This document shows, piece by piece, positions 1 through 64,000 of a stretch of DNA of 64,000 nucleotides. The translations under genes were made by a program, and so were the position numbers. This DNA is from Methanobrevibacter sp. Lineage in GTDB: Archaea > Methanobacteriota > Methanobacteria > Methanobacteriales > Methanobacteriaceae. Positions within the stretch are counted from its first letter, which is position 1, and each line of letters begins with the position of its first letter. The stretch covers positions 163,088 through 227,087 of the forward strand of contig NZ_JAUNXR010000004.1 of NCBI RefSeq assembly GCF_030539665.1, given 5' to 3'. The notes below the pieces were generated by a model that made no database searches, had not been told where the DNA came from, and saw only the letters and a list, made by a program, of their open reading frames with translations.

Positions 1-1197
1 GCAAGAACTGGTGAGGGAGTCATTGAAGTTCTAGCTATGCTTTTGGGACTTGCTCAGGAATATTTAACTCAACAACTTGAGATTCATGAGGATGCTCCTG
101 CTAAAGGAACAGTTTTAGAAGTTAAGGAAGAAACAGGTCTTGGAATGACTGTTGATGCTATTATCTATGATGGTATTTTAAAAACCAACGATGAAATAGC
201 TTTAATGCTTTCCAACGATGAAGTCTTAACTACTAAGACAAGATCTATTTTAAGGCCATTGCCTTTAGAGGAAATGAGAGATTCTAAAAGAAAATTCAAA
301 AAAGTGGATGAGGTTGTAGCTGCAGCGGGTATTAAAATAGCAGCTCCTAACTTAGATAATGTTGTATCTGGTTCTCCTCTTAGAGTTTTAAGTGATGATT
401 GTGATGTTGAAAGCGAAATTTTAAAAGAGATTGAAGACATCACCATTGACACTGAAGATGAGGGAATTTTAGTTAAAGCTGATACTTTAGGTTCTCTTGA
501 AGCTATTGTAAAATTACTTAAAGAGATGGATATTCCAATAAGATCTGCAGATATTGGAGATGTTAATCGTAGAGATATTATTAATTCTTCAATTGCTCTT
601 AGTGAAAATGAAGCTTATGGTGCTATCATTGCATTTAACGTAGGCGTCCATCCTAATTCTGTAGAGGATTTAAACAATTCCGATGTTAAATTATTCTCAG
701 GAGACGTAATCTATCAAATTATTGAAGATTATGAAGAATGGATTAAACAAAAAGAAGAAGCTAAGAAAAAATCTTTCTACAATGCAATTATCAAGCCTGC
801 AAAATTCATGTCACTTCCAAAATTAGTTTTCCGTCAAAGCAAACCTGCTATTTTAGGTATTGAAGTATTGAGTGGAACCGTTAAACAAGGTCAAAAGGTC
901 ATTAACAAAAACGGTGAAACTGTAGGTACCATTGCCAGTATGGAGGATAAAGGAGAGACTTTGCCTGATATATCCAGAGGACAAAGGGTAGCTATGGCAA
1001 TCAAAGATGCCATTGTTGGAAAACACTTTGAAGAGGGAGATGAATTATATATTGATATTCCTGAAAAGCATTATAAGTTCATTGAAAGGGAATTCAAAGA
1101 CAAGTTAACTGAAGACGAATATGAAACATTATATGAATTTTTAGAAATTAAAAGGAAAACAGAGCCTGATTGGGGAAGCTTTGGTCTTTTCGAATAA
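1..1197 (+). CDS. infB: Translation initiation factor aIF5B (IF-2 homologue), C-terminal part
   Basis: The frame is open from the first base of the window, so this is the 3' part of a gene starting upstream; 398 codons are visible. The protein is the archaeal orthologue of eIF5B/IF-2, a GTPase that promotes ribosomal subunit joining. The GTPase domain lies outside the window. What is visible fits domain II (a beta barrel beginning near the [13 protein letters not shown] stretch), the domain III alpha/beta fold ([22 protein letters not shown]) and domain IV, a second barrel followed by the long C-terminal helices ending DWGSFGLFE. It is followed after 36 bases by S6e in the same direction, as in many archaea. 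Identification is firm from the domain III and IV sequence. Confidence 0.95.
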
Positions 1198-1233
1198 TAA
1201 AATTTTAGTGAAAAAATTAATGGAGGAAAAAGC

Positions 1234-1617
1234 ATGGTATACAAAGTTGTTGTATCTGATAAGGGCGAAAGTCATCAAATCGAAATCGAAGATGGTGTAG
1301 AAATTAACGGTTTAGTCATTGGCGATGAATTTGATGGTAAAGTAGTCGGATTAGATGGATACACTTTAAAAGTTACTGGCGGTAGTGACAAAAACGGGTT
1401 CACAATGAAAAAAGATGTACCAGGTACCAGAAGAATAAGAAGCTTATTAAGCAGTGGTGTCGGTTACAATCCTAAAAAAGCTGGTGTTAAAAGAAGAAAA
1501 ACAGTAAGAGGAAATACTATAGCTGATGATATTGTACAAGTTAATACTGTAGTTACTTCAGCTGGAAGCAAACCTATTGCTGAAATTCTCGGTTCTAATG
1601 ATGAAGAGGAAGAATAG
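1234..1617 (+). CDS. rps6e: 30S ribosomal protein S6e
   Basis: Small-subunit ribosomal protein of the archaeal/eukaryotic S6e family, 127 residues, the usual archaeal length and without the C-terminal phosphorylated tail of eukaryotes. Recognisable features are the N-terminal beta strand (KVVVSDKGESHQIEI), the GGSDKNGFTMKKDV segment and the PGTRRIRSLLSSGVG motif, which are hallmarks of S6e. An ATG preceded by GGAGG at a good distance fixes the start. It sits between aIF5B and aIF2-gamma in an operon that couples ribosome synthesis to initiation factors. Confidence 0.97.
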   Translation: MVYKVVVSDKGESHQIEIEDGVEINGLVIGDEFDGKVVGLDGYTLKVTGGSDKNGFTMKKDVPGTRRIRSLLSSGVGYNPKKAGVKRRKTVRGNTIADDIVQVNTVVTSAGSKPIAEILGSNDEEEE

Positions 1618-1679
1618 ATTCCCTATTTTTTCTCATTTATTTTTAATGTTGAATTTAAATTTTTAAAAAGGTGGTATCT

Positions 1680-2894
1680 GTGAATGTACAGTCAGATGTA
1701 AACATAGGTTTAGTTGGTCATGTAGATCACGGTAAGACAACTCTTACTAAGGCGTTATCTGGAATATGGACTGATACTCACAGTGAAGAAACAAAAAGAG
1801 GTATTTCAATACGTTTAGGTTATGCGGATATTGAATTTAGAAAATGTCCTAACTGTGATGAACCTGAATGCTATACTACTTCTGAGACTTGTGAAAACTG
1901 TGGAACTGAAACCGAATTGGTTAAAAAAGTATCATTTGTAGACGCTCCAGGACACGAAACTCTTATGGCAACTATGTTATCTGGTGCTGCAATAATGGAT
2001 GGTGCAGTTTTGGTTATAGCTGCAAACGAGGAATGTCCACAACCACAAACTAAAGAACATTTGATGGCTCTTGACGTTATTGGTGTTAAGGATGTTATTG
2101 TAGTTCAAAATAAAATCGATATAGTTTCTAAGGAAAGAGCTATTGAAAGTTATAATGAAATTAAAGAATTTGTTAAAGGTACTTGTGCAGAAGATGCTCC
2201 TATTATACCAGTATCTGCTCAACAAGGTGCAAATATTGATATATTAATCGAAGCAATGATTAATTTAATTAAAGCTCCTGAAAGGAATAAGGATGTTAGT
2301 GCTTTAATGCATGTTGCTAGATCATTTGATATTAACAAACCAGGATCAAATGCAGACAAACTTAAAGGAGGAGTTATTGGAGGAACTTTGGTTCAAGGTA
2401 CTTTAAAAGTTGGAGATACTATTGAAGTAAGGCCTGGAATCAGTAACGATAACAAATGGATTAACTTGAAATCTGAAATTATCGGTCTTGAAGCTAATGG
2501 TGAAAATGTTGACGAAGTAGGTCCTGGAGGACTTATCGGTGTTGCAACCAAATTGGATCCATCTTTAACAAAAGCTGATTCATTGTCCGGTTCCGTAGCT
2601 GGTGAAGTAGATACATTGCCTGATGTATTGTACAGCTTCGAAATGAAGGTTAACTTACTTGATAGAGTGGTAGGTACTAAGGAAGAACGTGAAGTAGCTC
2701 CTATTAAACTTAAAGAACCTTTAATGATTAACTGTGGTACAACAACTACAATCGGTGTTGTAACTTCAACCAAAAACAATATCGTAACCGTAAACCTTAA
2801 ATTGCCTGTTTGTGCAAGTAAAGGAGATAGGGTTGCTTTAAGTCGTAGGGTTGGAGCTCGTTGGAGATTAATTGGATACGGTATTATCGAATAG
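1680..2894 (+). CDS. eif2g: Translation initiation factor aIF2 subunit gamma
   Basis: The GTP-binding subunit of the heterotrimeric aIF2 that carries initiator Met-tRNA to the small subunit. The sequence shows the P-loop GHVDHGKT near residue 14, the switch I region with a TKRGISI segment, an inserted zinc knuckle with four cysteines (CPNCDEPEC...CENCG), DAPGH (G3), NKID (G4) and two C-terminal beta-barrel domains. A GTG at 1671 is in frame, but AGGTGGT at 1669-1675 places the ribosome site just before a second GTG at 1680, which I take as the start and which gives the usual short N-terminus before [13 protein letters not shown]. About 404 residues, normal for the family. Confidence 0.96.
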
Positions 2895-2911
2895 GATTTG
2901 AGGAGTACTTT

Positions 2912-3307
2912 ATGGACTCTAAAGAGATTTTTATCGATACCAATTTTTTCATGGTTCCATTTCAATTCAATGTTGATGTGATTGACGAACTAGAGAAAAA
3001 ATTACCTTCCTATAAATTAATAGCCCCTAGCTTTGTTATCGATGAGTTGTATGGACTCAAGCATAACAGCAAAGGAAAAACAAGATTAAATGCTGGTATG
3101 GCTCTCAAATTAGCTAAAAGTTCTCCTGTTGAAATAAAGGATATTTCATTGCTGGAGAATGAAACCGTTGATGATGCTTTATTAAGAATATCAGATGTGC
3201 TCGCCACAAATGATATTGAATTGAAAAAACGTGCAAAAAAAGATGGTATATCAGTAGTTTATTTAAGACAGAAAAAATATATTGCTATTGATGGTAAAAC
3301 ATTGTAA
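2912..3307 (+). CDS. PIN-domain ribonuclease, Fcf1/Utp24-like
   Basis: A 131-residue single-domain PIN protein. The N-terminal IFIDTNFFM motif supplies the first catalytic aspartate; further acidic residues occur at DELYGL, at DDALLR and in the C-terminal LATNDIELKKRAKK segment, giving the usual four-acid metal site. The archaeal family beside aIF2-gamma is related to eukaryotic Fcf1/Utp24, which cuts pre-rRNA, so a role in rRNA maturation is likely by context but not proven. The frame extends upstream to 2861, inside the aIF2-gamma gene, but the GGAG at 2901 and the ATG at 2912 mark the true start. A toxin-like VapC role is less likely because no antitoxin gene accompanies it. Confidence 0.85.
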   Translation: MDSKEIFIDTNFFMVPFQFNVDVIDELEKKLPSYKLIAPSFVIDELYGLKHNSKGKTRLNAGMALKLAKSSPVEIKDISLLENETVDDALLRISDVLATNDIELKKRAKKDGISVVYLRQKKYIAIDGKTL

Positions 3308-3342
3308 AATAATTGATTATATTTATAGAAATTGGTGATTAA

Positions 3343-3870
3343 ATGAATCTATGGAATGAAATTGATGCAGGCCCTGATGTTCCAGACATCGTTACTGCAG
3401 TAATTGAAGTGCCAAAGGGTTCTAGAAACAAATATGAATATGATAAGGACAAAGAAGCTTTCATATTAGATAGAGTTTTATATTCACCGGTTTTTTATCC
3501 AGCTGACTATGGTTTCATTCCAAGGTCTCTATACCATGATGGAGATCCTATGGATGTGCTTGTGCTTATAGAGCAACCTACATTTTCTGGATGTCTTGTT
3601 GATGTAAGGCCTATTGGTGTTATGGGGATGATTGATGGTGGAGATAACGATTATAAAATCCTAGCTGTTCCTGTTAATGATCCGCGTTATGATGAAGTTA
3701 ATGACATTAGTGATGTTCCAAAACATCTTTTAAAAGAAATTGAACATTTTTTTAGCGTTTATAAACATCTTGAAGGTAAAGATGTTAAAACTTTAGGTTG
3801 GCAAGATGCTGAAGCCGCTAAAAAAGAAATAATCGAATCTTTAGATTTATTTATTAAAAAATATGATTAA
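3343..3870 (+). CDS. ppa: Inorganic pyrophosphatase, family I
   Basis: Soluble cytoplasmic pyrophosphatase that hydrolyses pyrophosphate to phosphate and so pulls biosynthetic reactions forward. The 175-residue length is typical of family I. The signature [10 protein letters not shown] near residue 66 carries the metal-binding aspartates, with upstream [11 protein letters not shown] and YPADYGFIP substrate-site motifs and the [13 protein letters not shown]-terminal helix. GGTGATTAA precedes the ATG. It is part of the translation/transcription operon, with 35 bases after the PIN gene and 11 before rpoE1. Confidence 0.97.
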
Positions 3871-3881
3871 GAGGGATAATC

Positions 3882-4448
3882 TTGTATTACATGACAAAAA
3901 TTGAGGATACTGTAAGAATTCCACCTTATAGATTTGATGATCCTCTTGAAGAAGTAGCTCTCCAAACTTTAAACGACACTTATGATGGTCGCTTAGATAA
4001 AAAATTAGGTTTGCTTATTTGTGTAAATGAAATTGAAGAAATAGGTGAAGGTAAGCTTATTATGGGTGATGGAGCTTCATACCATAAAGTTGTGTTTAAT
4101 GCAGTTTTCTTTAAACCTGAACAACAAGAAGTAATTGATGGTGAAGTTATCGAAATAGCTGAATTCGGTGCTTTTGTAAGAATTGGACCTATGGATGGTT
4201 TAGTTCATGTTTCTCAAGTTACTGATGATTATATTAACTATGATTCAAGAGGAGAAACTCTTATTGCAAGCGAATCTAACAAAACTCTTGGTGCAGGAGA
4301 TTTAGTAAGATCCAGAATTGTAGCTATCAGTCTTAAAGATAATTCAACCAAAAATACTAAGATTGGTCTCACCATGAGACAAAACGGTTTAGGTAGGTTT
4401 GAATGGATTGAACAGGCTAAAGAAAAAAGTAAGAAGGGTAAAAAATGA
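3882..4448 (+). CDS. rpo7: DNA-directed RNA polymerase subunit Rpo7 (E')
   Basis: Stalk subunit of archaeal RNA polymerase that pairs with Rpo4 and helps open promoters and bind nascent RNA. The N-terminal half has the [14 protein letters not shown] tip domain, and the C-terminal half is an S1/OB-fold starting at about residue 80 ([27 protein letters not shown]). I chose the TTG at 3882 rather than the ATG at 3891: an AGAGGG precedes it and it gives an MYY- start that I recall from related methanogens. The gene overlaps the Spt4 gene by four bases, implying translational coupling. Confidence 0.95.
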
Positions 4449-4621
4449 AGGCTTGTACACAATGTAAAAGATTAACAACCAAAGACGTTTGTGATGTTTG
4501 CGGTAATCCCACTTCTGACAATTGGAGTGGTCTTTTAATTATAACTGATCCTGAAGAATCTGATTTAGCTAAAGAATTAAATATTGAACTTGCTGGTGAA
4601 TACTGTTTAATCGTAAGATAG
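4445..4621 (+). CDS. spt4: Transcription elongation factor Spt4 (RpoE'')
   Basis: A 58-residue zinc protein starting at the ATG that overlaps the rpo7 stop. It has two CxxC pairs (CTQC and CDVC) that form the Spt4 zinc finger, followed by the [13 protein letters not shown] and GEYCLIVR strands typical of archaeal Spt4, formerly called RNA polymerase subunit E''. Spt4 binds the NGN domain of Spt5 and increases elongation processivity. Position directly after rpo7 is conserved in Euryarchaeota. Its small size does not indicate truncation. Confidence 0.95.
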
Positions 4622-4632
4622 AAGGTTTTATT

Positions 4633-5142
4633 TTGTTCCGTTTAGATCCAGATTTAAATAAAGATGTAATATCTGAGCTTAAAAAGCCATTAGGTGATTT
4701 GTATCCTAATTTCGAGGATGCCTTGGATATTATTACATCAGCGAAATTTTTGATTTCAGCTGGAGATGAAACTTTTAATAATCTTATTGAACATAATATT
4801 CTACCAGATGTGGGAATTATTGACAATTTAATTCAAAGAAAGAGTCATGCTCATGATTTATCAAAATTGGACAATATTTTAAAGGCTAAAAATCCTGCAG
4901 GTACTATTACTGAGAATCTATGGGAAACCATAGAAAAATCTATAGAATTGGCTGATAAGGGTGATAATCAGGTAATTGTTGTAGATGGGGAAGAAGATCT
5001 TGCAGTTCTTCCTTGTATTCTAATAGCTCCTGAAGATACCATTGTTTTATATGGACAACCAAATGAGGGGTTAGTACTTTTAAATGTTTCTAATTTAAAG
5101 ACAAAAGCTCAAGAGCTTTTAAACGGTTTTATAAAAGAATAG
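4633..5142 (+). CDS. GTP-dependent dephospho-CoA kinase (DUF359 family)
   Basis: A 169-residue protein of the DUF359 family, known from work on Thermococcus as the archaeal GTP-dependent dephospho-CoA kinase that completes CoA synthesis. Recognisable motifs are the central AGDETFNNL segment, a DVGIIDNLIQRK segment with conserved acidic and basic residues, NPAGTI, and VDGEEDLAVLP near the C-terminus. The start is a TTG at 4633 preceded by AAGG, since no ATG lies nearby. It lies 11 bases after the Spt4 gene and 10 before S24e, a placement common in archaea and apparently reflecting co-expression rather than function. Confidence 0.88.
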   Translation: MFRLDPDLNKDVISELKKPLGDLYPNFEDALDIITSAKFLISAGDETFNNLIEHNILPDVGIIDNLIQRKSHAHDLSKLDNILKAKNPAGTITENLWETIEKSIELADKGDNQVIVVDGEEDLAVLPCILIAPEDTIVLYGQPNEGLVLLNVSNLKTKAQELLNGFIKE

Positions 5143-5152
5143 AGGTTTAACT

Positions 5153-5461
5153 ATGGAAATTACTATTATTGAAGAAAAAGAAAACAAACTCTTTAACAGA
5201 AATGAAGTAAAGTTTTATGTAGAATATGAAGGAGAAGCAACTCCAAAACTTTTAGATGTTAAATCTAAATTAGTTGCTTTATTAAATACCAAAAAAGATT
5301 TAATTGTTGTAGATAACATCCAACCTCACTATGGTGAACCTAAAGCATTAGGTTATGCAAAAATCTACGCAACTCCTGAAGATTTAAAATACATTGAAAC
5401 TGAAGCAGTTATTGCTAAAAATACTGAAGTTGAAGAACCTGCTGAAGAAGATGAAGAATAG
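5153..5461 (+). CDS. rps24e: 30S ribosomal protein S24e
   Basis: A 102-residue small-subunit protein of the archaeal/eukaryotic S24e family. The N-terminal MEITIIEEKENKLFNRNEV stretch and the central LDVKSKLVALLNTKKDL followed by QPHYGEPKALGYAKIY are diagnostic. The C-terminus is a strongly acidic tail (EVEEPAEEDEE), common in this lineage. GAGG precedes the ATG. It is followed after 15 bases by S27ae, the usual partner. Confidence 0.96.
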   Translation: MEITIIEEKENKLFNRNEVKFYVEYEGEATPKLLDVKSKLVALLNTKKDLIVVDNIQPHYGEPKALGYAKIYATPEDLKYIETEAVIAKNTEVEEPAEEDEE

Positions 5462-5476
5462 ATGGAGGGTTATAAT

Positions 5477-5629
5477 ATGAAAGTATCCAGTCTTTACAAA
5501 GTTGATGGAGATAAATTAGAAAGAAAAAATCCTATTTGTCCACGTTGTTCCGATGGTGTATTTATGGCTGATCATGGTGATAGATACGCATGTGGTAAAT
5601 GTGGTTACACTGAAATTAAAAAAGATTAG
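5477..5629 (+). CDS. rps27ae: 30S ribosomal protein S27ae
   Basis: A 50-residue zinc-ribbon ribosomal protein. It has the motif [18 protein letters not shown] followed by CGKCGYTE, giving the four cysteines of the S27ae zinc site. In eukaryotes this protein is made as a ubiquitin fusion; archaea have the free ribosomal domain. GGAGGGT precedes the ATG. It is the last gene of the operon and is followed immediately by a hairpin and T-run. Confidence 0.96.
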
Positions 5630-5660
5630 ATTTAATCTTTTTTTACACTATTTTTTTTTT
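5621..5660 (+). terminator. Transcription terminator after S27ae
   Basis: An inverted repeat, AAAGATT and AATCTTT with a six-base loop, spans the end and stop codon of S27ae. It runs into TTTT and, after ACACTA, a run of about ten T. This is a reasonable end for the operon, although archaeal termination depends mainly on the T-run. Confidence 0.6.
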
Positions 5661-5674
5661 AAAAGGTGATTATT

Positions 5675-7093
5675 GTGGCTATAAGAGATGGAAGGCTTAA
5701 AACTGAAATGACTGATGAGGCTGCTGAATATAATTCATCTTTAGAATTTGATAAAATTATTTTTGAAGCTGATATTAAAACTAATTTTGCTCACACTTCA
5801 ATGCTCAAGCATCAAAAAATCATTGATGAAGAAACTGCTGATAAGATATTGGAAGCATTAGACAAGTTGAAAGAAGAAGGTTTGGATGCATTAGTTTTGG
5901 ATCATTCAGTTGAAGACGTACATATGGCTATTGAAAAATATGTCATTGATATTGTAGGTCCTGAAGCAGGATTCATGCATACTGCAAAATCAAGAAACGA
6001 TCAGGTTGCAACTGATTTGAGACTTGTTTTACGTGAAAGAATTAGAAGCATTCAGGTAGGAATCCTAAATTTCATTGAAGGAATAGTTGAATTTGCCAAA
6101 GACCATTTGGAAACCGTTTTCATTGGTTATACACACCTTCAGCATGCACAGCCTATTACCGTTGCACATCATTTGATGGCTCATGTTCAGGCTCTTAAAA
6201 GGGATTATGAACGTTTGGATGACACCTATAAAAGGGTAAATCTTAATCCTTTGGGTTCTGCAGCCATGACCACTACCAGTTTTCCTATTGATAGGGAATT
6301 AACCACCAAATTGCTTGGTTTTGACAGCTATCTTGAAAACTCTATGGATGGTGTTTCAGCAAGGGATTTCATTGCAGAAACAGTTTTTGACTTGTCTTGT
6401 TTATGCACTACTTTAGCTAAAATTTGCGAAGAGCTTATTTTATGGAGCACTTATGAATTCGGCATTGTTGAAATTGCAGATGAATACTCCTCTACTTCTT
6501 CAATCATGCCTCAAAAGAAAAATCCTGATATTGCAGAGCTTGCACGTGGAAAATCCACTGTTGTTACAGGAGAGTTAATGACTATTTTAAGCATTTTAAA
6601 AGCGATTCCATATACTTACAATAAGGATTTGCAAGAAATAACTCCTCATTTGTGGAATGCCTGTGATGTGGCAGAGTCCACATTAAGCATTGTAACTAAA
6701 ATGTTGCTGTCAGTTGAATTCAATGAGGAAAGATGTTTGGAATTGGCTGGTAAAAACTTTGCTACTGCTACAGACTTGGCTGATATCATGGTTCGCGAAA
6801 GAGGCATTCCTTTCAGAACTGCACATCAGATTGTTGGTAGGATCGTTAATGAGGCTACAGAGCAGAATTTGGCTGAAGAGGATATTACTTCCCAATATGT
6901 TGATGATGTAGCTGTTGAATTGGGCTTTGAAAAGCTCGAGCTTGACGATGATTTGATTCAAAAGGCTCTTAATCCTTTGGAAAACGTTAAAATGAGAAAA
7001 GTTCCAGGAGGTCCTTCTCCTGAAATGGTTAAGTTAGCCATGACTAATATTTCTGATTTTTTAAACGAGGAATATGAGAAAAGAGGAATTTAA
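5675..7093 (+). CDS. argH: Argininosuccinate lyase
   Basis: Cleaves argininosuccinate to arginine and fumarate, the last step of arginine synthesis. It belongs to the fumarase/aspartase superfamily; the signature near residue 280 reads [14 protein letters not shown], and [16 protein letters not shown] and [16 protein letters not shown] are the other two conserved active-site regions. I prefer the GTG at 5675 because AGGTGAT at 5664-5670 lies just before it; an in-frame GTG at 5666 sits inside that ribosome site. It is about 472 residues, normal length. Its last four bases overlap the convergent zinc-ribbon gene. Confidence 0.96.
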
Positions 7094-7284
7094 TCTTCTT
7101 TTTCACTTTTTTCTTTTTTTAATTCTTCAACATAACTTTCATGTATTTCTTCTGCCATTTCGGCATTTCCTTCAATGATTGGCCCTATATATCCGCAGGT
7201 GTAGCATTTCCACATTGACCAGTTTTGGGGTATTATCCATTTTACTTTTGTTGATCCGCATCTTGGACAAATTTTAAATAACAT
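7090..7284 (-). CDS. Small zinc-ribbon protein
   Basis: A 64-residue protein with an N-terminal zinc ribbon ([11 protein letters not shown], then about 14 residues later CYTCGYIGP) and a charged, lysine/glutamate-rich tail. The residues between the two CxxC pairs include an aromatic-rich [12 protein letters not shown] stretch. The frame reaches a GTG at 7293, but AGGTGAT overlaps it and points to the ATG at 7284. It is convergent with argH, overlapping by four bases. Such single-ribbon proteins are common in methanogens; the function is unknown and binding of nucleic acid or protein is only a guess. Confidence 0.75.
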
Positions 7285-7303
7285 ACCTATCACCTATTTT
7301 TTT

Positions 7304-8386
7304 TTATTTGGTTTTGTAGAAACTCCATATTAAATCTAATGCCTCTCCGGGTTCCAGTGCCGCTGAACGTGTTTCCCTCAATATTCTTTGGATGGAATAT
7401 TTCTTGTGGTATGGGTATTTTTTATGTGTTTCGTAAAGCAATGGACATCCAAAGCCTTCAAATTCCTGAACATTGTATTCTCGAGTTATTGTTTTTATTT
7501 CTTGTTTTCCTGCTGCCAAGCTTGCAGGGAGGTTGAGTCTTGTGATGTTTCCTTCCTGTTTTGTCAGGCATTGTGTTCCTGTTGACAGCATATCTCCAAA
7601 TATTACGATTGGTATTTTGTTTTCAATTGCAAACTTGTTTACTTCCCTCTCTGTATTTTTTGAACATCTTCCGCAGGGATGGATGTTTCCACTTAACGAT
7701 TCCTTTATTACATCGGAATAGTCTGTTTTGATGTAGTGGTGAGGGACATTCAATTGTTTCACTAGATTGTTGATGTTTTTTTTAAATTGATTTGGAAGTA
7801 TTATTGTTCCGGGATTTACAGTTATGGAAATTGGATTGAAGCCTAATTTTTTTGCAAGAATTAGTGAAAAACTACTGTCTACTCCACCAGATAATGCAAC
7901 TACTGCATCATGTGTTTCACTTTCATTTATTTCATGTTCTAACATATAGCTATTCAAATCAAATTGGTATAACTTTTCAAGTTTTTCACTTACTAGGGAT
8001 TCCAATGACTCTATTCCAACGGAATTGTTGTCAAAATTCTGCAATGTCCTGTATGACAGCTCCAATTTGTACTGCTTTAAAAGGAAATCGCCATAACTCT
8101 CAACATGTATCTTGTTCAGGCCAGTCTTTTCCCTCAATTTTCCAACTACCCAACCCCCTTTTCCAATGATCGAGGATTTGTCGGGACGGTCCTCTGTAAT
8201 GATCCACAGTTCATTTTTCTTTTCATCAAAGTGAATGTCCTTTATGTGGATATCATTTGGTTCATGGCCTATTTGTTCTCTGATTTTGTTTATATCGTCT
8301 AAAAGGGTTTCTTTGGAATACACTTTTTCACCATTTTTGTAAGAATAGCAAAATATATAGTTAACTAATTTTATATAATAATACAT
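7304..8386 (-). CDS. PP-loop ATPase with N-terminal KH-like domain (COG1365 type)
   Basis: A 360-residue protein. Residues about 25-110 contain a KH-type RNA-binding loop (IIGKGGWVVGKLREKTG), and the second half is an adenine-nucleotide alpha hydrolase with the PP-loop SGGVDSS near residue 167. Cysteines follow in HPCGRCSKN, GTQCLTKQE and GFGCPLL, resembling the cysteine sets of tRNA thiolation enzymes such as the TtuA/Ncs6 group. This matches the archaeal family described only as predicted PP-loop ATPase. RNA modification (thiolation) is therefore a plausible inference, not shown. The start is uncertain: the ATG at 8386 gives the full length, but an internal GTG with a GGTG upstream is possible. 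Confidence 0.8.
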   Translation of the reverse strand: MYYYIKLVNYIFCYSYKNGEKVYSKETLLDDINKIREQIGHEPNDIHIKDIHFDEKKNELWIITEDRPDKSSIIGKGGWVVGKLREKTGLNKIHVESYGDFLLKQYKLELSYRTLQNFDNNSVGIESLESLVSEKLEKLYQFDLNSYMLEHEINESETHDAVVALSGGVDSSFSLILAKKLGFNPISITVNPGTIILPNQFKKNINNLVKQLNVPHHYIKTDYSDVIKESLSGNIHPCGRCSKNTEREVNKFAIENKIPIVIFGDMLSTGTQCLTKQEGNITRLNLPASLAAGKQEIKTITREYNVQEFEGFGCPLLYETHKKYPYHKKYSIQRILRETRSAALEPGEALDLIWSFYKTK

Positions 8387-8423
8387 AGTGAATTTATAAT
8401 ATTAATCATTATGGTGGATGAGT

Positions 8424-9041
8424 ATGGTTAAGTTTTTAGGAAAGGTTGGAAGTAATAACGAAACTAGAAATTATAGCATTCCAAGGTTTCCTCCATCTGA
8501 AAACATAAAGTTTGGAGTGAACTATAGGGAAGGTTCCAGACCGCCGATTATAGGCAATAACCACATCATTCGTTCAAATTCCATTATTTACAATGATGTT
8601 GTAATTGGAAATAACTTTAAAACCGGCCATAATGTTGTAATCAGGGAAAATACAAACATTGGAGATGATGTCCTTATCGGAACAAACACCGTGATTGAAG
8701 GTGATGTTGTAATAGGAGACAACGTAAGTATCCAGTCAAACGTTTACATTCCTACAAACACCATCATAGAAGACAATGTTTTTATTGGTCCTTGTGCTTG
8801 TTTTACCAATGACAAATATCCTGTACGTGTAAATTATGAATTGCAGGGCCCTAAAATAAGAAGGGGAGCTTCAATAGGTGGAAATACTACTTTTTTATCA
8901 AACGTTGAGGTTTGTGAGGGAGCTATTGTAGCTGCAGGGGCTATTGTGATACACAGCGTACCTCCATTTTATTTAGCTATCGGAACTCCTGCAAAAATCA
9001 AGCCATTGCCTGATCATCTTAGAGTTCCAAACATGATTTAG
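8424..9041 (+). CDS. Hexapeptide-repeat (left-handed beta-helix) acyltransferase
   Basis: From about residue 40 the protein is built of hexapeptide repeats ([I/V]-G-x-x-x pattern: [35 protein letters not shown]), which fold as a left-handed beta-helix and normally form trimeric acyl- or acetyltransferases. The end, [14 protein letters not shown], is the typical VxxGxPAK turn of sugar O- or N-acetyltransferases of the WbbJ kind. Surface polysaccharide or glycoprotein sugar modification is likely; the substrate cannot be told. GGTGG at 8413-8417 best fits the ATG at 8424 rather than that at 8418. Confidence 0.8.
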
Positions 9042-9068
9042 CTAATTTGTTTGATAATGTCCTAAAAG

Positions 9069-9077
9069 TTTATATAT
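9069..9077 (+). promoter_or_regulatory. TATA box for the rubredoxin cluster
   Basis: TTTATATAT lies 47 bases before the first rubredoxin start, preceded by an A-rich BRE-like stretch. It fits the archaeal promoter pattern seen repeatedly in this window and leaves room for a short leader. Confidence 0.6.
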
Positions 9078-9123
9078 GATTAAATAATATTTTATAATAA
9101 TCAATTATATAGGAGATATTCAA

Positions 9124-9282
9124 ATGAAATGGAAATGTAAAATTTGTGGATATGTGTATGATGAAGAAGAAGGTGAGCCTGACAGAGGAATCGAAGCAGG
9201 TACCAAATTTGAAGATCTTCCAGACTCATACAAATGCCCTATTTGTGGTGCAGCTAAAAGTATGTTTGTCGAAATTGAATAA
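9124..9282 (+). CDS. Rubredoxin 1
   Basis: A 52-residue rubredoxin: one iron held by four cysteines in [13 protein letters not shown] and CPICGA, with the conserved aromatic core and [11 protein letters not shown] turn. Rubredoxins are small cytoplasmic one-electron carriers; in methanogens they commonly feed oxygen- and peroxide-reducing enzymes such as F420H2 oxidase and rubrerythrin. AGGAGAT precedes the ATG. It is the first of three rubredoxin genes in a row, 19 bases before the second. Confidence 0.96.
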
Positions 9283-9301
9283 ATTTATAGGAGATTAAAT
9301 A

Positions 9302-9460
9302 ATGGCAACTTATATTTGTAAAGTATGTGGATATGTATACGACCCTGCAAATGGAGATGCAAACGCTGGAATTGAAGCTGGAACTTCTTTTGAAGACTTA
9401 CCAGATGATTGGGTTTGCCCATTATGCGGTGTAGGAAAAGAACAATTTGAAGAACAATAA
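9302..9460 (+). CDS. Rubredoxin 2
   Basis: A 52-residue rubredoxin with [16 protein letters not shown] and [11 protein letters not shown]. Of the three it is closest to the classical bacterial rubredoxin ([10 protein letters not shown], including the conserved tryptophan, where copies 1 and 3 have tyrosine or phenylalanine). AGGAGAT precedes the ATG. A T-run with a short inverted repeat follows before the third copy, so part of the transcript may end here. Confidence 0.97.
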
Positions 9461-9508
9461 ATAGTTTTTTAAACTCTTTTCTTTTTTTTTAAATTTTCAG
9501 GTGATTAT

Positions 9509-9667
9509 ATGCAGAAATGGAGATGTAAAAAGTGCGGGTATGTATATGACCCGGAAGAAGGAGCTCCTGGATTTAAAATTGGAACTGCCTTTGAAGATTT
9601 ACCCGATTCCTTCAAATGTCCAACCTGTGGAGCGACAAAACCGTTTTTCAGAAAAATGAGAGATTAA
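9509..9667 (+). CDS. Rubredoxin 3
   Basis: A 52-residue rubredoxin, CKKCGYVYDPEEG and CPTCGATKPF, more basic than the other two. The ribosome site is GGTGAT rather than the GGAGAT of copies 1 and 2, and a T-rich stretch separates it from copy 2, suggesting partly independent expression. Its end overlaps the convergent yigZ gene by four bases. The three copies differ clearly in sequence, so they are old paralogues rather than a fresh tandem duplication. Confidence 0.96.
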   Translation: MQKWRCKKCGYVYDPEEGAPGFKIGTAFEDLPDSFKCPTCGATKPFFRKMRD

Positions 9668-10269
9668 TTCTCAATTTTCTTTAAAGGTTCTCTGTTTTTG
9701 TATTTGACATTTATTTTTGATGAAAACTTTTTAAAAAGATTTTTAATATCTATATTTTTGGCACTTATCACTTCATAGCTGACTTTTTCTTTAAATTCTT
9801 TATTTATTACAAATAACCCGTTTTCCCTGATTTCTTTTTCCACAATTTTCATGTCAGCATATTCAAAATTAATTGTATATATGTCATACAATTCGATTTC
9901 AACGATTTCACTGTTGTTGATGGCTTCCAAAACAGATTTCCCATATGCCCTTACAAGACCTCCGGCACCTAGTTTTATTCCTCCAAAATAACGAGTTACA
10001 ATAGCTGTGATGTTGTGGAGGTCATTTTTTCTCAATGCATTGAGCATGGGCTTTCCGGCTGTTCCGCTAGGTTCCCCGTTGTCGTCATAACCTTCCCCAT
10101 CTATTGTTATGTAGGCGGTGCAATTGTGGGTGGCATCGGAATAAATTTCAGATATCTTTTGGATTATTTCCTTGCTCTCGGCCTTGGTGTTTGTTGGGAA
10201 TAGTCTGCAGATAAACTGCGATTTTTTTATTTTGATTTCGCTTTGACTTTCTTTAGCTATTGTTTTCAT
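9664..10269 (-). CDS. yigZ: YigZ/IMPACT family protein (UPF0029)
   Basis: About 201 residues. The N-terminal domain is the IMPACT/UPF0029 domain with its signature near residue 85-105 (NITAIVTRYFGGIKLGAGGL), preceded by DDGEPSGTAGKP-type residues (DDNGEPSGTAG). The C-terminal domain is the short alpha/beta domain found in bacterial YigZ. The family is widespread and linked to translation control, but its exact role is unsettled. The frame begins at a GTG at 10278; I take the ATG at 10269 as start because it matches the usual length. Confidence 0.88.
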   Translation of the reverse strand: MKTIAKESQSEIKIKKSQFICRLFPTNTKAESKEIIQKISEIYSDATHNCTAYITIDGEGYDDNGEPSGTAGKPMLNALRKNDLHNITAIVTRYFGGIKLGAGGLVRAYGKSVLEAINNSEIVEIELYDIYTINFEYADMKIVEKEIRENGLFVINKEFKEKVSYEVISAKNIDIKNLFKKFSSKINVKYKNREPLKKIEN

Positions 10270-10345
10270 GATTTTCACTAGTTTAATAATAATGTTTATA
10301 TAAAATTTTCACCTATATTTAATTAAAAAAATTTCAGGTGATATC

Positions 10346-10654
10346 TTGTCAAAAAAATCAGCAACCGTTTTTGTTATTTTTATAGTAGCCATTATCGCTT
10401 TTTGCTTAGCTAATGTGGTTGCATCAATGGTTGGAACTTATTCATTAAATGTTTTTGATAATGATGATTTGGTTAACAATACAACTGATTTAAACGACAC
10501 TAATGACTCTTACATTAATGTTGAAACTTCAAGTTCAGATAATGTTAAATCTGAGGATGTTTATGTTTCAGACAATAGTTATGATAACCCGGGTGGGGAC
10601 ACTCCTCAGGTGGAGCCTGTAAACCCTGATCCACAGACAAATGTAACTTATTAA
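10346..10654 (+). CDS. Small membrane-anchored or secreted protein
   Basis: A 102-residue protein not recognised by family. Residues about 7-30 form one hydrophobic segment (signal anchor), and the rest is a low-complexity tail rich in Asp, Asn, Ser and Thr ending in a proline-rich PQVEPVNPDPQTNVTY. The pattern suggests an extracellular disordered tail held at the membrane, with possible N-glycosylation sites (several NxT/S). The start is a TTG with GGTGAT upstream at a good distance. It is flanked by convergent genes and a T-run at the 3' end. Confidence 0.65.
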   Translation: MSKKSATVFVIFIVAIIAFCLANVVASMVGTYSLNVFDNDDLVNNTTDLNDTNDSYINVETSSSDNVKSEDVYVSDNSYDNPGGDTPQVEPVNPDPQTNVTY

Positions 10655-10679
10655 ACATTATCTTTTTTTTTACTTTTTT

Positions 10680-11372
10680 TTAAAAATCCAATAACTTTTC
10701 GGTGTCGAAGATTACTGAGTTGATTGCTAATTCTAAGAGTTGTTTTCCGTATACTTCATCAACATAAACCCCATTTTCTTTTACATCCATTGCACCTGCT
10801 TCAATGTTAGGGTCATTTTTACGAGCTTCATTAAAACCATATAGGCCAACCTCTTCATATTTCTCCAAGTTGGTTTGGTTTTCAACTTCATTCTCGTTTA
10901 TTATTCCCAAAACCTTTGCCATTGATAGCTCTCCGCTGCCTCCATGAGGTCCTTCTGAGTCAATCATCTTGTTGTTGAGAATTATAATCAGTCCGGTTTC
11001 GTCTTCAATGGTGGCCAATTCTGTTGTTATTGGAATGTTTCCTCCATGGGCATTTACGATAATCGCCTTCTCAATTCCCAAATATTCCTTTGCACTGTTT
11101 AGCGTGGAAATGATATTGTCCCTTAGCTCTTCCAGTGATACGTGCTTTCCGTGATTTATCTCATCCAGTTCATGTGCTGGATATATAATTCCTAAAAATT
11201 TAGCACCGCATTTTAAGGAAGCTTCAAGAGCTATGTATGCAGCTATTTTTGCGTCAGTGTCAATTGGAAGTGCAGGCCCATGGTTTTCCAAATGTGATCC
11301 AAGGGCAATGATTCCGATTTTATGAATGTCTGGATTGTGTATGTTTCCTGCTGAGAGTCTTAATTCAACCAT
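10680..11372 (-). CDS. arfB: FAPy deformylase ArfB (creatininase family)
   Basis: A 230-residue member of the creatininase fold. It resembles the archaeal enzyme that deformylates 2-amino-5-formylamino-6-ribosylaminopyrimidinone 5'-phosphate, the second archaeal step from GTP towards riboflavin and the F420 deazaflavin. Metal-site motifs visible are GSHLENHGPALPIDTD near residue 25, the acidic HELDEINHGKH region, and NAHGGNIP near residue 110. The GGSGELSMA stretch is also family-typical. Convergent with the preceding secreted-protein gene; the PUA-domain gene starts just upstream (nine-base gap), so the two likely share a transcript. Confidence 0.9.
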   Translation of the reverse strand: MVELRLSAGNIHNPDIHKIGIIALGSHLENHGPALPIDTDAKIAAYIALEASLKCGAKFLGIIYPAHELDEINHGKHVSLEELRDNIISTLNSAKEYLGIEKAIIVNAHGGNIPITTELATIEDETGLIIILNNKMIDSEGPHGGSGELSMAKVLGIINENEVENQTNLEKYEEVGLYGFNEARKNDPNIEAGAMDVKENGVYVDEVYGKQLLELAINSVIFDTEKLLDF

Positions 11373-11381
11373 TTTAAAGCC

Positions 11382-11864
11382 TCACAATTCAAAGTTCCAG
11401 ATTGCATCTCCAACATAATGTTTTGTTTCAATTGCCTTTCCGGAATCGTTTTCAACCATTTCTGGACCGGTGATTAAACTTATTCCAATAGCTAATGGTT
11501 TCTTGTGGGTTTCATCAATAATGAGGACAATATCTCCCTCTTCGATATCATCACTTGCAGCTACAATTCCAGGACTCATAACATCTGCGCCATTTGTTAC
11601 GAATCTGATGGCTCCCTTGTCCACTTCCACGGTTTTAGCATCAAATTCATTAGCGAGGGCTGCTTTAAGTGTTGGGAAGTATTCTCCATCAATAATGATT
11701 AGGTTAGGTTCATTGTCAACCAATATGAATGAGTAAGGGTCTGCTTCTAGAATTTCCACATTCTTTTTGTTTTCAAGAATTGTGCTGTATTCTCCAAGTT
11801 CGTTTTTAATTTCTTTTATTTTCTTTTTCTTCAAGAAATTTCTTTTTTTTACTTTCATTTTCAT
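11382..11864 (-). CDS. PUA-domain RNA-binding protein (Tma20/MCT-1 family)
   Basis: A 160-residue protein with a basic N-terminus (MKMKVKKRNFLKKKKIKEI), a pre-PUA alpha/beta domain to about residue 75 and a PUA domain from about residue 78 (KTVEVDKGAIRFVTNGADVMSPGI), ending AIGISLITG and GDAIWNFEL. This order is that of archaeal homologues of eukaryotic MCT-1/Tma20, which act with density-regulated protein in initiation and recycling; the archaeal role is not established. Encoded upstream of arfB in the same direction. Confidence 0.87.
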   Translation of the reverse strand: MKMKVKKRNFLKKKKIKEIKNELGEYSTILENKKNVEILEADPYSFILVDNEPNLIIIDGEYFPTLKAALANEFDAKTVEVDKGAIRFVTNGADVMSPGIVAASDDIEEGDIVLIIDETHKKPLAIGISLITGPEMVENDSGKAIETKHYVGDAIWNFEL

Positions 11865-12423
<559 letters not shown>

Positions 12424-12504
12424 ATACTATTATGATTTTATATATGTTTTAAATCAACTTTAAAGCATATTTTATTTTTGCAATTAATTAAAGGAGGTGT
12501 ATCA

Positions 12505-12693
12505 ATGTCAAAGGGAACTCCATCAATGGGTAAAAAGAATAAAAAGACCCATATAAGATGCAGAAGATGTGGTAGAAACACTTACCACTTACGTAAAAAA
12601 GTATGTGCTTCTTGTGGATTTGGTAAATCCAAAAAACTCAGAAGATACAGCTGGCAAAATAAAAAACCAACTACTAGACAAAGATTAGTATAA
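12505..12693 (+). CDS. rpl37e: 50S ribosomal protein L37e
   Basis: A 62-residue zinc ribosomal protein of the large subunit: [16 protein letters not shown] then CRRCG ... CASCGFG and a basic [13 protein letters not shown] tail. A strong AAGGAGGTG precedes the ATG at 12505; the in-frame TTG upstream at 12478 would place the ribosome site inside the gene and is rejected. It forms an operon with lsm and is followed by a clear terminator. Confidence 0.97.
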
Positions 12694-12708
12694 TCAATCT
12701 TTGTTTAG

Positions 12709-12749
12709 GAGATTACTCTTTTTTAGTAATCTCTCAAAACTTATTTTTT
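12709..12749 (+). terminator. Terminator after rpl37e
   Basis: A perfect nine-base-pair stem, GAGATTACT and AGTAATCTC, with a seven-base loop, followed within nine bases by a seven-T run. Located 16 bases after the L37e stop. Confidence 0.75.
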
Positions 12750-12759
12750 TAAAAAAAAA

Positions 12760-13086
12760 TTATAATTCGTCTTCAACAGCATCCCAGAGATCTGTTGCCC
12801 AATTCTGTTTTCCGTCAATTACCATATCAAGTAATCTAATTTTATTGTCCTTAAAACGGAATAGTCTGTAATCCACTGTTTTTTTATCTTCCTTATTGCA
12901 GTCTAGGTATAGGCCTTCATCATATTCTTCTTCAAAGTCTCCTGCCTTTACGAAATCGCCTACAAGGGAATATCCGTTTTTAACGCTTTTGTCCAATTCA
13001 TCTACAGTTTTCAGCCATCCGCCGTTGGCCCTGAACTTTATGTCAGGATCTATTTTCTTTATTTCATCGCTCCAATTGACTAGCAT
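12760..13086 (-). CDS. Conserved hypothetical protein
   Basis: A 108-residue acidic, soluble protein that I do not recognise (begins MLVNWSDEIKKIDPDIKFR, ends NWATDLWDAVEDEL). The frame extends to 13143, but the extra 19 residues are asparagine/lysine-rich, and GTGAT lies just before the ATG at 13086, so the shorter form is chosen. It has no membrane segment, no cysteine cluster beyond one Cys, and many tryptophans for its size. No functional link to its neighbours is evident. Confidence 0.6.
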   Translation of the reverse strand: MLVNWSDEIKKIDPDIKFRANGGWLKTVDELDKSVKNGYSLVGDFVKAGDFEEEYDEGLYLDCNKEDKKTVDYRLFRFKDNKIRLLDMVIDGKQNWATDLWDAVEDEL

Positions 13087-13383
13087 TTTAATCACTTTTT
13101 TATTATTTGGATTATTTTTTTTATAAAGTAGTTGCGAGAGCATTTGATAGGTATTATTTCATTCAGGATATTCCTTGTTATGTTGAATTATCCAAGCTAT
13201 TTATTTTTAAGCTCTTCATTTTTTCTTTTCTCTATTTAGAAACTCCCATATCGAATTTGCATTTTTTTGCACATCGGTATTTGTTAAATTTTGGCTAAAA
13301 CTTGATTAATTATGGGGTACAATTAGAAACATTTATATACTTGATTAAAATACTATTATGTAATCAATTAGGAGATGATTAAT
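13087..13383. other. Intergenic region with promoter and possible gene remnant
   Basis: About 300 bases. On the minus strand, 13216-13305 is an open frame without a start whose end reads like a normal protein C-terminus (SIWEFLNREKKK then stop), possibly a leftover of a decayed gene. On the plus strand, TTTATATAC at 13332-13340 is the promoter of the next gene. Confidence 0.35.
13332..13340 (+). promoter_or_regulatory. TATA box for the 86-residue acidic protein
   Basis: TTTATATAC preceded by GAAACA, about 44 bases before the ribosome-binding site region and 43 bases before the ATG at 13384; compact leader with AGGAGATGATT as ribosome site. Confidence 0.6.
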
Positions 13384-13644
13384 ATGCAAATAGAAGAAAT
13401 TATTGATATTTTAAAAGCAGACTTTGATTGTGACGAAAGCGGCCTCGATTGGCAAGAACACAAATACTTGTTCGAAAACGATGGTGAAAATGCATACGAC
13501 ATTAAAGTAAATGGAATTACCGTACCTTTCGTATTCTCTGTTTTCGCAACCGATGATCAAGTATTAATCTTTAGTAAAGGCGACTTAGTACTTGCTGAAG
13601 TGCCAAGAGAAATTATCGAAACTATTGAAGTAATTAAAAAATAA
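13384..13644 (+). CDS. Small acidic protein, unknown
   Basis: An 86-residue soluble, acidic protein (MQIEEIIDILKADFDCDESGLDWQ...) ending EIIETIEVIKK. The predicted pattern alternates helix and strand, and residues 30-70 resemble a small beta sheet (IKVNGITVPFVFSVFATDDQVLIFSKGDL). No family is recognised. A strong TATA box, an excellent AGGAGAT site and codon use like highly expressed neighbours suggest an abundant protein. It may belong with other small acidic methanogen proteins, such as the 81-residue one at 18436, though the two do not align visibly. Confidence 0.65.
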   Translation: MQIEEIIDILKADFDCDESGLDWQEHKYLFENDGENAYDIKVNGITVPFVFSVFATDDQVLIFSKGDLVLAEVPREIIETIEVIKK

Positions 13645-14026
13645 TTACTTTAATTTTTTATTTTATCTTTTTTTATTAATTTTAATTACTGCTTATTTTA
13701 TTTGATGGATTTTTTGAGTATTCTCATAACTTGAAAAATTTATATTGTTGTTTTAGAAATTCATATTTTGTTTCTTTCAGTGTTTTTTCTTTGATATTCA
13801 TTAAAAAAATTTATTAGATATTATTTACAAATTCTTAATCAATAATATTTTAAAATTTATTAAGTAAATTTGTTAATGTGATAATTTAAATAGTTGTTTT
13901 ATTTCATTAATTTATTCATTTGGTTGTTAAGTGTATGTTTTGTTAGAAAAAATTTCAAATAATGCAAATTTTATCTTGAAATTCAATATTGATAATTAAA
14001 ACATTGATAATTTAATTTATTTTATA
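13645..14026. other. AT-rich intergenic region
   Basis: About 380 bases, mostly A and T with many homopolymer runs. A T-rich tail just after the upstream gene is a likely terminator. Apart from weak TATA-like runs, I see no gene, repeat or RNA structure. Confidence 0.4.
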
Positions 14027-14191
14027 ATGCAAATTGTTGGAGTAGTAATTGGGGCAACTGGCTTTGGATTTAATTTATTAGCTGAGGATTTTGATGAAGG
14101 ATTTACTTGGAAAAAATTGGAAGACGCAATGGTCACTACAGGTACAGAATATGTAATCGCCTTTTCTACACTTCCACTTCCAACTCCATGA
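14027..14191 (+). CDS. Possible 54-residue peptide or gene remnant
   Basis: An open frame of 54 codons starting at ATG and ending nine bases before the first membrane protein gene. The peptide begins with a small-residue hydrophobic stretch (MQIVGVVIGATGFGFNLL), continues with an acidic middle (AEDFDEGFTWKKLED) and ends IAFSTLPLPTP. Base composition is less AT-rich than the flanking noncoding DNA, which supports coding. Against this, no ribosome site precedes the ATG, so it could be the 3' end of a decayed gene. If real it would be a glycine-rich small peptide cotranscribed with two membrane proteins. Confidence 0.4.
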   Translation: MQIVGVVIGATGFGFNLLAEDFDEGFTWKKLEDAMVTTGTEYVIAFSTLPLPTP

Positions 14192-14200
14192 GGTGTTATA

Positions 14201-14962
14201 ATGACATTATCTTATAAAAAACGAATACTTTTACTATCTTTATTTCTGATAATTTTTGTAAGCTTGATGATTATTGGATTATTTAAATCCATGGCACCCC
14301 TTTTCATTCTGCTTGCATTGGTGGCATTTAGTGGACTTATTTTTGTATCCTATTATTTGGATGAATTGAATGACAGGTTTGATTTGAACATTCCTAAGGA
14401 GGCATATGAAACATTCAATTTCAAATTTAGTTTCGGTTCATATTACCAATTAAATGCAATAATGAATTTTTCTTTCGTTACAGTTTTTATTGCGCTTTTC
14501 ATACTTTTAGTTATTATGGGAAATTTTGTTGAAGGATATTCAATTACCACTTCAGCAGTCATATGCATTGTAGGGGCAATTCCTTTTGTAGGAATGGGAT
14601 TGAGACATAGGACATTCAATGACGACAGCAGATTTTATGGGGATGATGGTTATGGCATAGGTTATTCTCCTAATTATTACTTTGCTGTTTCAGCCTTTGT
14701 TTGCTGGTTTGGATATATTTCAGCATATTTTTCAAATTCCATTATGAATGGAGCAATATTGTTTATAGCAACCACCTTCTGCTATTCATGGTTGCTGTTC
14801 CCGGATAAATATAATAAGTACCTGCCCTTTGAGAATAGGAGCGACTATGGATGCTATCTTTATTTGGGAATAATTGCAGTTTTCTTTATAATCTTTTTAA
14901 AGTCATATGCTCCTCCAAGCATTCTGGAATTCATATCTTCAAGAGGACGAAAATTCAGGTAA
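14201..14962 (+). CDS. Polytopic membrane protein, paralogue A
   Basis: A 253-residue integral membrane protein with about six or seven hydrophobic segments. No known family recognised. Three soluble-loop motifs are shared with the next gene: YYLDELNDRFDLNIP after the second segment, GMGLRHRTFNDDSRF in the middle and LLFPDKYNKYLPFENRS before the last segment. AGGTGTT precedes the ATG. The gene follows the possible 54-residue peptide by nine bases and precedes its paralogue by about 54. Roles such as transport or immunity to a peptide are only speculative. Confidence 0.75.
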   Translation: MTLSYKKRILLLSLFLIIFVSLMIIGLFKSMAPLFILLALVAFSGLIFVSYYLDELNDRFDLNIPKEAYETFNFKFSFGSYYQLNAIMNFSFVTVFIALFILLVIMGNFVEGYSITTSAVICIVGAIPFVGMGLRHRTFNDDSRFYGDDGYGIGYSPNYYFAVSAFVCWFGYISAYFSNSIMNGAILFIATTFCYSWLLFPDKYNKYLPFENRSDYGCYLYLGIIAVFFIIFLKSYAPPSILEFISSRGRKFR

Positions 14963-15016
14963 ACTATTAAAAGATTGAATTAACAATTCAATCATTTCAT
15001 TTTTCACGTGATTATT

Positions 15017-15778
15017 ATGAGTTATAAATCAAGAATGGGTTCAATAATTGTATTAAGCATAGCATTAATATCCATGATGCTTCTGTTGGGTTTTAAAAAC
15101 AATAGGATTTTGGCCGTAAAGGCGATTTTCATATATCTGGTGGCAATGAGCGGTCCCTTTTTCACATTATATTATTTGGAGGAATTGAATGATCGTCTGA
15201 AACTGGGGTTGCCTGAACAGTATTTCAAATCATTTTTGTCAATAATCAACTATCAGTTTATTTCACTCTTGATACTGTCGCTGGTTACATTTTCAATAGC
15301 GCTGTTTTTGTTTTTGGCACTCTTTACTCACTTGCCGCTATGGCTATCCGCAGCAATTTCCATAATATCTGCATTTCCTGCCCTTGGGGTGGGATTGAGA
15401 AGGGATTGTTTCAATGACAGCAGCAAATTGGATGACGGCATTCATTTTGTACCTGGTGCATGGGGGACTTATAATATGGTTGAAAGCGGCTATGATCCTA
15501 CAATATTTTATTTACTCAGCCTGGCGATTTGTCTTGTTGGATTTTCATCTTTGCTGTTTGTCCATTCCCTTTTCAACCGATTCATGATTTGCTCAGTAAC
15601 CGTGTTCTGTTATTTCCTGGTCATATTTCCAGACAAGGTCAACAGGTTTTTGCCTTTTGACAACAGGGGAATTGAAGGTCTGGTAGCTTATGCAATTATT
15701 ATCATTATAATATTCGGCTGCCTGATTTATTTTTTCCTGCCACAGGAATTCATAAATGTCCTCTCCGGCCACATATGA
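15017..15778 (+). CDS. Polytopic membrane protein, paralogue B
   Basis: A 253-residue membrane protein paralogous to the preceding gene: YYLEELNDRLKLGLP, GVGLRRDCFNDSSKL and VIFPDKVNRFLPFDNRG occupy the same places. Identity is otherwise modest, so the duplication is old. The frame reaches a GTG at 15008, but that GTG is part of the ribosome site GTGATT, so the ATG at 15017 is chosen. Two paralogues in a row suggest a heteromeric membrane complex or paired receptors; function unknown. Confidence 0.75.
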   Translation: MSYKSRMGSIIVLSIALISMMLLLGFKNNRILAVKAIFIYLVAMSGPFFTLYYLEELNDRLKLGLPEQYFKSFLSIINYQFISLLILSLVTFSIALFLFLALFTHLPLWLSAAISIISAFPALGVGLRRDCFNDSSKLDDGIHFVPGAWGTYNMVESGYDPTIFYLLSLAICLVGFSSLLFVHSLFNRFMICSVTVFCYFLVIFPDKVNRFLPFDNRGIEGLVAYAIIIIIIFGCLIYFFLPQEFINVLSGHI

Positions 15779-15800
15779 AAAATAAACAAGCGTAATTAAA

Positions 15801-15809
15801 TTTATATAA
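15801..15809 (+). promoter_or_regulatory. TATA box for rnc
   Basis: TTTATATAA lies about 54 bases before the preferred RNase III start, in a short intergenic gap after the membrane protein pair. It marks the start of the rnc-metX transcript. Confidence 0.55.
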
Positions 15810-15854
15810 AAATAATTCATAAATATAACATATACTATATAAATGGTTATAATT

Positions 15855-16532
15855 ATGAATTTATTTGAAAAATTTGACATTGTTCCTAACAACACCGAGC
15901 TTTATGACATTGCCTTCACTCATGGCTCATATGGCATAGAGCATGATGTTGACTATAATTATGAAAGGTTGGAGTTTCTTGGAGATTCTGTTTTAAACCT
16001 TATTGTTTCCGAGTATCTTTACAATAAATTTCCTCAATTTGAAGAGGGAAAGCTAACCAAGCTCAGAGCTAATTATGTCTGCCAGACCGCTTTGATTCAC
16101 TATTCTCATGAATTGGGATTGGATGAATATCTGAAAGTCTATACTGAGGAAAACGGAATATCCAACAATGAAATACTGTCAATAACTGCAGATATTTTCG
16201 AATCATTTTTAGGAGCAATATTTTTAGATCAGGGAATAGAATTTGCAAAGGATTATATTTCAAAAATCATTTTTAAATACATTGACGAACAGAAAATATT
16301 CTTTTTCGACTACAAGTCCACAATCAAGGAGTATGGGGATGCTGAGGAAGCAGCCATAGAATATGAAGTCGTTGAAGAATATGGAGTTCCTCATGATAAA
16401 ACTTTTATAATTCGTATTTTAATCGATGGCGAGGAATTTGGCGTCGGAAAGGGAAAGAGCAAAAAAGACGCTGAACAGGACGCCGCTAAAAAGGCAATGG
16501 ATGTATTGGGTATTGAATTGTATGGGAGATAA
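15855..16532 (+). CDS. rnc: Ribonuclease III
   Basis: A 225-residue bacterial-type class 1 RNase III, which cuts double-stranded RNA in rRNA and mRNA processing. The catalytic signature [11 protein letters not shown] is at residues 37-47, and the second acidic site lies in the [15 protein letters not shown] helix; the C-terminal dsRNA-binding domain ends with [18 protein letters not shown]. Two starts are possible: ATG at 15843 and ATG at 15855; the second gives the usual N-terminus. RNase III is patchy in archaea, where tRNA and rRNA are generally processed by the splicing endonuclease, so an ancient acquisition from bacteria is likely. It ends two bases before metX. Confidence 0.93.
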
Positions 16533-16534
16533 CA

Positions 16535-18013
16535 ATGAATAAGGAATCAGTAGGTCTTGTTGAAACCAAATATTATGATATTGATGGAACTATTGAACTT
16601 GAAAGTGGAGCTACTCTTGATGACGTTGTTGTAGCATATGAAACTTACGGTGAATTGAATAAGGAAAAAAACAATGCTATTTTCGTCTGTCACGCGTTAA
16701 CTGGCGATGCCCATGCTGCAGGATGGCATGAGGGCGATGAAAAGCCGGGATGGTGGGAAATTGTAATAGGTCCTGGAAAGGCATTGGACACAAACAGATA
16801 TTTCATCATATGTTCCAATGTTTTGGGAGGATGTAAAGGAACTACCGGTCCAAGTTCGATCAATCCTAAAACAGGAAGGGAATATGCTCGCGATTTTCCT
16901 GTAATAACCATCAAAGACATGGTAAAGGTTCAAAAGAAACTTGTTGATTCTTTTGGAATCAAAGAGCTAAAAGCAGTAATCGGGGGATCCATGGGTGGAA
17001 TGCAGGTTCTGCAGTGGATGGTTTCCTATCCTGAAATGGTCAAGAAGGCAATGCCGATAGCCACTACCGCACGGACATCACCTCAGCAAATCGCATTTAA
17101 TGAGGTCGGCCGTCAATCAATATTCTCAGATCCTAACTGGAATAACGGGTACTATTATGAAAGTGGAAAAGTTCCGAAGAAGGGTCTTGCAGTTGCACGT
17201 ATGGTTGCTCACATCACCTATTTGAGTGAAGAGTCAATGTACCTTAAATTTGGACGTGACCTTCAGGATAAGGATGAGGTGACTTATGATTTGGGTATGG
17301 ATTTCCAGGTTGAAAGCTATCTTCATCATCAGGGAGCAACCTTTGTTAAACGTTTCGATGCAAACAGTTATCTATACATTACAAAGGCTGTTGATTTGTT
17401 TGATTTGGCCATTAAGAATTCCTTAACTGACGGTTTGAACGATGTGGATTCAAAGGTTACTGTTGTATCCATTAATTCGGATTGGCTATACCCGATTGAT
17501 CAGGGGATGGAGATTGTCAGTGCTTTAAGTGCAAATGATGTTGAAGTATCCTTTGCCGAGCTAAAATCAAGCTATGGGCATGATGCATTTCTTTTGGAAA
17601 GGGGTCAGCTCAACTATATAATATCTAGATTTTTGTCTGACGATAGGGTCTCTGATATAATGACAAGTGACGTTCAAACAATCAAGCCTACTTCAGACAT
17701 TAAGGAAGCTGCAAAATTGATGTTGGATAATCAGGTAACTCATCTTCCTGTTGTCAGCGACGACTCTAAATTAATAGGCATTGTCACCAGCTGGGATCTG
17801 TCCAAAGCTATTGCAACAAACACATATTCCTTGAACGATATCATGACAACTTCAGTTAAGTATTGTTATAAGCAGGATTCAATCGACGATGTTATTTATA
17901 AGATGAGGGAGGATGACATTTCCTGTTTGCCTGTCGTTGACGACGATTTAAAACTTGAAGGTGTAGTGACAATTGACCAGCTTAGTCATTTCATTCCAAA
18001 CGGTTCTTATTAG
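16535..18013 (+). CDS. metX: Homoserine O-acetyltransferase with C-terminal CBS pair
   Basis: Transfers an acetyl group from acetyl-CoA to homoserine, opening methionine synthesis. Residues 1-360 are the alpha/beta-hydrolase MetX domain with the nucleophile serine in GGSMGG near residue 150, the aspartate in SDWLYP and the histidine in YGHDAFLLE. Residues about 370-492 form two CBS domains ([42 protein letters not shown]), likely binding an adenosyl ligand such as SAM, ATP or AMP, thus a feedback site. This fusion occurs in other methanogens. The GGGAGAT ribosome site lies in the end of rnc, so the two genes are coupled. Confidence 0.94.
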
Positions 18014-18346
18014 AACATTTGGCTCATGACTATTGGTCTTTCAATATTTTTTTATTTTTTTCAGACATTTTTATAATTCATTGAATTTTATTCTATTTTT
18101 TTCAATTTTTCTATAAAGTTTTCAAACATTGTTATTTTTTATTAAAAATTATATTTTTTTAAATAATTTATCTATTTTTAATGTTTGCTTTTATTTTTTG
18201 TAATAAGATTTTAGATTAAAATAAGTTATTTGTTCATTATTTATAGTTTTAGATATACAAATTAGTATTAATTTAATATCATGATTATTTTTTCTTTGTC
18301 TTTATTTTATTTTCATTAAAAAATTTTCAAGGTATAAATGATAAGC
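18014..18346. other. AT-rich intergenic region
   Basis: About 330 bases between metX and the promoter of the next gene. T-runs near 18045-18060 probably end the metX transcript. No open frame or repeat was recognised. Confidence 0.4.
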
Positions 18347-18355
18347 TTTATATAT
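18347..18355 (+). promoter_or_regulatory. TATA box for the 81-residue protein
   Basis: TTTATATAT, 76 bases before the AGGAGAT ribosome site. A nearly identical layout (79 bases) precedes the tandem-repeat RNA candidate at 19.1 kb. Confidence 0.6.
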
Positions 18356-18378
18356 GAGCATATTCTAATTATGGTTAG

Positions 18379-18399
18379 TTAACTTTTGTGAAAAGTTAA
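18379..18399 (+). promoter_or_regulatory. Palindrome in the leader of the 81-residue protein gene
   Basis: Perfect nine-base arms TTAACTTTT and AAAAGTTAA around GTG. It lies about where transcription should begin from the TATA box at 18347, so it could be a repressor operator or a leader hairpin. Not a terminator, since no T-run follows. Confidence 0.45.
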
Positions 18400-18435
18400 T
18401 TATTAAATATAAAATACGTTGTAGGAGATGTAAAT

Positions 18436-18681
18436 ATGAGTTATAATGAACCAAGACCAGGATTTTATGAATTTGATAGTAAAGATGATTTTGTAGAATT
18501 TTACGCAGACCACAAAGACTGTATCAACGAAGGTATTGCAAATGGATCTCTTGAAGTTAAATTTTTAGATGATGTTGGTGACGCTTTAGTATCTGCTGAA
18601 CCAGACAATGAAGGAGATTTAACTGAAGTTATTGAAATCCTTCCAGATAACATTCAAGTTCATGTAATCAAACAAGACTAA
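18436..18681 (+). CDS. Small acidic protein, unknown
   Basis: An 81-residue strongly acidic soluble protein (MSYNEPRPGFYEFDSKDDFVEF...) ending NIQVHVIKQD. It has one cysteine, no membrane segment and no motif I can assign. Long leader, TATA box, strong AGGAGAT site and a GC-rich hairpin after the stop suggest a well-expressed, separately regulated unit. The same leader pattern recurs in front of a noncoding repeat at 19.1 kb. Confidence 0.65.
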   Translation: MSYNEPRPGFYEFDSKDDFVEFYADHKDCINEGIANGSLEVKFLDDVGDALVSAEPDNEGDLTEVIEILPDNIQVHVIKQD

Positions 18682-18710
18682 ATCATAGTTATTTAGTGAT
18701 GCAATATTAG

Positions 18711-18768
18711 TGTGGTTTGCCGTTGCTTTGGGCAGAGTCTTAACGATTATGGGTGGCGGCAAACCACA
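18711..18768 (+). ncRNA. GC-rich long-stem hairpin, terminator or small RNA
   Basis: A perfect 12-base-pair inverted repeat, TGTGGTTTGCCG and CGGCAAACCACA, separated by 34 bases that add several G-T pairs. It stands out from surroundings that are mostly A and T. It starts 29 bases after the stop of the 81-residue protein, and a T-run begins at 18783. It may be the terminator or 3' stabiliser of that mRNA, or a separate small RNA; no tRNA, RNase P or SRP features are present. Confidence 0.5.
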
Positions 18769-19105
18769 AGGCGAATTTAATACTTTTTTTTTCAATATTT
18801 TTAACAATTCTTATTTATTCATTGATTTTTTTATTTGATTAATTTGTTAATTTTCAATATTTTTAAAAATTTATATTTGATTGATGATTTTTTTATTTAA
18901 TTGATATGTAATTTTTTAATAATTTTAATATTTTATATTATTTTATTCATTTTTTAAATATAATGTTATATATCATGCGTTATATTATTAATTTGTTTAA
19001 TTTTTTTGTAATATTTTTAAATTTTGTTAATTTATTTTTTAATTTAATATTTTTTAATTATTTTTTTCAAAAAAAATTAAATCATGTTCATAGGTGGTAG
19101 AAACC
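18769..19105. other. Very AT-rich intergenic region
   Basis: About 340 bases of mostly T- and A-runs with no open frame. A CATAGGTGG copy at 19089-19097 matches the head of the 71-base repeats that follow. Confidence 0.4.
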
Positions 19106-19137
19106 TTTATATATTAGTTCTTACTAACTATTAGTAA
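19106..19137 (+). promoter_or_regulatory. Promoter and palindrome before the tandem-repeat RNA
   Basis: TATA box TTTATATAT at 19106-19114, then a perfect palindrome TTACTAA CTA TTAGTAA at 19121-19137. A leader follows that ends TTGTAGGAGATGTG at about 19181, nearly the same as the leader end of the 81-residue protein gene (GTTGTAGGAGATGTA), but no start codon follows. Confidence 0.5.
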
Positions 19138-19200
19138 TTAGCTTTAAGTTTTAGAGTTAATTGTTATATGCTTTAATACATTGTAGGAGATGTGAAGCAG

Positions 19201-19413
19201 CATTGGTGAATTTCTATGCCGGAGATGTAGGTAGGGAGATATAGGTATAGTTGCTTTGTCAGTGTTGTATGCATAGGTGAATTACTTTAATTGGAGATAA
19301 AATAAGGTAATAGATATAGTTATGGTAATTTGTCTGTGAATTCATAGGTGGTTTTGTCTATTATTGGAGATAAAAAAAGGTAATAGATATAATAATATGA
19401 TGAAGCCACCTAC
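19201..19413 (+). repeat. Three 71-base tandem imperfect repeats, noncoding RNA candidate
   Basis: Units begin at 19201, 19272 and 19343 (period exactly 71) with CATTGGTG or CATAGGTG, followed about 20 bases later by GGAGAT and then a GGTAATAGATATAGTT-like segment. Units two and three are the most alike. All frames are broken by stops, so this is not a protein repeat. The last unit's TAGGTGGTTTT can pair with GAAGCCACCTA at 19401-19411, just before a T-run. With its own promoter upstream, the region looks like a structured transcript of roughly 300 bases. Confidence 0.55.
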
Positions 19414-19427
19414 GGTTTGTTTTTTTC
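19346..19427 (+). terminator. Long-range terminator stem closing the repeat RNA
   Basis: TAGGTGGTTTT (from about 19346) pairs with GAAGCCACCTA (about 19401-19411) over eleven positions including three G-T pairs, then CGGTTTG and a seven-T run. It would end the repeat transcript just before the convergent asnB gene. Confidence 0.45.
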
Positions 19428-19477
19428 TAGTTTTCATTAAGATTATTGTTGATTATTTAGCTTTTTTTTTTTTTAAT

Positions 19478-20941
19478 TTATTTAAGATAATTGTTGATTT
19501 CAACTTCTTTAAGAACTTTTTTTCTAAGGATCTTATCGATTCCGGTTCCGTATTGGGCTGCCTTCTTGGCCCTGTATGCAAATTCGTCCGGAAGTCCAAG
19601 CTCTGATGCAAGATCTCTTAAAATGTTCTTACGGATCTTATCCTCTTTATTGGATATTTTGTATTCGACAGGAATATTCAATGCGAATTCAACAAGGTTC
19701 TTGTCCAAGAAAGGCAATCTGAGCTCGACGCCGTTTGCCATTGATACAGCATCGTCACGTTCCAGATTGACATGATACATGTTTTCGATGTCATGCCTCA
19801 ATTCTTCATCTAATTTTCCGCTTTCATATGATTTTAAATAGCGATTGTATCCTGCAAATAGTTCATCTGCCCCCTGGCCTGAAATGGCTACTTTTCCACT
19901 GTCTTCATGAATCATCTTGCAGGCCAGATATATGGTCATTCCCACTCCAATCTTCATAAGGTTGTTTTCCCCTATGAGCTTTACGACAGTTTCCAGGTTT
20001 TCCTTTACAATTTCTTTTGTAATTGGTTGGATTTTCAATGGAAGGTCCAGGAGTTCAGCCAGCTTCTTGCTTGCTATTACGTCCTTTGAGTTTTCTCCAC
20101 CTACAGAATAAAGTTTGATTTTCAATGGCTTGTTTTTAGCTATTTCCTTTAATAGGAGGGTCAGAAGGGTACTGTCAACCCCTCCTGAAAATATTACTGA
20201 AACTTCATCAAGGTAAAGGACCCTTTTTAAAACAGCCAATTTGAGCTTTGTTTCCAGCTGTTTTGAAATGTCTCCGATAATTGGAATTTGTTTTTGAGCT
20301 ATATTGTCAAGTGCAGCTGTAGATGTCCAGTTGTACAATATGTGTCCCGGTTTCAAGGTTTCAATATTTTCAAAATTCAGCTGTTTTAATGCATACTTTG
20401 AACTGGAAAATCCATTTAATTCATCACTTATTGCATAAAACATGGGTTTAACTCCAAGTGGGTCACGGCCGATGGCCAGGTTTTCACCATCCCACACAGC
20501 AAAGCTATAGTCCCCATCAAGCAATTTCAAAGTGTTTTTCACAGACTCCAAAAGATCGGACTCCTTGCTGTAGTAATATTCGATGATTCTAAGAATCAGA
20601 TAGCTGTCGGTAGTTATTTCTTCATCCAAATGTACCTTTCTTATGAAATTCGCCAATGACTTGAAATTATATATTTCTCCATTAAAAACCAATGTCAATT
20701 TCCCATTTGTTATTGGCTGATAGTTGCTTTCAGCTTCGCCTAAATTAAAAATGCTCAACAGATTCTGGCCCAAACCTAAAGAATATTCCCCATCATTACA
20801 GTCATCCAAGTCAATATCTAAAAAAAGTTCATCGTCCAAAAGCATTCCAGTGGAATCGGGACCTCTATTTTTAGTGTCTTTTAAAAGTTTTATCAAGTCG
20901 TTTCCTTTGAATTTTCCCTGAAGGCCTACAATTGAGCACAT
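19478..20941 (-). CDS. asnB: Asparagine synthetase, glutamine-hydrolysing
   Basis: Amidates aspartate to asparagine using glutamine and ATP. Starting at MCSIVG puts the catalytic N-terminal cysteine at residue 2, as required for class II glutamine amidotransferases; the frame runs 22 codons further upstream, but those residues are not part of the family. The first ~200 residues are the glutaminase domain (NGEIYNF, TDSYLI), and the rest is the synthetase domain with PP-loop FSGGVDSTLL and the SGQGADELFAGY motif. About 487 residues, within the range of archaeal and bacterial AsnB. Convergent with the repeat RNA. Confidence 0.94.
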   Translation of the reverse strand: MCSIVGLQGKFKGNDLIKLLKDTKNRGPDSTGMLLDDELFLDIDLDDCNDGEYSLGLGQNLLSIFNLGEAESNYQPITNGKLTLVFNGEIYNFKSLANFIRKVHLDEEITTDSYLILRIIEYYYSKESDLLESVKNTLKLLDGDYSFAVWDGENLAIGRDPLGVKPMFYAISDELNGFSSSKYALKQLNFENIETLKPGHILYNWTSTAALDNIAQKQIPIIGDISKQLETKLKLAVLKRVLYLDEVSVIFSGGVDSTLLTLLLKEIAKNKPLKIKLYSVGGENSKDVIASKKLAELLDLPLKIQPITKEIVKENLETVVKLIGENNLMKIGVGMTIYLACKMIHEDSGKVAISGQGADELFAGYNRYLKSYESGKLDEELRHDIENMYHVNLERDDAVSMANGVELRLPFLDKNLVEFALNIPVEYKISNKEDKIRKNILRDLASELGLPDEFAYRAKKAAQYGTGIDKILRKKVLKEVEINNYLK

Positions 20942-21065
20942 ATAAGATAATTTGATTTGGATTATTATTATATTTTTAGAATTTTTCTCTGGTAATTTGA
21001 TTAACATTTATTAATATAAAAAAATATATTTATTAGTATTATAGTAATATAAGGAGATTTATCAC

Positions 21066-21278
21066 ATGGAAATTAAAGAAGATGCAGAAAAAATCGTAGA
21101 AGAATTTTCAGAAAAATTGGCAGATATTCCAGATTTAGAGGAAACATGGTATATTACAGATAATTTAAATCTCACACGTAAAGATGAAGCTCATGAGAAA
21201 AATCCTGAAAAAATCTTAAGAAATGCACGTATTGATAAAGACGGAAATCTTATTGTTAAAAAGGCAGATTGGATTTAA
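21066..21278 (+). CDS. gatC: Archaeal GatC-like subunit of Asp/Glu-tRNA amidotransferase
   Basis: A 70-residue acidic protein, DAEKIVEEFSEKLADIPDLEETWYITDNLN, with the KNPEKILRNARIDKDGNLIVKKADW tail. This matches the methanobacterial GatC type, the small subunit that stabilises GatA-GatB in converting Asp-tRNA(Asn) or Glu-tRNA(Gln). As I recall, the M. thermautotrophicus gatC likewise sits beside the ACT protein and homoserine dehydrogenase genes. AAGGAG precedes the ATG. Finding it next to asnB, the other route to asparagine, is noteworthy. Confidence 0.75.
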   Translation: MEIKEDAEKIVEEFSEKLADIPDLEETWYITDNLNLTRKDEAHEKNPEKILRNARIDKDGNLIVKKADWI

Positions 21279-21301
21279 ATTTATTATAAAGGGGATTAAA
21301 T

Positions 21302-21787
21302 ATGAGAATGGATTTAGTTCTAGCTGTTCTTGATGTTCCTGGACAGTTAGTTACAGTTTTAGAACCTATTAGTGGATTAGGTGCAAATCTTGTTACAGTT
21401 ATCCATAAAAGAGATGTTAAAGATGACAAAGGCAAAATTCCTGTTCAATTAACTTTAGAAGGAAAAAGAGAAAATCTCAATAGGGTAATTGACAAATTCA
21501 ACGAGCTTGAAATTCCTATCCTTGAAATGGATGGAATTGTAAGAAAACTGATTGTAAGCACCATTTTAATCGGACACATTGTCGACAGTGACATTAGAGA
21601 TACCATGGATAAGATCAACGAATTGGATGGTGTTTATGTGGTTGGATTTGATATTCAGCTTAACGGGGAAAACAAATCATCTGCACTTCTTAATATTGAA
21701 ACCGATGTTGACAAAAAACAGCTAGTTTTTGATAGAGTTGAAGAAATAGCTAATGAAAAGCAATTATTAATGATTAATGAAGTTTAG
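21302..21787 (+). CDS. ACT-domain regulatory protein
   Basis: A 161-residue protein with an N-terminal ACT domain ([34 protein letters not shown]), the fold that binds amino acids as allosteric effectors. Residues 80-161 form a second, ACT-like half ([22 protein letters not shown]). It lies directly before homoserine dehydrogenase with an eight-base gap, and methanogen homoserine dehydrogenases lack a fused ACT domain, so it probably acts as a separate feedback subunit sensing threonine or methionine. That role is inferred. Confidence 0.85.
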
Positions 21788-21795
21788 GGATTATT

Positions 21796-22815
21796 ATGAA
21801 AGATTGTAGAGTCATAATTATGGGATTTGGTGCAGTTGGACAAGGAATCGCTGAAGCCATTTCCCTTAAAAAAGAAATGATTAGAGAAGAGTATGGTGTA
21901 GATATAAAGATTGTCGCTGCTGCTGACTCTTCCACTTCCGCAATATGTCAAGATGGTTTGGATGAGCAATTGCTTCTTGAAACCAAAAGGGAAACCGGAA
22001 AATTAAGTGACTATCCTGAATACGGTGGTGAAAAGTCCAACCTAGACGTTTTGGATAGTGTTGATTATGATTGCCTGTTTGAAGCAACTCCAACCAATAT
22101 CAAGGATGGTGAGCCTGGAAGAAGCCTTACCTTAAAGGCATTTGATGAAGGGAAGGATGTTGTAACTTCAAACAAGGGATATTTGGCTTTAAACTTTGGA
22201 GAGATTATTGAAGCCGCCAAGGAAAACGATGTCCAGTTCAGATATGAGGCAACTGTTGGAGGGGCAATGCCTATAATCAACCTTGTTAAGGACACTCTTT
22301 CAAGCTGTAAAGTTTTCTCAATTGTTGGAATTTTAAACGGAACCACCAATTATATTCTTTCAAGGATGACAAGTGAAGGATCTTCTTATAAGGATATTCT
22401 CCGTGAATCCCAGGAACTTGGAATTGCTGAGACAAATCCTGAACAGGATGTTGAAGGTATTGATGCTGCATGTAAGACTGTTATTTTAGCTAATTCACTT
22501 TTGGGAATTCCTGCGACTTATAGTGATGTTAGTGTTGAAGGTATTTCCAACATCACTTCAGAAGCAATTGATTTGGCTAAAAGGGACGGCTATTTGATAA
22601 AGCTCATAGCTGAAGTATCTCCTGAACAGTTGAAGGTATCTCCTCGTCTTGTAAAAGAAGGGAGTGCTTATGATGTAAACGGTACATTAAACATGGCTAC
22701 CGTTAAAACTGACTTGGCAGGAGACGTTTCCGTAAGCGGTTTAGGTGCTGGTTCTCTTGAAACTGCATCTGCAATGTTAACTGACTTAATTAGTATTTTA
22801 AAACTTAAAAACTAA
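21796..22815 (+). CDS. hom: Homoserine dehydrogenase
   Basis: Reduces aspartate semialdehyde to homoserine for threonine and methionine. Residues: Rossmann motif [12 protein letters not shown] at 8-19, central TSNKGYLAL, and the signature [11 protein letters not shown] near 175, with [15 protein letters not shown]-like substrate residues (here [20 protein letters not shown]). Length 339 is that of the short form without a C-terminal ACT domain. Encoded after the ACT protein; metX, which uses its product, is elsewhere in the window. Confidence 0.96.
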
Positions 22816-22845
22816 TTTTCTTTTCTTTATTTTTTTCTTGATACT

Positions 22846-24075
22846 ATGAAATATGTAATTTTTATTCCAGATGGTTCTAGTGATTATCCTATTGATGAGC
22901 TCGGTGGTAAAACTCCTTTGGAAGTAGCAAATACTCCAAATATCGATGCTTTGGCCAGTAAGGGTATAGGCGGATTTACAAACAATGTTCCCGATAAGTT
23001 TACTCCAGGTTCCGATGTGGCCAATATGAGTATTTTCGGATATGATCCTGATGGCTGCTATACCGGTCGTGGCCCTCTTGAAGCGGGAAGTATGGGTATA
23101 GAAACAACTCCTTATGACATAATCTTCAGGTGCAACACAATAACAGAAGAGGATGGCAAAATTGAGGATTTCAATGCAGGCCACATCACATCTGAAGAGG
23201 CCGAAGTCTTAATGGAAGCATTAAACGAATACTTCAATGAAAAATATGATGACTTCAAGGGGAAATTTTATCCAGGAATAAGCTACAGGCATTTATTCGT
23301 ATACTCCTGTGAAAATGATAAGGATACAAAAATTTTGGATGAATTGGAAACAATGCCCCCTCATGACATTGTAGGTGAGGACATTGAAGAAAACACCTTA
23401 TGGAACGATGAGATAGCTATTGAAATTAAGAAAATCATGAAAGAATCAGAAGAGATTCTTGAAAATCATGAAATCAACAAAAAAAGGGTTGCCGAAGGTA
23501 AAAAACCAGCAAATATGGTCTGGTTATGGGGACAAGGAACAACCCCAGCATTACCTGACTTTAAAGAAACATACGGTTTGGATGGAGCTGTAATCACTGG
23601 TGTGGACTTGCTTAAGGGAATAGGTATCTTTGCAGGTCTTGACATAATTGAAGTTCCTGGAGCTACAGGTTTCTTTGACACTGATTACAAGGCTAAAGGA
23701 GAATATGCTATTGAAGGTTTAAAGGATCATGATCTTCTTTTGATTCATGTTGAAGCACCTGACGAGGCAGGTCATGCTCAAGACATTGAAGAAAAGGTAA
23801 GGGCCATTGAAAGAATCGACGAATTCATCGTAGGTCCTGTTCTGGACAGTCTTGAAGGACAGGATTACAAGGCGGCTATTTTGCCTGATCATCCGACACC
23901 TATTTCTGTTGGAACACATACTCGTGACAATGTTCCTATAGTGGTCTATTCAACAACAGCTGATGTCAGCGATGATGTTGAAAGATTTACAGAAAAGGAA
24001 GCTGAAAAAGGTTCCTTTGCATTTAAAGAAGGATTTAACTTAATTAATAGATTAATTAATGATGATTTTAATTAA
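22846..24075 (+). CDS. apgM: Cofactor-independent phosphoglycerate mutase, archaeal type
   Basis: Interconverts 3- and 2-phosphoglycerate in gluconeogenesis. It is an alkaline-phosphatase superfamily metalloenzyme: the N-terminal metal motif PDGSSDYPIDELGGKTPL, the nucleophile serine region GSDVANMSIFGYDP near residue 65, and the C-terminal metal residues in HVEAPDEAGHAQ and LPDHPTPISVGTHTRD. 409 residues fits the archaeal family. In methanobacteria a homologue has been suggested to act on homoserine as a kinase; position right after hom keeps that possibility open. Confidence 0.9.
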   Translation: MKYVIFIPDGSSDYPIDELGGKTPLEVANTPNIDALASKGIGGFTNNVPDKFTPGSDVANMSIFGYDPDGCYTGRGPLEAGSMGIETTPYDIIFRCNTITEEDGKIEDFNAGHITSEEAEVLMEALNEYFNEKYDDFKGKFYPGISYRHLFVYSCENDKDTKILDELETMPPHDIVGEDIEENTLWNDEIAIEIKKIMKESEEILENHEINKKRVAEGKKPANMVWLWGQGTTPALPDFKETYGLDGAVITGVDLLKGIGIFAGLDIIEVPGATGFFDTDYKAKGEYAIEGLKDHDLLLIHVEAPDEAGHAQDIEEKVRAIERIDEFIVGPVLDSLEGQDYKAAILPDHPTPISVGTHTRDNVPIVVYSTTADVSDDVERFTEKEAEKGSFAFKEGFNLINRLINDDFN

Positions 24076-24102
24076 TCTCAATATTTTTTTCGGGATTTTA
24101 AC

Positions 24103-25479
24103 ATGAATTTAACTGGATTCTCAGATTTGTTTAGAAACAAGGAAGGCTATTTATTTTCAAACAAGGCTTTGCTGTTTTTGTTCCTGCCATTGATTGGTGA
24201 AAAGCTGTTGGAAATGTTGGTGGGATTTGCAGATTCAATAATGGTTGCATCTCTTGGTGAGGCGGCAATTTCGGGGGTTTCACTTGTTGATTTTGTAATG
24301 CAGCTTTTAATCTTTAGTTTTGCGGCCCTGGCTGCAGGTGGAGCGGTAATTGCAGGGCAATACATTGGGGACAGAAAGCTTGACATGGCCTGCAAATCTG
24401 TAGATCAGCTATTGTGGTTTAATGCAATCTTTTCATTTGTTCTCATGATGGCAATATTGATTTTTAGATCAACTATCATTGGATTGTTGTTTGGAAGCAT
24501 TGAGGCTGACGTATGGGCAAACGCCGACAAGTATCTTGTAATTGCGGCCTTCTCAATTCCATTCATGGCTATTTTCAATGTAGGGGGAGCCATTTTCAGA
24601 ACCACTGGAAATTCATACCTGCCAATGAAGGTTCTTCTAGTATGTGATGTTTTGAATATAATTGGAAACGCCTATTGCATCTACTTTTTGGGAATGGATG
24701 TAACCGGTGTAGCTATACCAACGGTACTGTCAAGGTTCCTCTCTGCGGCAATTATAATATTTTTTGCCCTTAATCCGAAATATGAGCTTCATTTAACAAG
24801 ATCGTTAAGGTTCAGGTTTAACTGGAGGATGCTGAAAAACATTTTAGGTGTTGGAATCCCATATGGAGTTGAAAACGGATTGTTCCAGCTTGGAAGAATA
24901 TTGATTTTGAGTTTGGTTTCAACATTCGGAACAATGGCAATAGCTGCAAATTCAGTGGGATATGCATTAACAGTATTTCAGGTTTTGCCTGGCTTTGCAA
25001 TCAATTTGGGTCTTACCGTGGTCATATCTCAATGTGTGGGAGCTAAGGATTTTGAACAGGCAAAATATTACAACAAAAAGATTCTAATAATCATATTTGC
25101 TTCAATAACAACAGCCTCATTGGTGGTTTATGCAGCATTGCCTCAGATATTGGGAATTTATGGTTTATCAACTCAAACAGCTGAACTGACTGCTGAAATG
25201 ATATTATGGCATACCGTATTTTCAATAATAATCTGGCCAATTGCATTTTCACTTCCTTCAACATTTAGAGGGGCCGGAGACGCCAAATTCCCAATGTATG
25301 TTGGAATTATTGTAATGTTCTCCTGCAGAATCGGACTGTCCTATGTCCTATCTTTAAATTATGGGATGGGTGTAATTGGAACATGGTTTGCAATGTTCAT
25401 CGACTGGTTTGTAAGGGCAGGAGTCTATGTTTACAGGTACTTCTCAGGCAAATGGATGGAATTCAGAGCCATTGAATAA
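24103..25479 (+). CDS. MATE-family efflux transporter
   Basis: A 458-residue polytopic membrane protein with about 12 segments and the two-fold MATE repeat. GEKLLEMLVGFADSIMVASLGEAAISGVSL is the family's N-terminal signature; GGAIFRTTGNS and STFRGAGDAKFPM are the matching mid-repeat motifs. MATE proteins export cationic drugs or metabolites using Na+ or H+ gradients. The substrate cannot be told. It is 28 bases after apgM and 46 before the esterase. Confidence 0.92.
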   Translation: MNLTGFSDLFRNKEGYLFSNKALLFLFLPLIGEKLLEMLVGFADSIMVASLGEAAISGVSLVDFVMQLLIFSFAALAAGGAVIAGQYIGDRKLDMACKSVDQLLWFNAIFSFVLMMAILIFRSTIIGLLFGSIEADVWANADKYLVIAAFSIPFMAIFNVGGAIFRTTGNSYLPMKVLLVCDVLNIIGNAYCIYFLGMDVTGVAIPTVLSRFLSAAIIIFFALNPKYELHLTRSLRFRFNWRMLKNILGVGIPYGVENGLFQLGRILILSLVSTFGTMAIAANSVGYALTVFQVLPGFAINLGLTVVISQCVGAKDFEQAKYYNKKILIIIFASITTASLVVYAALPQILGIYGLSTQTAELTAEMILWHTVFSIIIWPIAFSLPSTFRGAGDAKFPMYVGIIVMFSCRIGLSYVLSLNYGMGVIGTWFAMFIDWFVRAGVYVYRYFSGKWMEFRAIE

Positions 25480-25525
25480 TTAAATATTTAAATGATGAAA
25501 ATTCATTCTTAACTTGGTGATATGT

Positions 25526-26320
25526 ATGGCATTATTTACAGGAGATTTCAAATCAAAAGAATTAAAAAAAAGCACACCAATTACAGTTATTCTACCTTCA
25601 GACAACATAAATTACTTGGAAGGCATTGATTCCAGTGCAAAGCCACCATTCAAGACATTGTATTTGCTTCACGGAATGTTTGGAAATAACGAAACATTTG
25701 TATATAATACTTTAATCAGGTCATTTGCAACAGATAACAATTTGGCAGTTGTAATGCCTAGCTGTGACAACTCATTTTATCTGAACAATCCTCCGGCTTA
25801 CGAATATTATTCAAATTATGTTGGGGAGGAATTGGTTAACTTTACAAGGGAAATTTTTCCATTGTCCACCAAAAGGGAAGATACATTTATTGCAGGATTT
25901 TCAATGGGTGGATATGGAGCTATAAGAACAGGTTTGCTTTATAACGATACATTCTCAGCTATTGGGGGAATTTCATCAGCATTGATAAGTCATAGGTTGA
26001 AATATGTTGTTGATGAATTTAAGGAAGTTGTGGATACCAAGGAATATCTTGAGTCTGTTTTTGGAGATTTGAGCAAGGTTGTTGGCAGTGACAAGGATCC
26101 TGAATTTTTGATTGACGAACTTTTGGAGAAAAACAAGGAGATTCCTAAAATATTCATGACTGTAGGTAAGAACGACTTCTTGAGGACAGAAAATGAGGCT
26201 TTTCACAAGTTTCTAGTAGAGAAGAACGTTCCGGTAACATTCAATGAATATCCTGGCGAACACACCTGGGATTTCTGCAATACACACATCGAGCAGTTCA
26301 TCAAATGGCTCGAACTATAG
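25526..26320 (+). CDS. Alpha/beta-hydrolase, putative esterase family
   Basis: About 264 residues of the esterase D/EstA type (PF00756-like). It has the oxyanion region LYLLHGMFGNNETF, the nucleophile elbow GFSMGGYGA near residue 132 and the catalytic histidine in PGEHTWDFC near the end; DFLRTEN supplies a likely acid region. The frame starts at a TTG at 25514, but GGTGATAT immediately before the ATG at 25526 sets the start. No signal peptide, so cytoplasmic. Possible activities are acetyl-xylan, S-formylglutathione-like or general ester hydrolysis; unspecified. Confidence 0.85.
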   Translation: MALFTGDFKSKELKKSTPITVILPSDNINYLEGIDSSAKPPFKTLYLLHGMFGNNETFVYNTLIRSFATDNNLAVVMPSCDNSFYLNNPPAYEYYSNYVGEELVNFTREIFPLSTKREDTFIAGFSMGGYGAIRTGLLYNDTFSAIGGISSALISHRLKYVVDEFKEVVDTKEYLESVFGDLSKVVGSDKDPEFLIDELLEKNKEIPKIFMTVGKNDFLRTENEAFHKFLVEKNVPVTFNEYPGEHTWDFCNTHIEQFIKWLEL

Positions 26321-26357
26321 GATTGGTTTCTCTTTCCAAACCAATCGCTTTTTTTTT
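26321..26357 (+). terminator. Strong terminator after the esterase gene
   Basis: A perfect nine-base-pair stem GATTGGTTT and AAACCAATC with an eight-base loop, followed by GC and a run of about ten T. It begins right after the esterase stop codon. Confidence 0.85.
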
Positions 26358-26717
26358 TAAATTTTATTAAAATATTTTGTTTCGAAATTTTTGTTTTTTT
26401 ATTTTAAAATTAAATATATTTGATTAATTTTTAAAATTATTTGTATATTGTGTTAAGCAAATGATATATTTTTTATTGTTTATTCAAAATTATAATATTA
26501 ATTATATGCTTTAAATTTAAATTTATATAAAATTATCAATTAAAATAAGGTTTTTTTTATAAATAAGCATTAATATTTTTTTATATGGGTTTATTTAATA
26601 AAAAACCAATATTATATATTTTTAATAAAGTTTATATAATTATTAAACATAATTTTAATTATCAAAATATATTTATATTTTTTAAAGATGTTTTGATATA
26701 TATTTTGGAGGAAATTC
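26358..26717. other. Leader and promoter region of the adhesin gene
   Basis: 360 very AT-rich bases. TATA-like TTTATATAA occurs at 26631-26639, about 79 bases before the start, and a second one near 26522. GGAGGAAATTC precedes the adhesin ATG. No gene is visible. Confidence 0.5.
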
Positions 26718-29700
26718 ATGAATTTTAAAAAAATTTTACTCCTATTTCTAATATTGGTTTTAGCAATAGGGGTAGCTAGTGCTGAAGACCCATCACAAGC
26801 TAATAATGGTTCTTTAGAAATCTCATATGACAATGAGGTATCACCTTTGGTTACTAGTGCATCTAACACATATACAGTAACTGAAGGAAATTACGATCAG
26901 TATTTTGCTAGTGATGGAGGAATTAAATCCGGTGCTTTAAATGATGGAGATACTGTGATTTTATCTGGAAGCTTTACAGGTAAAAACTTCATAATAAGCA
27001 AGAACATAACCGTTACTGGGGCACAGGACAATTTGATTACAAACGGTAAAATTACATTAACAAGTGCTTCTTCAGGAGCTACAATATCTAAGTTAAACAT
27101 AGTTAACTTGGATGTTGAAGACAAGCAAGCAATCATACTAAAGGGCGCCACCTACTGTACAATTGAAGGCAACAACATTTCCTGTAGTGGTAAAAGTTCA
27201 TTTACAATAGCATTGAATACAGGATCTAATTATAATGTTATTTCCAACAACATTTTAAAAACAGTGGGACCAAGTGCTAACTTCGTATTGGGGGGAGCAC
27301 ATTACAATACAATTAAAAACAATTATGTTGAAATTGCAGACTCCAATGGAATCTATCTTTCACAATACGGAAGTGGAGACTTTAGTGGAGGACTCTCAAA
27401 CAACAATCTGATTTATAACAACACCGTGAAATGCAGCATTGACTGTCCATCATCATGGTGTTATGGGATTCAGATAATGGGTTCTAACAATGTTGTAGAC
27501 TCAAACACAGTAATAGGCACCTATCTGGGTATTGGGGGAAGTACTAATACCAATATTACCAATAACTTAATAGTTAACTTAACTGGAACCTACATGTCCG
27601 GTGGAACTGTTGAAGGTGCTAGTTATGGTATAAGTAGTGGTGCTGGATCAAATATTATAAACAATACAATTAAAGATAGTTACATCAAAGAATCTGCAAT
27701 TTATGTGGGTGACAATTGTGTTGTTAAAGACAACAGTGTTGAAATAACAGGTGCTGGTGCTGGTGTTACTGCAAATGGGAACAATGTCATAATAAAAGAC
27801 AATACAATTAAAACAGTATCAGGAGCTACTGTTTACCAGAAAGGAAAATATGATGGGTTGATGGTTGATAACAATACTCTTGTTTCATATTCTGGAATTG
27901 GAGTATCTGCAGACAGATCATCAAAGTCCAAATATCCTACAAATATTGTAATAACCAACAATAATATTTCAACTTCAAATGCAAAGGCAATAAACCTTCC
28001 TTATACACCATCATATACACTAATAAACAATGATGTTGGTTCTTCATCAGTTGTTACACAATCTGGTACAATGAAACCAACTTCAATAAGTTTGGAAGCA
28101 ATTCCAGATGTTGAATTTGGTAATGATGTAGTAATCAAAGCTAATATAACTGAGGGTTCAACAGGTACTGTTTCCTTCAATGTGAGTGGCACAATCTATA
28201 ATGTTGAAATAGTGGATAATAAAGCTACTTTAACATTATCTAATCTAAATATTGGCTCTCATGTTGTAACTGCAACATATGGAGGTTCAGGAACTTATTT
28301 AGGTTGTTCTAATAAAACTAATTTCAAAGTAATTAGTCAAAACTCCATTTTTGTTTCTCCTTCAGGTGATGATGACAACGATGGTTACACATGGGAGACT
28401 GCTGTTAAAACCATAGAAAAGGCTGTAAGTCTTATCCAAGATGGTGGAAAAATTTATATTGGTAATGGTGTGACTGTTGCTAAAAATCCAGGAATATCAA
28501 TAACTGTTACTAAAAATGTTGATTTCGTTGGTCAAGACAAAGATTTGACCGTCATTGATGGTCAAGGTTTGGCTAATGGAAATTATGGATTCTTCTACAC
28601 TGATCAAAACAATAAATTAGGATTCTATAATTTAACTTTCATCAATTGTAAAGGTAAACTTGATGGTGGAGCAATTGGTGTTGATTATTTCGGCAATAGT
28701 CCTAATTTCATGACAATTGACAATTGTAAATTTATTAACTGCAGTGCTCTTTATTCAGGTTCTGCTGTATATGTCTACAATGATTGTGGTACACTTAATT
28801 TAAACATCACAAATTCATTATTTGAAGACAATAAAATCACCAGTACTCGTTTAGAAGGTGCTGTTTATTTAGGTACACTTGGAAACAACAAAATCAATTT
28901 GAAAGTTGACAACTGTACTTTTATTAACAATAAAAATAAAGATGATGTTTTCAATTCCATAACCATTAATTATGCTGGTGCTGTCGATGCAAAAATTAAC
29001 CACAACATTTTTGCAAACAATACAGGAAATGATATTCACAAAATCAATGAAGTCAACAATGGTGGAACTGTCAGCATAAATGCAGATGAAAACTGGTGGG
29101 GAACAAACAACCCAACCCTCAATGATCTTACACTTAATAATTGGATAATATTGAATAGTGATTCTAACTTTACTGATAATCTTAAACCTGGAGATGTCAT
29201 TTCTATTGAAGCATACTTTGTTTTGAATAATGGAACTCCTATTGCAGATCCTGCTTTATTTGAAGGATACAATGTAACTATTAACGGTGTTAAAACTTCA
29301 ATTAAAGATGGAAAAGCTAGTTATGATTATACTCTATCAAACGGTGAAAACCTTATTCCAATTAGTGCAGACAGGGCCAATGTGGATTTGACCTATTCTA
29401 TTAATTATGAACCTGAGGAAGTATATGTCTCTCCTTCAGGTGATGATGACAACGATGGTTACACATGGGATACTGCTGTTAAAACCATCGAACAAGCTTT
29501 AACCATAGTTAAGGATGGTGGAAAAATCTATATTGGTAATGGTGTGACTGTTGCTAAAAATCCTGGAACATCAATAACTGTTACTAAAAATGTTGATTTC
29601 GTTGGTCAAGACAAAGATTCAACCATCATTGATGGTCAAGGTTTGGCTAATGGAAATTATGGATTCTTCTACACTAATCAAAATAATAAATTAGGATTCT

Positions 29701-32700
29701 ATAATTTAACTTTCATAAATTGTAAAGGTAACATTGGTGGTGGAGCAATTGGTGTTGATTATTTCGGCAATAAGCCTAATTTCATGACAATTGACAATTG
29801 TAAATTTATTAATTGTAGAAGTGGATACCAAGGATCTGCAGTTTATGTATATAATGATTACGGCATACTTAATTTAAATGTTTCAAATTCATTATTTAAA
29901 GACAATAAACTTACATTGGATTATCCCGACAGTTTAGAAGGGGCAATTTATGTGGGTACACTGAATGAAAAAATCAATTTAAACATCAACAATTGTACAT
30001 TTATCAACAACACAGACAAAAAAGGCAACTTCAATTCCATAACCATTAATTATGCTGGTGCTGTCGATGCAAAAATTAACCACAACATTTTTGCAAACAA
30101 TACAGGAAATGATATTCACAAAATCAATGAAGTCAACAATGGTGGAACTGTCAGCATAAATGCAGATGAAAACTGGTGGGGAACAAACAACCCAACAGTC
30201 AACGGCATAACACTCAACAACTGGGTGATATTAAATGCTACAGCCAAATTCAATGGTTGTACAGTTGGGGACAATATTCCTGTAGAGGCTTACTTTGTCT
30301 TAAATAATGGAACTCCTATTGCAAATCCTGCTTTATTCGAAGGATACAATGTAACAATCAATGGAGTCAGTACTACCATTAATGGTGGGAAAGCTACTTC
30401 AAACTATAAAGTAGTTGAAGGCGAAAATCTTATAAATGTTTTCGCTGATAGGGCAGTCGTTACCTTGAATTATAATTTAGTCATACCGGAGATACTTTAT
30501 GTCTCTACTACTGGTAATGATGAAAATGATGGTTTAAGTTGGGATTCTTCCTTAAAGACTATTAATAATGCTTTGAAAAGAATTAAAAATGGTGGAATAA
30601 TCTATGTTGCAGACGGAGAATACATTATTGATTCTACAATTACTGCAAGCTCTAAAGATTTCACCATAATTGGTCAAAATAAAGGCCAAGTAATTCTCAA
30701 TGGTAACTCAAAAAAATTATCCAAGTTTACCAGCTGTAATATTCATTTGATTAATTTAACTTTCACTGGAGGAAATCCTAAAAGTTCAAGTGTTACTCAA
30801 CGTGTTGGTGGTGCAATTCATGTTACCTATGGTTCTTTAAAGGTTGAAAACTGTACATTTATTGATAATAAAGCGGCCGATGGTGGAGCTATTTACCTTG
30901 ATGGTGGTGCTAATTTAACCGCATTAAATTCCACTTTCATTTCAAATGATGGTGGAAGTTATGGTGGAGGTATTTCAACCTGGGGAGGTTATTTCACCAT
31001 AGATTCATGTATTTTCAAATCATGCACTGCTAGTTCTGGAAGTGCAGTTTACAGCAGAGCAAGGGGTGGAAACATTACCAATTCCATCGTTCTCGGATCT
31101 GTTTACGACAATAATGAAGGAGTTGTTATAGCCAATAACAATTGGTGGGGATCTAACGATAATCCATATCCTAATGAAGGCAAAGTACCTAAAGTAGAAA
31201 CTTGGATAGTGCTAAACAGTACTTCAGATTTCACAGACAATCTTGGAGCAGGAGATGTCATTTCTGTTGATGCATACTTTGTTTTGAATAATGGAACTCC
31301 TATTGCAGATCCTGCTTTATTTGAAGGATACAATGTAACAATCAATGGAGAAGAAACCACAATTGAAAATGGAAAAGCTAGTAGAAATTACACCTTATTA
31401 AAAGGTAGCAACATTATCCCAATAAGTGCAGATAATGCAAATATTGAATTAAGTTACTTTGTTAAAGAATCTACAACCATAGAAATCACTAACATACCTG
31501 CCCTTAATGTAGGTCAAAAAGGTGATGTGACTGCTGTTGTTAAAAATGAAACTGGAGATGTAATTGATACTATCACTGTTCCTTATTCTGCTGATGCTGC
31601 AGGTAACTTTACTGTTACTTTAACTTATCCTGGTAATGAGACTTATATGAGTGCTACTAGGAATGTTACTGTTGAAGTATGTAAAGGAACAACCACTCTT
31701 GAAACTGTTGGTAATCTTCCTAATTTGACTGTTGGTCAGATGGCGGCTATTATGATTAATGTTAAGGATGAAAAGGGTAATGTGATTGACAATATTACTG
31801 TTCCTTATTCTGCTGATGCTGCAGGTAACTTTACTGTTCCTGTAAACTTTGCTGGTAATGATAATTACTTGCCAGCTTCAATGAACATTACATTAAATGT
31901 TGCCAAGGCATCTGCTTCAATTTCAGTAACAGTACCTGATATAGCTTATGGAGACAATGTCACAGTAACTATTTCATCTTCTAAAGAGTTAAACGGAGAA
32001 GTAATAGTCAATATCAACGGCACAGAATTCACAGTACCTATTGTAAATGGTACCGCAAGCTTCAATAAGAATCTTGGTTTATCCGCAGGCAAATATAATG
32101 TTAAAGCAAACTTCACTGGAGACAACAGTTACACAAGTGTAGCAGCAAATACTGAATTTACTGTAGATAAAGTTGCTACATCAATAACTGCAGAAAATAT
32201 CGTGCTTAAAGTCGGAGAAAACGGCAATATCGTCGGAGAAGTCCAAGACGAAAAAGGAAATGTAATTGACAAAATTACTGTTCCTTTCAATGCTACCGAT
32301 GCAGGTATCTTTACTGTACCAATAGTTTATGCTGGTAATGAAAACTATAATGAATCCTCCATTAATATTAACGTTACTGTTAATAGGGGTTCCACAACAA
32401 TTGAAATAACCAAGATACCAGAGTTGACAATTGGGGAAACCGGAGATATCACTGCAGATGTTAAGGATGAAAAGGGTAATGTGATTGACACTATTACAGT
32501 TCCTTATTCTGCTGATGCTGCAGGTAACTTTACTGTTCCTGTAAACTTTGCTGGTAATGATAATTACTTGCCGTCATCTACAGATGTTACTGTTAGTGTT
32601 TTCAAATCATCAGCTGATTTAGAAACTGATGACCTTGAAATGTACTTTAAGGACGGTAGCCAATATAAGGTAACTGTTAAGGATTCTCGCGGAAACCCTG

Positions 32701-33419
32701 TTGCTGGTGAGAAAGTAACTTTAATTCTTAATGGGGATCGTTTTAAAGATCTCACTTATCAGAGAACTACAGATGAAAACGGTGTTGCATCTCTTCCAAT
32801 TAACTTAATCAAAGGAGAATACAGCATTACTGCTTGTTATGATTCCAAGAACATAACTTCAAAAGTATCTGTATTGGTCCGTGAAAACAAGTTAAGTGCA
32901 GACAATATAGTGAAATACTATAGAAATGGAACACATTACACTGTTAAACTCACAAATGAGAAAGGAAATCCTATTGTTGGTGAGAAAATAACTGTTACTC
33001 TTAAAGGTAAAAGTTTCAATGACCTTAAATATGTTATAACAACCAATAGTGATGGAGTTGCTACACTTCCAATTAACCTGGTTGCAGGCAACTACGAAAT
33101 CACTGCTCAATATGATGATGTGAAAATAAAAACACAAATTGAAGTAAAAGATGTTTTAATAACAAATGACTTAACCAAATCAGTTTCAAAAGCAGCTACA
33201 CTTGATGCTACTTTCTTGGATGACCATGGTAAACCATTGGTCGGGCAAAAAGTAACCTATACTTTTAAATTCCCAACAAAAACAGTCTCTTATACAAAAA
33301 TAACAGACAACAATGGTGTAGCAAAACTACCAATCAACCTGGCAAAAGGAACATACAAAGTAACTGTAACCACAGAAACTGGAGTCAAAAAAGAAGCAAA
33401 CATCAAAGTAACAGCATAA
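26718..33419 (+). CDS. Adhesin-like surface protein with beta-helix and Ig-like repeats
   Basis: 2,233 residues, exported. Residues 1-23 are a signal peptide (MNFKKILLLFLILVLAIGVASA). Residues about 50-440 form a right-handed beta-helix with NxxI-type rungs, and about 455-540 an Ig-like domain. Three further beta-helix modules begin near residues 545, 902 and 1259, each opening with an SPSGDDDNDGYTW-like motif and closing, in two, with ENWWGTNNPT. From about 1583 come Ig-like repeats (DTITVPYSADAAGNFT), and the C-terminus holds three modules of the GNPVAGEKVTL type. There is no C-terminal transmembrane anchor or sorting motif. Many NxT/S sites suggest glycosylation. The adhesin-like class is abundant in gut Methanobrevibacter and is thought to bind other cells or surfaces. 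Confidence 0.92.
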   Translation: MNFKKILLLFLILVLAIGVASAEDPSQANNGSLEISYDNEVSPLVTSASNTYTVTEGNYDQYFASDGGIKSGALNDGDTVILSGSFTGKNFIISKNITVTGAQDNLITNGKITLTSASSGATISKLNIVNLDVEDKQAIILKGATYCTIEGNNISCSGKSSFTIALNTGSNYNVISNNILKTVGPSANFVLGGAHYNTIKNNYVEIADSNGIYLSQYGSGDFSGGLSNNNLIYNNTVKCSIDCPSSWCYGIQIMGSNNVVDSNTVIGTYLGIGGSTNTNITNNLIVNLTGTYMSGGTVEGASYGISSGAGSNIINNTIKDSYIKESAIYVGDNCVVKDNSVEITGAGAGVTANGNNVIIKDNTIKTVSGATVYQKGKYDGLMVDNNTLVSYSGIGVSADRSSKSKYPTNIVITNNNISTSNAKAINLPYTPSYTLINNDVGSSSVVTQSGTMKPTSISLEAIPDVEFGNDVVIKANITEGSTGTVSFNVSGTIYNVEIVDNKATLTLSNLNIGSHVVTATYGGSGTYLGCSNKTNFKVISQNSIFVSPSGDDDNDGYTWETAVKTIEKAVSLIQDGGKIYIGNGVTVAKNPGISITVTKNVDFVGQDKDLTVIDGQGLANGNYGFFYTDQNNKLGFYNLTFINCKGKLDGGAIGVDYFGNSPNFMTIDNCKFINCSALYSGSAVYVYNDCGTLNLNITNSLFEDNKITSTRLEGAVYLGTLGNNKINLKVDNCTFINNKNKDDVFNSITINYAGAVDAKINHNIFANNTGNDIHKINEVNNGGTVSINADENWWGTNNPTLNDLTLNNWIILNSDSNFTDNLKPGDVISIEAYFVLNNGTPIADPALFEGYNVTINGVKTSIKDGKASYDYTLSNGENLIPISADRANVDLTYSINYEPEEVYVSPSGDDDNDGYTWDTAVKTIEQALTIVKDGGKIYIGNGVTVAKNPGTSITVTKNVDFVGQDKDSTIIDGQGLANGNYGFFYTNQNNKLGFYNLTFINCKGNIGGGAIGVDYFGNKPNFMTIDNCKFINCRSGYQGSAVYVYNDYGILNLNVSNSLFKDNKLTLDYPDSLEGAIYVGTLNEKINLNINNCTFINNTDKKGNFNSITINYAGAVDAKINHNIFANNTGNDIHKINEVNNGGTVSINADENWWGTNNPTVNGITLNNWVILNATAKFNGCTVGDNIPVEAYFVLNNGTPIANPALFEGYNVTINGVSTTINGGKATSNYKVVEGENLINVFADRAVVTLNYNLVIPEILYVSTTGNDENDGLSWDSSLKTINNALKRIKNGGIIYVADGEYIIDSTITASSKDFTIIGQNKGQVILNGNSKKLSKFTSCNIHLINLTFTGGNPKSSSVTQRVGGAIHVTYGSLKVENCTFIDNKAADGGAIYLDGGANLTALNSTFISNDGGSYGGGISTWGGYFTIDSCIFKSCTASSGSAVYSRARGGNITNSIVLGSVYDNNEGVVIANNNWWGSNDNPYPNEGKVPKVETWIVLNSTSDFTDNLGAGDVISVDAYFVLNNGTPIADPALFEGYNVTINGEETTIENGKASRNYTLLKGSNIIPISADNANIELSYFVKESTTIEITNIPALNVGQKGDVTAVVKNETGDVIDTITVPYSADAAGNFTVTLTYPGNETYMSATRNVTVEVCKGTTTLETVGNLPNLTVGQMAAIMINVKDEKGNVIDNITVPYSADAAGNFTVPVNFAGNDNYLPASMNITLNVAKASASISVTVPDIAYGDNVTVTISSSKELNGEVIVNINGTEFTVPIVNGTASFNKNLGLSAGKYNVKANFTGDNSYTSVAANTEFTVDKVATSITAENIVLKVGENGNIVGEVQDEKGNVIDKITVPFNATDAGIFTVPIVYAGNENYNESSININVTVNRGSTTIEITKIPELTIGETGDITADVKDEKGNVIDTITVPYSADAAGNFTVPVNFAGNDNYLPSSTDVTVSVFKSSADLETDDLEMYFKDGSQYKVTVKDSRGNPVAGEKVTLILNGDRFKDLTYQRTTDENGVASLPINLIKGEYSITACYDSKNITSKVSVLVRENKLSADNIVKYYRNGTHYTVKLTNEKGNPIVGEKITVTLKGKSFNDLKYVITTNSDGVATLPINLVAGNYEITAQYDDVKIKTQIEVKDVLITNDLTKSVSKAATLDATFLDDHGKPLVGQKVTYTFKFPTKTVSYTKITDNNGVAKLPINLAKGTYKVTVTTETGVKKEANIKVTA
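28951..29116 (+). repeat. 166-base identical direct repeat, copy 1 (inside adhesin)
   Basis: Identical, as far as I can read, to 30031-30196, at an offset of exactly 1,080 bases (360 codons). It encodes the end of a beta-helix module, from FNSITINYAGAVDAK to ENWWGTNNPT. Identity at silent sites points to recent duplication or gene conversion. Confidence 0.8.
30031..30196 (+). repeat. 166-base identical direct repeat, copy 2 (inside adhesin)
   Basis: Second copy of the 28951-29116 segment, in the same frame, at the end of the next beta-helix module. The modules' front ends are also nearly identical but at a slightly different offset (1,074), showing small indels between. Confidence 0.8.
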
Positions 33420-33433
33420 AATTCAAATCAAAA

Positions 33434-33480
33434 GATTAGACATGGGAAAAAATCCCATCCTAATCAATTTTCTTTTTTTT
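33434..33480 (+). terminator. Terminator after the adhesin gene
   Basis: A 12- to 13-pair stem with one bulge (GATTAG-A-CATGGGA against TCCCATCCTAATC), a short A-rich loop and then a T-rich tail ending in eight T. It starts 14 bases after the adhesin stop. Confidence 0.75.
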
Positions 33481-33746
33481 AAAATACATGAGCATGAATC
33501 TTTCACAATAATCTATTTTTCCATTCTAGTATTAGAATTCTTATCTTTTCTGTAAGGGGATATGATTGAATTTATTTTTATGCTCTCCTATAATTAGTTA
33601 ATAATTGGATTAATATAGGTTAATAATTAAAATTTCATTAATTAATCGAAACAGTTTCAAAGAATAGTTTTAAATAATTTTTAATATAAACCTATTATTG
33701 TAATGTTGTGAATAAATAATGGTAATATATTTGATTGGTGGTATCA
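33481..33746. other. AT-rich intergenic region
   Basis: About 266 bases without an open frame. It contains several TTAATAATTA-like short repeats near 33597-33645 and presumably the promoter of the next gene. No RNA structure was recognised. Confidence 0.35.
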
Positions 33747-34559
33747 ATGGGTCTTTTCGGAAGCAGAAAAAAATTTAAGGAACCAGTGGAAATCGAAGGA
33801 AACATGATAGATTTCATTGGAAACGACGATGGCGAAAGGCTGGAGCTTTATGAAACAGCAGTCGTTCAGTATGACAGGAACCGTGAAGTCAAAAACCTCA
33901 TAGAATTAGGCGACATCAGGGATCTTGAAAGAAAGATGGAATCGAAGAGGGATACACTCAAGATAAAGGGTGGCGACAAGATAACATTCAAAATCAACAA
34001 GGATTTCAGGGATGACTTGAATCGTTTCGCCGACAGATTATCAGACATTTCTGGTGTGGATCAGCATGTGAAGATAGGGGATGTGGACGAGCTTAGGCGT
34101 AGACGTGCTGAAGACGTAAAGAACAATATGATCAATTATGATTTCTACGCACCCCACAAGTTTTTCGTGAAGTTTCCAAACAAGGTGGCCGCAGACAACT
34201 TTTCAAAGGCCATGGGTGCCATGTGGGGTAAAAGATATTTAGGTTCCGCTCTGGCAGGTTATGCTCTTTTCGACAGGGAATACCAGCAGGACGGAAAATA
34301 CTATTTCCGCTTTGCCGAAAAGGGAATAGTGTTCGAAAAAGGAAATCCTGATGGCTCAGACAGGAGAATTCCATGGAGAAATATCAGAAACGTTGCCTTT
34401 GACGAGAACAGAATCATAATAACCATGACAAACGGCACTATAATAGGCATGCACACCCAGGAATACTACAGAAAGGAAGAGGTCCATGCATTGCATGAGG
34501 CATATGTGGACGCCCTTATAGAAAGGCTCCCTTCTCTCAAGGAGGATGACGGCTGGTAA
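33747..34559 (+). CDS. Hypothetical protein with PH-like C-terminal region
   Basis: A 270-residue soluble, highly charged protein. The first 140 residues are acidic/basic and probably helical (EVKNLIELGDIRDLERKMES). The rest contains KFPNKVAADNFSKAMGAMWGK, then a beta-rich segment (YYFRFAEKGIVFEKG, RRIPWRNIRNVAFDENRIIITMTNG) resembling the PH-like fold of short-PH/YokE-type proteins, which is only a resemblance. GGTGG before the ATG at 33747 fixes the start over the TTG at 33735. GC content is clearly higher than its flanks. Function unknown; it stands alone. Confidence 0.65.
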   Translation: MGLFGSRKKFKEPVEIEGNMIDFIGNDDGERLELYETAVVQYDRNREVKNLIELGDIRDLERKMESKRDTLKIKGGDKITFKINKDFRDDLNRFADRLSDISGVDQHVKIGDVDELRRRRAEDVKNNMINYDFYAPHKFFVKFPNKVAADNFSKAMGAMWGKRYLGSALAGYALFDREYQQDGKYYFRFAEKGIVFEKGNPDGSDRRIPWRNIRNVAFDENRIIITMTNGTIIGMHTQEYYRKEEVHALHEAYVDALIERLPSLKEDDGW

Positions 34560-34576
34560 TGTTTATTTTCACAAAT

Positions 34577-34612
34577 ATACCCTGCCAATTTTCTCGGCTG
34601 AAAATAGGGTAT
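34577..34612 (+). terminator. Hairpin after the hypothetical gene
   Basis: Nested stem: ATACCC with GGGTAT outside and ATTTTC with GAAAAT inside, loop TCGGCT. A seven-T run follows at about 34626. Probably the terminator of the gene ending at 34559; the two-part stem is more elaborate than the others here. Confidence 0.5.
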
Positions 34613-34872
34613 GTTAATTGATTCATTTTTTTCATTCTTTTTATAGGATATTGACAATGGTCTATTCTAAAACTGCCGTTTTTATTTTTATTTCAGATTT
34701 AAATTTAATTTTTTTCGTGAATATCCTATCAATTCATCATTGTCCTTTTATTTGTATTGCTTATCACCAAAAGCCAATTTTTGAATAGTGATAAGGGTGA
34801 AATATATTAAGTACCAAAAATAAAAATAATGTTTGATGGGATTGTAGTTTTATTTGATGGGGATTAAAATTT
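34613..34872. other. Intergenic region with two inverted repeats
   Basis: Holds a perfect ten-base inverted repeat ATAGGATATT (34643-34652) and AATATCCTAT (34720-34729), and a seven-base one, TTATCAC (34761-34767) and GTGATAA (34788-34794), the latter just before the AT-rich promoter region of the first aldo/keto reductase. No open frame. Confidence 0.5.
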
Positions 34873-36006
34873 ATGAAAAAATTAAGTTTTGGTTTAATGA
34901 GATTGCCGCTCAAATCCGATGACGTAAAGGACATAGACTATGATGAAATCTGCAGAATGGTCGATTACGGAATGGAGAGAGGTTTCAATTTTTTTGATTC
35001 AGCATATGAATATCATGATGGAAACTGTGATTTGGCTGTAAAGAAGTGCATTGTTGACAGATATCCTCGTGAAGACTTTATATTATCCAACAAATTTCCA
35101 ACATATGCTGTAGACTTAGATGTGGATATGGAAGAAATATTCAACGAGCAGCTTGAGAAGTGTGGCGTAGAATATTTCGATTATTACATGCTCCATGCTC
35201 TTGACAAGAAACTCTATGAGGGATTCGTAATGGAAAAGAACTGTTTCCAGTTCCTTAAGGATTTGAAAAAGCAGGGAAAAATAAGAAAGATTGGAATTTC
35301 ATTTCATGATGATGCGGAGCTACTTGAAAGAATCCTGATTGAAAACAAGGAAATAGAATTTGTCCTGCTTCAGATTAACTATCTTGACTGGATCAACAGG
35401 TCAATACAGTCCAGCAAATGCTACAAGGTAGCCAAAAAGTACGGAAAGGAAATTATGGTTATGGAACCGCTGAAAGGAGGGGTCCTGGCCAACCTGCCTG
35501 ACGATGTGAGGATGATGTTTGAGGCATACAACTCCGACATGTCCGTAGCTTCATGGGGAATCCGTTTTGCAGCCAGTCTTGAAGGCGTATCAACAGTCTT
35601 GTCAGGAATGAATTCCATGGATGATGTAAAGGACAACATAAGCTATATGGAAGATTTCCAGCCTTTGAACCCTACTGAAAACAAGATATTGAAGCAAGTA
35701 CGAAGACTGATAATAGAATCAATTCCTCTTGCATGTACCTATTGCGATTATTGCATTCCAATCTGTCCGGAAAACATTCCTATCTCCAAGTTCCTGTCAA
35801 TCTACAATGACGCATGTGCTTATGATGAACCTCAGGATTTCCATAGGGCATATTACCTGAATTTCGCAAGGAAGCAAAATCCTGCAACCGTATGTACGGA
35901 ATGTGGTGACTGCGAAGAGATATGCACACAGCATCTGAAGATAATCGACATCTTGAAAAACCTTGAAGACTTTCTGGGCATAGGCTCCAATCAATTCAAG
36001 TTGTAA
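34873..36006 (+). CDS. Aldo/keto reductase with C-terminal 4Fe-4S domain, copy 1
   Basis: 377 residues. The N-terminal two thirds is an aldo/keto reductase barrel: FFDSAYEYHDGN contains the catalytic Asp and Tyr, followed by the lysine in LSNKFPTYA and histidine in YYMLHAL. The C-terminus has two iron-sulfur cysteine sets, CTYCDYCIPICPENIP near residue 289 and CTECGDCEEICTQHL near 340. This is the ferredoxin-type AKR group (COG1453), common in anaerobes, where the clusters probably deliver electrons in place of, or in addition to, NADPH. Substrate unknown. The next gene is a close paralogue. Confidence 0.9.
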   Translation: MKKLSFGLMRLPLKSDDVKDIDYDEICRMVDYGMERGFNFFDSAYEYHDGNCDLAVKKCIVDRYPREDFILSNKFPTYAVDLDVDMEEIFNEQLEKCGVEYFDYYMLHALDKKLYEGFVMEKNCFQFLKDLKKQGKIRKIGISFHDDAELLERILIENKEIEFVLLQINYLDWINRSIQSSKCYKVAKKYGKEIMVMEPLKGGVLANLPDDVRMMFEAYNSDMSVASWGIRFAASLEGVSTVLSGMNSMDDVKDNISYMEDFQPLNPTENKILKQVRRLIIESIPLACTYCDYCIPICPENIPISKFLSIYNDACAYDEPQDFHRAYYLNFARKQNPATVCTECGDCEEICTQHLKIIDILKNLEDFLGIGSNQFKL

Positions 36007-36058
36007 TTATATTTCATATACATTTTTTTTTAAATTTAACGCGATTTTGGGATTTATC

Positions 36059-37180
36059 ATGAAAAAGCTAGGTTTGGGATTTATGAGGTTTCCTCTAAAG
36101 TCCGACAATAATAAGGACATCGACTATGAAAAGGTGTCTGAAATGGTGGACTATTCAATGGAAAGAGGATTTAATTTTTTTGACTCAGGATATGAATACC
36201 ATGACGGATTCGCTGATGTGGCCATTAGAAAATGCTTGGTTGAAAGGTATCCTCGTGAGGATTTCCTTATTTCCAACAAGCTGCCTGTTTATAGCTTTAC
36301 TCCTGAAACAGATATTGAAGCCATTTTCAACGAGCAGCTGGAGAAGTGCGGTGTGGAATATTTTGACTATTATATGTTGCATTGCCTTACTGCAAAGCTG
36401 TATGATGGCCTGATGAAGGAGCTTGACTTCTTCGGATTCATCAGTAGGCTTAAGGAGGAGGGAAAAATCAAGAAGCTTGGAATTTCCCATCATGATGATG
36501 CAAACGTGTTAAACAGGATACTGACAGATCATCCTGAAATAGAATTTGTCCTGCTTCAGATCAACTATCTTGACTGGATCAGTCCTTCAATACAGTCCAG
36601 CAAATGCTACAAGGTAGCCAAAAGGCACGGGAAGGAAATTCTGGTCATGGAGCCTCTGAAAGGAGGAAACCTGGTAAACATTCCTGCAGACGCTTCACAA
36701 ATGCTTGTCCGCCACAATCCCGATGCTACAATAGCATCATGGGGCTTGCGATTTGCAGGTGGCCTTGAGGGGGTTTCGACAGTTCTTTCTGGAATGTCAA
36801 ATATGGAGCAGCTGAAGGAAAACATTGAATGCATGGATGAGCTGAAGCCATTGGACAGCTCAGAAAAGAAGGTACTGAGGATGGCTAGAAAAATCATTTC
36901 AGATGGGAATCCTATTGACTGCACCTATTGCGATTATTGCATTCCGAAATGTCCGGAAAACATTCCTATCTCAAAGTTCTTTTCACTTTATAACAATGCA
37001 AAGATGGCTGCTGAACTGCAGGATTTGCATTTTGTTTATTATAAGAACTATGCAAGGGAAGGCAATCCTGCCTCTGCATGCACAGAATGTGGGGAGTGCG
37101 AAGCCATATGTACTCAGCATCTCCGGGTAATCGACGGACTTAAGGATGTCAGGGACCTCTTGGAGAAGGATGATGATTGA
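36059..37180 (+). CDS. Aldo/keto reductase with C-terminal 4Fe-4S domain, copy 2
   Basis: A 373-residue paralogue of the preceding gene, with the same catalytic layout (FFDSGYEYHDGF, LISNKLPVYSF, YYMLHCL) and the same two cysteine sets (CTYCDYCIPKCPENIP, CTECGECEAICTQHL). The frame starts with a TTG at 36047, but ATG at 36059 matches the start of copy 1. A stretch around 36538-36640 is almost identical at DNA level to copy 1 around 35350-35450, more than the rest, which suggests gene conversion. Confidence 0.9.
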   Translation: MKKLGLGFMRFPLKSDNNKDIDYEKVSEMVDYSMERGFNFFDSGYEYHDGFADVAIRKCLVERYPREDFLISNKLPVYSFTPETDIEAIFNEQLEKCGVEYFDYYMLHCLTAKLYDGLMKELDFFGFISRLKEEGKIKKLGISHHDDANVLNRILTDHPEIEFVLLQINYLDWISPSIQSSKCYKVAKRHGKEILVMEPLKGGNLVNIPADASQMLVRHNPDATIASWGLRFAGGLEGVSTVLSGMSNMEQLKENIECMDELKPLDSSEKKVLRMARKIISDGNPIDCTYCDYCIPKCPENIPISKFFSLYNNAKMAAELQDLHFVYYKNYAREGNPASACTECGECEAICTQHLRVIDGLKDVRDLLEKDDD

Positions 37181-37186
37181 ATTTCA

Positions 37187-37203
37187 GATAGAATTTTTCT
37201 ATC
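37187..37203 (+). terminator. Short hairpin after the reductase pair
   Basis: GATAGAA and TTCTATC with a three-base loop, seven bases past the stop. The T-run is weak, so termination strength is uncertain. Confidence 0.4.
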
Positions 37204-37437
37204 AGTTTAAATTAAAATCAGCTATTGTTAAAATGATATCTCAAAGATTAATTTTATTATTTTTATAGCAGTCTTTGATTATTTTAATATCAGTTATGAT
37301 TTCAGAATCAAAGGAATATTGTCATCTACATAGAGCAATATTGTTTATCTATTTTTTGCCAGCAATGAAACTTTTATAAATTAAGGATTCTAAATATTAT
37401 AATATTATTTAAAAATAATGTCATGGAGAGGATTTAG

Positions 37438-39039
37438 CTGACTAAATTTATTATCATAACTGGAGGAGTAGTAAGCTCCATTGGAAAGGGAATTACTTCA
37501 GCTTCCATTGGTCGTATCTTACGTTCATACGGATTAAATGTAGCTGCAATTAAAATTGACCCTTATTTAAACTGGGATTCTGGAACTTTAAACCCATATC
37601 AGCATGGTGAAGTGTTCGTAACTCATGATGGTATGGAAACCGATCTTGATTTAGGTCATTATGAAAGATATTTGGATGTTGAATTGCCTGGAATCTCAAA
37701 TATCACAACAGGAAAAGTATATGAATCTGTAATAGCTAAGGAAAGAGCTGGTGATTTCCTTGGTGCATGTGTACAGGTTATTCCACACATTACAGATGAA
37801 ATCAAGGAAATGATTAAAATGACAGCAGATAAGGATAATTATGATGTTGTTTTAATCGAATTGGGAGGTACTGTTGGAGATATTGAAAGTCAGCCATTTT
37901 TAGAAGCCTTAAGACAATTAAGAAATGATGTAGGTTCTAAAAATGTAATGTTTGTCCATGTAACATTTATTCCATACCTTAATGCTGCTGGTGAATTTAA
38001 AACCAAACCAACCCAGCATTCAACTAAAGAGTTAAGAAGTGTAGGTATCAATCCAGATATAATTGTATGCAGGTCTCAAGAACCAATTGACGATGATTTA
38101 AAAGCTAAGATTGCTCATTTCTGTGACGTAGATAAAGATGCTGTTGTCAACACTCCTGATGCAGGAACAATTTATGAAGTGCCTTTAGTTCTTGAAGAAA
38201 ACAACATAGGTAAAATTGTTGTTGATAGAATAGGTTTGGATATTGAACCTGACTCCTCAAAATTAGATGCTTGGAGAGAAATAGTGGAATCTCTCAAAAT
38301 CCAAGATCCAGTTGTAAGAATAGGAATAGTTGGAAAATATGTTGAATTAGAAGACGCTTATATCAGTATTCGTGAATCCTTACTCCATGCAGCAGCTTCA
38401 ATAGGCGTTAAATTAGAAATTGACTATATCAGTTCTGATGTTGAACAATTAGACCCTGATGTTATGAAAGCCTTAGACGGAATTTTAATACCTGGAGGTT
38501 TTGGAGAGCGTGGTGTTGAAGGAAAACTTTTAGCTGTTGATTATGCAATCGAAAACAATATTCCGTTATTTGGAATCTGTTTAGGAATGCAGTCTATGGT
38601 AATCCAATTTGCAAGACGTAATGGATATCCTGAAGCTAACAGTTCAGAATTTGATAAGGAAAATGAACATCCTGTTATTGATATGATGGAAGAGCAGAAA
38701 AAAATCAAGAATATGGGTGGAACCATGCGTTTAGGTTCTTATGACTGTAAGGTTGTTGAAGGAACTAAAACCTTTGATGCATATGGTGAAATTGACATTG
38801 AGGAACGTCATAGGCACAGATTTGAATTCAACAACGATTATAGGCAAGATCTACAAGAAAAAGGAATCATCATTTCAGGAACAAGTCCTGATGATTTCCT
38901 AGTGGAAATCGTAGAACTTCCAGATCATCCATGGGCTGTAGGTTGTCAATTCCATCCGGAATTTAAATCAAGACCAAACAGGCCTCATCCATTATTTAAA
39001 TCATTTGTAGAAGCTTCTTATGAGCATTCTAAAAAATGA
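37438..39039 (+). CDS. pyrG: CTP synthase, apparent CTG start
   Basis: Makes CTP from UTP, ATP and glutamine. The family N-terminus TKFIIITGGVVSSIGKG begins at 37441. No ATG, GTG or TTG exists in frame from there until the GTG at 37612, which would delete the P-loop-like nucleotide site and the IKIDPYLNWDSGTLNPYQHGE motif. The codon before is CTG (37438), directly preceded by the in-frame stop TAG and by a good GGAGAGGAT site. I therefore place the start at CTG. The C-terminal glutaminase domain has GICLGMQ (nucleophile Cys) and HPEFKSRP. About 533 residues, normal. Confidence 0.93.
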   Translation: MTKFIIITGGVVSSIGKGITSASIGRILRSYGLNVAAIKIDPYLNWDSGTLNPYQHGEVFVTHDGMETDLDLGHYERYLDVELPGISNITTGKVYESVIAKERAGDFLGACVQVIPHITDEIKEMIKMTADKDNYDVVLIELGGTVGDIESQPFLEALRQLRNDVGSKNVMFVHVTFIPYLNAAGEFKTKPTQHSTKELRSVGINPDIIVCRSQEPIDDDLKAKIAHFCDVDKDAVVNTPDAGTIYEVPLVLEENNIGKIVVDRIGLDIEPDSSKLDAWREIVESLKIQDPVVRIGIVGKYVELEDAYISIRESLLHAAASIGVKLEIDYISSDVEQLDPDVMKALDGILIPGGFGERGVEGKLLAVDYAIENNIPLFGICLGMQSMVIQFARRNGYPEANSSEFDKENEHPVIDMMEEQKKIKNMGGTMRLGSYDCKVVEGTKTFDAYGEIDIEERHRHRFEFNNDYRQDLQEKGIIISGTSPDDFLVEIVELPDHPWAVGCQFHPEFKSRPNRPHPLFKSFVEASYEHSKK

Positions 39040-39197
39040 TTTTTTTACTTTTTTTACTTAATCGTATTTTTCTTTTTTTCCCTTAGTTATCTTTGTTTAA
39101 ATCAAATCATATTCATTGAATATCCTTATATTTATTAATTAAAAAAAATAAATAATTTAATAGTTATTTGACATAAAGGTGTAGATTTGGAGATTTA

Positions 39198-39245
39198 ATG
39201 TCAAAGAGTGTGTTTAAGTCTAACATGCTACATGATATTTTTTAA
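39198..39245 (+). CDS. Possible 15-residue leader peptide ORF
   Basis: A tiny frame (MSKSVFKSNMLHDIF) with a very good ribosome site, TTGGAGATTTA, ending 30 bases before the next gene. Its coding region contains one arm of two alternative hairpins that involve the ribosome site of the downstream gene, which is how leader peptides work elsewhere. Could also be chance. Confidence 0.35.
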   Translation: MSKSVFKSNMLHDIF

Positions 39246-39264
39246 AAAGACTTATAAATGTTAG
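39216..39264 (+). promoter_or_regulatory. Mutually exclusive leader hairpins
   Basis: AAGTCT (39216-39221) can pair with AGACTT (39248-39253), or CTAACAT (39220-39226) can pair with ATGTTAG (39258-39264). The arms overlap at 39220-39221, so the two stems compete, and the second would cover the TTAGGA that serves as ribosome site for the gene at 39276. Confidence 0.4.
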
Positions 39265-39275
39265 GAATGTAAATT

Positions 39276-40421
39276 ATGAGCTCAAATATTAAACCTAGAA
39301 AAAATGACATTGGCAGAAATGAGTTTATGCTTACAAAAGGTCAGGCTAAGTGTGGATATGATTGGTGGTGGCATTCATTTACTGCTCGCAATGCTGAAAC
39401 AGGTGAAGAAAGGCCATTTTTCTTGGAATTTTTTGTTTGTAATCCTGCTAGTGGTGGGGATGAACCTGTATTTGGTCAATTGCCTGAAAACAAAGCTAAA
39501 GGCATTAAACCGTCCTATCTAATGATTAAAGTTGGATGTTGGGGTAAAGGAGCAAAACAAATTCACAGATTCTTTGGTTGGAACAAATTTGATATAACTC
39601 CAAATAAGGTAGTGCCATATGAAATCAAGGCAGATGACTGTTATATAACTGAAACAGAGACTTATGGTAAGATTCATTTAAGCGAAGAGGAAAATGCGGC
39701 ACATCCTGAATATATGTGTGATGCTGGAGATGTTGAATGGAACTTCAAAATCAACAAGATTATTCCATTTAATGTAGGATATGGTGCTGGGGAAGTATTT
39801 AGAAACATGCAGGCTTTTGAAATGTTTTGGCATGTTGAAGGTATGAAAACAGAGTATGAAGGCGAAATCACAATGGATGGTGTCAAGTACATAATCGATC
39901 CTAAAAACTGTTATGGTTATGCTGATAAGAATTGGGGTAAAAACTTTACTTCCCCATGGGTATGGTTATCTTCATGCAATTTAACCAGCAAAAAGACAGG
40001 TAAGAAATTAGAAAACAGTGCATTTGATATTGGTGGGGGAAGACCAAAAGTAGGTCCTATTGTTTTAAACAGGCAATTATTATCCTTGTTTGATTATGAG
40101 GGAGAATTATATGAATTCAACTTCTCCAAATTCTGGGATAAGGTATCCACCAAATTTGACTGTAAGGAAACTGATACCCAAATAATTTGGCATGTGGAGC
40201 AGTCTACTTGGAACAAAAAGATGGTTACAGACATCACCTGTGAAAAGGAAGACATGCTATTCGTTAACTATGAAGCTCCAACTGGTGAAAAAAGACACAA
40301 TAGATTGTGGAATGGTGGAAACGGTGTTGGTACCGTAAAACTATATAAGAAGGGCAAATTGGTTGACGAAATAATTGCCGAAAATGTTGGTTGTGAATAT
40401 GGAGAATTTGATCCAGAATAA
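39276..40421 (+). CDS. Tocopherol-cyclase-like (lipocalin-type) protein
   Basis: 381 residues. The sequence resembles the tocopherol cyclase/AttH-like double-barrel family: early GYDWWWHSF and later CYGYADKNWGKNFTSPWVWLSSCN is the typical YxEKNWGxxFPxxWxW motif. The family in plants and cyanobacteria cyclises prenylated quinols, but methanogens make no tocopherol, so a different hydrophobic substrate or a binding role is likely. Rich in tryptophan; no signal peptide. Homologues in gut bacteria are annotated the same way. Preceded by a possible leader ORF and competing hairpins. Confidence 0.75.
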   Translation: MSSNIKPRKNDIGRNEFMLTKGQAKCGYDWWWHSFTARNAETGEERPFFLEFFVCNPASGGDEPVFGQLPENKAKGIKPSYLMIKVGCWGKGAKQIHRFFGWNKFDITPNKVVPYEIKADDCYITETETYGKIHLSEEENAAHPEYMCDAGDVEWNFKINKIIPFNVGYGAGEVFRNMQAFEMFWHVEGMKTEYEGEITMDGVKYIIDPKNCYGYADKNWGKNFTSPWVWLSSCNLTSKKTGKKLENSAFDIGGGRPKVGPIVLNRQLLSLFDYEGELYEFNFSKFWDKVSTKFDCKETDTQIIWHVEQSTWNKKMVTDITCEKEDMLFVNYEAPTGEKRHNRLWNGGNGVGTVKLYKKGKLVDEIIAENVGCEYGEFDPE

Positions 40422-40448
40422 ATTCTCTTACTTTTTTTTTATTTTCAA

Positions 40449-40781
40449 ATGAAAATCTTAAAGTTTAATGAAAAATTCTACAATCCTGTAATTGAAGGGA
40501 TTAAGGTAGCTACAACAAGAAATCGCCATAAGGATTTGTCTGCTGGCGATAATATTAAACTAATTTTTACCAATATTGATTCGTTAGACGGGAAACTGTC
40601 ATTGTTTGCTATTGTAGAGTCAGTTGAAAAAATCAATTATTGCGATATAACATCAATGCATGCAGAATCTGAAGGTCATCGTGATGTCGATTCATTTAAA
40701 AATTCTTTAAAAGAATTTTATCCGAGCCTGAGGTATGATTCCGAATTGTATTACATTAAGTTTAAACTAAAGGAAATCTGA
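40449..40781 (+). CDS. ASCH-domain protein
   Basis: A 110-residue protein with the ASCH beta-barrel: MKILKFNEKFYNPVIEGIKVATTR-type N-terminus, where GIKxxTxR is the hallmark, followed by AGDNIKLIFTN and strand-rich C-terminus. ASCH proteins are related to PUA and bind RNA or nucleosides; some bacterial members are N4-acetylcytidine amidohydrolases (YqfB). Which role applies here cannot be told. No ribosome site is obvious before the ATG; it is 27 bases after the preceding gene. Confidence 0.8.
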   Translation: MKILKFNEKFYNPVIEGIKVATTRNRHKDLSAGDNIKLIFTNIDSLDGKLSLFAIVESVEKINYCDITSMHAESEGHRDVDSFKNSLKEFYPSLRYDSELYYIKFKLKEI

Positions 40782-40883
40782 TTTTACTTACTTTTTCCCT
40801 ATGTTATGAATAATATTTACTATCATAATTATTTTTTTATAAGAAAATTATTATCTTCGACAAATAACGGTTAAAACATAATA

Positions 40884-40892
40884 TTTATATAA
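40884..40892 (+). promoter_or_regulatory. TATA box for modABC
   Basis: TTTATATAA about 150 bases before modA, preceded by an A-rich BRE-like stretch (AAAACATAA). The long leader that results contains two palindromes. Confidence 0.5.
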
Positions 40893-40938
40893 TAAATTGA
40901 ATATAATATCTATTAACCATAACGATATTAATAATTTT

Positions 40939-40981
40939 TCATATTGAAATATGGGTATTGAATTGTAAAACTTTGTTTTAC
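40939..40981 (+). promoter_or_regulatory. Palindromes in the modA leader, candidate operator
   Basis: A perfect palindrome GTAAAAC TTT GTTTTAC at 40965-40981 and, upstream, CATAT TGAA ATATG at about 40940. Both lie between the TATA box and modA. They are candidates for a molybdate/tungstate-responsive repressor or for leader structure; no matching regulator gene is in the window. Confidence 0.4.
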
Positions 40982-41040
40982 GATTTGCATGTTGATGTTT
41001 TATTAATCATATTTGATTATGAATATTTTGGAGTAAAAAA

Positions 41041-41847
41041 ATGAAATCTAAAACTAAAATAATAATTGGTGTTATCATAATAATAGCAGCTATTTGCATT
41101 GGTTATGGTGCATTTAGTGGTGCTTTTGATAGTAATTCAGATTTAGAAGGTCAAACAGTTGATTTGGCTGCAGCGGCTAGTTTAAAAAATGTATTTGATG
41201 AAAAGTTAATTCCTATGTTTGAAAAACAATATCCTGGTGTAAAAGTTAAACCTGTCTACGCTTCAAGTGGGGATTTACAAACTCAAATCGAAAATGGGTT
41301 AGAAACTGACGTATTCATGTCTGCTTCCAATAAACAAATGAATGCTTTAGCAGAACAAGGAATAATCGATAACGATACTGTTAAAAAATCCATTCAAAAC
41401 AAACTTGTTTTAATTGTTCCTGCTGATTCAAACACTAACATTACTTCATTTGAAGGATTGAAAGATGTGGATGGAACTATTGCTATTGGTGATCCTGATT
41501 CCGTACCTGCAGGACAATATGCTAAAGAAGCATTAACCAGTCTTGGAGTTTGGGATGCTGTACAATCCAAATTATCTTTAGGTAACAGTGTAACTGCTGT
41601 ATTAAACCAAGTGGCTGATGGATCTGCTGAATATGGTCTTGTATACACATCAGATGCTGATTCTAATGATAAAGTTAAAATAATCTGTGATGCTCCTGAA
41701 GGATCTCTTAAAAAACCTATCGTATATCCTATAGGTATCATTAAAGACGCAAAAGATGCTGATGCAGCAGAAAAATTCGTTGAATTCTTACAATCACAAG
41801 AAGCTCAAGATATATTTAAAGATTATGGTTTCACAATAGTCAATTAA
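41041..41847 (+). CDS. modA: Molybdate/tungstate ABC transporter substrate-binding protein
   Basis: 268 residues. Residues about 7-27 are a membrane anchor or signal sequence. The mature part is a ModA-type periplasmic binding protein: VDLAAAASLKNVFDEK (oxyanion-binding Ala-Ser), YASSGDLQTQIENG, DSVPAGQYAKEAL and GLVYTSDADSNDKV (Tyr). It captures molybdate or tungstate outside the membrane for ModB-ModC, supplying the metal for formylmethanofuran and formate dehydrogenases. First gene of modABC. Confidence 0.95.
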   Translation: MKSKTKIIIGVIIIIAAICIGYGAFSGAFDSNSDLEGQTVDLAAAASLKNVFDEKLIPMFEKQYPGVKVKPVYASSGDLQTQIENGLETDVFMSASNKQMNALAEQGIIDNDTVKKSIQNKLVLIVPADSNTNITSFEGLKDVDGTIAIGDPDSVPAGQYAKEALTSLGVWDAVQSKLSLGNSVTAVLNQVADGSAEYGLVYTSDADSNDKVKIICDAPEGSLKKPIVYPIGIIKDAKDADAAEKFVEFLQSQEAQDIFKDYGFTIVN

Positions 41848-41893
41848 ATTTAATATACTCTTTCACAAATAATATATTAAAGGAAATATTAGT

Positions 41894-42568
41894 ATGATTG
41901 ACTGGACCCCGTTATTTATTTCAATGAAAACTGCAAGCATATCAATTGTAATAACCTTTTTCATGGGTTTGTTGGTTGCTTGGGGTATCATTATGATAAA
42001 GAATAATACAACAAAAGTAATACTTGATGGTGTTTTTACACTATCTCTTGTATTGCCTCCAACCGTAGTAGGATTCTTCCTATTATATGTTTTTGGTGTT
42101 AAAGGTCCAATCGGAAGCTTTTTTATAAACTTCTTTGCTTATAAAATAGCTTTTTCATGGGAAGCAACCGTTATTGCTGCAGTTGTCATGTCATTTCCTT
42201 TAATGTATCGTTCTGCTAGGGGAGCTTTCGAACAAGTCGATCCCAACTTGGTTGATGCTGCTCGTACATTGGGCATGTCTGAATGGAAAATCTTTTGGAA
42301 GGTTTTATGTGCCAATGCCTTGCCTGGAATTATAAGTGGGGGAATTCTTGCTTATGCAAGGGGATTGGGAGAATTTGGTGCTACAGCAATGCTTGCAGGT
42401 AACATAGCTGATTTGACTAGAACTTTGCCTATTGCTGTTTATTCGGATGTGGCTGCAGGAAACATGGGAAGCGCATTTAATTATGTTGTAATCATTATAA
42501 TCATAGCTTTTGTAGCTATTTTCTTCATGAATTATCTTACTATCCGTCAAGGAAAACAATGGAAATGA
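41894..42568 (+). CDS. modB: Molybdate ABC transporter permease
   Basis: 224 residues with about five or six membrane segments. The cytoplasmic EAA-loop, which contacts ModC, reads DAARTLGMSEWKIFWKVLCANALPGI near residue 122. LPPTVVGFFLLYVFG is a typical ModB stretch. AAAGGAAAT precedes the ATG. Lies 46 bases after modA and 35 before modC. Confidence 0.94.
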   Translation: MIDWTPLFISMKTASISIVITFFMGLLVAWGIIMIKNNTTKVILDGVFTLSLVLPPTVVGFFLLYVFGVKGPIGSFFINFFAYKIAFSWEATVIAAVVMSFPLMYRSARGAFEQVDPNLVDAARTLGMSEWKIFWKVLCANALPGIISGGILAYARGLGEFGATAMLAGNIADLTRTLPIAVYSDVAAGNMGSAFNYVVIIIIIAFVAIFFMNYLTIRQGKQWK

Positions 42569-42603
42569 TTTCCATTAACTTCTTTTTTTAAATGGTGTAC
42601 ATT

Positions 42604-43638
42604 ATGAGTGACAAGTTATTGAAAGTGGATATTAAAAAGGAACTTAATGAATTTGATTTGGACGTTGATTTTGAACTAAAAACTCAAAATTTCGGTATTT
42701 TAGGACCATCTGGCTGTGGTAAGAGTATGACTTTGAAATCCATTGCAGGTATTGTAAATCCCAATTCAGGCATCATTAGCGTTAAATTAAATGAAGAGGA
42801 AGTTTATTTTGATTCTAGCAAAAAAATTAACTTGAAACCTCAGAAAAGAAATGTAGGCTACCTATTTCAAAACTATGCATTATTTCCAAACATGACCGTT
42901 GAGGAGAATATTGCAGTAGGCCTGTCTAAAAAGGACGATGAAAAGGTAAGCGAACTGATTAAAAATTTCCGTTTGGAAGGACTGGAGAAAAGATATCCTA
43001 GGCAATTGTCCGGAGGTCAGCAACAGAGAGTGGCTTTGGCCCGTATTATAGCATATGATCCGGACGTCATATTGTTGGATGAGCCATTCAGTGCATTGGA
43101 TACGTACCTAAAAGATCAATTGAGAAGGGAACTTATCAAATTGCTGGAAAATTTTGAAGGATTTATTATTATGGTTACCCATGACCGTGACGATGCATTC
43201 CAGTTCTGCGATAAGCTTATAGTAATGGATAAGGGTAAGATCATAGCAAAAGGAAATACCTACGACATATTCGAAAATCCGAAAAAGGTTCAGGTGGCTA
43301 AAATTACAGGATGTAAAAACATTTCAGCAATTGAAATTATTGACGATTATCATGTAAAGGCTTTGGATTGGGATAATATAATACTCGAAACCGAAGAGAA
43401 GGTTTCTGAAAACATCAATCATATTGGAATAAGGGCTCACGACTTTACATTTGCAGACAAGGATGACGTTAATGTAATTGGTACAAAAGACGCGGAAATT
43501 GTTGAAATGCCTTTTGAATGGGATATAAAATTGGCCAACGGTTTGTGGTGGATATACGACAAAGAGATTCACAAGCATGATTTTACAATGCCGGAATATA
43601 TAAAAATCAGCCCCAAAACCATAATATTATTGGAATAA
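42604..43638 (+). CDS. modC: Molybdate ABC transporter ATP-binding protein
   Basis: 344 residues. Walker A GPSGCGKSM, ABC signature LSGGQQQR, Walker B VILLDEPFSALD and H-loop MVTHDRDD are all present in the first 215 residues; the C-terminal ~110 residues resemble a TOBE-like region, where ModC proteins sense the oxyanion. The frame starts at 42592, but GGTGTA precedes the ATG at 42604. It energises uptake through ModB. Confidence 0.94.
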   Translation: MSDKLLKVDIKKELNEFDLDVDFELKTQNFGILGPSGCGKSMTLKSIAGIVNPNSGIISVKLNEEEVYFDSSKKINLKPQKRNVGYLFQNYALFPNMTVEENIAVGLSKKDDEKVSELIKNFRLEGLEKRYPRQLSGGQQQRVALARIIAYDPDVILLDEPFSALDTYLKDQLRRELIKLLENFEGFIIMVTHDRDDAFQFCDKLIVMDKGKIIAKGNTYDIFENPKKVQVAKITGCKNISAIEIIDDYHVKALDWDNIILETEEKVSENINHIGIRAHDFTFADKDDVNVIGTKDAEIVEMPFEWDIKLANGLWWIYDKEIHKHDFTMPEYIKISPKTIILLE

Positions 43639-43732
43639 TTATTTATTTCAATATAAAATTCATAAACAAAAATCAATTTAACAATCTTATTTTCTATCTA
43701 ATTAATATATATTCTTTATTTAACAATAAAAC

Positions 43733-44599
43733 ATGTTTTATGAATATATTTTGATTATACAGTTTATTATAACAATATTTCTTTGCGTTGTTGCTTCATA
43801 TTATGACATTAAAAAGGGAATAATTCCAGACAAGATTTCCATATTCTTAATTTCCTTCGGTATTGTTTCAAACATGATTTTGTCTTTATTGTCAGGCAAT
43901 TTAAAACATATTCTGGCCTCAATTCTTTCTCTATCTTTGACATATTTGGTTTGCTATCTGCTGTGGAGACTGAAAGTATGGGGAGGGGGAGATGTGAAGC
44001 TTCTTACGGGGATAGCTGCAATAATTCCATTTGCAAGCATTCCATTTCTAAACGTTTTTCCCGAACTTTCAATATATCCATTTTCATTTTCAGTGATTCT
44101 AAACGCAATACTCATCAGTTTCCCGTTTTTATTCATGATGATATTTTATCTGAATATGAAAAACATGATCTTCAATAGAAACACCGAGCTCCTGTTTAAC
44201 TTGATTAACTATAAGAACTTTTTATTCTTCATAAAATCAAATTTTAACAGGTTTATACCAGTAAAAGATTTGGAGGAGGGAATGATAGTCAACGAATACT
44301 ACTTTAACGATAAGCAGATAATTGACTTGATTAACGATTCCAAGGGTAATTTAAAGGTCTATAGGCTTAACGACGATTCCAATTATTCATATTACTTCAA
44401 GTCAATAAGCGCAGGAGGGCTTACGGAAAAGGACATGTTCCTCTTGAAAATAATGAATTCCCAGAATATTATCTCAGACTATATTTCAATTAAATTGGGC
44501 TTTCCATTTGCTCCATTTATTACGATTGGGTTGTTGACAGCCATTTTCCTGGGGGACATTATAATGGTCATCTCTAAAAATATGGTGCTTGTGGTTTAA
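43733..44599 (+). CDS. Prepilin/preflagellin peptidase (A24 family)
   Basis: 288 residues, polytopic. The first catalytic aspartate lies in SYYDIKKGIIPDK (residues 22-34), and the GxGD motif is WGGGDVKL near residue 85; both are needed in A24 aspartyl peptidases, which cut the positively charged leader of type IV pilin-like proteins at the cytoplasmic face. The second half has a soluble insertion (about 130-230) absent from minimal family members. The stop codon is directly followed by the start of a pilin-like gene, its likely substrate. Confidence 0.88.
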   Translation: MFYEYILIIQFIITIFLCVVASYYDIKKGIIPDKISIFLISFGIVSNMILSLLSGNLKHILASILSLSLTYLVCYLLWRLKVWGGGDVKLLTGIAAIIPFASIPFLNVFPELSIYPFSFSVILNAILISFPFLFMMIFYLNMKNMIFNRNTELLFNLINYKNFLFFIKSNFNRFIPVKDLEEGMIVNEYYFNDKQIIDLINDSKGNLKVYRLNDDSNYSYYFKSISAGGLTEKDMFLLKIMNSQNIISDYISIKLGFPFAPFITIGLLTAIFLGDIIMVISKNMVLVV

Positions 44600-45028
44600 A
44601 TGGTTGGGGATGATTCTGGTCAAATGTCTGTAGAGATACTGTTTTTATTTGCAGTTTCCATCATTCTTCTGTTGGTATTTACATTGCCATTAACCCAAAT
44701 GGCCATCGAGAACAATTTGGATGTTTCGAATATTTTGAATGTTAAGTCTTCAGTTTTACAGCTGGCCAATGGTATTGATGATGTATATGCTCAGGGAATG
44801 GGTTCCAAAAAAGTCATAACTATAGAATCCCCGGCTGATTTGTCTATTTTAATTAAACCTCGGTCGATTTCTACTGAGATTTCATTGCATGATGGCAAGA
44901 TTAAAAAGTTTTCCAATAATCATAAGGCGGAAAATGCATTTTCTAATTTGAATCTTGATAAGGGGGTCAATAAAGTTCTCATATGCTGGCCTGATGATTC
45001 GGCCAATATTGTTGTAAAAAGAATTTAA
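44600..45028 (+). CDS. Pilin-like protein with class III signal peptide
   Basis: 142 residues. The N-terminus MVGDDSGQMSVEILFLFAV has the archaeal class III pattern: short leader, then Q-x-S-x-E at the start of a ~20-residue hydrophobic helix (glutamate near +5 from the cut). The peptidase encoded next door would cut before Gln8. The remaining ~110 residues are soluble and of mixed strand character. Probably forms or caps a short pilus-like fibre, or acts as a pseudopilin; no assembly ATPase gene is in this window. Its ATG abuts the peptidase TAA. Confidence 0.82.
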   Translation: MVGDDSGQMSVEILFLFAVSIILLLVFTLPLTQMAIENNLDVSNILNVKSSVLQLANGIDDVYAQGMGSKKVITIESPADLSILIKPRSISTEISLHDGKIKKFSNNHKAENAFSNLNLDKGVNKVLICWPDDSANIVVKRI

Positions 45029-45103
45029 ATCTCCTTTTTATTTTTATACAAACTTTTTTTATATATTAAAAATAAATCTTATAGTATTAAATATAACTTT
45101 TAA

Positions 45104-45931
45104 ATGGCGAGTGAATTTATGGATATTTTAACAACAGTTGTTTATATAATATTATTTATTATTATAATGATTTTTGTTTTTTCTATTGGAATGCTAAAGC
45201 CTTTCATGCGTAAAAAGGAAACAGCTTTGGTTTTAGTATCTGCATTTATCATTGGATGTTTGGGAGGTGCTTTCTTTTTATCTCCAATCTATGATGATGT
45301 TCCGGAAGTTATGAGCACAGTTCAGAAGGTTATTCCTAACAATGATAATGAGACAATGTATTTGGATGTTTCATCATCTGTTGATTTGGATGCTTTAAAA
45401 AACAATTTGACTCATATTGATGGAGTTCATTCCTTTGAGGTTACAGGTATCACATTTTACATGTGGCAGTTTACTGATAAGGAAATGACATATATGAATG
45501 CGGTTCTTGAAAATATTGATGCAAACTATAAGAATTTTACTGTTAACGAATCAGGTAAGATTGATATAGATTTGGTCCCTGGATATGAGGTTAATAGTGC
45601 ATTGAAGTCCTTCTCTGATTGGTATAAGAATGTTTATGCTGGAACTATTTCCTATGCGCAGGTTCATATTAAAGTTGTTTTAGCACCATCAGCTATTGAT
45701 CAAAGTAGGGAATACCTGTTGGAAGAAGGAATAGTGCCAACCAAGATGGAAGGGCCTGTTCAAGATAGTATCAACAAAACCAACAGCACCATGTTAAACA
45801 ACGGGGAATTTGTACTGATTTCTGGTGGTATTGGTGTTATTGTTGCATTGTTGGGTATTTATGTTGATAAAGTTGTTGTTGTATTTAGAAAATTTAAAAA
45901 ATCAAAAAAATCAGGAAGACGTAGAAGATGA
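45104..45931 (+). CDS. Membrane protein with large extracellular loop, unknown
   Basis: 275 residues. Two N-terminal membrane segments (about 9-32 and 42-60), an extracytoplasmic domain of about 180 residues and one C-terminal segment (about 240-258) followed by a very basic tail (KKSKKSGRRRR). The extracytoplasmic part contains SSVDLDALKNNLTHIDGVHSFEV, which looks like an ACT/HMA-type beta-alpha-beta unit, but no family is certain. Its last four bases overlap the Dph6-like gene. ATG at 45119 is an alternative start. Confidence 0.7.
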   Translation: MASEFMDILTTVVYIILFIIIMIFVFSIGMLKPFMRKKETALVLVSAFIIGCLGGAFFLSPIYDDVPEVMSTVQKVIPNNDNETMYLDVSSSVDLDALKNNLTHIDGVHSFEVTGITFYMWQFTDKEMTYMNAVLENIDANYKNFTVNESGKIDIDLVPGYEVNSALKSFSDWYKNVYAGTISYAQVHIKVVLAPSAIDQSREYLLEEGIVPTKMEGPVQDSINKTNSTMLNNGEFVLISGGIGVIVALLGIYVDKVVVVFRKFKKSKKSGRRRR

Positions 45932-46608
45932 AAGTAGCAGTTTTATTTTCAGGTGGAAAGGACAGTACTATGGCATTGTACAATGCTTTGGAGAACGGGG
46001 AAGATGTTCAATATCTTCTTTCCATGAGGTCAGTTAATGATGAGTCTTACATGTTCCATGTACCAAACATCCACCTCACCGATATGCTTGCAGAAGCGAT
46101 TGAAATTCCTATAATCATAGCTGATACTAATGGAGTTAAAGAAGAGGAACTTGAAGATTTGAAAGGGGAGTTTCAAAAGCTTAAAAATTTAGGCATTGAG
46201 GGTATATACACTGGTGCTTTATACTCCCAATATCAAAAATCCAGGATTGAAAAGCTTGGTCAGGAAGTGGGGCTTGAAATTATATCACCCTTCTGGCATG
46301 TTGATGAATTGGAATACATGAAAAAAATAGTCTCATTAGGTTTCAGGGTAATAATCAGTGGAGTCTTTGCAGAAGGCTTGGACAAATCATGGCTAGGTCG
46401 TGAAATTGACGATAAAGCTATTGAAGAAATTGTAGAATTAAACAAAAAGTATCATGTTGACATTGCCTTTGAAGGCGGTGAGGCAGAAACTTTAGTTTTG
46501 GACGGTCCGATATTTAAGAAATCAATAAAGATTCTGGATGCTGAAAAAGAGTGGAATTTTGATAATGGAGTTTATATAATTAAAGAAGCCTTCCTTGAAG
46601 ACAAATAA
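45928..46608 (+). CDS. dph6: Diphthamide synthase-like ATP pyrophosphatase (Dph6 family)
   Basis: 226 residues of the PP-loop family represented by Dph6, which amidates diphthine on the translocation factor EF-2. The PP-loop is LFSGGKDSTMA at residues 6-16; the family signature GGEAETLVLDGP lies near residue 183, and SGVFAEGLDKSWLGR and GALYSQYQKSR are further family motifs. It starts within the end of the membrane protein gene (ATGA overlap). EF-2 diphthamide is universal in archaea, so the assignment is plausible. Confidence 0.88.
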   Translation: MKVAVLFSGGKDSTMALYNALENGEDVQYLLSMRSVNDESYMFHVPNIHLTDMLAEAIEIPIIIADTNGVKEEELEDLKGEFQKLKNLGIEGIYTGALYSQYQKSRIEKLGQEVGLEIISPFWHVDELEYMKKIVSLGFRVIISGVFAEGLDKSWLGREIDDKAIEEIVELNKKYHVDIAFEGGEAETLVLDGPIFKKSIKILDAEKEWNFDNGVYIIKEAFLEDK

Positions 46609-46610
46609 AA

Positions 46611-47153
46611 TTATAAACTCATTATATTATCTAAAAATTCATTTATTTTTTTTCCATAGCTTTCCAAGTCGGTTTCATTTGTTATGAGTCTATCTGATAA
46701 AGCTATGACAGATCCAATTCCAAAATCAAGTTCCATTTTGTCTCTTTTTTTGAATTCTTCATAATCGGTTGAATCATCGGATCTTTTTCTTTGTTTAAGT
46801 CTTTCAAATCTTAAGGTAGGATTTGCAAATATGGAAAGGATAATGAAGTTGTCAAAATTGCTTTTGAAAAGATCCACTTCATAAGGGCTGCGAATGCCTT
46901 CAATTATTATAAGGTCGCTTACATTTTGTTCAATCAGTTCTTTTACTTTAGCAACTGTAAGTTCAGCCACAATGTACTGTCCATGTTCTTCTCTGAGTTT
47001 TTGAGCTGTAGTTTTAGTATCTTCATTTCTTTTTTTAGCTTCCTCACGAATGATGTCGCCCATGCTAACTATCTCAGCGCCTTTTTCAACAGCCATAACA
47101 GAAACTAAACTTTTTCCTGATCCGGGCATTCCAGATATTCCCATAACTTGCAT
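46611..47153 (-). CDS. P-loop nucleotide kinase-like protein (UPF0200)
   Basis: 180 residues. Walker A GMPGSGKS at residues 8-15 and a nucleoside-monophosphate-kinase layout: MGDIIREEAKKR, IIEGIRSPYEVDLF (Walker-B-like) and a lid region LKQRKRSDDSTDYEEFKKRD. It belongs to the archaeal UPF0200 group, distantly like dephospho-CoA kinase and adenylate kinase. Encoded nine bases after the phosphopantothenate-synthesis gene, so a CoA link is tempting, but the dedicated GTP-dependent dephospho-CoA kinase is already present at 4.6 kb. Confidence 0.85.
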   Translation of the reverse strand: MQVMGISGMPGSGKSLVSVMAVEKGAEIVSMGDIIREEAKKRNEDTKTTAQKLREEHGQYIVAELTVAKVKELIEQNVSDLIIIEGIRSPYEVDLFKSNFDNFIILSIFANPTLRFERLKQRKRSDDSTDYEEFKKRDKMELDFGIGSVIALSDRLITNETDLESYGKKINEFLDNIMSL

Positions 47154-47162
47154 TATATGTCA

Positions 47163-47906
47163 CTACTCTTCTTTTATTTTAAATTCTTCTAATGAATCTT
47201 TAAGATTCTCTTTATTATTGTAACTTTCTATCAATTCAGTCAAAAGCTCTTCGTCTTGTTCTTTTAAATCCTCAGCGATTTGAGTCATTAGTGGAATGGC
47301 ACGAATAATGTTGTCCACAATTGAAACTTCTGATTTTATTGAAGTTCTGGATAATGGATTCAAATCTATGGTGATTATTTTTTTGCCGGTCTTTTCAAGA
47401 ATTTCCGCCCTATCACCATCTTCCAAAGGAACAAGAACAACATCCGCATCATAAATTCCGTTTTTACTTGCGCTGGCTCTTGGGTTTTCAATATTTTTGA
47501 GATATTTTAATTCATCATCATCAGTTCCAAGAACATTAGGATATCCATGTTCCTCATATAATTCTGCTATTTTTTTAACTCTTTCAGGAGTCCTGTAAAA
47601 TAAATTGATTTCAATTTTAGCGTCAACAGCTTTAGCAAGCTTTATGATGTCATTAATAACTAATGCGGTTGTGTTTCCATTCACTGAAATTACAGGATTT
47701 TCAGCGAGCAATAATGAAGCAACAGCTATATACATCGCCCTTTTTGCAGGCAATGTTGTTTTCTCACCAAGCAAATAGTCAAAGGCTTCTCCTCTTCCAT
47801 GAGCAATTAATGCAGAAGGTGCTAAAATACCTTCCTCATTTGCTTTCACCATTTTGTCTCTAATTACTAATGATTCGTATCTTGGATGGTTTTTTGGTAC
47901 TTTCAT
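47163..47906 (-). CDS. 4-phosphopantoate--beta-alanine ligase
   Basis: 247 residues of the archaeal phosphopantothenate synthetase family (DUF137), which joins 4-phosphopantoate to beta-alanine, replacing bacterial PanC in CoA synthesis. Typical motifs are NHPRYESLVIRDKMVKANEEGILAPSALIAHGRGEAFDYLLGE (seen at residues 5-47), SVNGNTTALV and DLNPLSRTSIKSEVSIVDNIIRA. Second gene of a minus-strand operon, five bases after the four-segment membrane protein and nine before UPF0200. Confidence 0.92.
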   Translation of the reverse strand: MKVPKNHPRYESLVIRDKMVKANEEGILAPSALIAHGRGEAFDYLLGEKTTLPAKRAMYIAVASLLLAENPVISVNGNTTALVINDIIKLAKAVDAKIEINLFYRTPERVKKIAELYEEHGYPNVLGTDDDELKYLKNIENPRASASKNGIYDADVVLVPLEDGDRAEILEKTGKKIITIDLNPLSRTSIKSEVSIVDNIIRAIPLMTQIAEDLKEQDEELLTELIESYNNKENLKDSLEEFKIKEE

Positions 47907-47911
47907 TTAAA

Positions 47912-48295
47912 TCACCTTAATTCTATTTCCATTTGAGCTAAATATCCAATAAATGTGGTTATTAAAGGAATCATAATCAACATGGATAGTAAATGAAGTG
48001 TGTAGTCCTGAACCAATACGTTAGATCCGTTTGTTATATGGAAAAGTATTATGTCACAGAGGACATCGATTATGTAGAACAGTATACCTAATTTGAATCC
48101 TTCAATTACTTCATTGGAGTCAATATTTCTGATATATGCCACTCCAAAAACACCGGTTACGATAATGATGGATATTGGAATGGTCACGTCAATATAAGGC
48201 ACATTATCCACAATAAATGGATGTATTAATTTTGATATGATGTAAACCAATGCCCATGATAGTATTCCATATATGATTGCTTTTTTATACTTCAT
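47912..48295 (-). CDS. Small polytopic membrane protein, unknown
   Basis: 127 residues with four likely membrane segments (about 7-27, 35-54, 68-88 and 98-120). No family recognised. AAGGA precedes the ATG. It is the first intact gene of the operon with phosphopantothenate synthesis; a transport role for a CoA precursor is imaginable but unsupported. Confidence 0.7.
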   Translation of the reverse strand: MKYKKAIIYGILSWALVYIISKLIHPFIVDNVPYIDVTIPISIIIVTGVFGVAYIRNIDSNEVIEGFKLGILFYIIDVLCDIILFHITNGSNVLVQDYTLHLLSMLIMIPLITTFIGYLAQMEIELR

Positions 48296-48296
48296 T

Positions 48297-48491
48297 TTAT
48301 TCCTTTATTTTTTTTGAATATCTAAAATTCTGTCTTTCATGTTCCAAGTGTTCTCCATTGGATATGGGAATTATAATGCTTGGAACATATTCCATTTGTT
48401 TTTTTTTTGGATTTTCATTTCACGAATCCCTGACAGAAAAGTCAGAATTCTTATTTTTCATGATGTCGTCCTTCTTTTGCAGTTCATGCAA
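48297..48491 (-). pseudogene. Possible broken small-protein gene at the head of the CoA operon
   Basis: A protein-like frame interrupted by one in-frame TGA: before it HELQKKDDIMKNKNSDFSV, after it ENPKKKQMEYVPSIIIPI and NGEHLEHERQN, ending one base before the next gene's ATG. In a second frame just upstream is ATG TCT TGC ATG AAC TGC (MSCMNC), which looks like half of a zinc knuckle. Together this suggests a small zinc-binding protein gene broken by a frameshift and a stop, or sequencing errors in an intact gene. No clear ribosome site before the TTG at 48491. Confidence 0.4.
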
Positions 48492-48543
48492 GACATTTCA
48501 TATTTTTCAAAATTTTATATTATTATAAATTATGATAATATGA

Positions 48544-49080
48544 CTATATAGATTTTTTTAAAATTTTATTGTCCTTAATTTCATTGCCTTCATGATGTAA
48601 TAATATTTTTTTATAGAAATTTTTCACATCACCTGAAAAACCTCCAATCTCATTATTTCCTTTTATGGTTCTATGGCAAGGAACAACAATGGGAAATGGA
48701 TTGTTTCTAAGGGCATTTCCAACAGCTCGTGAAGCATTAGGGTTATTTATGGCAATGGCAATGTCTTTATAGTAATTTGTCGATCCAAATTCTGTTTTGC
48801 ATTGTTCTTTAAGAACCCTTTTTTGAAAATCCTTGCATTTGTCTAAATTGAGATTTTTCAAATCGAAATCATAGTTTTCAGATTTGAGGTAATGATTTAA
48901 AAAAGTCTCAAATTCTTCTACAGAATCATTTTTGCCCATTTCAAGAGGCCCATATCGTTTAAAGGCCAAGGACATTGAATTTTCTTGAGGGTTCGATAGT
49001 ATTATTTCCTCTATCTTTTCATTTGAAATAATCGAAATAGGACCAATCAGATCCGTTTTCAAGTTCCATTGTTTGTACAT
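48544..49080 (-). CDS. ogt: Methylated-DNA--protein-cysteine methyltransferase
   Basis: 178 residues. It repairs O6-methylguanine by transferring the methyl group to its own cysteine, in the motif IVVPCHRTI near residue 138, with the helix-turn-helix DNA-binding part just before it (GSTNYYKDIAIAINNPNASRAVGNALRNNPFP) and the GGFSGDVKNFYKKILLHHEG C-terminus. The N-terminal ~85 residues are the variable regulatory-like domain. Divergent from the exonuclease gene, with about 60 bases between. Confidence 0.93.
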   Translation of the reverse strand: MYKQWNLKTDLIGPISIISNEKIEEIILSNPQENSMSLAFKRYGPLEMGKNDSVEEFETFLNHYLKSENYDFDLKNLNLDKCKDFQKRVLKEQCKTEFGSTNYYKDIAIAINNPNASRAVGNALRNNPFPIVVPCHRTIKGNNEIGGFSGDVKNFYKKILLHHEGNEIKDNKILKKSI

Positions 49081-49141
49081 TAATTTAAGATTATATAGAA
49101 AACTATTTTTAAATATTTGTCTAAAAATTATTTTGAGTGTT

Positions 49142-50185
49142 ATGTCAAGGCAAGAACATGAAGATTATTTGTTCAAGGCAATAATTGGTGAAGATGGTAA
49201 TGAGGAGAAACTTTTTGATTCTCCTTTTGAGGACGAATTTCTTTATTTTAAGCAATATAAGAACGCTTTGCTAAACAAATATGAGAATTATTCCTTTGAA
49301 GATTTCAAGGGAAGTAAAATTGAAAACAATGATTTTGGTGAAGTTTTAAAGATTACAACCGAAGAGCCATTTGATTTCAAGTTGAAAGACAATGATTATA
49401 AGGAATCGCTCAAAGGCAATCTTAAACTTATTCCTGGAATCGGCCCTGCCAAGGAAATGAGGCTAAGGGAGAAGGGATATTATAATTTAAAAGACCTGGC
49501 CAGTCATGATGCCTATTCCAGGAAGGCTTTAAAGGCAATCGAAAACATTGACAATTTTGAAACTGGGGATTTGATTAATTTAGCTAAGAAAAATTGTTAT
49601 GATAAGGACAGCAAAAAGGAAATTATAAATTCGGCAAGTCTTTTTGATGCAAAGGACTTTAAATTTATGGATATTGAAACATTAGGGCTTTCCAATGTTC
49701 CGATTATATTGTTGGGTGTGGCTGAAATTAAAAAGGATAGAATTGTTTCTACCCAATATTTGCTTAGAACAATTGAAGAAGAGGCTGCAGTACTGGAAGC
49801 CTACAAATCTCATTTGGATGAATATTCCGCACATGTGACTTTCAATGGAAAATATTTTGATGTTCCATTCATAAGAAACCGTTTGAATTATTACAGGTTG
49901 TCTGACGATGAATTGAACATTCCTCATTTTGATTTGCTGTATTATGCAAGACAGCTCTGGAAAAACAAGCTTCCCAATTGCCAACTGCAAACAATCGAAA
50001 AGCATGTTTTCGGCATTGAAAGGACAGGGGACGTTCCGGGCCAACATATTCCGGATTATTACAATACTTATCTGAAAGAGAATAACATTGGACCTTTAGT
50101 GCCAATCGTAGAGCACAACAGACAGGATATAGTATCATTGGCAAGTTTTTTAATGAAAATGTATGATGAGGTTAATGGTGATTAA
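49142..50185 (+). CDS. RNase H-like exonuclease with HhH domain (YprB type)
   Basis: 347 residues. Residues about 90-165 hold a helix-hairpin-helix region (LIPGIGPAKEMRLREKGYYNLKDLA), and residues about 175-340 an exonuclease-fold domain of the ribonuclease-H-like family: FMDIETLGLS gives the DxE motif, followed by HVTFNGKYFDVPF and HNRQDIVSLASF (the HxxxD end motif). This is the COG3359 group, predicted to be single-strand DNA or RNA exonucleases. The frame continues to 49073, but ATG at 49142 gives MSRQEHEDYLF and avoids overlap with the ogt promoter. The HEAT-like gene follows with no gap. Confidence 0.82.
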   Translation: MSRQEHEDYLFKAIIGEDGNEEKLFDSPFEDEFLYFKQYKNALLNKYENYSFEDFKGSKIENNDFGEVLKITTEEPFDFKLKDNDYKESLKGNLKLIPGIGPAKEMRLREKGYYNLKDLASHDAYSRKALKAIENIDNFETGDLINLAKKNCYDKDSKKEIINSASLFDAKDFKFMDIETLGLSNVPIILLGVAEIKKDRIVSTQYLLRTIEEEAAVLEAYKSHLDEYSAHVTFNGKYFDVPFIRNRLNYYRLSDDELNIPHFDLLYYARQLWKNKLPNCQLQTIEKHVFGIERTGDVPGQHIPDYYNTYLKENNIGPLVPIVEHNRQDIVSLASFLMKMYDEVNGD

Positions 50186-51682
50186 ATGGGCTTTTTTGAC
50201 AGGTTTAAAAAGAAAAAGGAAGAGAATCTGGATTTAGAAGACATTGAACATGAAATTGATCAAGACCAACTGGATTTAAAGGAGATAGCAATCCACAATA
50301 AAAATCGTCATAAGAGAGCAAATGCAACAAATGAAATCACAGATCAGTTTGTCCTCTTGGACATTGCCAAAACTGTTAAGGATAGGGCAATACGACTATT
50401 GGCTATCAGCAAAATCGATGATGAAATGTTACTGAGGGATGCTGCAGAAAATGCAAACTTTTATGATGTTAGAAGTTTTGCATATGAAAGGTTGGGTGAA
50501 AACAACAAGTCAATAACTCAAATAGTCATCAATCAGAAAAAATCAGATGCAGTTGATGAGATATTTAATAAGATAACTGACAATGAAACATTGGCCGAAA
50601 TAGCTATAGAGGCAACTGATAAAAGATATAGGTTTGCGGCTCTTGAAAAAATAGATGATAATCGTGTATTGGAAGATCTGGCATTAAATGCAAAAGATCG
50701 TCAAATTAGGGTAGCGGCACTTGAAAAGGCTGAAAATATTGATTTGGATATTCTTAGAGAGTTAATGGAAGAAGAAAAAGATGAAAACGTAAAGGGAGCA
50801 GCTATTGACAAGATTGAGGATGAGGAGCTGTTGGCAGATATAGTTAAAGAAGAGCAAAACGCCAAATTAAGATTAAAAATATTTAAAAAGATCAACAGTG
50901 ACAAGTTATTGGAAGAAATAGCTTTAAATGCAAAGAAGGCTGATGTAAGGTTGGATTTAGTTAAGAGGATTGATAATGAGGATCTGTTGAAAAAAATTGC
51001 CACTAATGATGTAGATAAAATCGTTAGGGTTGAAGCGGTCAAAAAGATTTCAAATCAGGATACATTAACTTTAATTGCAGAAACTGATCCTGACAGGTTT
51101 GTTCGCCAGAATGCGGTTAACCTAATTGAAAATAAAAACAATCTTCTTGAAATTGTTTTAAATGATGATGATTTTATTGTAAGAAAGCATGCTTTATCAA
51201 ATCCGAATATTGATGATGAGGAATTATTTGCGGAAATAGCTATTAAAAGTGATGATGTTGAAATTGCACAGCAAGCTTTAGGCAATGTGGATTCTGAAGA
51301 TCTATTTATTGAAATATTCAAGAATTCAAAACTGGAGGACATCAAAAAACAGTCCTTGGATAATATTGATAATCTCAAGTTCCTGATTGATGTCATTCGC
51401 TTTGGCGACAACTTGGACTTTTCAATTAAAGCAATTAACAAGATTCATGATGATGAAATTTTATTTAAGCTTTATGAGTTGGATATTGCAGATGAGATTT
51501 CAATAAGGGCAGTTTCCAAAATCAGGACTCAAAAATTGTTGTTTAAGGTAGTTGAAAATGAAGAATCCTGGAGAATACGTGAAGCTGCAGTTAAAAATAT
51601 TTCAAACAGGAAAGTTTTAAAAGAAATAGCCGATAATGATGAAGTTGAATATGTAAGGAATGTTGCTAAAAATAGATTGTAA
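50186..51682 (+). CDS. HEAT-like repeat protein
   Basis: 498 residues made of about 15 repeats of roughly 25-32 residues with the pattern I-x-D-E-x-L-L-x-x-I-A-x-x-A-x-x-x-x-V-R-x-x-A-x-x-K-I, for example DNRVLEDLALNAKDRQIRVA and NEDLLKKIATNDVDKIVRVE. This is an alpha-solenoid scaffold, probably for protein or nucleic acid binding. It starts with MGFFDRFKKKKEE, a basic amphipathic head that may touch the membrane. Its ATG follows the TAA of the exonuclease gene with no gap, so the two are likely co-translated and may work together. Confidence 0.85.
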   Translation: MGFFDRFKKKKEENLDLEDIEHEIDQDQLDLKEIAIHNKNRHKRANATNEITDQFVLLDIAKTVKDRAIRLLAISKIDDEMLLRDAAENANFYDVRSFAYERLGENNKSITQIVINQKKSDAVDEIFNKITDNETLAEIAIEATDKRYRFAALEKIDDNRVLEDLALNAKDRQIRVAALEKAENIDLDILRELMEEEKDENVKGAAIDKIEDEELLADIVKEEQNAKLRLKIFKKINSDKLLEEIALNAKKADVRLDLVKRIDNEDLLKKIATNDVDKIVRVEAVKKISNQDTLTLIAETDPDRFVRQNAVNLIENKNNLLEIVLNDDDFIVRKHALSNPNIDDEELFAEIAIKSDDVEIAQQALGNVDSEDLFIEIFKNSKLEDIKKQSLDNIDNLKFLIDVIRFGDNLDFSIKAINKIHDDEILFKLYELDIADEISIRAVSKIRTQKLLFKVVENEESWRIREAAVKNISNRKVLKEIADNDEVEYVRNVAKNRL

Positions 51683-51700
51683 AAAAAAGAAAGTGAATTT

Positions 51701-52468
51701 TTAGAAGAAAAATTCAGGTTCTTTTCTTTGTGAGAATTTTTCTGCAAATGCTGCAGCTGCTTCGTCAAATCCTTCATTTACAAAGGATCTTGCATCTTCA
51801 GGACAAATGTAGATACATGCGGAACATCCATCACATTTATCAACATCTGTAACTACAGGGTCGTCATCTGGAATTGCACCTTGTGGGCAAGCAGGTACAC
51901 AATCATAACAGAAAGTACAAAGCATTTCGTCACAGCCTGCTTTAAATGGAACTACTTTATATTCTTTGTAAGGTTTGTTTCCAGGTACTTCAATGTCTGC
52001 TGTGGAATCAAGGTTTTCTCCACATTTGTCTGCAAATTCTTTGATTTTTTCTAAATCTTTTTCATCTGGTCTGCCTTTAGCTACGTTGGTGAAAATGGAA
52101 TGTTGACTTACAAATATTGCAGCTCCGATTACATTAAAACCATTATCTTTAAGTAAATCAGTTAATTCTAATAATGCGTCTCCAACGTCTGCATTTCCAA
52201 TATTTACAAATGCGATTGTTGGGGTACCGTCTGATTTGAATCTTTGTAATTTTTCCCTTGCGATTTTTGGAATTCTTCCTGCAAATACAGGCATTCCAAC
52301 TACTACAAGTTCGTCGTCACCAAATCTTCTTGGTTCTTTGTCTTTTTCGTAGTTTAATAAATCGTATATCTCATATGTTCCTTCAAAGTTACTTGCTATT
52401 TTGTTAGTTATCTCTTTTGTTGTACTAGATGGACTAAAATATATTTCTGAAATTTTTTCGAATAACAT
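51701..52468 (-). CDS. Flavodoxin-ferredoxin fusion (EFR1-type ferrodoxin)
   Basis: 255 residues. The first ~150 are flavodoxin-like, with the FMN phosphate loop in YFSPSSTTKEIT near residue 10 and VVVGMPVFAGRIP. The rest has two 4Fe-4S motifs, CDEMLCTFCYDCVPACPQG and CDGCSACIYICPEDA, in bacterial-ferredoxin style. Such fusions are cytoplasmic electron carriers. The C-terminal EKFSQRKEPEFFF is unusual but short. No ribosome site stands out except AGGTG-type bases (minus strand) upstream. Confidence 0.9.
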   Translation of the reverse strand: MLFEKISEIYFSPSSTTKEITNKIASNFEGTYEIYDLLNYEKDKEPRRFGDDELVVVGMPVFAGRIPKIAREKLQRFKSDGTPTIAFVNIGNADVGDALLELTDLLKDNGFNVIGAAIFVSQHSIFTNVAKGRPDEKDLEKIKEFADKCGENLDSTADIEVPGNKPYKEYKVVPFKAGCDEMLCTFCYDCVPACPQGAIPDDDPVVTDVDKCDGCSACIYICPEDARSFVNEGFDEAAAAFAEKFSQRKEPEFFF

Positions 52469-52592
52469 ATATAATCACCATTTTTAAATTATTTAAAGGT
52501 ATATATAAATATTTGTCTTATTTCATTGGTTTCATTGAAAAATTTAAGTCAAAAATCATATAAAATTAACATTTAGCTATAGTTTGGTTGAT

Positions 52593-53435
52593 ATGATGAA
52601 AGTTGTAGTGTTGGTTGAAAACTCATCAAAGGACAATTTAAGAGGGGAGCATGGATTAAGTTTTTATATAGAGCACAAGGGTAAAAGGTATCTGATTGAT
52701 GCTGGAAAATCTAATCTATTTTTGGAAAATTCAAATAAGTTGAATGTTGATTTGGCTGGTGTTGATATGGCTTTTTTATCCCATGCCCATTATGACCATT
52801 CGGGAGGCTTTGAGGAATTCTTTAAAATAAATGAAAGTTCCAAGGTTTATTTGCAAAATGCATGCAGGCAAAAGGAATATTATAAGATTGTCGATTCTAG
52901 AAAAAAGTATATTGGTATTCCGAAGGGTCTTTTGAAAAATTATGACGATAGGTTTGAATTTGTTGACGGCTTTAAAAAGGTTTCAGAGGATGTTTTTATC
53001 TGCCCCCATAATTCGAAGGATCTGGCACTTCGTGGCAAGCGTGCTCACATGTATGGAATTTTAGATGGTGAAGTGGCTGTTGACGATTTCTCCCATGAAC
53101 AGACTATTGTTTTCAAGCAGGACGATGGGTTATTCTTGTTTAATAGCTGTTCTCATGGAGGGGTTGAAAATATTATTGATGAGGTTAGGGCAGTTTTCCC
53201 GAACTATGAAATAATGGCATTCTTTGGAGGTTTTCACATGATGGGTGTCGATGGTGTTGACAGCTGTGAATTTTCAGAGAATGAGGTTAAGGAAATCGGA
53301 AAGTCACTTCTCAAAGATACTGATGCCACTTTCTATACTGGTCATTGTACTGGAGATGTTGCAACAGAATGGCTTGGGGAAATTCTTGGGGATAAGTTAG
53401 TCAATATTCATTCGGGCATGATTGTTGATTTGTAG
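52593..53435 (+). CDS. MBL-fold metallohydrolase
   Basis: About 280 residues of the metallo-beta-lactamase fold. The metal motif SHAHYDHSGG lies near residue 60, with a further HNSKD-type histidine, SCSHGG, and HCTG near the end, the pattern of the MTH1826-like or 7,8-dihydropterin-6-methyl-4-aminobenzene-phosphate synthase-like group. That relation would hint at methanopterin metabolism, but I cannot confirm it. Two adjacent ATG codons at 52593 and 52596 are possible starts; the TTG at 52584 is unlikely. Confidence 0.82.
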   Translation: MMKVVVLVENSSKDNLRGEHGLSFYIEHKGKRYLIDAGKSNLFLENSNKLNVDLAGVDMAFLSHAHYDHSGGFEEFFKINESSKVYLQNACRQKEYYKIVDSRKKYIGIPKGLLKNYDDRFEFVDGFKKVSEDVFICPHNSKDLALRGKRAHMYGILDGEVAVDDFSHEQTIVFKQDDGLFLFNSCSHGGVENIIDEVRAVFPNYEIMAFFGGFHMMGVDGVDSCEFSENEVKEIGKSLLKDTDATFYTGHCTGDVATEWLGEILGDKLVNIHSGMIVDL

Positions 53436-53670
53436 TGAGGTAAACAATTCAATAATTAAATCGGAAAACACTTTCCAACAAAACAAATTATTGTTAATTT
53501 ATGGAATATTTTAATAATTATCTTAATTGATTAGTAAATTTTAAACATTTTAAAGCATTTATTTGATAATTTGAATATCTGTTTATAATTTAGATACATT
53601 TAAATTAAATGATTAATAAAAATACTATTAATATAAATCTTATTTATTATTACATTAATGAGGAGAAACA

Positions 53671-54747
53671 ATGAGTAGTGAAAAGATAGCATTAGTAGGA
53701 ACACCATGTCAAATACTAGCTGCAACCAAAATCAACAAATATGAGGATTATACTGGTGGTTCTGACATTGATTTTAAATTAGGATTATTCTGTATGGAGA
53801 ACTTCTCATATTCCTACCTTGAAAAGTTCTTAGAAGAAAGAGGAATTAAATTATTTGAAGTAAAGGAATTCAGAATAGATAAAGGATACTTTATAGCATT
53901 CTTGATGGACGGTTCCACCTTTAAAATACCAATTGCAGAGACAGAATTATTTACACGTAAAAATTGTCACGTATGTACTGATTTCACTTCTGATGCTTCT
54001 GATATCTCAGTAGGTTCTGTAGGTACTCCTGAAGACCATTCAACAGTGATTGTCAGAACAAAAAAAGGAAAGGAAGTAATTGACAATTGTATTAAGAAAG
54101 GATATATTCAGGCTGAAAAACTTGATGAAAAAGGAGAAAAAATCCTTAGAAGCGTAGCTAATAAAAAGATATCCGGCAATTCAAAAATAATTGCAAAGAG
54201 AGAGGCTGTTGCAAGACCTGTTTTATCCAAAAGATACATGTCTGACGATGAAGTAAAGGCAGAAGCACTTATTTGCCAATTCAAAAACTTAGAAAACGAT
54301 GTCATTAGTGTTGGATCATGTGTTCTTTGTGGTGCTTGTGAATACGTATGTCCTATTGACTCAATTCAGATTAACCGTAGAAAACCAGTAGCTACAAAAG
54401 AATGTGAAGACGATTGTCATGCATGCTACTTTGCATGTCCAAGAACTTATGTAAGTGAAGAAATATTTGATAAGGACATTGATGAAAAGCCATTAGGAGA
54501 CTACATAGAATTGTTGTCTGTAAAAGCAGAATCAATTATAGGTCAGGATGGTGGTGTAGTATCCGCTATTTTAATTTATTTACTTGAAAACGAAATAGTA
54601 GATGAAGTGTCTATTGTAAGACAGGACAAGGATGCTCCATGGAGGCCTCAATCATTCTTAACTTCAAGAGTTCAGGATGTAGTATCTGCTGCTGGAACCA
54701 AATACAGTACAGTACCTATTGGATTTAAAGCACTTTCCGACAAATAG
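53671..54747 (+). CDS. FrhB/FdhB-family flavoprotein with permuted domain order
   Basis: 358 residues. Members of this F420-hydrogenase/dehydrogenase beta family oxidise or reduce F420 using FAD and an iron-sulfur cluster. The usual order is (ferredoxin)-FrhB_N-FrhB_C. Here FrhB_C comes first: ALVGTPCQILA at residues 7-17, CMENFSYSYLE at 41, CHVC at 99-102 and SVGSVGTPEDHSTVIVRT at 113-130. The ferredoxin follows (CVLCGACEYVCP at 217-228; C245, C249, C252, C256), and FrhB_N is last: GQDGGVVSAILIYLLE at 291-306 and AAGTKYSTVP at 340-349. The cut falls exactly between the two family domains. ATG with GAGGAG upstream and a promoter-like region show an independent, intact gene. Confidence 0.85.
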   Translation: MSSEKIALVGTPCQILAATKINKYEDYTGGSDIDFKLGLFCMENFSYSYLEKFLEERGIKLFEVKEFRIDKGYFIAFLMDGSTFKIPIAETELFTRKNCHVCTDFTSDASDISVGSVGTPEDHSTVIVRTKKGKEVIDNCIKKGYIQAEKLDEKGEKILRSVANKKISGNSKIIAKREAVARPVLSKRYMSDDEVKAEALICQFKNLENDVISVGSCVLCGACEYVCPIDSIQINRRKPVATKECEDDCHACYFACPRTYVSEEIFDKDIDEKPLGDYIELLSVKAESIIGQDGGVVSAILIYLLENEIVDEVSIVRQDKDAPWRPQSFLTSRVQDVVSAAGTKYSTVPIGFKALSDK

Positions 54748-54779
54748 AAACTAATGTTTCTATATTTTTCTTTTTTTAA
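54745..54779 (+). terminator. Terminator after the FrhB-like gene
   Basis: A perfect seven-base-pair stem TAGAAAC and GTTTCTA with loop TAAT, starting at the stop codon, then a T-rich tail with seven T in a row. Confidence 0.7.
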
Positions 54780-54780
54780 C

Positions 54781-55275
54781 ATGACAATCAAGATAACTAA
54801 AACAGAATTCGATAATCTGGCCGAAATTGCAGAGTTGGCTGAGGAAATATGGAATGAATGCTTTATTGACATTATTTCACAAGGCCAAATTGACTACATG
54901 GTGGAACAATTCCAGTCATTGAAAGCTATGGAAAATCAGGTGAAAAATGACAACTATAGCTATTATGGCGTTTATTTCGACGATAAACTTTGCGGATATT
55001 TTGGAATTCGATTAGAGGATGAAAAATTATTTTTAAGCAAATTATATCTTCACAAGGACTATCGTGGCCAAGGAATCGCTTCCAGAATGCTTCAGACCAT
55101 TTTTGAAATAGGTAGAAATGAAGGCAAGAAATCAGTCTATCTTACAGTTAACAAGTACAACGATCAGGCCGTTGATGTTTACAATGCAAAGGGATTTGAA
55201 GTAATTGATAGTGTTGTAACTGACATTGGGGAAGGCTATGTGATGGACGACTATATTTTTGAATATGTCTTATAG
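54781..55275 (+). CDS. GNAT-family N-acetyltransferase
   Basis: 164 residues of the GNAT fold. The acetyl-CoA site motif A is LYLHKDYRGQGIASRML near residue 90 (RGQGIA is the pyrophosphate loop), and the C-terminal VYNAKGFEVIDSV is motif B. The frame begins at 54754 inside the terminator; ATG at 54781 is the start. There is no ribosome site upstream, so the mRNA may be leaderless or the start mis-set. Substrate unknown. Confidence 0.85.
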   Translation: MTIKITKTEFDNLAEIAELAEEIWNECFIDIISQGQIDYMVEQFQSLKAMENQVKNDNYSYYGVYFDDKLCGYFGIRLEDEKLFLSKLYLHKDYRGQGIASRMLQTIFEIGRNEGKKSVYLTVNKYNDQAVDVYNAKGFEVIDSVVTDIGEGYVMDDYIFEYVL

Positions 55276-55355
55276 CTTTTTCCAATCTTTTTTTTTACAA
55301 ATGTGTCTAATGAAAGTCTACAAATTTATATAATTTATTAAATGTTGGGATTGGC

Positions 55356-56624
55356 ATGTTTTATTATAATAGGATATTGGATGATTCATTGAAAGAATAT
55401 TTGGAAATGGTGGGTGCAGTTTTAGTTGTTGGTCCTAAGTGGTGTGGTAAAACCACTACTGCTAAAAGACATGCAAAAAGTGTAATTGAATTTCAAAATC
55501 CTGATAAAAGAGATTCCTATTTGGAATTGGCTAATTTCAAACCCTCTCTTCTTTTAGAAGGAGAAAAGCCAAGACTTATTGATGAATGGCAAATAGCACC
55601 AGTTGTATGGGATGCTGTTAGAACAAGTGTAGATAAATCAGAAGATGATGGATTATATATTTTGACTGGTTCCACATCTGTTGATGAAAGTCAAATCATG
55701 CATAGTGGTACGGGAAGAATAAGTAGGCTAATGATGAGGCCGATGAGTTTATTTGAAAGTAAAGAGTCAAATGGGAAAATCTCTTTAAAAGATTTATTTG
55801 AAAATCCCGATTTGGATATTGATGGCATCCAATCAGATTTATCGATAGAAGATTTAGTTTTTGCAGCTTGTAGGGGAGGATGGCCCGACAGCTTAAATAA
55901 AAGAACTGATCATGCCAAATTATTTGTAGCTTATAATTATGTTGACAGCATATGTGAAAGTGATGTGTCAAGCGTAGATGGCGTAAAAAGAAATCCTGAA
56001 ATTGTTAGGGCAATATTAAGGACTTATGCTCGAAATATTTCTACATTAACAACCAACAAGACATTAATTTCCGATATTAGATCTAACTTTACAGAAATGT
56101 CCGATGCCACTTTTTATTCTTATGTAAATGCATTGGAAAGGTTATTTGTCATTTCAAATGTGGATTCCTGGAGACCAAACGTGAGATCAAAGTCATCCAT
56201 CAGGGCTAGTTCTAAAAAGGAGTTCATTGATCCATCTATAGCTGTAGCTGCTTTAAATTTATCTCCTCGTGATTTGTTGTTTGATTTGGAAACATTTGGT
56301 TTTATTTTTGAAAATCTATGTATTCGTGATTTAGCTGTTTATTCATCTCTTAAAAGAGGTCATATTTCTTATTATCGTGATAGGGGAGGATTGGAAGCAG
56401 ATTGTGTAATTCGTTTAAGGGATGGGAGATATGGGTTGATTGAATTTAAATTAGGTTCTAGAGAGCTGGACAAGGGGGCTAAAAACCTTTTGAAATTAAA
56501 TGATTTAATTAAAGAAAAAGGATTTATGGAGCCAAGTTTTTTAGCTATTCTTACGGGAACTGAAATTGCATATACTCGTCCAGATGGAGTAAAGGTAATT
56601 CCGATAGGCACTTTAAGAGATTAA
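55356..56624 (+). CDS. AAA-type ATPase with DUF4143 domain
   Basis: 422 residues. N-terminal AAA domain with Walker A GPKWCGKTT near residue 27 and Walker B-like LIDEWQIAP near 73, sensor region ILTGSTS; C-terminal DUF4143 domain (about 200-400) ending in a restriction-endonuclease-like YRDRGGLEADCVIRL ... GLIEFKLGS stretch with the D-x-E/x-x-K arrangement. These ATPases are very numerous in methanogens and gut bacteria, spread as mobile single genes, and have no proven function. GC and codon use match the neighbours. Confidence 0.88.
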   Translation: MFYYNRILDDSLKEYLEMVGAVLVVGPKWCGKTTTAKRHAKSVIEFQNPDKRDSYLELANFKPSLLLEGEKPRLIDEWQIAPVVWDAVRTSVDKSEDDGLYILTGSTSVDESQIMHSGTGRISRLMMRPMSLFESKESNGKISLKDLFENPDLDIDGIQSDLSIEDLVFAACRGGWPDSLNKRTDHAKLFVAYNYVDSICESDVSSVDGVKRNPEIVRAILRTYARNISTLTTNKTLISDIRSNFTEMSDATFYSYVNALERLFVISNVDSWRPNVRSKSSIRASSKKEFIDPSIAVAALNLSPRDLLFDLETFGFIFENLCIRDLAVYSSLKRGHISYYRDRGGLEADCVIRLRDGRYGLIEFKLGSRELDKGAKNLLKLNDLIKEKGFMEPSFLAILTGTEIAYTRPDGVKVIPIGTLRD

Positions 56625-56707
56625 GTATTTTTATATATTCTAAAAACAATATTATAGAATATAAATTTAAATATGATAATAAAATAATTGATAGTAGGTG
56701 AATAAGT

Positions 56708-57736
56708 ATGGATTTAATGAAAGAGCTTTCTTTAACCCCAGGTATTTCTGGTTTTGAAGAAAAAATTGCTGATATTATTGAAAGAGAATTAAAAGATAAT
56801 GTCGACTCCATTGAAAAGGACAGTATGGGAAATATTATAGCTACCAAAAAAGGTGAAAATAAGAAGGCACCTACAATAATGCTTGCATCTCATATGGACG
56901 AAATAGGATTGATGGTCAGATACATTGATGATAAAGGATATATTAAATTCTCCAAAATCGGCGGAATCAACGATCAGATGTTGATGAATCAAACCGTAAC
57001 CATTCATTCCGCCACTGGTGATCATGTTGGAGTCATCGGTTCAAAGCCACCTCACGTTACAAAACCTGAAGAAAGGAACAAGGTTGTCCCGGCTGAGGAT
57101 ATGTTTATTGATATTGGAGCAAAGGATAAGGAAGACGCCGAATCAATGGTCTGTGTAGGAGACCCAATCACATTCAAGTCATGGTATGAAGAATTCCCAA
57201 ACGACTTGATTATGGGTAAGGCTTTGGATAACCGTGTTGGATGCTATGTGATGATGGAAGTTTTAAAAAGAGTGGACACTAGAGCTACCGTATATGGTGT
57301 AGGTACTGTACAGGAGGAAGTTGGTCTTAAAGGAGCTAAAACTTCATCATATAGATTAAATCCTGACATGGCTATTGCTTTAGATGTAACTTTATCTGGT
57401 GACCATCCTGGAATCAAGCCAGATGAGGCACCTGCAGTAATCGGCAAAGGACCTGCAATCATTTTGATTGACGCAAGCGGACGTGGAATCATCACTCAAA
57501 AGTCAATCAAGGACATGTTAATAAAAGCAGGTGACGAAAATGATATTGATTATCAATTGGAAGTAAGTGACGGCGGAACCACTGATGGTACTGCAATTCA
57601 CTTGACAAGGGAAGGAATTCCAACAGGGGTTCTTTCAGTTCCAACAAGATATATCCACACTACAGTTAGCGTATGCAGTAAGAAGGATATTGAATCAACT
57701 ATCGAATTAATCGTAGAAGCTATTAACAATCTCTAG
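56708..57736 (+). CDS. M42-family aminopeptidase (TET type)
   Basis: 342 residues. A zinc or cobalt aminopeptidase that in archaea forms dodecameric tetrahedral particles trimming peptides from the proteasome. Metal and catalytic motifs: [11 protein letters not shown] near residue 61 (His, Asp), [11 protein letters not shown] near 180 (Asp), [11 protein letters not shown] near 210 (Glu-Glu), LDVTLSGD and the final [11 protein letters not shown] (His). GGTGAATAAGT precedes the ATG. Often called endoglucanase in older annotation, wrongly. Confidence 0.94.
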
Positions 57737-57773
57737 CTTTTACAACTTTTTTTTATATTTTTAAGGGTTTTTT

Positions 57774-58193
57774 ATGTTTAAAATAAGTATGACTCCTAGG
57801 TTTGGAGATATTGACGGATTAAGACATGTAAACAATAATGTTTTAGGGGTTTGGTTTGAAACAGGAAGAAATGACATTTTCAGATTCTTCACTCCAAATT
57901 TAAGCTTGGATTATGAAGACTGGAAATTGATTCTTGTTCGTACAGAGTATGATTATCTGGGCCAAATGTTCTTTGACGGTGATGTTGAAATAAGAACTTA
58001 CATTACAAAGATAGGCAACAGTTCATTTACAATAGGTCATGAAGCATGGCAGGATAATGAGCTTAAGGCAAAAGGTTTGGCGGTTCTGGTCCATTTTGAC
58101 TTTATAGAGCAAAAATCAGTACCGATTCCAGATGATATTAGAACAAAGCTGGAAGAACATTTGATAGATGAGGCCGACATTGGCAAATTATAA
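57774..58193 (+). CDS. Acyl-CoA thioesterase, hotdog fold
   Basis: 139 residues. It has the 4HBT pattern: RFGDIDGLRHVNNNVLGVWFETGR, where the Asp and the HVNN turn are catalytic, followed by strand-rich segments (VEIRTYITKIGNSSFTIGHEAW). It hydrolyses small acyl-CoA thioesters; substrate unknown. TTAAGGG precedes the ATG. It ends just before the convergent trmO gene. Confidence 0.88.
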   Translation: MFKISMTPRFGDIDGLRHVNNNVLGVWFETGRNDIFRFFTPNLSLDYEDWKLILVRTEYDYLGQMFFDGDVEIRTYITKIGNSSFTIGHEAWQDNELKAKGLAVLVHFDFIEQKSVPIPDDIRTKLEEHLIDEADIGKL

Positions 58194-58213
58194 AAAAATG
58201 AGGATTTGATAGC

Positions 58214-58699
58214 TTATTTAAATCTATCATCTGATTTTTTAGTTTTTGCATTTTGATGCTTTTTCTCAAACCATCCTATTTTTAATTCATCTATTGTATC
58301 TTCATATAAATGAGGAACATAAGGTTTGATGTCAAGCAATGGTGTTCCATTCAAAACATCCACATTACTGATGTGCACAACATTTCCTTCGACTTTTTCT
58401 ACTTTTACAACAGAAGATCCAATGCGATTTGGTCTTTTTGGTGATCTTGTAGCAAATATTCCATGAGTATTGTCGTCTAAAAAGGGTTTTACTTCAAGTT
58501 TATACCCGTCAACTTTGTGCAACAAATAAAGTATGTTGATATGTGAGAAGCCTTCAAGGTCTTTTAAGCCTTCTTGAAACTTTTCATCAACTATGATTTG
58601 TCCTTCAACTCCAACTGCTCCAGTTGGTTGGATAGGCATTCCTTCAATTTCATTAAAAGGAGTTTTTATTGTTCCTAATTGTTCCATTTCAATAATCAT
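58214..58699 (-). CDS. trmO: tRNA (t6A37)-N6-methyltransferase TrmO
   Basis: 161 residues of the TrmO/YaeB (TsaA) family, which uses SAM to methylate t6A at position 37 of some threonine tRNAs. Typical motifs: LGTIKTPF at the start, PTGAVGVEGQI, SHINILYLLHKVDGY, FATRSPKRPNRIGSSVVKV near residue 84 and NGTPLLDIKPYVP. The start may be the Met at residue 5 (58687) rather than 58699. Confidence 0.92.
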   Translation of the reverse strand: MIIEMEQLGTIKTPFNEIEGMPIQPTGAVGVEGQIIVDEKFQEGLKDLEGFSHINILYLLHKVDGYKLEVKPFLDDNTHGIFATRSPKRPNRIGSSVVKVEKVEGNVVHISNVDVLNGTPLLDIKPYVPHLYEDTIDELKIGWFEKKHQNAKTKKSDDRFK

Positions 58700-58817
58700 G
58701 GTAATATTTTTTTACTTTTTAATTATTATATTTTAATAAATTTTTTTAACTTAATGTGAAAATATATTAATATCGAATTTTATAATTATATTATATAATA
58801 CAAATGGAAGTTTTATT

Positions 58818-59024
58818 ATGGAATTAAGTGCAAGAAATCAATTAAAAGGTAAAGTAAGCGAAGTAAATCTTGGTATGATAACTGCAAGTATTAAAATCGA
58901 AGTGGAAGATCCTACCACTATCACTGCTGTAATTACCAAAGAGTCTGCTGAAAAATTAGGTCTTAAAGAAGGGGATGATGTTAAAGCTATCATCAAATCC
59001 ACAGAAATTATTGTTGGAAAATAA
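58818..59024 (+). CDS. Mop-like molybdate-binding (TOBE) protein
   Basis: 68 residues forming one TOBE/Mop domain: SARNQLKGKVSEVNLGMITASIKIEV and ITKESAEKLGLKEGDDVKAIIKSTEIIVGK. Such molbindins bind molybdate or tungstate as ring-shaped oligomers, buffering the oxyanion in the cytoplasm. Its presence fits modABC and moaE in the same window. A terminator overlaps its end. Confidence 0.93.
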   Translation: MELSARNQLKGKVSEVNLGMITASIKIEVEDPTTITAVITKESAEKLGLKEGDDVKAIIKSTEIIVGK

Positions 59025-59048
59025 ATATTTTCCAATCCTTTTTTTTTA
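59014..59048 (+). terminator. Terminator after the Mop gene
   Basis: Perfect ten-base-pair stem, TTGGAAAATA and TATTTTCCAA, overlapping the stop codon, followed by TCC and a run of nine T. May act on both strands, since the minus-strand gene ends at 59046. Confidence 0.75.
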
Positions 59049-59234
59049 ACTAGAAGAAATTATGTTCCTTATAATTTCTATTAAACTAAAATCAAAGTAG
59101 CTTTGAGCTAATAGTATTAAGAATATTATCAGCAATATTATAAAAATTGTTTTCAGGTGTTTTACAATACAATAAACAATTCCAAACAATAATAGAATTT
59201 TTATAAAAAAGAAAATTAGAGAAGATAATTCCAT
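59046..59234 (-). CDS. Small two-segment membrane protein
   Basis: 62 residues, almost entirely hydrophobic, with two membrane segments (about 5-24 and 28-45). It begins three bases after the moaE stop, with AGGAGG inside the moaE end, so it is translated and is the last gene of the operon. No family recognised. Confidence 0.65.
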   Translation of the reverse strand: MELSSLIFFFIKILLLFGIVYCIVKHLKTIFIILLIIFLILLAQSYFDFSLIEIIRNIISSS

Positions 59235-59237
59235 TCA

Positions 59238-59675
59238 TTATCCTCCTGCCATAATGGTTTTCACGCCTTCATTTGAAATTTCTTCTTTTTTAAATTCAAC
59301 TTCGAATTTAACCCTTTCAATAACATCTTTCAAGGCATCTAAAGTTTCTCCTCTATGGTTTCCGAGAACGGCTACTAAAAACAATGGGTCGCCAGTATAG
59401 AATTCACCTATGTGGTGTATTACGGAAATTTCAAATACGTTATATTTTATTTTAGCTGATTCCACAATCTTTTCAATCTCTTCAGTAGTTTTTTCAACGT
59501 CAGGTGTAGTTAAAATTAACTTGTCCAGAGTCATTTCGTCTTCTTTTCCACGTACAATTCCTTCAAATGTAAAGATGGCTCCTGAATAGTCAACTTTCTG
59601 ACTTTTTTTAAGATCAGCTATCAAGTCTGCCATTTCAATTTTTTCTTCCTTGTTTTCAATAATTTTCACGACCAT
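59238..59675 (-). CDS. moaE: Molybdopterin synthase catalytic subunit MoaE
   Basis: About 145 residues. MoaE joins MoaD thiocarboxylate sulfur to precursor Z to form molybdopterin. Motifs: YSGAIFTFEGIVRG near residue 34 (usual GAxxxFxGxVR), VFEISVIHHIGEFYTGDPLFLVAVLGNHRGETLDAL (IxHRxGxLxxGE region) and the final KKEEISNEGVKTIM. ATG at 59675 is taken over the GTG at 59684, which belongs to the ribosome site GTGATT. In methanogens it supplies molybdopterin or tungstopterin for formylmethanofuran dehydrogenase. Confidence 0.88.
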   Translation of the reverse strand: MVVKIIENKEEKIEMADLIADLKKSQKVDYSGAIFTFEGIVRGKEDEMTLDKLILTTPDVEKTTEEIEKIVESAKIKYNVFEISVIHHIGEFYTGDPLFLVAVLGNHRGETLDALKDVIERVKFEVEFKKEEISNEGVKTIMAGG

Positions 59676-59684
59676 TTCAATCAC

Positions 59685-60936
<1,252 letters not shown>

Positions 60937-61284
60937 AAAATTCCCTAATAACGCTTTATTTATCTAACTTTTGTTATTTTTAATTAAAATAGTTTATTAT
61001 TTTGTTTTTAAGTAATTATGCAATTCTCAATTAAAAAAAATTAAGCATTGTTTTAAAAGATCGACAACGGATCTTCTTTTAGTTGGCTGTTATTTTTTCC
61101 ATTATTCTTCTTTCAATTCTTAATTTTAACATTTGATTGCATATTTTTGCTTATGGATGAATGGGGCATGTTAATTAGCTTTAAAATCTTTAATAATGAA
61201 GAATTAGACATTTGATTATTTTTGGATAATTTATATTAAATAGTTTTTATAAATATTTTCTATATAAAACTGGAGTTTTTTAAA
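60937..61284. other. Divergent intergenic region with a hairpin
   Basis: 348 AT-rich bases between divergent genes. At 61057-61075 AAGATC and GATCTT form a hairpin flanked by A and T runs, terminator-like in form, but no gene ends here. A TATA-like TTTATAAATA precedes the plus-strand gene. No open frame was recognised. Confidence 0.4.
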
Positions 61285-61944
61285 ATGGATAAAAATAAAA
61301 AGATTATTCTAGTAGCGGCAATTGTAGTTGTAGTGGCTATTGTTGCAGGAGCATTATTTTCAGGTATTTTAAATTCTTCATCTAGTGAGGGAACCACTCC
61401 TTTTTCCAACGAATTTATGGAAGGGGATTTTGTAGGTACTGTTAACGTAGTTAACAATACTGATAAATGGGCTGTTGCTTATAAGGATCCGGTCCATCAC
61501 ATTGAATATAATGTTTCCACTTGTAAAAACGCATCCTTTTTAGTTGACTTGTACAGTGTTCAGGGAATGACAGGTCCGGAGCATAGAACTTTTAACAACC
61601 AGAACTGGGACATATACCTTGGACAAGGTCAGCAGGAAATCAACAATAGGAACGTGACTTTACAGATTTTCATGTGTGTGGCTGATAAAGATAACCAGAG
61701 CTATGTTATTTACGCAATATTCAACAACAACACTCAAGTTAAAGTGGGCAACAATCTTTATTGTGATGCATTTACAGAATATATTGAACCTTTACTCACA
61801 TCCATCACATTGAAACATAATTCCGGAGCTCCGGAACTTTATGATTTGTTGGGTGTAGATAAAGCAACCTTTGATCAACAGGCTGATTTGCTTAAAGAGG
61901 TTAAAAAAGGAAACCAAACAGCTATAGCACAATTAAGTGGATGA
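61285..61944 (+). CDS. Membrane-anchored extracellular protein, unknown
   Basis: 219 residues. Anchor at about 7-31 (IILVAAIVVVVAIVAGALFSGIL), then a soluble domain of about 185 residues with several NxT/S sites. It contains NNTDKWAVAYKDPVHHIEYNVSTC, an early cysteine pair pattern (Cys80, Cys131 and a third) and a C-terminal helix PELYDLLGVDKATFDQQADLLKEVKKG. No family recognised. Overlaps the upstream frame of Tsr3, so the genes are adjacent, likely a transcript pair. Confidence 0.65.
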   Translation: MDKNKKIILVAAIVVVVAIVAGALFSGILNSSSSEGTTPFSNEFMEGDFVGTVNVVNNTDKWAVAYKDPVHHIEYNVSTCKNASFLVDLYSVQGMTGPEHRTFNNQNWDIYLGQGQQEINNRNVTLQIFMCVADKDNQSYVIYAIFNNNTQVKVGNNLYCDAFTEYIEPLLTSITLKHNSGAPELYDLLGVDKATFDQQADLLKEVKKGNQTAIAQLSG

Positions 61945-61948
61945 TAAT

Positions 61949-62464
61949 ATGAACATAACAGTTTTTCATGCAAATGAATGCGACAGAAAGAAATGTACAA
62001 CAGTAAAAATGGAAAAACTAGGCAAATGTAGGATTGTCAACAACATTAACAAAATTCCTTCAGGAGCCATTGTCCTGAATCCTTTTGCAGAGAAAGCTGT
62101 TTCCTATGAAGATTATCGATTCGTATCAAGAAGGGGAATTGTGGGTCTTGACTGCTCTTGGAATGAAGTTACAAAATCCAAAAAGTTTTTTGCTCTTTCC
62201 AAGTATCACAGATCCCTTCCATTCTTAATAGCTACCAATCCTGTAAACTATGGCAAGCCATGTATTCTGTCAACAGTTGAAGCAATCGCTGCAACTCTTT
62301 ATATTACTCGATTTAAAGAAGAGGCTGAAGATATGCTTCAGGGATTCAAATGGGGTCATACTTTTTTAGAGTTAAATCATGAACTCTTAGAAGCATATAG
62401 TGAAGCCGATACAAGTAAAGAAGTTGTAGAAATTCAAAATAATTTCTTAGAATCTAAGAAATAA
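61949..62464 (+). CDS. tsr3: 18S/16S rRNA aminocarboxypropyltransferase Tsr3
   Basis: 171 residues of the Tsr3 family (DUF367), which transfers the aminocarboxypropyl group of SAM to a pseudouridine in small-subunit rRNA. Motifs: HANECDRKKCT at the start, VLNPFAEKAVSYED, RRGIVGLDCSWNE, and RSLPFLIATNPVNYGKPCILSTVEA. GGATGAT precedes the ATG at 61949; an in-frame TTG-type start further upstream at 61937 would overlap the preceding gene. Confidence 0.93.
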   Translation: MNITVFHANECDRKKCTTVKMEKLGKCRIVNNINKIPSGAIVLNPFAEKAVSYEDYRFVSRRGIVGLDCSWNEVTKSKKFFALSKYHRSLPFLIATNPVNYGKPCILSTVEAIAATLYITRFKEEAEDMLQGFKWGHTFLELNHELLEAYSEADTSKEVVEIQNNFLESKK

Positions 62465-62602
62465 GGCAGTTTTACTAAAGATTTAAATACTATTAAAATT
62501 AAAATATTTATTAATAGTTATATTAAACGGAATTTAAATCTGATTTTGTTATAACGATTATTAATTTAATTTGTTTTTAATATTTATAAGGAGGAATTAC
62601 CT

Positions 62603-62749
62603 ATGGCAAGATTCGAAGAAGCGGAAAACAGAATGTTTAATGTTAAAATTTGCTTAAAATGTAATGCTCGTAACCCTGCTAGTGCAACCACTTGCAGAAA
62701 ATGTGGTTACAAAGGTTTAAGGTACAAAGCAAAAGAACCAAGAGGATAG
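62603..62749 (+). CDS. rpl40e: 50S ribosomal protein L40e
   Basis: 48 residues with four cysteines, CLKC and CRKCG, in the pattern [20 protein letters not shown] of L40e. In eukaryotes it is made as a ubiquitin fusion. AAGGAGGAAT precedes the ATG. It stands between tsr3 and GGGP synthase, a neighbourhood seen in other methanogens. Confidence 0.96.
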
Positions 62750-62806
62750 ATTTATTCTCTTTTTAACTATTTTTTCTTTTTTTAAAAATTATTATTAGAT
62801 GATATT

Positions 62807-63556
62807 ATGGCAATTGTAGAAGAACAAATTAAAGAAATCTTAAAAACTAGGAAGATTCATTTCACACTTATTGATCCTGATGAACAAACTCCTGAAGAAG
62901 CTTTAAATATTGCAAAATTAGCTATTGAGGCCGGAACCGATGGAATTATGATTGGTGGATCAACTGTTAATAATGAAGATGTTGATAATACTTGTAAAAT
63001 TTTATCAGAAAATGTTGATGTGCCTATTATTATTTTCCCAGGAAATACTAGTAGTGTAAGCAAATATGCTGATGCAATATTTTATATGAGCTATTTAAAC
63101 TCAAACAATCCGTACTGGATTATTGGTGCACAAGCTTTGGGTTCAATGGCTGTTAAAAAATCAGGTATTGAAAGATTACCTATGGGATATGTCGTAGCTG
63201 AACCTGGCGGAACAGTTGGTTGGGTTGGAGATGCAAAATTGATTCCAAGGGACAAACCAAAACTTGCAGCAGCTTATGCATTAGCTTCTGAATCTTTAGG
63301 TCAAAGATTCTTCTACATTGAAGCAGGTTCTGGTGCTGATAAACCAATACCTCCAGAAATGGTGGCTTACATTAAAATGGCTACCGATGACATGGTTTTA
63401 GTCGTTGGTGGTGGTATTAGGGATGCAGAATCAGCATACACTGCAGCTAAGGCTGGTGGAGATATCATTGTAACTGGTACTATTGTTGAAGAAACCGATG
63501 ATATCAAAGCAAAAATATTTGAAATTACATCAGCTATTAGAAAAGCATCAGAGTGA
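62807..63556 (+). CDS. Geranylgeranylglyceryl phosphate synthase
   Basis: 249 residues, TIM barrel of the PcrB-like GGGPS family. It links geranylgeranyl pyrophosphate to sn-glycerol-1-phosphate, the first committed step in archaeal ether lipids. Motifs: TLIDPDEQTPEEA, IMIGGSTVN, SVSKYADAIFYMSYLNSNNPY, YIEAGSGADKPIP and LVVGGGIRDAESA (phosphate loops). GGTGATATT-like bases precede the ATG. The end overlaps a terminator hairpin. Confidence 0.95.
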   Translation: MAIVEEQIKEILKTRKIHFTLIDPDEQTPEEALNIAKLAIEAGTDGIMIGGSTVNNEDVDNTCKILSENVDVPIIIFPGNTSSVSKYADAIFYMSYLNSNNPYWIIGAQALGSMAVKKSGIERLPMGYVVAEPGGTVGWVGDAKLIPRDKPKLAAAYALASESLGQRFFYIEAGSGADKPIPPEMVAYIKMATDDMVLVVGGGIRDAESAYTAAKAGGDIIVTGTIVEETDDIKAKIFEITSAIRKASE

Positions 63557-63573
63557 TTTCTTTTCAATCACTC
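63551..63573 (+). terminator. Hairpin at the end of the GGGP synthase gene
   Basis: Perfect eight-base-pair stem, GAGTGATT and AATCACTC, spanning the stop codon. The following T-run is only moderate (TTACTATTTATTTT), so it may weaken rather than stop transcription. Confidence 0.5.
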
Positions 63574-63614
63574 TTACTATTTATTTTAATAATACTATTC
63601 ACATAATATAAATT

Positions 63615-64000
63615 ATGTTAGACTCATTGTATTTAGAAGCAGCTAAAAAAAGAGGCTCTATTAAAGAAATTCTTCCAGAAATCAATGATAATGGAAGCAT
63701 TTCCGAAATGTGGGAAAATATTCCAATTTCACCTAGTTCTAATAAAATCTCTATCGGAGCCGGAGATGGCAGTTTTAATAAAAAAAAGTTTTTGGCATTT
63801 ACATTTTACGCAGTAGGATGTGAATCCCTGGTTTTTGACGATGAATTTGTAAAAATTGACGATTCAATCCTGGATACAATAGAACATCACCATAATATTG
63901 ACGATTTATTAAGATTGTATATGGGTGTTTTAGAAACCAAAAATGCCATAAAAACAATTGAAGGTTTTAATATAGATTATTATCTTTTTGATGGATCATT
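63615..64000 (+). CDS. nurA: DNA double-strand break repair nuclease NurA, 5' part
   Basis: The first 128 codons of a gene cut by the window end. The sequence ISIGAGDGSFNKKKFLAFTFYAVGCES carries the conserved NurA Asp (GDGSxN), a manganese ligand, and YYLFDGS at the end is the second acidic motif. NurA is a 5'-3' nuclease that works with HerA, Rad50 and Mre11 in end resection. Other parts are outside the window. Confidence 0.85.
   Translation, partial: MLDSLYLEAAKKRGSIKEILPEINDNGSISEMWENIPISPSSNKISIGAGDGSFNKKKFLAFTFYAVGCESLVFDDEFVKIDDSILDTIEHHHNIDDLLRLYMGVLETKNAIKTIEGFNIDYYLFDGS

Follow-up and report, generated by a model that had tools for sequence, protein, structure and literature searches.

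Proteins of the FrhB/FdhB family that resemble the one analyzed here share an FrhB_N and an FrhB_C part, with differences in the order of the parts and in the placement of the ferredoxin clusters. FrhB of the F420-reducing [NiFe]-hydrogenase has the order N-C, with its ferredoxin carried on FrhG, and in Methanothermobacter marburgensis its own cluster is ligated by Cys104, Cys134, Cys192 and Cys195 (PMC3591093). FdhB is also N-C, with iron-sulfur centres after FrhB_C and no second part beyond (order from the copy in the genome studied here; clusters, PMC3448663). FpoF/FqoF, the N-terminal half of Fsr and FGltS(I)-alpha have the order ferredoxin-N-C. A different order is on record for MTH193/MTBMA_c06440 (ADL58239), which appears in Kaster et al. 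under F420-dependent glutamate synthase, as subunit 4 of an enzyme that "remains to be proven" (PMC3087415); Susanti and Mukhopadhyay named the type FGltS(II) in 2012 (PMC3448663). The legend of Fig. 9 in the 2013 eLife paper on Frh describes a swapped alignment of the M. marburgensis protein to FrhB, its C-terminal 83 residues corresponding to the FrhB N-terminus and its N-terminal 182 to the FrhB C-terminus (PMC3591093); the permutation itself is already known. No biochemistry was found in the literature for the present protein or its orthologues.

Domain order of the window protein

The window, a 64,000-nucleotide stretch of a Methanobrevibacter sp. genome, carries at 53671..54747 (+) a complete gene that starts with ATG and encodes 358 residues ending in ...FKALSDK*. 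From the reading frame, the Pfam domain order, the order-wide orthologues and their operon context, it is assigned to the FGltS(II)-alpha/MTH193 family as a permuted F420H2-oxidising subunit of F420-dependent glutamate synthase. The order C-ferredoxin-N, proposed earlier from the bare sequence, was confirmed by Pfam search. FrhB_FdhB_C comes first in the chain (residues 4-153; 53680..54129, +; E-value 1e-46), with its "SVGSVGTP" adjoining the F420 site. A two-cluster ferredoxin domain follows (residues 212-259; 54304..54447, +) with the conserved Cys217/220/223/227 and Cys245/249/252/256; its Fer4 match covers residues 212-232 and a weaker two-cluster match extends to 259. FrhB_FdhB_N is last (residues 291-350; 54541..54720, +; E-value 9e-19) and in the re-ordered alignment includes the helix GQDGGVVSAILIYLL, whose role at the FAD pyrophosphate is taken from the Frh work (PMC3591093). 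The old C-terminus is joined to the old N-terminus by a linker of ~28 residues (~176-203; 54196..54279, +), delimited from alignments and marked by conserved R177, V184 and R188. Chance matching is ruled out since both FrhB domains score far over their gathering cut-offs (PF04432, 159 versus 23.3 bits; PF04422, 67.8 versus 22 bits). The NCBIfam equivalog cut-offs are missed both for frhB (TIGR03289, 179 versus 331.5 bits) and for FpoF (NF040616, 137 versus 475 bits). The [4Fe-4S] cysteine quartet of FrhB is present as Cys13/41/99/102, equivalent to FrhB Cys104/134/192/195; identity to FrhB is 31-36% over the aligned part. FpoF/FqoF, the Fsr half and FGltS(I)-alpha have all three parts and the cluster ligands in common with the window protein.

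In sequence searches each normal-order PDB relative aligns to the protein as two blocks in swapped order, and moving residues 204-358 ahead of 1-203 in silico gives a single collinear match per relative, with joins that lose little: re-ordered residues 3-330 match 8riu_B 11-347, 3-329 match 8rja_E 7-348, and 68-334 match 3-279 of FrhB (6qgr_B). The re-ordered chain is also collinear with the N-terminal half of Fsr, and the single runs span nearly the full length of the relatives; among ferredoxin-N-C proteins the comparison covered Fsr and two FpoF-like chains. By this single collinear match the protein is, as had been suspected, a clean circular permutation of ferredoxin-FrhB_N-FrhB_C, its new chain ends lying in the loop ahead of the strand "IALVGTPCQ". 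An AlphaFold2 model built on a 42-sequence alignment shows a compact fold of good confidence (pLDDT 86.9, pTM 0.88). A Foldseek search with it places FrhB chains at the top over only ~180 columns (TMq 0.46), a partial match that is consistent with permutation because Foldseek depends on chain order. The preliminary description had also suggested that the rearrangement might shift the clusters relative to FAD and F420; the fully conserved cluster ligands and the compact model give no sign of such a change. Origin by tandem duplication and loss of the outer parts is plausible; no tandem-duplicated intermediate was seen. Normal N-C order is kept by every further FrhB-family member that the genome encodes: two are FrhB-like, one is FdhB-like and one is fused to a sulfite reductase. 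This fusion, a 682-residue F420-dependent sulfite reductase of the Fsr-like kind (contig C1, L084:2132-4180), combines FrhB_N and FrhB_C with a nitrite/sulfite reductase portion.

The gene is intact and stands by itself, in agreement with the preliminary description, which held that it is no fragment. A ribosome binding site-like GAGGAG (53660..53665, +) stands five bases ahead of the ATG, and a T-rich stretch directly after the stop codon (54765..54777, +), possibly an archaeal terminator, falls in the 5' end of the next called reading frame, ahead of that frame's likelier start at 54781. Upstream lie ~235 bp of AT-rich spacer and then a metallo-beta-lactamase-fold gene, neither of which hides an FrhB_N domain. 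No relative was found among viral contigs that would point to a viral or mobile origin. Assembly error at the locus was considered and excluded, because the swapped order is conserved across the order Methanobacteriales. A degenerate or chimeric pseudogene, or an artefact of local rearrangement in a MAG, might be suspected by anyone comparing the domain order with FrhB, FpoF and FdhB alone, but this reading has next to no probability and is already refuted: the same arrangement recurs at 43-89% identity in no fewer than 17 genera of Methanobacteriales and in another family of the class, the orthologues conserve every cluster cysteine, and the structure model scores well.

Association with glutamate synthase genes

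Orthologues were sought in 152 genomes of the phylum, namely 151 of Methanobacteriales and one (G151) from another family of the class. Full-length orthologues with the same order are present in 124 of the 151 Methanobacteriales genomes, representing 17 of 19 genera, as well as in G151, and never in more than one full-length copy per genome; one scan of genome contigs returned only four close relatives. The eight ferredoxin cysteines are found in 51 of 51 orthologues, with Cys99 and Cys102 of the FrhB cluster likewise invariant, and Cys13 and Cys41 are absent only from three N-terminally truncated reads; the 42 full-length rows show no change at any of the 12 cluster cysteines. The preliminary description had itself named a known subfamily with this order as grounds for giving up its novelty, and such a subfamily exists. 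The swap is no oddity of this genome: it is the regular arrangement in F420 subunits of F420-dependent glutamate synthase, whose orthologues are found order-wide, and the swapped alignment has been in print since 2013 (PMC3591093). The permutation event predates the order Methanobacteriales, and the protein is an old and fixed natural permutation of a multi-cofactor redox protein.

The identity of the subunit comes from the operons of its orthologues. These lie mostly inside gltB1-gltB3-[subunit]-gltB2, in which gltB1 is the class II glutaminase, gltB3 the GXGXG domain and gltB2 the glutamate synthase FMN/ferredoxin gene, and their reading frames overlap or nearly touch gltB3 or gltB2 (e.g. 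in G144, G002, G127 and G043). The gltB1-gltB3-gltB2 set is the archaeal split glutamate synthase. On operon, length and domain order the operonic orthologues are equated with MTH193, which has the same swapped order and a similar length and belongs to the same operon family as the window protein. Because its orthologues sit within this set, the window gene very probably encodes the predicted electron-input subunit of F420-dependent glutamate synthase, MTH193/FGltS(II)-alpha, and family membership suggests that F420 would be its specific donor. The preliminary description had supposed that the rearrangement might change the partner of the protein. Putative partners can now be named as GltB1, GltB3 and GltB2, from the orthologue operons and from the glt cluster of the genome itself. 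The partners of FpoF/FqoF and Fsr are different ones, and FGltS(I) is also a putative glutamate synthase. That the gene instead specifies an unrelated FrhB-like subunit of a hydrogenase, formate dehydrogenase or sulfite reductase, permuted by chance, is very remote: its C part does score best against FrhB models, though under their cut-offs, but separate normal-order proteins of these kinds are encoded in the same genome and the orthologues sit in glt operons. In this way a gene that could easily be annotated in error as the beta subunit of an F420 hydrogenase is tied to glutamate synthesis in gut methanogens.

As the F420-dependent glutamate synthase subunit, the protein would take a hydride from F420H2 onto an FAD lodged between its FrhB_N and FrhB_C parts. 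Electrons would then pass singly from FAD to the FrhB-type [4Fe-4S] cluster (Cys13/41/99/102), on through the two ferredoxin clusters to GltB2, and within GltB2 from its ferredoxin clusters to FMN. Ammonia would be released by the GltB1 glutaminase, and the imine formed from it and 2-oxoglutarate would be reduced to glutamate at GltB2, with GltB3 contributing a GXGXG beta-helix. Every component needed for such a path is encoded in the genome; the path, the cofactor content and complex formation are predictions.

The unlinked subunit gene and its glt partners

The window gene differs from the MTH193 type in being unlinked from gltB1-gltB3-gltB2, and to the orthologues in genus g19, which are operonic, it shows ~46-51% identity. 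The full partner set is encoded in the same genome by an intact cluster, gltB1 (GATase_6), gltB3 (GXGXG) and gltB2 (Glu_synthase plus ferredoxin), at C1:475028-478141, with a gltB3-gltB2 gap of 12 bp. The usual operon context is thus lacking, the F420 subunit being on contig C4 and the glt cluster on contig C1: the subunit has left the glt operon in this genome, with its partners intact elsewhere. By coordinates, 87 orthologues lie within 6 kb of gltB1, one (G095) adjoins gltB2 where its contig ends, and the unlinked orthologues number 34. Three of the unlinked cases are in single-contig genomes, two of them ~222 kb and ~254 kb away and the third on a distant part of the chromosome. No description of this separation from an intact gltB1-gltB3-gltB2, seen here and in ~33 relatives, was found in the literature.

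Distance has not dissolved the association. The 90 good genomes of Methanobacteriales comprise 82 with both the subunit and glt (including G008 and G140, where the gene is split over contig ends), none with the subunit only, one with glt only (G010, in 300 contigs) and seven with neither. The Fisher p of ~1e-9 for this co-occurrence (91 genomes, G095 included) is only a guide because related genomes are not independent. The seven genomes with neither subunit nor gltB1 are G040, G045, G101, G021, G029, G110 and G114, of 90-99% completeness. In G018 (L088, L089) the subunit and gltB2 are each broken by several stop codons, which suggests that both parts of the pathway decayed together.

Trees of the subunit, GltB1 and GltB2 resolve the same three groups: A, which holds the unlinked subunits plus that of G109, and B and C, both operonic. 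In the RpoB tree B-type genomes from genera g1 and g9 are nested within group A, whereas the three glt trees put them with genus g12 (B-type loci L065-L070 versus A-type loci L054-L058 and L083). By AU test a B clade is incompatible with RpoB (p 9e-6), and the species grouping with the subunit (p 2e-45) and with GltB2 (p 2e-78). These values are not strict, since the grouping was defined with the trees already in view. The simplest reading, and a likely one, is that the B-type operon was transferred between methanogen lineages and displaced the older cluster together with its unlinked subunit. What the gene trees and co-occurrence indicate is shared fate, as distinct from physical contact. A subunit that left its operon and was later displaced together with its partners by a related operon provides a good case on which to test how complexes can be deduced from the history of genomes. 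The G109 locus (L100) reads gltB1-gltB3-gltB2-subunit, with an A-type subunit after gltB2 that is possibly re-joined; its branches are long and its contig is 5 kb.

Upstream palindromes bear on the same association in some relatives. At 53463..53476 (+), 208 bp ahead of the ATG, stands GGAAAACACTTTCC, the sole GGAA-N6-TTCC in the window; it agrees with GGAAG-N4-CTTCC at 8 of 10 positions and might be a weak operator, a suggestion drawn from the sequence. The only GGAAG-N4-CTTCC of the genome is GGAAGATATCTTCC at C1:474310 (L083:2311-2324), upstream of a pdxT-like gene and gltB1-gltB3-gltB2. Within the genus the palindromes upstream of A-type glt operons match 9 or 10 of the 10 positions, and a perfect site lies 35-38 bp ahead of the unlinked gene in seven relatives. 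In G081 an identical GGAAGATATCTTCC precedes both gltB1 (-96) and the unlinked subunit (-37), these being two of three sites in 2.2 Mb. Only the positions of the palindromes are informative, because genome-wide they are not enriched over a reversed-pattern control. The motif resembles the NrpR operator, GGAA-N6-TTCC. Nitrogen genes are under NrpR control according to the literature. Co-regulation of the subunit with the glt operon in the window genome is only suggested, because its glt site is perfect but its subunit site matches 8 of 10 positions. Co-occurrence, gene trees and, in some relatives, the palindrome agree that the subunit and gltB1-gltB3-gltB2 still share their fate.

The unlinked A-type subunit might alternatively be a free oxidoreductase of the F420H2:ferredoxin type that serves other or several partners, e.g. 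the iron-sulfur protein encoded at 51701-52468. Its unlinked position in ~34 genomes would fit, as would the adjacency of that iron-sulfur protein (family c17) in three compared loci (G000, G105 and G046), but this reading is quite improbable: the subunit never occurs without gltB in the good genomes, it was replaced along with GltB1 and GltB2 on arrival of the B-type set, its operator-like palindrome in G081 is shared with gltB1, and other neighbours adjoin it in G013, G017 and G106. It is also unlikely that the A-type subunit acts as a free-standing, separately controlled input module that joins glutamate synthase conditionally or serves other acceptors; were this true, nitrogen assimilation could alternate between F420H2 and a different electron donor, e.g. 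ferredoxin. The F420-dependent glutamate synthase, encoded at two separate loci, thus stays the preferred setting for the subunit. Two neighbours of the window gene recur beside the unlinked subunit in some relatives, the c17 protein with two C-terminal ferredoxin motifs, read from the (-) strand, and an M42 aminopeptidase (c10) at 56708-57736 (+).
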